20,021 bases of DNA from a virus. The position numbers and the translations under genes were made by a program. Below, piece after piece: positions 1 through 20,021 of this stretch (the stretch's first letter is position 1; every line of letters starts with the position of its first letter). The notes under the pieces were generated by a model. That model had not been told where the DNA came from, did no database searches, and saw only the letters and a list, made by a program, of their open reading frames with translations. The stretch spans positions 1 through 20,021 of the IMG/VR virus record IMGVR_UViG_3300044904_000145. One strand, given 5' to 3'.

Positions 1-23
1 ACCTTTATAAAGAATTCACTTGA

Positions 24-49
24 CAACTTAATAAAGCTTTATTAAGTTG
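24..49. promoter_or_regulatory. 26-bp perfect palindrome, probable operator of the early operon
   Basis: The two 13-base halves (left half CAACTTAATAAAG) are exact reverse complements with no spacer. A TTGACA hexamer at 20-25 overlaps the left edge, so a dimeric repressor bound here would block a rightward promoter. No convincing -10 hexamer was found at 16-18 bp from that hexamer. The site lies 70 bp before the first early gene. The repressor itself would be expected to the left of the window. The palindrome is seen directly; the operator role is inference. Confidence 0.6.
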
Positions 50-54
50 CATCC

Positions 55-99
55 AACGATTAAAACAATTTAGCAACTAAACACATTTAACGATTAAAA
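55..99 (+). repeat. Pair of 11-bp direct repeats in the early leader
   Basis: AACGATTAAAA occurs at 55-65 and again at 89-99, a 34-bp period (about three helical turns), between the palindrome and the first gene. A same-face pair of sites for an activator or repressor is possible. The region is very A-rich, so chance cannot be excluded. Confidence 0.3.
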
Positions 100-119
100 A
101 ACATAAACAGAGTTAATAT

Positions 120-347
120 ATGAAAGTCTTAAAAGAAACACAAACTCCGCTCGATCCACTTGAAGAAAAAATCCGGATAATGCGCTTAGGTAAATCTCTT
201 ACCTATTACGCCGAAAGACTCAACAGAACGGTTGGTGCAATCTCTCAAGCTCTTTCCGGTCATCCTAATACGGATAAACTTTTAGCTCGGATTCATAAAC
301 ATAGTAATTGGCTTGAATCACAAACCAAAGAAAAACAGGTCGCTTAA
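120..347 (+). CDS. Small helix-turn-helix protein, probable early phage regulator
   Basis: This 75-residue basic protein is the first gene of the early operon. Residues about 22-50 (LGKSLTYYAERLNRTVGAIS) read as a helix-turn-helix: a helix with SLTYYAERL, a turn at NRT, and a recognition helix VGAISQALSG. This resembles Cro/Cox-type or XRE-like phage regulators in size and placement. The N-terminal 20 residues and the charged C-terminus (TKEKQVA) are probably flexible. No Shine-Dalgarno site is evident before the ATG, but no better start exists. It likely binds operator DNA near the palindrome just upstream and could tune the early/late or lytic/lysogenic choice. The exact role is inference; the HTH is moderately supported. 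Confidence 0.6.
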   Translation: MKVLKETQTPLDPLEEKIRIMRLGKSLTYYAERLNRTVGAISQALSGHPNTDKLLARIHKHSNWLESQTKEKQVA

Positions 348-380
348 TTCATAAACAATAATTCCGAAAACGGTGAAAGA

Positions 381-554
381 ATGATTTTGAAAAATGAATT
401 ACCACTAAAACCAAATTTGAATTTTGCCAGTTTAATCACAAATGTAAATTCATCTGCATTGTACATATACACTCCTAAAAGTTTCATCGGAAAAATAAAT
501 CGTTCAAATTCAGAAACCCTTTACAAAACGCTGGAAAGATCTAATGATTTGTAA
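381..554 (+). CDS. Small hypothetical protein (57 aa) overlapping the next gene
   Basis: An open frame starts at ATG 381, preceded by GGTGAAAG at suitable Shine-Dalgarno distance, and ends at TAA 552-554. It runs 11 nt into the next coding region in another frame. The product is small and basic (MILKNELPLKPNLNF...), rich in Asn, Ser and Lys, with no membrane segment or recognised motif. It fills a gap that would otherwise be nearly 200 bp in a tightly packed region, and the stop/start overlap with the following gene would suit translational coupling. Function unknown. Its short length makes it a candidate rather than a certain gene. Confidence 0.45.
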   Translation: MILKNELPLKPNLNFASLITNVNSSALYIYTPKSFIGKINRSNSETLYKTLERSNDL

Positions 555-930
555 AGAAATTGATTACATCCGTAAAGTCATAGAGAATTATGAACTAAGT
601 CCTAGCTGGCTATGCAAGCAACTTGGTAATGGTTGGACTAAGCAGCGTTTGAATTATTTGTTGAACTGCGGGAAAGAAATCTCTTCATCCGCTTACCGCG
701 AATTAAGAATTGTGTTTGATAAATACAATTTTGTAATTGATGATTTTGAACCTCTTAAAAAACTTGAAGTTATTTCTGATCAAATTAATCTTGAATCTGC
801 GCATTTAGTACACGACACAATAAATGCAATTGAAGATCACACGCTAACCGATCCCGAAAAAGCTGACATCCTTCTAGATATAAAACACATTGAAAATCGT
901 ATCGAAAAGATTAAGGCGCTTTTAAAATGA
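544..930 (+). CDS. Phage regulatory protein with N-terminal HTH (CII-like)
   Basis: The protein has 128 residues. The N-terminal part (about 8-45) contains VIENYELSPSWLCKQL, then KQRLNYLLNCG, which reads as helix-turn-helix DNA-binding helices of the kind seen in phage CII-like or Cro-like regulators. The C-terminal half (about 75-128) is predicted helical and charged, and ends in a probable coiled coil (IKHIENRIEKIKALL) that could mediate oligomerisation. GGAAAG lies a few bases before the ATG. Its stop overlaps the next start (ATGA). It likely regulates early transcription. An exact family was not recognised. Confidence 0.55.
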   Translation: MICKEIDYIRKVIENYELSPSWLCKQLGNGWTKQRLNYLLNCGKEISSSAYRELRIVFDKYNFVIDDFEPLKKLEVISDQINLESAHLVHDTINAIEDHTLTDPEKADILLDIKHIENRIEKIKALLK

Positions 931-1292
931 TAACCACTTCTGCAGAAAAATTGATACTTCAAAAACTTGACTATCTCACCAAAGAGATCCGGGAATTAAG
1001 AGAAGAAAAAGCAGTTGAAAGCATTGAGGAAATATCAATTCACAAAGCCGCAAAACTTTTACATATCGGCGAAGCTAAACTTATCAGCATGGTTGAATGC
1101 AGAAAAATAAAAGCCATTTCTTATCGTGATCATCAAAGAAAAAAACATTACAGATTTAGGATTTCTGATATTCAGGAATATCAACAAAAGAGTTCTACTT
1201 CAATGAATGATGAAATAGCTGCCGGATTATCCGGCGAAGAAATCGCTCGAAGAATATTTCAAAAAGATAATCGGATGGCAAAAATAGCATGA
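927..1292 (+). CDS. MerR/excisionase-type (HTH_17-like) DNA-binding protein
   Basis: The protein has 121 residues. Residues 1-32 are a charged coiled coil (LILQKLDYLTKEIRELREEK). Residues about 36-85 have the pattern of the winged-helix family used by excisionases: ISIHKAAKLLHIGEAKLISMVECRKIKAI, then a basic wing and FRISDIQEYQQKSS. The closing segment SGEEIARRIFQKDN is a further short helix. In known relatives this fold binds short direct repeats as Xis, or acts as a small regulator. No integrase is visible in the window, so an excision role cannot be supported; regulation of early genes is equally likely. It is coupled to both neighbours by ATGA overlaps. Confidence 0.6.
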   Translation: MITTSAEKLILQKLDYLTKEIRELREEKAVESIEEISIHKAAKLLHIGEAKLISMVECRKIKAISYRDHQRKKHYRFRISDIQEYQQKSSTSMNDEIAAGLSGEEIARRIFQKDNRMAKIA

Positions 1293-1453
1293 AAGAAGGA
1301 ATCGAAATTGTTTTCATCATCGCTTTTTTATTCATGGGAATAAACTTTGCAATTCTTGTAGCCGGGAGACGAAAGGGAGACGTTCAAACGATTAAGAAAT
1401 CGCTTAAGGATAAGGAAGATTTGCAGAAAGAGCTTGACTTGATTAAAAACTAA
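1289..1453 (+). CDS. Small single-pass membrane protein (54 aa)
   Basis: The frame starts at ATG 1289, overlapping the TGA of the gene before it, and ends at TAA 1451-1453. Residues about 5-25 (IEIVFIIAFLFMGINFAILVA) form one strong hydrophobic helix. They are followed at once by GRRKG and a charged, helical tail of about 25 residues (VQTIKKSLKDKEDLQKELDL). The positive residues after the helix predict the tail inside the cytoplasm. Small membrane peptides of this type in early phage operons may act in superinfection exclusion or host membrane takeover, but no motif supports a specific job. Function unknown; the gene itself is well supported by packing and frame. Confidence 0.55.
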   Translation: MKEGIEIVFIIAFLFMGINFAILVAGRRKGDVQTIKKSLKDKEDLQKELDLIKN

Positions 1454-1470
1454 ATAAAACAGGAGACACA

Positions 1471-1755
1471 ATGGAAAACGTATCATTAACACAAGATCAA
1501 TTATTCCAAAGTCTTTTAGAAATCGAAGCAAATCTAAAAGCCATTTACGAAAAACGCACTCAATTAATGACTTCTTTTAGAGATGTCATGAAATCAGATT
1601 TTGCAATTATTAAAAACGAGGACGGCACCTGGACGAGAATAGCCTTCACGGATAATGCAGAAAAAATCAATGAAGGAATCGTAAAGATCGTAAAAGTTGA
1701 AAGGTTTTCCATTAAGGTTGATGTCTTAAAGAATATGCCGAAGGAACTAAAATAA
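1471..1755 (+). CDS. Hypothetical phage protein (94 aa)
   Basis: The start is well defined by AGGAGA seven to eight bases upstream. The first 40 residues are predicted helical with heptad-like spacing (LFQSLLEIEANLKAIYEKRTQL). Residues about 45-90 look like a small beta-rich segment (DFAIIKNEDGTWTRIAFTD ... IVKIVKVERFSIKVDVL). No catalytic motif, cysteine or membrane segment is present. It is followed by a hairpin at 1758-1791. The position in the early operon suggests an accessory DNA-metabolism or host-takeover role. Function not recognised. Confidence 0.6.
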   Translation: MENVSLTQDQLFQSLLEIEANLKAIYEKRTQLMTSFRDVMKSDFAIIKNEDGTWTRIAFTDNAEKINEGIVKIVKVERFSIKVDVLKNMPKELK

Positions 1756-1757
1756 AA

Positions 1758-1791
1758 CAAGCCGACTAACCGTCGAGGGTCAATCAGCTTG
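1758..1791 (-). terminator. Hairpin that pairs fully only as minus-strand RNA; probable leftward terminator
   Basis: Arms 1758-1771 and 1778-1791 flank a 6-nt loop. Read as minus-strand RNA they form 14 continuous pairs including three G-U wobbles. Read as plus-strand RNA the same three positions are C-A mismatches (1763/1786, 1766/1783, 1768/1781). On the minus strand the 3' arm is followed by GTTTTATTTTAG, a U-rich tail as expected of an intrinsic terminator. It lies between two rightward genes, so it suggests a leftward transcript crossing 1830. The structure is seen; the function is inferred. Confidence 0.45.
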
Positions 1792-1826
1792 ATTTTTACA
1801 ACATGACATACAAAAAATGAGAAATT

Positions 1827-1835
1827 ATTATGACA
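1827..1835 (-). promoter_or_regulatory. Possible leftward extended -10 element
   Basis: On the minus strand this reads TGTCATAAT, a TGn plus a five-of-six match to TATAAT. It would start RNA near 1820, giving a transcript of about 75 nt that ends at the hairpin at 1758-1791. The -35 region is poor and the site overlaps the start codon at 1830. It is listed only because it pairs with the strand-biased hairpin. Confidence 0.2.
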
Positions 1836-2039
1836 GATGAAACAGGAAATTTGAAAACTACTTTAACGCCAAAAATTAATCAGGCGTTTGAATATTACAA
1901 AACGATTCATCCCGGGTTAACTCCGGAAGAAAAAGCAACGGCAAAAAATATTATTACATCTCTTATTCTTTCGAATAGAATCAAAACAATGGAAAGAATT
2001 TATCAATTCACTCAATTACTTAAATCTCAACTTAATTAA
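1830..2039 (+). CDS. Small hypothetical helical protein (69 aa)
   Basis: The product is a short, soluble, mostly helical protein. It has a polar N-terminus of about 15 residues and two or three helices (INQAFEYYKTIHPGLTPEEKATAKNIITSLILSNRIKTMERIYQFTQLLKSQL). LTPEEKA is a typical helix cap. There are no cysteines, membrane segments or recognised motifs. No strong Shine-Dalgarno site precedes the ATG. It stands between the strand-biased hairpin and the recombination genes. Function unknown; coding status is supported by uninterrupted tight packing on the same strand. Confidence 0.5.
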   Translation: MTDETGNLKTTLTPKINQAFEYYKTIHPGLTPEEKATAKNIITSLILSNRIKTMERIYQFTQLLKSQLN

Positions 2040-2048
2040 AGGTACAAC

Positions 2049-2741
2049 ATGACAATCGTATCATTAGAAAACATCGATATCCTGAATATCAATATTAAAT
2101 CGGCAATGGAAGACGATGAAGGTTATATCGAACTCAAAAAGAATATTGATCAGGCAATTGCTGAATCAACCGAGCTCGTTATTATTACCTCCGGCGATGT
2201 GAATACCGCCGCGAATTACATAGCGAATTTTAAAAAAATCGCTGCAACCGCTGAAAATCTTCGCGTTCAATACAAGCAACCTTTCCTTGATAAGGGCAGA
2301 GAAGTTGACTCTTTTTTTAATGGCATTCCGCTAATGTTTAGCGACGAGCTTTCAAGGTTAAAGAACGAAATGCTTGATTTCAAAAAGAAAGCCGATGCCG
2401 AAGCAAAAAAGAAAGCGGCTGATGAACGAAAAATCCTTGAGGAAGAAGCTCTTAACAAAGCCATTAAACAGGGTAATGATCAACCGGCAATAGTCCCCGA
2501 GGTGATCATTCAAACAAGGAAGATTTCGGAAATGAATTCTTCGAAAGTTCATAGCCGGAGAACTAAAAAAGCCCTCATAATTGATTTTGTGAAATTTGTT
2601 CACTCTCTAAATGATAAAGAAATTATTCTTTATCTCGACGCCAACATGAAAGCGATCAATGCCGAAAGATCAAAATATGATTATGAAGCAAAAAGCACTT
2701 TTGAAGGTATTGAATTTTCGTTCGAGGAGAGTGTTGTTTAA
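2049..2741 (+). CDS. Coiled-coil protein of the phage recombination module
   Basis: The protein has 230 residues. Residues about 45-95 show the pattern GDVNTAANYIANFKKIAATAENLRVQYKQPFLDKGREVDSFF. In many phages a protein of this pattern (DUF1351-like in general layout) sits directly before or after a PD-(D/E)XK exonuclease and an annealing protein. Residues about 100-145 are a Lys/Ala/Glu-rich coiled coil (KKADAEAKKKAADERKILEEEA). The C-terminal third (about 165-230) is a separate folded domain. AAAGG lies 10 nt before the ATG. Its stop overlaps the nuclease start by one base, implying coupled synthesis. A role as scaffold or regulator of recombination is inferred from context only. Confidence 0.55.
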   Translation: MTIVSLENIDILNINIKSAMEDDEGYIELKKNIDQAIAESTELVIITSGDVNTAANYIANFKKIAATAENLRVQYKQPFLDKGREVDSFFNGIPLMFSDELSRLKNEMLDFKKKADAEAKKKAADERKILEEEALNKAIKQGNDQPAIVPEVIIQTRKISEMNSSKVHSRRTKKALIIDFVKFVHSLNDKEIILYLDANMKAINAERSKYDYEAKSTFEGIEFSFEESVV

Positions 2742-3514
2742 TGGAAAACGAATTCACATATCTAAGACCGACTGGCATTAATACGTTTTTAGATTGCTCG
2801 GCAAAATATCTTTTTCAGGAAATCGAGAAAATTGAAACGCCCAATAAATCCTATCTCGCTTTCGGGAGTTCAATCCATCGAACACTTGAAATTAATTACT
2901 CCCAAAAAATAGAAACTAACCGGGATCTACCGGTTGAAGAAACAAAATCAATTTTTGCCGATACAATTGATGCCGAATTTCAAAAGGTTGATAAACTTGA
3001 TTTCATCGAGGAGAGCCCCGGAATACTAAAAGACCAAGGAATAAAACTCATTGAAAAATATCAACGTGAAGTGGCGCCCCGGATTATCCCAATAGCGGTT
3101 GAACAAAAAATAAAAGTAAAATTCAAAAATTTCGATTACGGTTTATCCGGCACTATTGACCTATATGACTCTAACGATAATGTCGTGGATCATAAAACTA
3201 CCGGGAAACAAATCAACGGAACAATTCCCCTTGGCTATCAACGTCAATTATCAGCTTATGCAATACTTGAGGAAGCGACCGGGAGAAAAGTATCGGGCGC
3301 AAGAATTGATTTTCTTAAAAGAGATACCGCTTCTATTCGACACATTTCCGTTGCAATTGACCGGGAACATTTCTTAAGCATTTTTCAAACTGTAGGGGAT
3401 GCAATTACGAAAGGGGTTTTTATACCTAACAGAAATTCTTTCCTTTGCTCAAAACGATATTGCAAATTTTACGCTGAATGTGAAATCAAATTCGGCGGAA
3501 TAGTTAAAAATTAA
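2741..3514 (+). CDS. PD-(D/E)XK exonuclease, RecB/Cas4-like, with four conserved-type cysteines
   Basis: The protein has 257 residues. Core nuclease motifs are visible in order: H46 in FGSSIHRTLE, then GTIDL with D140, then VVDHKTTGK with D150 and K152, and Q169/Y173 in QRQLSAYA (the RecB-family QxxxY motif). Cys19 near the N-terminus (FLDCSAKYLF) plus Cys236, Cys241 and Cys247 at the C-terminus match the one-plus-three arrangement that holds a 4Fe-4S cluster in AddB and Cas4 proteins. The enzyme should resect DNA ends to give single-stranded tails for the annealing protein encoded next. GAGGAGAG precedes the ATG. Family assignment is firm; Fe-S binding is inferred. Confidence 0.88.
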   Translation: MENEFTYLRPTGINTFLDCSAKYLFQEIEKIETPNKSYLAFGSSIHRTLEINYSQKIETNRDLPVEETKSIFADTIDAEFQKVDKLDFIEESPGILKDQGIKLIEKYQREVAPRIIPIAVEQKIKVKFKNFDYGLSGTIDLYDSNDNVVDHKTTGKQINGTIPLGYQRQLSAYAILEEATGRKVSGARIDFLKRDTASIRHISVAIDREHFLSIFQTVGDAITKGVFIPNRNSFLCSKRYCKFYAECEIKFGGIVKN

Positions 3515-3530
3515 AAGGAGAAAAAGTTTT

Positions 3531-4574
3531 ATGGAAAATTTAGAAATAGAAGGAATGAGCGAAATTAACAGCGCTTCGAATGAAACAATAATGGGTGGCA
3601 ATAATCTAATGCAGACAAAAACGGATTACTCCGCAGCCATCCAGATTCAGAAACCAAGAAAGCTTCAGGTAGTTATTCTCAAATGCGAAGAAGAAGCTGC
3701 TATTGCCGGTGACGAATTCTATTATAGCTGGAGACAGGGCACAGAAATAGTTGAAGGATTAACGGTCGGAGCTGCTCAGGCAATTGCACGTAATTGGGGC
3801 AATTGCGCGATTGATATACGAATTCAGGAAACTCCAACATCATATTTAATTTACGCTGCATTCATTGATCTTGAAACTGGGTTTAATCTCGTCCGTCCAT
3901 TCCGTCAGAATAAACAATCTCCAAAGAAAAAAAACGGAGCTGACATCTACACCGGCGAACGTGGAAAAGACATCATCTTCCAAATAGGCACATCCAAGGC
4001 GACTCGTAACGTCGTGCTTAACGCCATTCCGAAATGGTTAGCTACAAAGGTTATGGTTAAGGCAAAGGATAATGTTAAGGGAAAACTTGAAAAGATGGGA
4101 ATCCCTAAGGCGACTGAAAAAATAGTCAGTAAAGCTTTGGCGCTTGGCATTCCGGAAGAAAGAATTGAAACCGCGTTCGGCAAAAAACATTCCTGGGATA
4201 TCGAAAAATTGGTTCTCCTTATGGGTGCATTGAGATCCATAGAAGACGGGTTCGAAACCATTGATTCTATTTTCCCGATTGAGAAAGAAGATAAGCATAT
4301 AGAACCCGAGGATAAAAAACCGCCGGAATCTCCAAAGCAAACCGGCACTCCGGAAGTAGAAAAGGTTGAAATCGATAAAGAAGAAAAGAAAGAATTAATA
4401 TCAATTAATTGGGACCAACCTATCAGTGTTATTGCCGGCATTGAGGCAATAAAATTTGCCCAAGCTTTAACAAAGTTTAAAAAAGAAAACAAACAACGGC
4501 TGCAGGCATTTGGTGGAAGAGATTTTGAATCGATTGAAAACGCTTTAACAACCCAGGAGCAAAAAGTTAAATAA
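3531..4574 (+). CDS. Probable phage ssDNA-annealing/recombination partner protein
   Basis: The protein has 347 residues. Conserved-looking blocks are EGLTVGAAQAIARNWGN (75-91), an acidic IDLETGFN segment near 112-119, and KATRNVVLNAIPKWL (156-170). This layout matches a phage family of unassigned function found beside PD-(D/E)XK nucleases. The position directly after the nuclease is where RecT, Erf or Sak-type annealing proteins usually lie, so a similar role is inferred. Residues about 255-300 are a charged Pro/Glu/Lys-rich linker to a small C-terminal domain, a pattern that recalls Rad52-like proteins with tails for SSB contact. AAAGGAG lies before the start. No direct motif proves annealing activity. 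Confidence 0.55.
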   Translation: MENLEIEGMSEINSASNETIMGGNNLMQTKTDYSAAIQIQKPRKLQVVILKCEEEAAIAGDEFYYSWRQGTEIVEGLTVGAAQAIARNWGNCAIDIRIQETPTSYLIYAAFIDLETGFNLVRPFRQNKQSPKKKNGADIYTGERGKDIIFQIGTSKATRNVVLNAIPKWLATKVMVKAKDNVKGKLEKMGIPKATEKIVSKALALGIPEERIETAFGKKHSWDIEKLVLLMGALRSIEDGFETIDSIFPIEKEDKHIEPEDKKPPESPKQTGTPEVEKVEIDKEEKKELISINWDQPISVIAGIEAIKFAQALTKFKKENKQRLQAFGGRDFESIENALTTQEQKVK

Positions 4575-4602
4575 TTATTCACAAACCATAAGGAGTAGCA
4601 AC

Positions 4603-5055
4603 ATGACTTACAAACAATTTTTAGAGAAACTGAAAATCAATATTTCTTTTGAACATTCAATAAGAATGCAAATCGGATTTGATCCAAAAAATTCTGACGA
4701 ATGTCTGAAAGCAGTTGAAAGAAACGGCTATGCGCTTCAGTACGTGAAAGATCAATCGGAAGCGGTTTGTCTGAAAGCAGTTGAAACTGACGGCTGTGCG
4801 CTTCAGTACGTGAAAGATCAATCGGAAGCGGTTTGTCTGAAAGCAGTTGAAAGAAACGGCTGTGCGCTTCAGTACGTGAAAGATCAATCGGAAGCGGTTT
4901 GTCTGAAAGCAGTTGAAACTGACGGCTATGCGCTTCAGTACGTGAAAGATCAATCGGAAGCGGTTTGTCTGAAAGCAGTTGAAAGAAACGGCTATGCGCT
5001 TCAGTACGTGAAAGAAGAAATTTTCGAACCGGAAACAACAGAAGAAACTAAGTAA
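4603..5055 (+). CDS. DUF4116-like tandem-repeat protein
   Basis: The protein has 150 residues. After a 33-residue N-terminal region come five copies of a 22-residue unit, CLKAVERNGYALQYVKDQSE plus AV. The last copy breaks into an acidic tail (EEIFEPETTEETK). The unit matches the DUF4116 pattern (a cysteine- or valine-containing helix, xAVxxNGxALxYV, then a short linker), known from proteins of Legionella, giant viruses and some phages, where function is unknown. The helical hairpin repeats suggest a solenoid for protein binding. AAGGAG precedes the start. Copies are almost identical at DNA level, so the array was made recently or is kept uniform by recombination. Coding use is likely: the period is a multiple of three and start and stop lie outside the array. 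Confidence 0.7.
   Translation: MTYKQFLEKLKINISFEHSIRMQIGFDPKNSDECLKAVERNGYALQYVKDQSEAVCLKAVETDGCALQYVKDQSEAVCLKAVERNGCALQYVKDQSEAVCLKAVETDGYALQYVKDQSEAVCLKAVERNGYALQYVKEEIFEPETTEETK
4702..5015 (+). repeat. Five 66-bp tandem repeats (last one partial) inside the DUF4116-like gene
   Basis: Units begin at 4702, 4768, 4834, 4900 and 4966; the fifth matches for 50 bases. Differences fall at only two places. Codons 7-8 of the unit read AGA-AAC in units 1, 3 and 5 but ACT-GAC in units 2 and 4. Codon 10 reads TAT (Tyr) in units 1, 4 and 5 and TGT (Cys) in units 2 and 3. All else is identical, including silent positions. Confidence 0.95.
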
Positions 5056-5075
5056 TAATTATTATATCTATTTAA

Positions 5076-5099
5076 CCGCCGATTAATTTCAGTCGGCGG
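5076..5099 (+). terminator. GC-rich hairpin between the repeat gene and the SymE-like region
   Basis: CCGCCGATT at 5076-5084 pairs with AGTCGGCGG at 5091-5099 through nine pairs, one of them a U-G wobble that exists only in plus-strand RNA, around a 6-nt loop. The downstream sequence (CAATTTATAAAT) has no proper T-run, so it may be a weak terminator, an attenuator or a mRNA-end stabiliser rather than a full stop. Confidence 0.5.
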
Positions 5100-5109
5100 C
5101 AATTTATAA

Positions 5110-5181
5110 ATGAGAAAGATGAGTTCAATTATGGAACACAAAAAAAAATCCTACTCGAAAAGTCGGTTATTTAATGAATAG
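5110..5181 (+). CDS. Possible 23-aa leader reading frame overlapping the SymE-like gene
   Basis: A frame from ATG 5110 (further in-frame ATGs at 5119 and 5131) to TAG 5179-5181 encodes a basic peptide ending KKKSYSKSRLFNE. It overlaps the start of the SymE-like gene by 8 nt in another frame. Its composition and length resemble the basic N-terminal extension that SymE-family proteins often carry, and a run of nine A at 5140-5148 lies inside it. It could be a coupling leader, the N-terminus of a longer SymE joined by frameshifting, or a chance frame. GAGAAAG before 5119 is the best Shine-Dalgarno candidate. Confidence 0.3.
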   Translation: MRKMSSIMEHKKKSYSKSRLFNE

Positions 5182-5308
5182 TGATTTTAATTCAAATCCA
5201 TATATCCGACTTCAAGGGAAATGGCTGAACAATATCGGGTTTAAAATCGGATCTCAATTCATTGCTGAAATTGAGAATAATAAAATCACTCTTAAAGTAA
5301 TCAATTAA
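5174..5308 (+). CDS. SymE-like small protein (AbrB-fold toxin family)
   Basis: This 44-residue protein consists almost wholly of the SymE core: YIRLQGKWLNNIGFKIGSQF, then IAEIENNKITLKVIN. The motif G-K-W-L-x-x-x-G-F-x-x-G and the closing beta strand are diagnostic of the family. In Escherichia coli SymE is an SOS-induced toxin held down by the antisense RNA SymR; relatives are common in phages and Bacteroidota. The N-terminus is shorter than in typical members, and the missing basic segment resembles the overlapping leader frame at 5110. The stop lies 6 nt before the replication gene, so both probably share one transcript. No antisense promoter was convincingly found. Family call good; toxicity inferred. 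Confidence 0.7.
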   Translation: MNSDFNSNPYIRLQGKWLNNIGFKIGSQFIAEIENNKITLKVIN

Positions 5309-5314
5309 AAGACT

Positions 5315-6301
5315 ATGGCTAAGAAAAAAGATGATCTCCCGGCAATGCCTTTTTATACCGGCGATTGGTTCAAGGCAGGTGACGTCAGATCGCTAACGGT
5401 TGAACAAAGAGGAATCTGGATTGATATGCTTTTCTTTATGTGGGAAAGTAATGAACGTGGAGTTCTTGTTGATGCTTCCGGGAAACCTTTTACAACTGAA
5501 GAACTAGGCAGGATGGTAGGAATGTCGGAAGATTTGCTTAAGCAAAACCTCAAGCAAATGGAAAGCAAAAAAATATTTTCGCTACGTGATTTGGATGGCG
5601 CAATTTTTTGCAGACGGATGATTAAAGATGCTCAAATCAGAGCCATCAGAAAAGAAGTTGGGCAAATAGGCGGAAATCAGAATAAAATCAAAAATTTGCT
5701 TAAGCAAAACGACAAGCAAACGGATAAGCAAAACACTGAAAATGAAATTGAAAATGAAACTGAAGTATATAAGGAAGAGAGTCTGAGAGAAACCAATCCT
5801 AAAGAAACAACCCTGGAACCTGTCGATGAAAGGAAATCTCAATCAGGCGGACCAACCTATGGAGCCGTAAAAGAGTTCTTTATCCAAAATAACCGATCTT
5901 CGGACGAAGCCTTAAATTTTTGGAATGAATACGAACAAAAGAAATGGCACGTAACTAATCCGGACGGCTATCCAACCCGCAGAATAAAAACCGGTCGTGA
6001 TTGGCAACTAAAAGCAGAGCAATGGATTATTAAAGCCCGCACACAGGAAAAAGACCGCGAAAAGAACAAACCTGATTTTCTCAAAAAAACCGAAAATAGA
6101 ACCTTTAGACCAGCTGAATTTAAAAAAACAATTATGTGTGCTAATGATTGTGGTAAACCTGGTATTATGAAAATGGGCGATGATTCACGCCGCATGTTTG
6201 ATGTCTGTTCGCGCAAATGCTACGAAGAAGTAAAAATTAAAAACGAAAACTCATTTACTGAGATAGGTAAACTCATAAAACAAATGGAGATAACAACATG
6301 A
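5315..6301 (+). CDS. Phage replisome-organiser/DUF1376-like winged-helix replication protein
   Basis: The protein has 328 residues. Residues about 8-110 match the phage replication-initiation pattern: LPAMPFYTGDWFKAGDVRSLTVEQRGIWIDMLFFMWES, then TTEELGRMVGMSEDLLKQNL (winged helix) and CRRMIKDAQIRA. A low-complexity Gln/Lys/Glu/Asn linker (about 125-175) follows. Then comes AVKEFFIQNN ... FWNEYEQKKWHVTNPDG ... TGRDWQLKAEQWI (184-238), also common in phage primosome proteins. The C-terminus has Cys275, Cys279, Cys298 and Cys302, a probable zinc knuckle. In known phages such proteins load or bind helicase at the origin. The zinc segment is less usual. Its stop overlaps the next start by four bases. 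Confidence 0.7.
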   Translation: MAKKKDDLPAMPFYTGDWFKAGDVRSLTVEQRGIWIDMLFFMWESNERGVLVDASGKPFTTEELGRMVGMSEDLLKQNLKQMESKKIFSLRDLDGAIFCRRMIKDAQIRAIRKEVGQIGGNQNKIKNLLKQNDKQTDKQNTENEIENETEVYKEESLRETNPKETTLEPVDERKSQSGGPTYGAVKEFFIQNNRSSDEALNFWNEYEQKKWHVTNPDGYPTRRIKTGRDWQLKAEQWIIKARTQEKDREKNKPDFLKKTENRTFRPAEFKKTIMCANDCGKPGIMKMGDDSRRMFDVCSRKCYEEVKIKNENSFTEIGKLIKQMEITT

Positions 6302-7074
6302 CATTACAAAAAGAATTAAAACTCTGGCTGCCGGTTGGATTAAGCCAGGAAGACAAAGCAAAGATCGGCGAGTCGATGAGTAGAATTGAACTTCTGATTA
6401 ATTCAAAGGAATCCGCAAAATCTGCTATTGCTAAAAAATACGGCGATGAGACAAAATACCTTAAAAGCGAATTATACGGACTTGCAAAACAATTCGAAGA
6501 TAATACAATCCAAAAAGAAATTGATTGCATTGTTGGATTTAATACTCCCGAAAAAGGGAAGAAAACTATTTGGCGGCTTGATGATGATTCAATCGCTCGG
6601 GTTGAGGATATGTCCGAATATGAAGTAAAAGCTATTGATCAACCGGATCTTTTCAATCAGGAAGACGAGCAAATAAGAGATTCAGAATTTTATACAAAAA
6701 TGTTCGGATTTAATCCTGTTGATTTTTCTGAACCCTCTTCCGATCCAAACGAAACAACAATGTTTATCGCAACATCTTTTGAACAAACAAAAGATGAATT
6801 AGTTGATAATCCGGAAGAACTGAATAAAGATTTTACTGAAGAGCAATTTAAGGATGTCGAGAACCATCTTTTTCTTTTGATGACAGAGGAAGAATTTCAA
6901 AAACTAAAAGAAAGTGGAAAAGGCAAACATATTGGTATGTATCCATGTAACGATGACGTTATGTGGTTTGTTTTTGAACCTATAATTGCGGAAGTATTCA
7001 ACATTCAACTTGATCAAGAACAAACCGAATATGAAATACCCGAAAACGCTGATCGATTTCAAGACAAGGAATAA
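6298..7074 (+). CDS. Hypothetical phage protein with two regions (258 aa)
   Basis: Residues about 1-110 have a helical, charged start (MSRIELLINSKESAKSAIAKKYGDE) leading to CIVGFNTPEKGKKTIWRLDDDSIARVEDMSEYE. This last segment (Cys-x-Val ... GKKTIWRLD ... MSEYE) resembles a widespread uncharacterised phage protein region. Residues about 140-258 are acidic and contain MTEEEFQKLKESGKGKHIGMYPCNDDVMWFVFEP, not recognised. GGAG lies before the ATG, which overlaps the TGA of the replication gene. It may be a fusion of a conserved phage domain with an added acidic domain. The acidic C-terminus could mimic DNA or bind a basic partner, but nothing visible proves this. Function unknown. Confidence 0.55.
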   Translation: MTLQKELKLWLPVGLSQEDKAKIGESMSRIELLINSKESAKSAIAKKYGDETKYLKSELYGLAKQFEDNTIQKEIDCIVGFNTPEKGKKTIWRLDDDSIARVEDMSEYEVKAIDQPDLFNQEDEQIRDSEFYTKMFGFNPVDFSEPSSDPNETTMFIATSFEQTKDELVDNPEELNKDFTEEQFKDVENHLFLLMTEEEFQKLKESGKGKHIGMYPCNDDVMWFVFEPIIAEVFNIQLDQEQTEYEIPENADRFQDKE

Positions 7075-7082
7075 AAATAAAA

Positions 7083-7373
7083 ATGGCTTTAGATAGAGTT
7101 ACCGATTGCAGATTTATGAACGACGCCAGGGAGGCTGAAAACTCCTCTCGGGAAATGTTGAAAATAATTTTAGCGAATAAATCTGCATTCGACAACATTA
7201 AAAAAGGTCGTGAATTTTATTCGGCTGCTTTTGATATGAGTAAAGAGCCGGGTGATTTAACGCCCGGTCAAAGATCCTACGTTGAATCAATTTATGAACG
7301 GATGTGGCAAGGGAAAAATTATGAATCCGTCCCAACACATATTGATAAAAAACGAAAAGGGCTAAGGTTCTGA
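7083..7373 (+). CDS. Small hypothetical phage protein (96 aa)
   Basis: The product is soluble and helical. The central segment DMSKEPGDLTPGQRSYVESIYERMWQG (about 53-78) matches a motif (LTxxQxxxVExIYE) common in short uncharacterised phage proteins of replication regions. The C-terminus is strongly basic (DKKRKGLRF), which would suit nucleic-acid contact. The start ATG has only AAGGA at longer than usual distance. It lies between two replication-region unknowns in a compact operon. No function can be assigned. Confidence 0.55.
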   Translation: MALDRVTDCRFMNDAREAENSSREMLKIILANKSAFDNIKKGREFYSAAFDMSKEPGDLTPGQRSYVESIYERMWQGKNYESVPTHIDKKRKGLRF

Positions 7374-7374
7374 T

Positions 7375-7797
7375 ATGATCGATAAAGAGAAAGTCGTTTT
7401 CAATCTGAAAAATTTCAGTAATGGGAATAAACACCTTGATTCACTTTTCTTCTTTGAACGCTATGGAGATTATCAAAAATACACCGCGCTCCGCGAAAAC
7501 GGGAAAGATCTGGAAGCCGGAAATACACTCAAGACCTTCCAGCGCCGGTTAAATCAGATTGTAAATGAAATCATTGAAGAACAGAAAATTTATAAAGAGT
7601 TTGTGATTCTCTCCGGAGACAATGGTTACTGGATACCTCAAAGCGAAGAGGAATACTTTGAGGGTGAAAATTATTTATACCAAAAAGAAAATGCTCTCCG
7701 GAAGAAGCGTTTGTTCATAGATGAAATCAGGATAAAGAAGTTTTCAAAAAAAGCGGAAACACAAGATTTATTTACGAGGGATCATGCAATTAGTTAA
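7375..7797 (+). CDS. Probable winged-helix phage protein of the replication region (140 aa)
   Basis: Residues about 35-75 (KYTALRENGKDLEAGNTLKTFQRRLNQIVNEIIEEQ) look like a helical DNA-binding segment. They are followed by VILSGDNGYWIPQSEEEYFEGENYLYQKENALRKKRLFIDEI (about 78-120). The SGDNGYWIPQSEEEY core is a familiar pattern of phage proteins with a winged helix followed by a helical tail rich in Lys/Arg. Such proteins are usually unannotated but cluster with replication genes. The gene begins 2 nt after the previous stop and its end overlaps the next start by 14 nt. DNA binding is inferred; no enzymatic motif is seen. Confidence 0.5.
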   Translation: MIDKEKVVFNLKNFSNGNKHLDSLFFFERYGDYQKYTALRENGKDLEAGNTLKTFQRRLNQIVNEIIEEQKIYKEFVILSGDNGYWIPQSEEEYFEGENYLYQKENALRKKRLFIDEIRIKKFSKKAETQDLFTRDHAIS

Positions 7798-8035
7798 ATG
7801 CAGAAAATGCCCGGCTTCTTTCGTTTACCTCCGGACATCAAAAAATAATTATATACCTGTTAATCCGGAATCCTTAAGTGATGCGGATAAGCATGAACTT
7901 GATAGCGGTTACACAATCGCTTTCAACCCTAAGAGACATATCTCTCATTTTGTAACGTGTCTTAATCCAGATTATTTCAGAAAGCCAAAATCAGAACCAA
8001 TTAAATCATTTTTTGAAAAAGAAGAGGAGGAATAA
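7784..8035 (+). CDS. Small zinc-ribbon-like phage protein (83 aa)
   Basis: Cys6 and Cys9 (KCRKC) at the N-terminus, and His52, His55 and Cys59 (RHISHFVTCLNPDYFRK) further on, are the likely metal ligands. Between them is TSKNNYIPVNPESL. The ordering CxxC - PVNP - HxxHFxxC - FRK fits a conserved small phage protein family of unknown role. GAGGG is well spaced before the ATG. The acidic tail (EKEEEE) overlaps the sequence that forms the strong ribosome site of the next gene. A role in nucleic-acid binding is plausible from the zinc ribbon. Function not established. Confidence 0.6.
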   Translation: MQLVKCRKCPASFVYLRTSKNNYIPVNPESLSDADKHELDSGYTIAFNPKRHISHFVTCLNPDYFRKPKSEPIKSFFEKEEEE

Positions 8036-8036
8036 A

Positions 8037-8645
8037 ATGTTATACGTTCAAATCGTCATTGCACTTACTTTGGTTTCTTTGCTTGTCGGATCTTGTTTTG
8101 TTATAACTAAAGCTGTTGGGTTTATTAATGCAAAACTTAACGAATTCATAAAACCACTTCATCAAATTCTTAATAAAAAAGCCTTTTTGAATAACACCTA
8201 TTATTTCAATGATATCGGCGAAGCGGTTAATCTCAATACAGATTCATGGGCTATCGGAGTTGAAGGGGATCATAGGACAAGAATTATCAATGAACGCCAG
8301 GGAATATTCACAATCTTTGTAAGAAAGAATAAAATAATCTTTGATAAAATCACGGTCAATTTTAATCTGCTTAATGAAAAACATAAAGATTTTCCGGTTT
8401 GCAAATATATTGTTGAGCTAATGAGTTCCTCCAAACTCAATTATGATAAAGTATCTTTCCAGATAATCAACGCCTTTGTGCATTTCATACAAACCAATGG
8501 AGCAATTTATAATAGCAATTTGTTTGCTTTAGCGGTTAATGCAACAATTGAACTTGTGCGACCAGATTATGAAGAATCCCTGAAACCAAAATTGCCGGAA
8601 GTCCCGGAAGTAAAAAAGGTTGAATTAGCAGAGATTGAAAATTGA
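8037..8645 (+). CDS. Membrane-anchored hypothetical protein (202 aa)
   Basis: The start at 8037 was chosen over ATG 8013 because GAGGAGG ends seven bases before it, and the upstream stretch is the tail of the preceding gene. The first 25 residues (MLYVQIVIALTLVSLLVGSCFVITKAV) form one hydrophobic membrane helix. The rest is a mixed alpha/beta soluble domain, with a Pro/Glu/Lys-rich tail (PKLPEVPEVKKVELAEIEN). A Ser-Cys at 19-20 could suggest a lipobox, but LVGSC lacks the usual Ala/Gly before Cys and a helix anchor is more likely. It sits among replication genes, so it may tether a complex or alter the envelope. Function unknown. Confidence 0.55.
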   Translation: MLYVQIVIALTLVSLLVGSCFVITKAVGFINAKLNEFIKPLHQILNKKAFLNNTYYFNDIGEAVNLNTDSWAIGVEGDHRTRIINERQGIFTIFVRKNKIIFDKITVNFNLLNEKHKDFPVCKYIVELMSSSKLNYDKVSFQIINAFVHFIQTNGAIYNSNLFALAVNATIELVRPDYEESLKPKLPEVPEVKKVELAEIEN

Positions 8646-8968
8646 ACAAAGCTTCGGAAGATCGAATCGCTGTAGCTCTCCGGGTTGCAGGATATGTTTT
8701 CCAGCGTGAATTCAGGTTTCACCCGGTCCGGAAATGGCGGTTTGATTTCGCCCTTCCTAATCAGAAAGTAGCGATCGAATTTGAAGGGGGAATATTTATA
8801 AGTGGCGGTCACAACCGGGGGATCATTTACGCATCCAATTGTGAAAAATATCGGGAGGCAGTACTACTCGGCTGGAAAGTCCTTAGATATACGATCAAGG
8901 ATATAGAAATGAAAAATGGCGAATACAAAGTAGTGGAAGATTTACAAAAATTATTTTCAACAAACTAA
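8642..8968 (+). CDS. Small PD-(D/E)XK nuclease, DUF559/VSR-like
   Basis: The protein has 108 residues. The motif series HPVRKWRFDFALPNQKVAIEFEGG (27-50) with D35 and E46/E48, then GGHNRG (55-60), CEKYREAVLLGWKVLRYT (67-84), is that of phage-borne very-short-patch-repair-like endonucleases. The usual catalytic lysine of the ExK motif is replaced by Glu48, as is common in this subgroup. The start is TTG at 8642, overlapping the TGA of the gene before it; no in-frame ATG fits. It likely cuts branched or mismatched DNA during replication, recombination or packaging, acting like a Holliday-junction resolvase in context. Family call fairly secure; substrate inferred. Confidence 0.75.
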   Translation: MNKASEDRIAVALRVAGYVFQREFRFHPVRKWRFDFALPNQKVAIEFEGGIFISGGHNRGIIYASNCEKYREAVLLGWKVLRYTIKDIEMKNGEYKVVEDLQKLFSTN

Positions 8969-8983
8969 AAAGGCAGGCGCAAC

Positions 8984-10726
8984 ATGACGAACAAAATTAA
9001 AACAGAAGATCAGATTACACTAATTCCAATTGATCAACTACATTCTTCTCCCGTGAATGCGAGAAAGAACTTCAATCCGGATGAGATTGCAGAGCTCTCC
9101 AAAAGCATTGCGGAGAATGGACTGATTCAACCGATAACCATTCGTTTAGTTACAACAATTACGAATCCGGATAAATCAATCTGGTGGGAAATTGTTACCG
9201 GCGAAAGAAGATTCAGAGCATGTAAAATAGCGGCGCAAGTAAAGCCGGAATTGAGAGAAGTTAAATGTATTGTTCGTGAATATACCGACGAAGAAGTTGA
9301 AGCGATCCAGCTGGCGGAAAATATTCACCGTAAAGATCTTTCTCCTATGGAAGAATGTAACGCTTATCGTAAACTTTTAAAATATCACAAAACAATTCAG
9401 AGGGTCTCGGAAGTCGTAGGCAAATCAGAAAATTATGTTTCCTCCCGGATGCAGCTGATATCACTTGAAAAGAAATTACAGAAATGCCTTGATGAAGGAT
9501 CTCTGCCGGTTGCTCAAGCTTTGATTATCGCGAAACTTCCGGAAGAGGAACAAAAAGAATTACAGAATCATGATGTTCTGAATTTTGATAACAAAGGCAA
9601 TCTGCAGCAGATATCAAGCGTTAAGGAATTGAAGGAAGTAATTGCCGATAGAATTTATATCCCTATCAATTCAGCGAGTTTTGATCTTAAGGATAAATCG
9701 CTCAATCCGAAAATGGGTTCATGTCTTGATTGCAAATTCAATACCGGTTGCAACACTGTATTGTTCTCCGACATAACGGACGAAAGCTTTTGCACAAAAG
9801 GATCCTGTTTTCAGGAAAAAACTTTCAAGCACATTACAGCCCGGGTTAAAGAATTAAAAAAAGCCGGTGAAAATGTGACACTGCTTTATGAAGAAGATTA
9901 TGTTTACGGCGACCACAAGAAAAAAGTTAATAATCTTGAAGCAACCGCTTCATGTGATTTCAGCATATCAGAAAAGAAAAAAGACGGGTGTATTGGCGTT
10001 GGAATTTTTATTGAGAAAGAACGTTATCAGCCGAAACATCAAATAGGTGAGGAAGTTTATTTATCCGAAAAGCCCAAAGAGAAAAAGAATTCTTCTCCCA
10101 GTTCAAGAAATAAAGATATTCCAGCGGATGAAACACCTATTGAAATGCGTGAACGCAGGATGAAGGAACGTTTTGTCAAAGAAGACAATCTGGATAAAAT
10201 TGAAGTCCGGAAATTAATAGTAAAGGATATTATAGAAACACAGAAATCTATTTCGCCGACAATTATTAAAAAAGCCGTCAAAACAATTCTTTTCAATCTA
10301 AAATACAACAATCTTTTAATCTTTCGCTATTACGGAATTGATATCAAAGGAACTGAAAGTCTTGAAACTGACAATCTCGATGCATGGAAAGTTGACGACA
10401 AAGATCTAAAGAAATTGCTTGATCAAATAAAAACAGAATCAGATTTACTTCAGCTGATTAAATGTTCAATTGCCTATTATTCTCTCGATCTTTATATGAA
10501 AAATGATGTTAATATCACAAAAACTCAGGATGATAGACTGATTCAGATAGCTAAGGAATATTCAATCAACATCCCCAATTTACACGCTCCATTGGTACAT
10601 AAACGACAAACTGAAAGAACCCAAGAATTCGCCGATCTCAATGAAGCGAAAAAGAGAGTTGCGGAGAGGGAAAAGAAAAACGTAAAAGAAGTAAAACCAA
10701 AATCTAAAAAGACGGTGAAGAAATGA
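8984..10726 (+). CDS. Large ParB-family protein with cysteine cluster
   Basis: The protein has 580 residues. The ParB N-terminal nucleotide-binding motifs are clear: NARKNF near 25-30, GLIQPITIR (46-54), GERRFRA (73-79) and ENIHRKDLSPMEE (112-124). The HTH region follows at about 138-162 (VSEVVGKSENYVSSRMQLISL). Cys247, 250, 256, 270 and 275 form a metal-binding cluster seen in some phage and plasmid ParB-like proteins. The C-terminal 300 residues are charged, ending in a basic tail (KKNVKEVKPKSKKTVKK). ParB CTPases spread on DNA from parS-like sites. No parA is seen in the window, so partition is uncertain; a DNA-organising or regulatory role is possible. AAAGGCAGG precedes the ATG. Confidence 0.82.
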   Translation: MTNKIKTEDQITLIPIDQLHSSPVNARKNFNPDEIAELSKSIAENGLIQPITIRLVTTITNPDKSIWWEIVTGERRFRACKIAAQVKPELREVKCIVREYTDEEVEAIQLAENIHRKDLSPMEECNAYRKLLKYHKTIQRVSEVVGKSENYVSSRMQLISLEKKLQKCLDEGSLPVAQALIIAKLPEEEQKELQNHDVLNFDNKGNLQQISSVKELKEVIADRIYIPINSASFDLKDKSLNPKMGSCLDCKFNTGCNTVLFSDITDESFCTKGSCFQEKTFKHITARVKELKKAGENVTLLYEEDYVYGDHKKKVNNLEATASCDFSISEKKKDGCIGVGIFIEKERYQPKHQIGEEVYLSEKPKEKKNSSPSSRNKDIPADETPIEMRERRMKERFVKEDNLDKIEVRKLIVKDIIETQKSISPTIIKKAVKTILFNLKYNNLLIFRYYGIDIKGTESLETDNLDAWKVDDKDLKKLLDQIKTESDLLQLIKCSIAYYSLDLYMKNDVNITKTQDDRLIQIAKEYSINIPNLHAPLVHKRQTERTQEFADLNEAKKRVAEREKKNVKEVKPKSKKTVKK

Positions 10727-11178
10727 ACTTAAAAAATTACACCTCGAGCGTGCCGGTTGAACGTTCGATAATGATGATTGAAAAATTATTGATGGATGCC
10801 GGAGCACTTAACATAAGCAAAACCATTGAATCCAATAAGGTGACTGGGATGGTATTCCAAATAATGACAGAACAGCAAATGCCTGTCGTTTTCAAATTAC
10901 CGAGTAAGGTTGATCAATGCTTCAAAATGATGGAAAAGAATAGATCACCTCGTTCAATTCATCGGCAAAGCGTAAAGGACAATTTGAAACTGCAAGCTGA
11001 ACGGACTGCCTGGAAGCTTCTTTTTGATTGGGTTGCGATTCAGGTAAGTATGATTCAGATAAAACAGGTTGAACTGCTTGAGGTGTTTCTTCCTTACGCT
11101 TATGATTACAAAAACGAACAAACTTTTTTTGAGAAAGCAAAAGGGACTGGATTTAAACAATTAACTCAGGAAAACTGA
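10723..11178 (+). CDS. Conserved phage hypothetical protein (151 aa)
   Basis: The pattern YTSSVPVERSIMMIEKLLMDAGALNI (about 6-30), MVFQIMTEQQMPVVFKLPSK (44-63), and a C-terminal AERTAWKLLFDWVAIQVSMIQIKQVELLEVFLPYAYD matches an uncharacterised protein carried by very many phages and integrative elements. In the family the closing W-(x)n-DW-x-AQ and FLPY elements are the most constant and are present here. Its start overlaps the stop of the ParB gene, so the two are probably co-translated. No catalytic residues are apparent. It closes the early/replication operon. Confidence 0.65.
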   Translation: MNLKNYTSSVPVERSIMMIEKLLMDAGALNISKTIESNKVTGMVFQIMTEQQMPVVFKLPSKVDQCFKMMEKNRSPRSIHRQSVKDNLKLQAERTAWKLLFDWVAIQVSMIQIKQVELLEVFLPYAYDYKNEQTFFEKAKGTGFKQLTQEN

Positions 11179-11184
11179 AAATTG

Positions 11185-11235
11185 GCATAAAATGACGTCA
11201 CGCATAAAATCAGTGCATAATTGCACGCATAATTT
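11185..11235 (+). promoter_or_regulatory. Cluster of four GCATAA repeats in the gap before the zinc-finger gene
   Basis: GCATAAAAT occurs at 11185 and 11202, and GCATAATT at 11215 and 11227, all in the same orientation with 17-, 13- and 12-base steps. TGACGTCA, an 8-bp palindrome, lies between the first two, and GTGCA/TGCAC form a 5-bp inverted repeat around 11214-11227. The iteron-like array is in an 84-bp gap where the early block ends. It could bind a regulator, the ParB-family protein encoded upstream, or an initiator. Seen directly; role inferred. Confidence 0.45.
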
Positions 11236-11262
11236 ACAACCGAAAAGACAAAGGAGTCATCG

Positions 11263-11598
11263 ATGGCGATATCAGAACATGAATGTAAATTTTGTGGGGC
11301 TATGACAACCCACCCGAATGAAGAGTGTTATAGAAATCCCAACAAAATAAATTGGTTTGCAAAGGAACTTCGGGATAATAATTTAATAACAGAAAGAGAT
11401 TTTGCCGAAGAAATGATGTTTCACGAGAATGGTTGTTATCAACATATATGCATCCTTTGTAAATTGCTCTTTTACGGTCACAAGCGAAGAATGATTTGTA
11501 AAGCATGTCAAGAAAATTCAAAAAGTCCATTTTCAAAACGAATTAGAAAATTATTTAATGACGCTTATACAGAAATTCTGAGATTTGCTAAAGAATGA
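11263..11598 (+). CDS. Zinc-finger protein (111 aa), function unknown
   Basis: Two metal sites are suggested. The first is Cys8, Cys11 and Cys22 with nearby His6 or His17 (HECKFCG ... EECYR). The second is Cys63, Cys66, Cys79 and Cys82 (ICILCKLLFYGHKRRMICKAC), a CX2C-X12-CX2C finger. The basic block KRR between the pairs, and a basic C-terminal helix (SKRIRKLFNDAYTEILRFAKE), suggest nucleic-acid binding. AAAGGAG is well placed before the ATG. It stands alone between the GCATAA cluster and the 20-bp repeat at 11600, so it might control the switch to late genes. That role is inference from position. Confidence 0.6.
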   Translation: MAISEHECKFCGAMTTHPNEECYRNPNKINWFAKELRDNNLITERDFAEEMMFHENGCYQHICILCKLLFYGHKRRMICKACQENSKSPFSKRIRKLFNDAYTEILRFAKE

Positions 11599-11599
11599 C

Positions 11600-11619
11600 T
11601 TTTCTAAACTTTCGTGCAA
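11600..11619 (+). repeat. 20-bp intergenic repeat, copy 1 (possible late promoter/regulatory site)
   Basis: TTTTCTAAACTTTCGTGCAA lies one base after the zinc-finger stop codon and recurs exactly at 17246-17265, also in a gap just after a stop codon. Here it stands 47 bp before the next gene. Downstream, CAAGACTT at 11631-11638 resembles the bases that directly follow copy 2, as though 13 bases were inserted. Confidence 0.6.
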
Positions 11620-11666
11620 AGAACTAATCTCAAGACTTAATATTATTCAATGAGGATTTTTCGGAT

Positions 11667-11957
11667 ATGACTATCCAAGAAACAATAATCGATCTTTTAC
11701 TTTCTGCGGAACCGGAAATCTTGTTCGAAAAGATCCTTTGTAATAAAGATTCCAGGGAACGGCTTATCGAAATGCTGATTGAAGCCGGTGAAATAAATAA
11801 AGGCAGTGTGAGAAATTTTATGATAAGACGCCGTTTCAATCAATTGCATATCGGTGAAGGAATCAAGGTCGAAGAGGCCTTTATAACAATTTCGAATGAA
11901 TTTGAAAGCATAACTCCGGATACTGTGAAAAATATTATCTATGCGGCGAAGAAATGA
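11667..11957 (+). CDS. Small hypothetical protein at the head of the packaging module (96 aa)
   Basis: The protein is mostly helical and charged: MTIQETIIDLLLSAEPEILFEKILC, SRERLIEMLIEAGEI, then RNFMIRRRFNQLHIGEGIKVEEAFITISNEFESITPDTVKNIIYAAKK. The last 45 residues, with RRRF and SITPDTVKNII, could be a helix-turn-helix, and the ending is like phage regulators in which a recognition helix is preceded by TPDTV. GAGG is about 10 bases before the ATG. Its stop overlaps the following ParB-fold gene (ATGA), which is followed by the terminase genes. A DNA-binding role in packaging or late control is a guess; the family is not recognised. Confidence 0.5.
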   Translation: MTIQETIIDLLLSAEPEILFEKILCNKDSRERLIEMLIEAGEINKGSVRNFMIRRRFNQLHIGEGIKVEEAFITISNEFESITPDTVKNIIYAAKK

Positions 11958-12616
11958 CGAAAAAAATAATCCCAATTACCTGCAATGGCGCCGAACTTAT
12001 TGATGTTAATTTATTTATTCCTATTCAGGGTAATCTTAAAACTCGTACACGAGAGCAGCTCTATGGACTTCGAAGTTCGATAATTAAATACGGATTCTCA
12101 TTTCCAGTATTCGTTTGGAAAGATGGAAAGGATTATTTTACTCTTGACGGTCATGGTCGGGACTTCGTAAGTAAAGAATTAGTTTCTGAAGGCTGGAGGT
12201 TCAAACAAAAAGACGGGATAGTAAATACTTCTCTTCCATGTTGTTTCATTGATGCAAAAAATAGAATTCAGGCAAAAGAAAAGTTACTCGCATTAAATTC
12301 TGAATATGGCAACATAACAAAAGAGGGATTGATTAGTTATATCCTTGAACCCGGGTTCGAACTCAAGATTGAAAATCTAAAAACATCGTTGATCATACCA
12401 AACATAAATTTAGAAGAAGTTGAACTGAATCTTTCCGGCAGCCAGATCAGATTTGATAAGATTGTTAATGAAATATGCGAGAAACTTAACTTAAAAGTTA
12501 AGGAAGTGTTCGACTATAAAATCGGGAAAGGAGATCAATTTACTCGAAAATTCAAAGGCGATAAGCTGGAGAACACTATTAAAGCAAACGATTTATTCTT
12601 TGAGATTAGAAAATAA
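11954..12616 (+). CDS. ParB-fold (ParB/sulfiredoxin-like) protein beside the terminase genes
   Basis: The protein has 220 residues. Residues about 15-80 show the ParB N-terminal layout: LIDVNLFIPIQGNLKTRTREQLYGLRSSIIKYGFSFPVFVWKDGKDYFTLDGHGRDFVSKELVSEGW. DGHGR (65-69) stands where GxRR lies in true ParB. Then comes LPCCFIDAKNRIQAKEKLLALNSEYGNITKEGL (about 94-126), matching phage ParB-like proteins often found just before terminase or with DNA methylases. The C-terminal 70 residues are an unrecognised charged domain. No methylase motifs are present. These phage proteins probably bind DNA or a nucleotide during packaging or regulation. The fold call is good; the function is open. Confidence 0.7.
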   Translation: MTKKIIPITCNGAELIDVNLFIPIQGNLKTRTREQLYGLRSSIIKYGFSFPVFVWKDGKDYFTLDGHGRDFVSKELVSEGWRFKQKDGIVNTSLPCCFIDAKNRIQAKEKLLALNSEYGNITKEGLISYILEPGFELKIENLKTSLIIPNINLEEVELNLSGSQIRFDKIVNEICEKLNLKVKEVFDYKIGKGDQFTRKFKGDKLENTIKANDLFFEIRK

Positions 12617-13107
12617 TGCCAGCGATAGAAGACGAACATACTAAAAAATTTTACATGTGCGTGGATGCGGTTGTTAATATCATGTTTGAAAATGATCGTT
12701 ATTTGCATTCAAAGCGTAGTAAAGAACTTAGTAAAATTGTAGCAGAACAAATAAAATGCAGTATTCGGACCGCTGAAAGATATATCGCTGAAGCAAAAAA
12801 AGAAATAAGAAAAATTGGGAGATTAAAAAAAGAAGAAGCGTTTATAAAATCTATCCGAGACTTGGAATTTTTATTGAGTAAAACGAAAAATGGTAAGAAT
12901 CCGGATTATAAACGAGCTCTTGAAGTTATTAAGGAACGAAATAAAGTTTATGGATTATATGCTGTTGAGGAGAAGCCAAAAGAGATAACCAGTAAAAATA
13001 TCGATATGAGTTTATTTACTGATTATGGACTTGAAAGGTTGAAAAGAGGAGATTCAGTTGAAGATGTGTTACTCGATCCAAAATCACTAAAATTTAATGC
13101 CAACTAA
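12616..13107 (+). CDS. Probable terminase small subunit
   Basis: The protein has 163 residues and is encoded directly before the large terminase, with an 11-nt overlap. The N-terminal part (about 10-60) contains a helix-turn-helix reading LSKIVAEQIKCSIRTAERYIAEAKKEI, which would recognise the packaging site. A long charged helix follows (KIGRLKKEEAFIKSIRDLEFLLSKTK, about 64-92), typical of the oligomerisation segment of small terminases. The C-terminus (DYGLERLKRGDSVEDVLLDPKSLKF) would contact the large subunit. Sequence identity in this family is low, so the assignment rests on size, domain order and position. Confidence 0.65.
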   Translation: MPAIEDEHTKKFYMCVDAVVNIMFENDRYLHSKRSKELSKIVAEQIKCSIRTAERYIAEAKKEIRKIGRLKKEEAFIKSIRDLEFLLSKTKNGKNPDYKRALEVIKERNKVYGLYAVEEKPKEITSKNIDMSLFTDYGLERLKRGDSVEDVLLDPKSLKFNAN

Positions 13108-14674
13108 AATGCAAATAGCAGCTGCAGCAGAGATTGAGTCAAGAATTCGGAAAAAAGAAAGATTTGAAAATTTTGAATCTCAAAATCTCTTTTATCAAAC
13201 TCATCCCTTTGAATTTTTAGTTGAACGATTGGGCTTTAAAGCCGAAACCCTGGACTGGTATTTACTTCCCGAATATAAAGATCATAAATGGGACGGAACA
13301 ATAAATCCACTTAAGACGCTTCTGGATTGTTTAGCTGTCGGCATAAAAAGAATTGGTGTTGAATCTGCAACCGGCACAGGGAAAACAAAAATAGGCGCCG
13401 GTATCGTTATCTGGTTTTTAGAATGTTTCAAAAACAGTATTGTTATTACGACAGCTCCTAAAGAACCTCAATTGAAATTGCACATCTGGAAAGAAATAGG
13501 AGTCATGTATCAAACTTATCCTAAAGGCGTTTTAACAACACTCAGATTGAATATGCATGATGATCCAAAACTAACAGATTGGCAGGCGGTTGGTTTCGTT
13601 GCCGGCATAGTTGCCAACGAGGAATCCGCAACAAAAGCACAAGGTTTCCACGCCGAACACATGCTTATTATTACAGAGGAAACCCCGGGCGTACCAACTC
13701 CAATTTTAGAAGCATTTCAAAATACATCAGATGCGCCTCATAATATAATTTTATGTTTTGGAAATCCCGATCATCAATTAGACAATCTTCATAAATTTTG
13801 TGCGCTTCCGAATGTAACGGCAATTAGAATATCCGGCTATGATCATCCGAACGTTGTTTTGAAAAATCCTTCATTTATTCCTGGAGCTGTTACACAAGAT
13901 GGATTAGACGATAAGAAACTAAGATATGGAGGAGAACAGGGTGCTTTATATTTATCTAGGGCTAAAGGAATTTCTCCAGGACAATCAATTAGTGCTTTAA
14001 TAAAATTGGTATGGGTGCAAGCTGCAATTGAGAGAGGTAAATTAATCCGTGATGATAATGGCAATATTGATGAATCGATAATATTAGGAAGAAAATGCCT
14101 TGGCGTTGATGTCGCGAATTCAGAGGCTGGAGATAGAGCAGCAATCGCAAAAGGGAAAGGAATTCATTTAATAAAAGTTGAAGATTTTCAATGTCCGGAT
14201 GCAAATCAGTTAGGTAAAAGAGACGTTTATCAGATTATGATTGATGAAAAAATATCTCCTGATGATGTTGGAATTGATAGTGTTGGCGTTGGTGCCGGTA
14301 CTGTAAACGCACTTAAAGAAATGGGAAAAAGAATTATTGCTTTAGGTGGCGCTGATGCTCCGGTAAAAATTAGACTTGAAAACAATTCAGACAAAAAAGA
14401 GGAAGAGTTTAAGAATCTAAGATCTCAAATGTATTGGCAATGTAGAGAAGATCTTCGAAACGGTATTATAACACTTCCTGATGATCCTGAATTAATTGCT
14501 GATTTGATTACGCCGGAATGGGAAAGTAAAAACGGAAAGATCGTGATTGAATCAAAAGAAGAAATTAAAAAACGATTAACGCATTCGCCCAACAAAGGTG
14601 ATGCGGTTATTTATTGGAATTGGATGCGTTCAGGAAAGTCGGTTAGAAAAATCATGGCCGGGAAAAGATTTTAA
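13097..14674 (+). CDS. terL: Terminase large subunit (packaging ATPase and nuclease)
   Basis: The protein has 525 residues, normal for the family. The ATPase part shows a Walker A motif at about 89-98 (ESATGTGKTK) and a Walker B with catalytic acidic pair at about 190-195 (MLIITEETPG). The coupling segment LCFGNPD is near 218-224. The C-terminal RNase-H-like nuclease shows the expected acids: LGVDVANSEAGD (first Asp about 337), VGIDSVGVGAGT (about 394) and GDAVIYWNW (about 502). It drives DNA into the prohead through the portal encoded next and cuts the concatemer. It begins inside the end of the small subunit gene, so the two are coupled. Confidence 0.95.
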   Translation: MPTKMQIAAAAEIESRIRKKERFENFESQNLFYQTHPFEFLVERLGFKAETLDWYLLPEYKDHKWDGTINPLKTLLDCLAVGIKRIGVESATGTGKTKIGAGIVIWFLECFKNSIVITTAPKEPQLKLHIWKEIGVMYQTYPKGVLTTLRLNMHDDPKLTDWQAVGFVAGIVANEESATKAQGFHAEHMLIITEETPGVPTPILEAFQNTSDAPHNIILCFGNPDHQLDNLHKFCALPNVTAIRISGYDHPNVVLKNPSFIPGAVTQDGLDDKKLRYGGEQGALYLSRAKGISPGQSISALIKLVWVQAAIERGKLIRDDNGNIDESIILGRKCLGVDVANSEAGDRAAIAKGKGIHLIKVEDFQCPDANQLGKRDVYQIMIDEKISPDDVGIDSVGVGAGTVNALKEMGKRIIALGGADAPVKIRLENNSDKKEEEFKNLRSQMYWQCREDLRNGIITLPDDPELIADLITPEWESKNGKIVIESKEEIKKRLTHSPNKGDAVIYWNWMRSGKSVRKIMAGKRF

Positions 14675-14693
14675 TTATAAATGGAGTAATAAA

Positions 14694-16118
14694 ATGACAG
14701 ATGAAGTTTTTATTTATAGTGGTCAGGATATAATTAACATGATCAATCTCCAAGGAGAAAAGATCATGAGTAAAATTATAACCGATTCAATTGAGGCATT
14801 CAAAAGTACCGGCATTAAATTAAAATCTAATTGGGATCGATATACAACCGACCAGGTTCCTATTCGAAGTAGACCTGATTCTTCTTTTGCAATGTCATCT
14901 AATCTAAAATTAAATAACGATTTTGCCGGGGACATTGTTGATGAGTTCAAAGGTTTTGTTTTTGGAGAAAAAATAAAAACCATACATCCGGAAGAATCAG
15001 CAAATAACGTTATTAAAGATTTTGTTGCTGAGAATAGCCTTGAAGCACTCGATACAGAACTCGCTGAGTATATGCTTGCTTGCGGATATGGATCTCGTGT
15101 TCTATACGTCGAAGCCGGCACTGGAATTCTTAAAATAATGAATACAAAACCATGGCAAACAATATTTTTCCAAAATGATTCAACTGAAGAAATTGATTAT
15201 GCTATGATTTTTTATGATTGGATAATTGTTGACCCGAAAACCGGCAAAGCAAAGAAATCAATTCGTGTTGAATGGTATGATAAAGCAAATGTAAGTTATT
15301 TTATAAAGGATGGTGGCAAATTCATTCTGGAAACAGGTGAAGTTCTTGAACATGGAGATATTACAACTCCTAAAAATCCAACTCCTCATTTATTTGATTT
15401 TGTGCCCGTTATAAAGTTCAAACCAAACCCAAGAGAACAAAGCGCATTTCACAAAGTAACCTCAGATATTGATGCTTATGATCAAGCGTTGTCAGACTGG
15501 ATAAATGAAATAACAGAGTTTAGAGCAGCGCTATTGGTTGCAACCGGTGGGGCGATGGACGAGGAAGAAAGGATTAAAGCAAAGAAGTCCGGAATGGTTA
15601 ATTTGCCGGATAGCGATTCCTCTCTCACGTGGTTAACAAAAGACATAAATCCGGATTTTATTGAGAAAGGGCTTAAAACATTAGAGCAAAATATCTATCG
15701 TTTTTCAAAAACCGTTGATATGACAAATGAAAAGTTTGTTGGCGGCGGACCGGAAAGCGGTGAATCCCGAAAATGGAGATTATTGAAATTAATTTTCGAA
15801 GGGATTGTAATAGAACAATTTTTCACGAAAGGATTGAGAACACAATATAAAATTCTCTGCAGTGCTTGGAATAAAAAAAGTTTGAAGATTGACTATAAAC
15901 TCATACAGTTTACTTTTACTCGCAAACTGCCAGTTGATTTATTATATGAAATGAATGTTCTAACAACTGGATTTGGTAAAATGCCAATCGAAGATATTTA
16001 CACACTTCTTTCCTTCGTAAAAGATCCAAAAAATTTAGCTAAGAGATTTGCACTAGAAAATCCGGTCGACTTGAATACAGTCCAATTATTAAATGATGAT
16101 AATCAAGTTGGTGCATGA
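14694..16118 (+). CDS. Portal protein, SPP1 gp6-like
   Basis: The protein has 474 residues from ATG 14694, which has GGAG at proper distance. An in-frame ATG at 14598 would lie inside the terminase gene and is rejected. Landmarks of the SPP1-type portal family include the early segment SDRYTTDQVPIRSRPD-like residues (seen as SNWDRYTTDQVPIRSRPDSS), the FVFGEKI segment, the helical region SALHKVTSDIDAYDQALSDWINEITEFRAALL-like stretch near residues 245-275, and TVDMTNEKFVGGGPESGESRKWRLL near 340-365, which is the most diagnostic portion. Twelve copies form the DNA channel at one head vertex, contacting terminase and connector proteins. Confidence 0.9.
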   Translation: MTDEVFIYSGQDIINMINLQGEKIMSKIITDSIEAFKSTGIKLKSNWDRYTTDQVPIRSRPDSSFAMSSNLKLNNDFAGDIVDEFKGFVFGEKIKTIHPEESANNVIKDFVAENSLEALDTELAEYMLACGYGSRVLYVEAGTGILKIMNTKPWQTIFFQNDSTEEIDYAMIFYDWIIVDPKTGKAKKSIRVEWYDKANVSYFIKDGGKFILETGEVLEHGDITTPKNPTPHLFDFVPVIKFKPNPREQSAFHKVTSDIDAYDQALSDWINEITEFRAALLVATGGAMDEEERIKAKKSGMVNLPDSDSSLTWLTKDINPDFIEKGLKTLEQNIYRFSKTVDMTNEKFVGGGPESGESRKWRLLKLIFEGIVIEQFFTKGLRTQYKILCSAWNKKSLKIDYKLIQFTFTRKLPVDLLYEMNVLTTGFGKMPIEDIYTLLSFVKDPKNLAKRFALENPVDLNTVQLLNDDNQVGA

Positions 16119-16336
16119 CAATGACGGAAGATCAAATTGAAATAGAGAACAATCTATTACAACAAAGAGTTAAGAAATGTTTGGATGAATTAGCTCCTCA
16201 TTTTGATAGTGTTCAAATATTTGCAGTAAGACATGTATGTGAAGAGATTGGTACTGTTCGAGTTATTGACGGTAGAGGTGATTTCTATTCACGGCTTGGA
16301 GTTATAAAGTTCTGGATTAAAGAACAAAAATTATGA
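16115..16336 (+). CDS. Small conserved phage protein between portal and minor head genes (73 aa)
   Basis: The protein is acidic at its N-terminus and basic at its C-terminus. The segment HFDSVQIFAVRHVCEEIGTVRVIDGRGDFYSRLGVIKFWI resembles short proteins of unknown role found near portal or capsid genes of many phages (DSVQI ... G-rich ... YxRxG ... W). The ATG at 16115 overlaps the portal stop; a second ATG at 16121 is equally possible, giving 71 residues. The next gene overlaps its end by four bases. No function can be given; a minor structural or assembly role is likely only by position. Confidence 0.5.
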   Translation: MTMTEDQIEIENNLLQQRVKKCLDELAPHFDSVQIFAVRHVCEEIGTVRVIDGRGDFYSRLGVIKFWIKEQKL

Positions 16337-17235
16337 GAACAGAAAATAATATTGCCTTATCAAACGAACAAATTCTAAAACTTCTTTCCGAAGCAGATAG
16401 GATTCAGGAAAGATTGCTCATGAATATCAATGATGATATTCTCCGGAATTATAAAATCTCGCTTGATAGAGTTCAGCTAGTTCTCGCTAAACTCTACGGC
16501 AATCTTGCAGGCAGTGATCCAAAAAATTATTATCCGGACGCAGTTAAACAAGGTCGATTAAAAAATCTTATTCAACAGATAAAATCTGAAATTGCTAAAC
16601 TGAAAATCAAAGATGCGGAATTAACCAAACAATCAATTCAATCCTTTTATGTTGAGAGTTATGAAAAAACCAACTGGGCAATTTCAACTGGGTTAGAAAC
16701 ATCTTTGAATTTTGGATCTCTTCCAGAAAAAGCAATTGAAGCAATTGTTAAAAATCCTTTAGATAAAATTGGTTGGCCGAATCGTTCGCGTGCGAACATT
16801 ATGGAATTAACAAGAAATATTCGTGACGAAATCACACAGGGATTAATCCAGGGTAAAGGATATGTCGAAACGGCTAAAGCAGTTAACGATAAAATGAGTA
16901 TCGGAGCTTTCAAAGCTTTCCGGATTGTTTCCACTGAAACCGGAAGAGCAACAAGTGAAGGAAGATATGAATCTTTTAATGCAACGGACGAAGCCGCTAA
17001 AGAACTTGGACTAATAGGTGAAAGATATTGGATGCATTCTGCCGGTGTGAAAGAGCCTCGAATATCACATGAAGATATGAACGATCAAGCAGCCGACAAA
17101 GATGGGCTATTTCATTTACCGGCAGCTGGCAAACTTCCCGCGGTTACAACTAAAGGCCCAAGACTTTCTGGACATCCAGATCATGATATTTTTTGTCATT
17201 GTACAGCCGCATATCGAGTAAAATTGCCACAATAA
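16333..17235 (+). CDS. Minor head protein, Mu gpF / SPP1 gp7-like
   Basis: The protein has 300 residues. The N-terminal half is helical and charged (IQERLLMNINDDILRNYKISLDRVQLVLAKLYG). The middle has NRSRANIMELTRNIRDEITQGLIQGKGYVETAKAVND and FRIVSTETGRATSEGRYE (about 195-225), as in the minor head morphogenesis family. The C-terminus contains GERYWMHSAGVKEPRISHEDMNDQ (about 228-251), and HPDHDIFCHCTAAYRVKL closes the protein, giving the W-R-H-x-x-x and C-x-C signature of Mu F-type domains. It likely binds the portal and enters the head with DNA. The position after the portal is as expected. Confidence 0.85.
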   Translation: MRTENNIALSNEQILKLLSEADRIQERLLMNINDDILRNYKISLDRVQLVLAKLYGNLAGSDPKNYYPDAVKQGRLKNLIQQIKSEIAKLKIKDAELTKQSIQSFYVESYEKTNWAISTGLETSLNFGSLPEKAIEAIVKNPLDKIGWPNRSRANIMELTRNIRDEITQGLIQGKGYVETAKAVNDKMSIGAFKAFRIVSTETGRATSEGRYESFNATDEAAKELGLIGERYWMHSAGVKEPRISHEDMNDQAADKDGLFHLPAAGKLPAVTTKGPRLSGHPDHDIFCHCTAAYRVKLPQ

Positions 17236-17245
17236 GATTTTTTAT

Positions 17246-17265
17246 TTTTCTAAACTTTCGTGCAA
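17246..17265 (+). repeat. 20-bp intergenic repeat, copy 2
   Basis: This is an exact second copy of the element at 11600-11619 (TTTTCTAAACTTTCGTGCAA), 10 bp after the minor-head stop codon and 146 bp before the scaffold gene. Both copies have the same orientation, both are noncoding, and the flanks differ at the adjoining base on each side. Confidence 0.6.
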
Positions 17266-17411
17266 GACTTTATTAAATCCGCACAATAATTTAACTCCCA
17301 AGAAAAACATATAGAACACGAAGGTCTTAAGAAAAAAGAACTTCATGGTCTCCGAATCAGAACGCACTGGTCTTAAATGAACAGGACGGTCACATCAATA
17401 GGGGTTTCAAA
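17266..17411 (+). other. Unusual untranslated stretch before the capsid genes
   Basis: This gap is large for the module. It holds GGTCT at 17323, 17347 and 17369 (24- and 22-base steps), the first and third extended to GGTCTTAA, plus GGTC at 17388. An open frame of 28 codons without any start codon (17290-17373) reads protein-like (EHEGLKKKELHGLRIRTHWS). It could be a structured leader RNA for the capsid operon, a binding region, or the remnant of a gene. No tRNA or clear terminator is visible. Confidence 0.35.
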
Positions 17412-17975
17412 ATGGAAATTAAGGATGTAACGGGATTTATCGAAGCAAATAAAACTAATCCGGATGTACAGAATTTCATTAAAGGATTTATTACTCCGGA
17501 AAGCGTCACTGCATTTCTCAGTACTGATGATGGTAAGAAGTTATTGCAGCCTCAGCTAGATAGTTATCATGCTAAAGGGTTGGAAAGTTTCAAGAAAACT
17601 TCTCTTCCGAAACTAATCGATGAAGAAGTAACAAAAAGACATCCAGGAGAAACGGAAGAGCAAAAACGAATAAGAAAAATTGAACAGGATAATCAAACCC
17701 TTCAAAAAGAAATATCAAAGGGTAAGATGAAAGACTCCTTAATATCGAAAGCTAAAGCTGATTCTCTCCCGGTCGAGTTACTTGATTTTTTAATTGCCGA
17801 TGATGAAACTACAACGACAGCTAATTATACAAAAGTTTTAACAGCCATTAATTCCATTATTGATAAAAAGGTTCAGGAAATTTTTAAGAATAACGGTATA
17901 ACGCCCCCGGATAAAAATCATCAGAAAAAGAAATATGATATGAATTCATTTATTCGTGGTGGAACACAAGCATAA
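17412..17975 (+). CDS. Capsid scaffolding protein (DUF4355/GP20-like)
   Basis: The protein has 187 residues. The pattern runs as in DUF4355 scaffolds: FLSTDDGKKLLQPQLDSYHAKGLESFKKTSLPKLIDEEVTKRHPGETEEQKRIRKIEQDNQTLQKEI, a long coiled coil to about residue 110, then SLISKAKADSLPVELLDFLIADDETTTTANYTKVLTAI, and a short basic C-terminus (KNHQKKKYDMNSFIRGG) that would contact the capsid protein. It directs assembly of the prohead and is lost or cleaved later. The gene precedes the major capsid gene, as expected. AGGGG lies before the ATG. Confidence 0.85.
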   Translation: MEIKDVTGFIEANKTNPDVQNFIKGFITPESVTAFLSTDDGKKLLQPQLDSYHAKGLESFKKTSLPKLIDEEVTKRHPGETEEQKRIRKIEQDNQTLQKEISKGKMKDSLISKAKADSLPVELLDFLIADDETTTTANYTKVLTAINSIIDKKVQEIFKNNGITPPDKNHQKKKYDMNSFIRGGTQA

Positions 17976-18016
17976 AAAAAAGTTTAATAACAATTTATTA
18001 ATTATGAGGTGTTTAC

Positions 18017-18964
18017 ATGTCTGCTTATGATTCCTTAATTGCCCGTGCCGACGCCGGTGCGCTTATTCCGGAAGAAGTTTACCCGGAAATTTTCCAGAAT
18101 GCAATTCAAAATTCTGCATTCCTTTCTCGAATGAGAAAACTTTCAAACATGTCCCGGAAGCAAGAAAGAATGCCGGTTCTTGCTGCCCTTCCAACTGCTT
18201 TTTTCCGTGATGGCGATACAGGTTTAATGCAAACCTCCAAAGTTGCATGGGAAAATAAATATTTGAATGCTGAACCAATTGACTGTATCATACCAATTCC
18301 GCAGGTAGTTTTAGATGATGCCGATTATGACATCTGGGGTGAAGTTAGACCTCGAATCGGTGAAGCAATTGGTATCGCTGTTGATCAAGCGATTGCACTT
18401 GGAACAAATAAACCTTCAACCTGGCCAACTCCAATTTTAACCGGCGCTACAGCTGCAGGCAATGTTGTTACAATCGGAACCGGTACCGACCTTTATGATG
18501 ATATCCTTGGTGAAGACGGTGTTTGTGGAACAATAGAACAGGACGGCTATTTTGTTGACGGTCATATTGCAAGCCTGGACATGAAGTCAAGATTGCGCGG
18601 TTTAAGAAGTGCTGACGGCGTTCCCATCTTTTCAGCAAATATGCAATCTCCGAATAATTACACACTCGATGGTTCACCGTTAAGTTTTCCTCTTAATGGT
18701 TTCTTGAACGGATCGAAAGTGAAATTAATTTCCGGTGCTTTCTCTCAAGCAGTCTTTTCAATTCGTTCTGATATTCAATTCAAGATTTTAACTGAAGCGG
18801 TTATTCAGGATAACGGCGGCGTTATCATCTACAATCTCGCTCAGCAGAACATGATTGCTCTTGTTGTGACCTTACGCCTTGCGTGGCAGATTCCAAACCC
18901 GATTAATCTGGCTCAGTCGGATCCGGCTAAGAGATACCCATTCGGTATTTTGAAAACCGCTTAA
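18017..18964 (+). CDS. Major capsid protein, HK97-fold
   Basis: The protein has 315 residues and is typical of Phage_capsid family proteins without a protease-cleaved delta domain. It begins ADAGALIPEEVYPEIFQNAIQNSAFLSRMRKLSNMSRKQERMPVLAALPTAFF (N-arm and E-loop side). It continues WENKYLNAEPIDCIIPIPQVVLDDADYDIWGEVRPRIGEAIGIAVDQAIALG (spine helix, about residues 75-130). Later come FKILTEAVIQDNGGVIIYNLAQQNMIALVVTLRLAWQIPNP, the conserved P-domain strands. Many copies build the head shell. GAGG is well placed before the ATG, and the terminator just downstream is common after a highly expressed capsid gene. No separate protease gene is visible in the window. Confidence 0.92.
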   Translation: MSAYDSLIARADAGALIPEEVYPEIFQNAIQNSAFLSRMRKLSNMSRKQERMPVLAALPTAFFRDGDTGLMQTSKVAWENKYLNAEPIDCIIPIPQVVLDDADYDIWGEVRPRIGEAIGIAVDQAIALGTNKPSTWPTPILTGATAAGNVVTIGTGTDLYDDILGEDGVCGTIEQDGYFVDGHIASLDMKSRLRGLRSADGVPIFSANMQSPNNYTLDGSPLSFPLNGFLNGSKVKLISGAFSQAVFSIRSDIQFKILTEAVIQDNGGVIIYNLAQQNMIALVVTLRLAWQIPNPINLAQSDPAKRYPFGILKTA

Positions 18965-18983
18965 TACTAATATGAATTTATAT

Positions 18984-19005
18984 AAGCCGGTTTAATCACC
19001 GGCTT
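18984..19005 (+). terminator. Hairpin terminator after the major capsid gene
   Basis: AAGCCGGT (18984-18991) and ACCGGCTT (18998-19005) form a perfect 8-bp stem around loop TTAATC, followed by TCTTAAAATAATTTTTTGG with a late T-run. It is 20 bp after the capsid stop and before the strong GGAGG of the next gene, so it probably reduces but does not stop downstream transcription. Confidence 0.75.
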
Positions 19006-19032
19006 TCTTAAAATAATTTTTTGGAGGTTTAA

Positions 19033-19983
19033 ATGTCTTTATATCCTGAAAATCCGTTTATCGGGCAGCGATTGCAGTCTAACGCTAATAATGTTTCGAT
19101 CTACAATGTTGAAACCGGTCATTTAGTGATACCAGCATTAGATGCATTAGTCTCAGATCCGGTAGGTGTTTTAGCGGCAACAGCCTTAACTGGAATCGCG
19201 CAAACGATTACTTCCGGAATAACAAGTCCAGTTTATCCTAAAAATATTTCCATAACCGGAAACCTTTCAGGCATAACGGGCAATGTTGTTATTCACGGTA
19301 CAAATTTTAAAGATGAAGCCATTTCCGAAACAGTTGCCTTGAATGGTACGGCTAGCGTACTTGGTAATTCTGCTTTCAAAACCGTTACTTCAGTTGTACT
19401 GCCAGTTAAAGTTCACACCGGCGGCAAACAAACCGAGACATTGCAGGTTACTCATGCCTGTACTTCCGGCGGCAATATAACAATGCATGTAACGAGCACT
19501 GCATTGGGAATAGCATCACCGAAAGATGTTGTTGTAGCGGTTGCAACAAGCGACACAGTTAATCAGGTTGCAGCCAAAATTGTTGTTGCGTTAAATCTTG
19601 ATGCGGATGTAAGCGCTCATTTTATTGCATCGAGTGTGACTGATACAATTACTTTAACGGCAACAACCGATTTAGCGAACGATGCAACATTAACTCTAAC
19701 ATTTACTGATACCGACACTACTTCGGTTACAGTTGGTTCTTCCACAAACGGAACTTCCGGAGTAGTTGATGATAAAGTTACCGTAGGCTTCGGCGAGAAG
19801 TTAGGATTACCCTACACTTTATCCCGGAATACTATTACCGATACTTATCTCAACAACGTTAAAGAGGGTACGGCGCCGACTATAACGATTTCTGCATCTT
19901 TGATTGAGAGCAACACAATCAAGTTGAACAGCACTCTTAACGGAAGTCGGGTTGACGTTTATTTGAATGTGGACGCTCAGTAA
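19033..19983 (+). CDS. Head decoration-type structural protein with an inserted domain
   Basis: The protein has 316 residues and begins PENPFIGQRLQSNANNVSIYNVETG, as in phage proteins that lie directly after the capsid gene. A base domain (about 1-128, ending SETVALNGTASVLGNSAFKTVTSVVLPVKVHTGG) is resumed at about 246 (DDKVTVGFGEKLGLPYTLSRNTITD), suggesting that residues about 129-245 are an insertion. The insert is Thr/Val-rich: ETLQVTHACTSGGNITMHVTSTALGIASPKDVVVAVATSDTVNQVAAKIVVALNLDADVSAHFIASSVTDTITLTATTDLANDATLTLTFTDTDTT. It resembles a beta-rich domain reused in phage structural proteins. GGAGG precedes the ATG. It likely coats the capsid surface or joins the head vertex; evidence of a decoration role is moderate. 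Confidence 0.6.
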   Translation: MSLYPENPFIGQRLQSNANNVSIYNVETGHLVIPALDALVSDPVGVLAATALTGIAQTITSGITSPVYPKNISITGNLSGITGNVVIHGTNFKDEAISETVALNGTASVLGNSAFKTVTSVVLPVKVHTGGKQTETLQVTHACTSGGNITMHVTSTALGIASPKDVVVAVATSDTVNQVAAKIVVALNLDADVSAHFIASSVTDTITLTATTDLANDATLTLTFTDTDTTSVTVGSSTNGTSGVVDDKVTVGFGEKLGLPYTLSRNTITDTYLNNVKEGTAPTITISASLIESNTIKLNSTLNGSRVDVYLNVDAQ

Positions 19984-20021
19984 ATGGAAAAAGTAAAAGT
20001 TCGCATGCTCGTGCCAACGAG
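19984..20021 (+). CDS. Start of the next phage structural gene (partial)
   Basis: ATG 19984 follows the TAA of the preceding gene with no gap, and the frame stays open to the window end (MEKVKVRMLVPT). The short start resembles head-completion or connector proteins that often follow this gene in SPP1/HK97-like modules, but 12 residues do not allow a family call. The gene is cut by the end of the window. Confidence 0.55.
   Translation, partial: MEKVKVRMLVPT

Follow-up and report, generated by a model that had tools for sequence, protein, structure and literature searches.

The SymE locus and its frame break

The window, by which we mean the whole stretch of 20,021 bases analysed here, is a phage fragment with terminase, portal, head and replication genes, and it holds a small SymE-type gene divided between two reading frames. 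The features of the locus are as follows.

5110..5181, + strand: leader frame, 23 codons from ATG5110 and 16 from ATG5131, the predicted truncated product without a slip
5131..5139, + strand: likeliest start, with ATG GAA CAC immediately preceding the A run and an ATG in the same register 1-2 codons before the run in six other loci
5140..5149, + strand: A9T, candidate frame-change site, read as AAA AAA AAA T.. from the ATG and as xxA AAA AAA AAT in the SymE frame
5141..5308, + strand: SymE frame from the A run, KKNPTRKVGYLMNSDFNSNPYIRLQGKWLNNIGFKIGSQFIAEIENNKITLKVIN plus stop, matching PF08845 with 37.1 bits (match 5156-5296)
5174..5176, + strand: internal ATG in the SymE frame, an annotation-type start, with no start of any kind there in the relative G055 and only ATT/ATC in G035
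5315..6301, + strand: next gene, replisome-organizer-like, beginning 6 nt after the SymE stop

A sequence-only reading of this DNA had described a leader, a run of nine A's, a SymE core in another frame and an 8-nt overlap between the two, and checking the letters confirmed all of these (ATG at 5110, A9 at exactly 5140-5148, leader stop TAG at 5179-5181, overlap at 5174-5181). The leader from ATG5110 reads MRKMSSIMEHKKKSYSKSRLFNE and has, besides ATG5131, in-frame ATGs at 5119 and 5110, while the core (ATG at 5174, stop ending at 5308, 44 amino acids) sits in the +1 frame relative to it. No other run of A or T in the window reaches nine.

The SymE frame does not begin at ATG5174 but is open from 5123 (the previous stop is at 5120-5122), and in a search of the whole record the SymE match starts upstream of this ATG, at 5156. 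Read back to the A run, the frame scores 37.1 bits against Pfam PF08845 (SymE_toxin, curated cut-off 29 bits) compared to 31.3 bits for the 44-residue core alone. By these matches the core is a truncated reading of SymE and, because the match starts upstream of ATG5174, the 8-nt overlap is incidental. The sequence-only reading had the leader supply the basic N-terminus that the core lacks, but this segment, KKNPTRKVGY, is encoded immediately after the A run in the frame of SymE itself, and not in the tail of the leader. Since SymE homology in the SymE frame reaches back almost to the run, the leader frame would supply only a start and one or two residues, and any frame change must, on this evidence, fall at A9. 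The earlier suggestion that a +1 shift joins both frames is supported in this form, with the join at A9 rather than at the overlap by ATG5174.

The product of the gene at 5315..6301 matches phrog_13246 (replisome organizer, E=4e-13) and is 36.7% identical to a 'replisome organizer' of Bacteroides phage Versailles. Upstream of the leader lies a DUF4116 gene (4603-5055) with 4.8 near-identical 66-bp (22-amino-acid) DNA repeats at 4702-5015 (94% matches), a sign of recent amplification. Between this gene and the leader, about 30 bases before ATG5131, is a strong hairpin of 9 pairs at 5076-5099 (CCGCCGAUU/AGUCGGCGG) with no poly-U tail, which might terminate the upstream transcript or shield a 5' end. 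Elsewhere in the window, a 220-amino-acid protein (11954-12616) matches relatives of about 505 amino acids (L121:16547-18052; L123:15100-16629) in two pieces; the relatives have in addition a large region, weakly matching an N6_N4 DNA methylase, that is missing in the window protein.

The same layout in related phages

Relatives were reached through terminase matches first and then by profile searches; searching viral contigs directly with only the SymE of the window gave none. Six further distinct loci were obtained (G011 (L051); G035 = G755 (L052, L117); G015 = G025 = G034 (L053, L054, L056); G036 (L055); G055 (L063); G790 (L118)), making, with the window, seven distinct loci in ten records of phages and prophages. 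G034 is an Ignavibacteriae MAG, and the carriers of the SymE with A9 are probably phages and prophages of Ignavibacteria-type bacteria. All seven loci, in 10/10 records, have an ATG, 0-2 codons, exactly A9 and a T, with SymE in the +1 frame, and the leader counterparts are 17-28 codons long in all relatives. SymE homology extends back almost to the A run, in the SymE frame, in every locus, and the shift would be confined to the stretch from the ATG to the base following A9. Relatives carrying only the short core without a leader, which had been named as evidence that would count against a joined product, are absent among the close relatives, all of which have the leader start and A9.

The relatives also bear on where translation of SymE could begin. 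In G034 a TGA in the SymE frame overlaps the start (ATGA), so that an upstream reading of SymE is impossible there. At least one relative is without any alternative start: ahead of the core, the SymE frame of G055 contains no ATG, GTG, TTG, CTG, ATT, ATC or ATA. G035 has ATT and ATC as its sole candidates, and G790 is the sole copy with upstream in-frame starts, which are located inside the preceding gene. Coupled translation had been proposed earlier, with termination of the leader at 5181 feeding re-initiation at ATG5174 to give the 44-residue core. The 8-nt overlap in the window would suit this, as would the ATGs that G034 and G790 have at the corresponding position, but with the start codons of G055 and G035 as they are it is not general, and the SymE frame is conserved upstream of ATG5174. 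We consider coupling very improbable, and ATG5174 is probably not the real SymE start.

The PF08845 cut-off is passed by the window and 5/6 relatives (G036 falls below it at 26.4 bits), and against the E. coli-type SymE equivalog NF010128, a 113-amino-acid model with a 132-bit cut-off, all seven score only 14-27.5 bits. The seven proteins thus appear to be short relatives of SymE and not the same SymE as that of E. coli. Their genes occupy the early/replication part of the phage genomes, with differing neighbours, and some close relatives have no counterpart, including G006, which is nearest for the neighbouring replisome gene (68% identity); judged by this distribution, SymE is an accessory gene in these phages.

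The nearest outgroups, from the same order, start with a plain in-frame ATG and no A run (MKTKRKVSY.. in L119, MKIKTKRVVSY.. in L120), and these N-termini align with M-x-KKNPSRxVSY, the product predicted for a slip. At G015:7506-7643, G025:32670-32810 and G034:C4:91667-91804 and 40505-40621 there is also a diverged second gene of SymE-like type that begins with a normal in-frame ATG (MKVYESS..), so plain and putatively slip-gated SymE-like genes coexist in the same phage records and MAG. A small tree of the SymE proteins (about 55 residues) is weak and does not reject a single clade for the A9 loci (p-AU 0.51), and the A9 trait may have arisen once or more often.

Several observations lie beside this set. 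In G036 (L126 / L055) the usual stop of the SymE frame is missing and the frame continues through the next small ORF, for 150 amino acids from the run, and slippage there would yield a SymE fusion. L064/G216 was left out of the count, since its A9, although in the same register, is followed by a proper in-frame ATG; in this arrangement (L125 (G216) 9531, minus strand; L064) the 3' end of an upstream A9-bearing gene is overlain by a SymE that has an in-frame ATG of its own, and slippage at A9 would fuse the upstream protein to SymE. L088 and L089, found with a DNA pattern A9..GEWL, were rejected as chance matches, the A8+ scan returning more of the same unrelated family, and the SymE genes of Flavobacterium and Dorea/Lachnospiraceae phages proved to be ordinary and in-frame.

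Selection on the SymE frame and the length of the run

Across the seven loci, dN in the SymE frame is 0.21-0.79 and dS is above 1 or saturated. Differences by codon position are 0.46/0.33/0.59 for the segment from run to core and 0.39/0.33/0.59 for the core, third positions being highest in both. The three run codons show 0 differences in 63 pairwise codon comparisons, and the chance that phage codon usage alone kept A9 in all seven is p ~6e-6, a rough figure that treats the lineages as independent. By these measures the SymE frame is under purifying selection and A9T is invariant.

Homopolymer indels are common, and a sequencing error, a recent indel or a decaying pseudogene could in principle produce a broken frame such as that in the window. 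The same break is, however, seen in seven diverged loci and ten records with SymE under purifying selection, which refutes this explanation for the family and makes it only barely credible overall. The sequence-only reading had offered the recent loss of one base; this has the wrong sign, as the frame is restored by removing one A or adding two, the conservation refutes its being recent, and no one-base difference in the run separates the related phage loci. An artefact of homopolymer bias shared by metagenomic assemblies is also unlikely, given the seven lineages, the purifying selection and the several independent assemblies. Conservation in seven diverged copies looks like deliberate control and not error.

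Phase variation, in which DNA replication slippage toggles the gene in the population between A9 (off) and A8 (on), would fit the position of the run, as homopolymers at the 5' ends of genes are classical contingency sites. The ten records nevertheless come from independent assemblies and represent seven diverged lineages, and each has exactly nine A's; no A7/A8 or in-frame form of this SymE was found when 2.9 million viral contigs were scanned for A8+ patterns and the order's 164 genomes for A7+, so we regard phase variation as improbable. Other A9 sites with the SymE-type layout were absent from the approximately 2 Mb of DNA scanned.

Runs of this length are avoided by the hosts. The coding DNA of four genomes of the order (0.9 Mb) contains 11 runs of at least nine A's compared to 87.4+-6.7 expected from synonymous-codon shuffles (n=60), an 8-fold depletion that 0/60 shuffles reached, although such shuffles do not keep dinucleotides across codons. 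Runs of at least ten A's number 0 (33 expected) and T runs of at least nine number 2 (23 expected), while runs of up to six are at expectation. Baranov et al. tied such depletion to selection against slippage (PMC1088944); the A9 depletion could also reflect selection against replication slippage, and so it also fits phase variation.

Possible agents of the frame change

Taken together, the anatomy and its conservation suggest that the SymE-type gene is broken by a conserved, functional frame-change site, most likely one of programmed transcriptional slippage, a reading to which we give a probability of roughly 0.6. That a functional frame change exists at A9 is very probable, and if it does, it is probably transcriptional. 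Ribosomes would start at the ATG one to three codons before the nine A's; messages with the templated A9 would give a dead-end peptide of 16-28 codons, and messages with one A fewer (A8) or two more (A11) would place the ATG in frame with SymE and give a protein of about 57-62 amino acids. Host RNA polymerase slipping on A9 would be the most likely agent, and SymE would form a small, fairly fixed fraction of the output. A -1 ribosomal slip or the insertion of a single A would instead bring the ribosome into the third frame, which soon reaches a stop.

The IS1447 element, whose A9T site has the same register, is the best precedent from experiment: cDNA had A8 in 9/52 clones and A10 in 8/52, with neither in 30 DNA clones, and the full protein came from the +1 class only (PMC6211511). 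Baranov et al. (2005) took the same ORF organisation with nine A's in two or more non-identical homologs as a test of functional use (PMC1088944), and here seven distinct loci share both, an A/T run of about nine or more standing at the junction of two frames as A9 in 7/7. Homopolymer slippage in E. coli is mostly insertion of one A and rarely deletion, and insertions dominate in both E. coli and Buchnera (PMC5574713). Because one added A would here lead to the closed third frame, a low yield, or the ribosome as the agent, is possible.

The main rival to polymerase slippage is ribosomal frameshifting, in which the mRNA keeps A9 and the ribosome slides +1 or -2 on AAA AAA AAA right after initiation. 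Ribosomes do slide on iterated A (PMC4363877), the run adjoins the ATG in 7/7 loci, and the conservation evidence counts equally for both agents. The register in all seven loci is +1/-2, however, and not the -1 common at A-rich slippery sites; there is no conserved downstream RNA structure (RNAalifold gave 8 weak pairs at -2.35 kcal/mol, one pair with a compensatory change), and a run length fixed at nine suits a polymerase threshold better than a ribosomal slip. We therefore hold ribosomal frameshifting to be rather unlikely.

Going further, we lean towards the view that these phage and prophage SymE genes have given up an in-frame start altogether, so that any SymE would depend on RNA polymerase slippage at the start-proximal A9, which would dose a potentially toxic DNA-binding protein through transcription error. 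In this dose-limiting role the slip would keep SymE low. An AlphaFold monomer model of the protein was not used, as its N-terminus was poor (pLDDT 47-59). Gene callers would, if slippage operates here, misannotate this SymE family, either as the 44-residue core from the internal ATG or by missing the gene.

Comparison with known systems

Conserved frameshifts are familiar in phage genes from the tail-assembly chaperones (G/GT), where a -1 ribosomal shift late in the gene gives a minor extended protein. In the phage SymE the shift would instead lie at the start, and no SymE at all would be made without it. Thermus thermophilus dnaX and Shigella mxiE resemble it in that a homopolymer run sets the products through RNA polymerase slippage (PMC1088944), but dnaX obtains a second, shorter product by slippage, mxiE depends on the insertion of one base, and neither is a phage or SymE gene.

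E. coli SymE shares the PF08845 domain, with its basic N-terminal strand RxVSY followed by PxIRLxGxWLxxxGF. It is now seen as a DNA-binding, nucleoid-condensing protein that is toxic on overproduction and whose translation is blocked by the antisense RNA SymR (PMC11894785, PMC4147584). It has 113 amino acids, an ordinary start and control by SymR and LexA repression (PMC4147584, PMC11894785), whereas the phage SymE is about 60 amino acids long and has no in-frame start. Unlike E. coli symE/symR, the phage locus gave no clear sign of an antisense RNA: a search at the SymE start found two weak promoter-like sites on the minus strand (a total of 3 sites compared to 1.2 expected, by a sigma-70 consensus that may not apply), and an Rfam search at the locus gave no match. 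Frameshifting may here take the place of antisense control.

In the IS1447 (IS3-family) transposase, as here, nine A's are followed by a T, the zero frame ends soon and the product needs an mRNA one A shorter (PMC6211511). The IS1447 site differs in lying at the end of the long OrfA with a reported stem-loop; that of the phage SymE is 1-3 codons after the start of an approximately 60-amino-acid gene, with no conserved stem. Slippage already has examples in dnaX, among insertion sequences and in a small number of secretion genes. Its use to dose a potentially toxic DNA-binding protein is, as far as we searched, without a description for SymE or for toxin-antitoxin type genes, the literature searched holding no link between either and slippage, which is not proof that none exists. 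If our reading is true, polymerase infidelity would serve here as the dose limiter for a potentially harmful DNA-binding protein and would be the sole route to a phage SymE.
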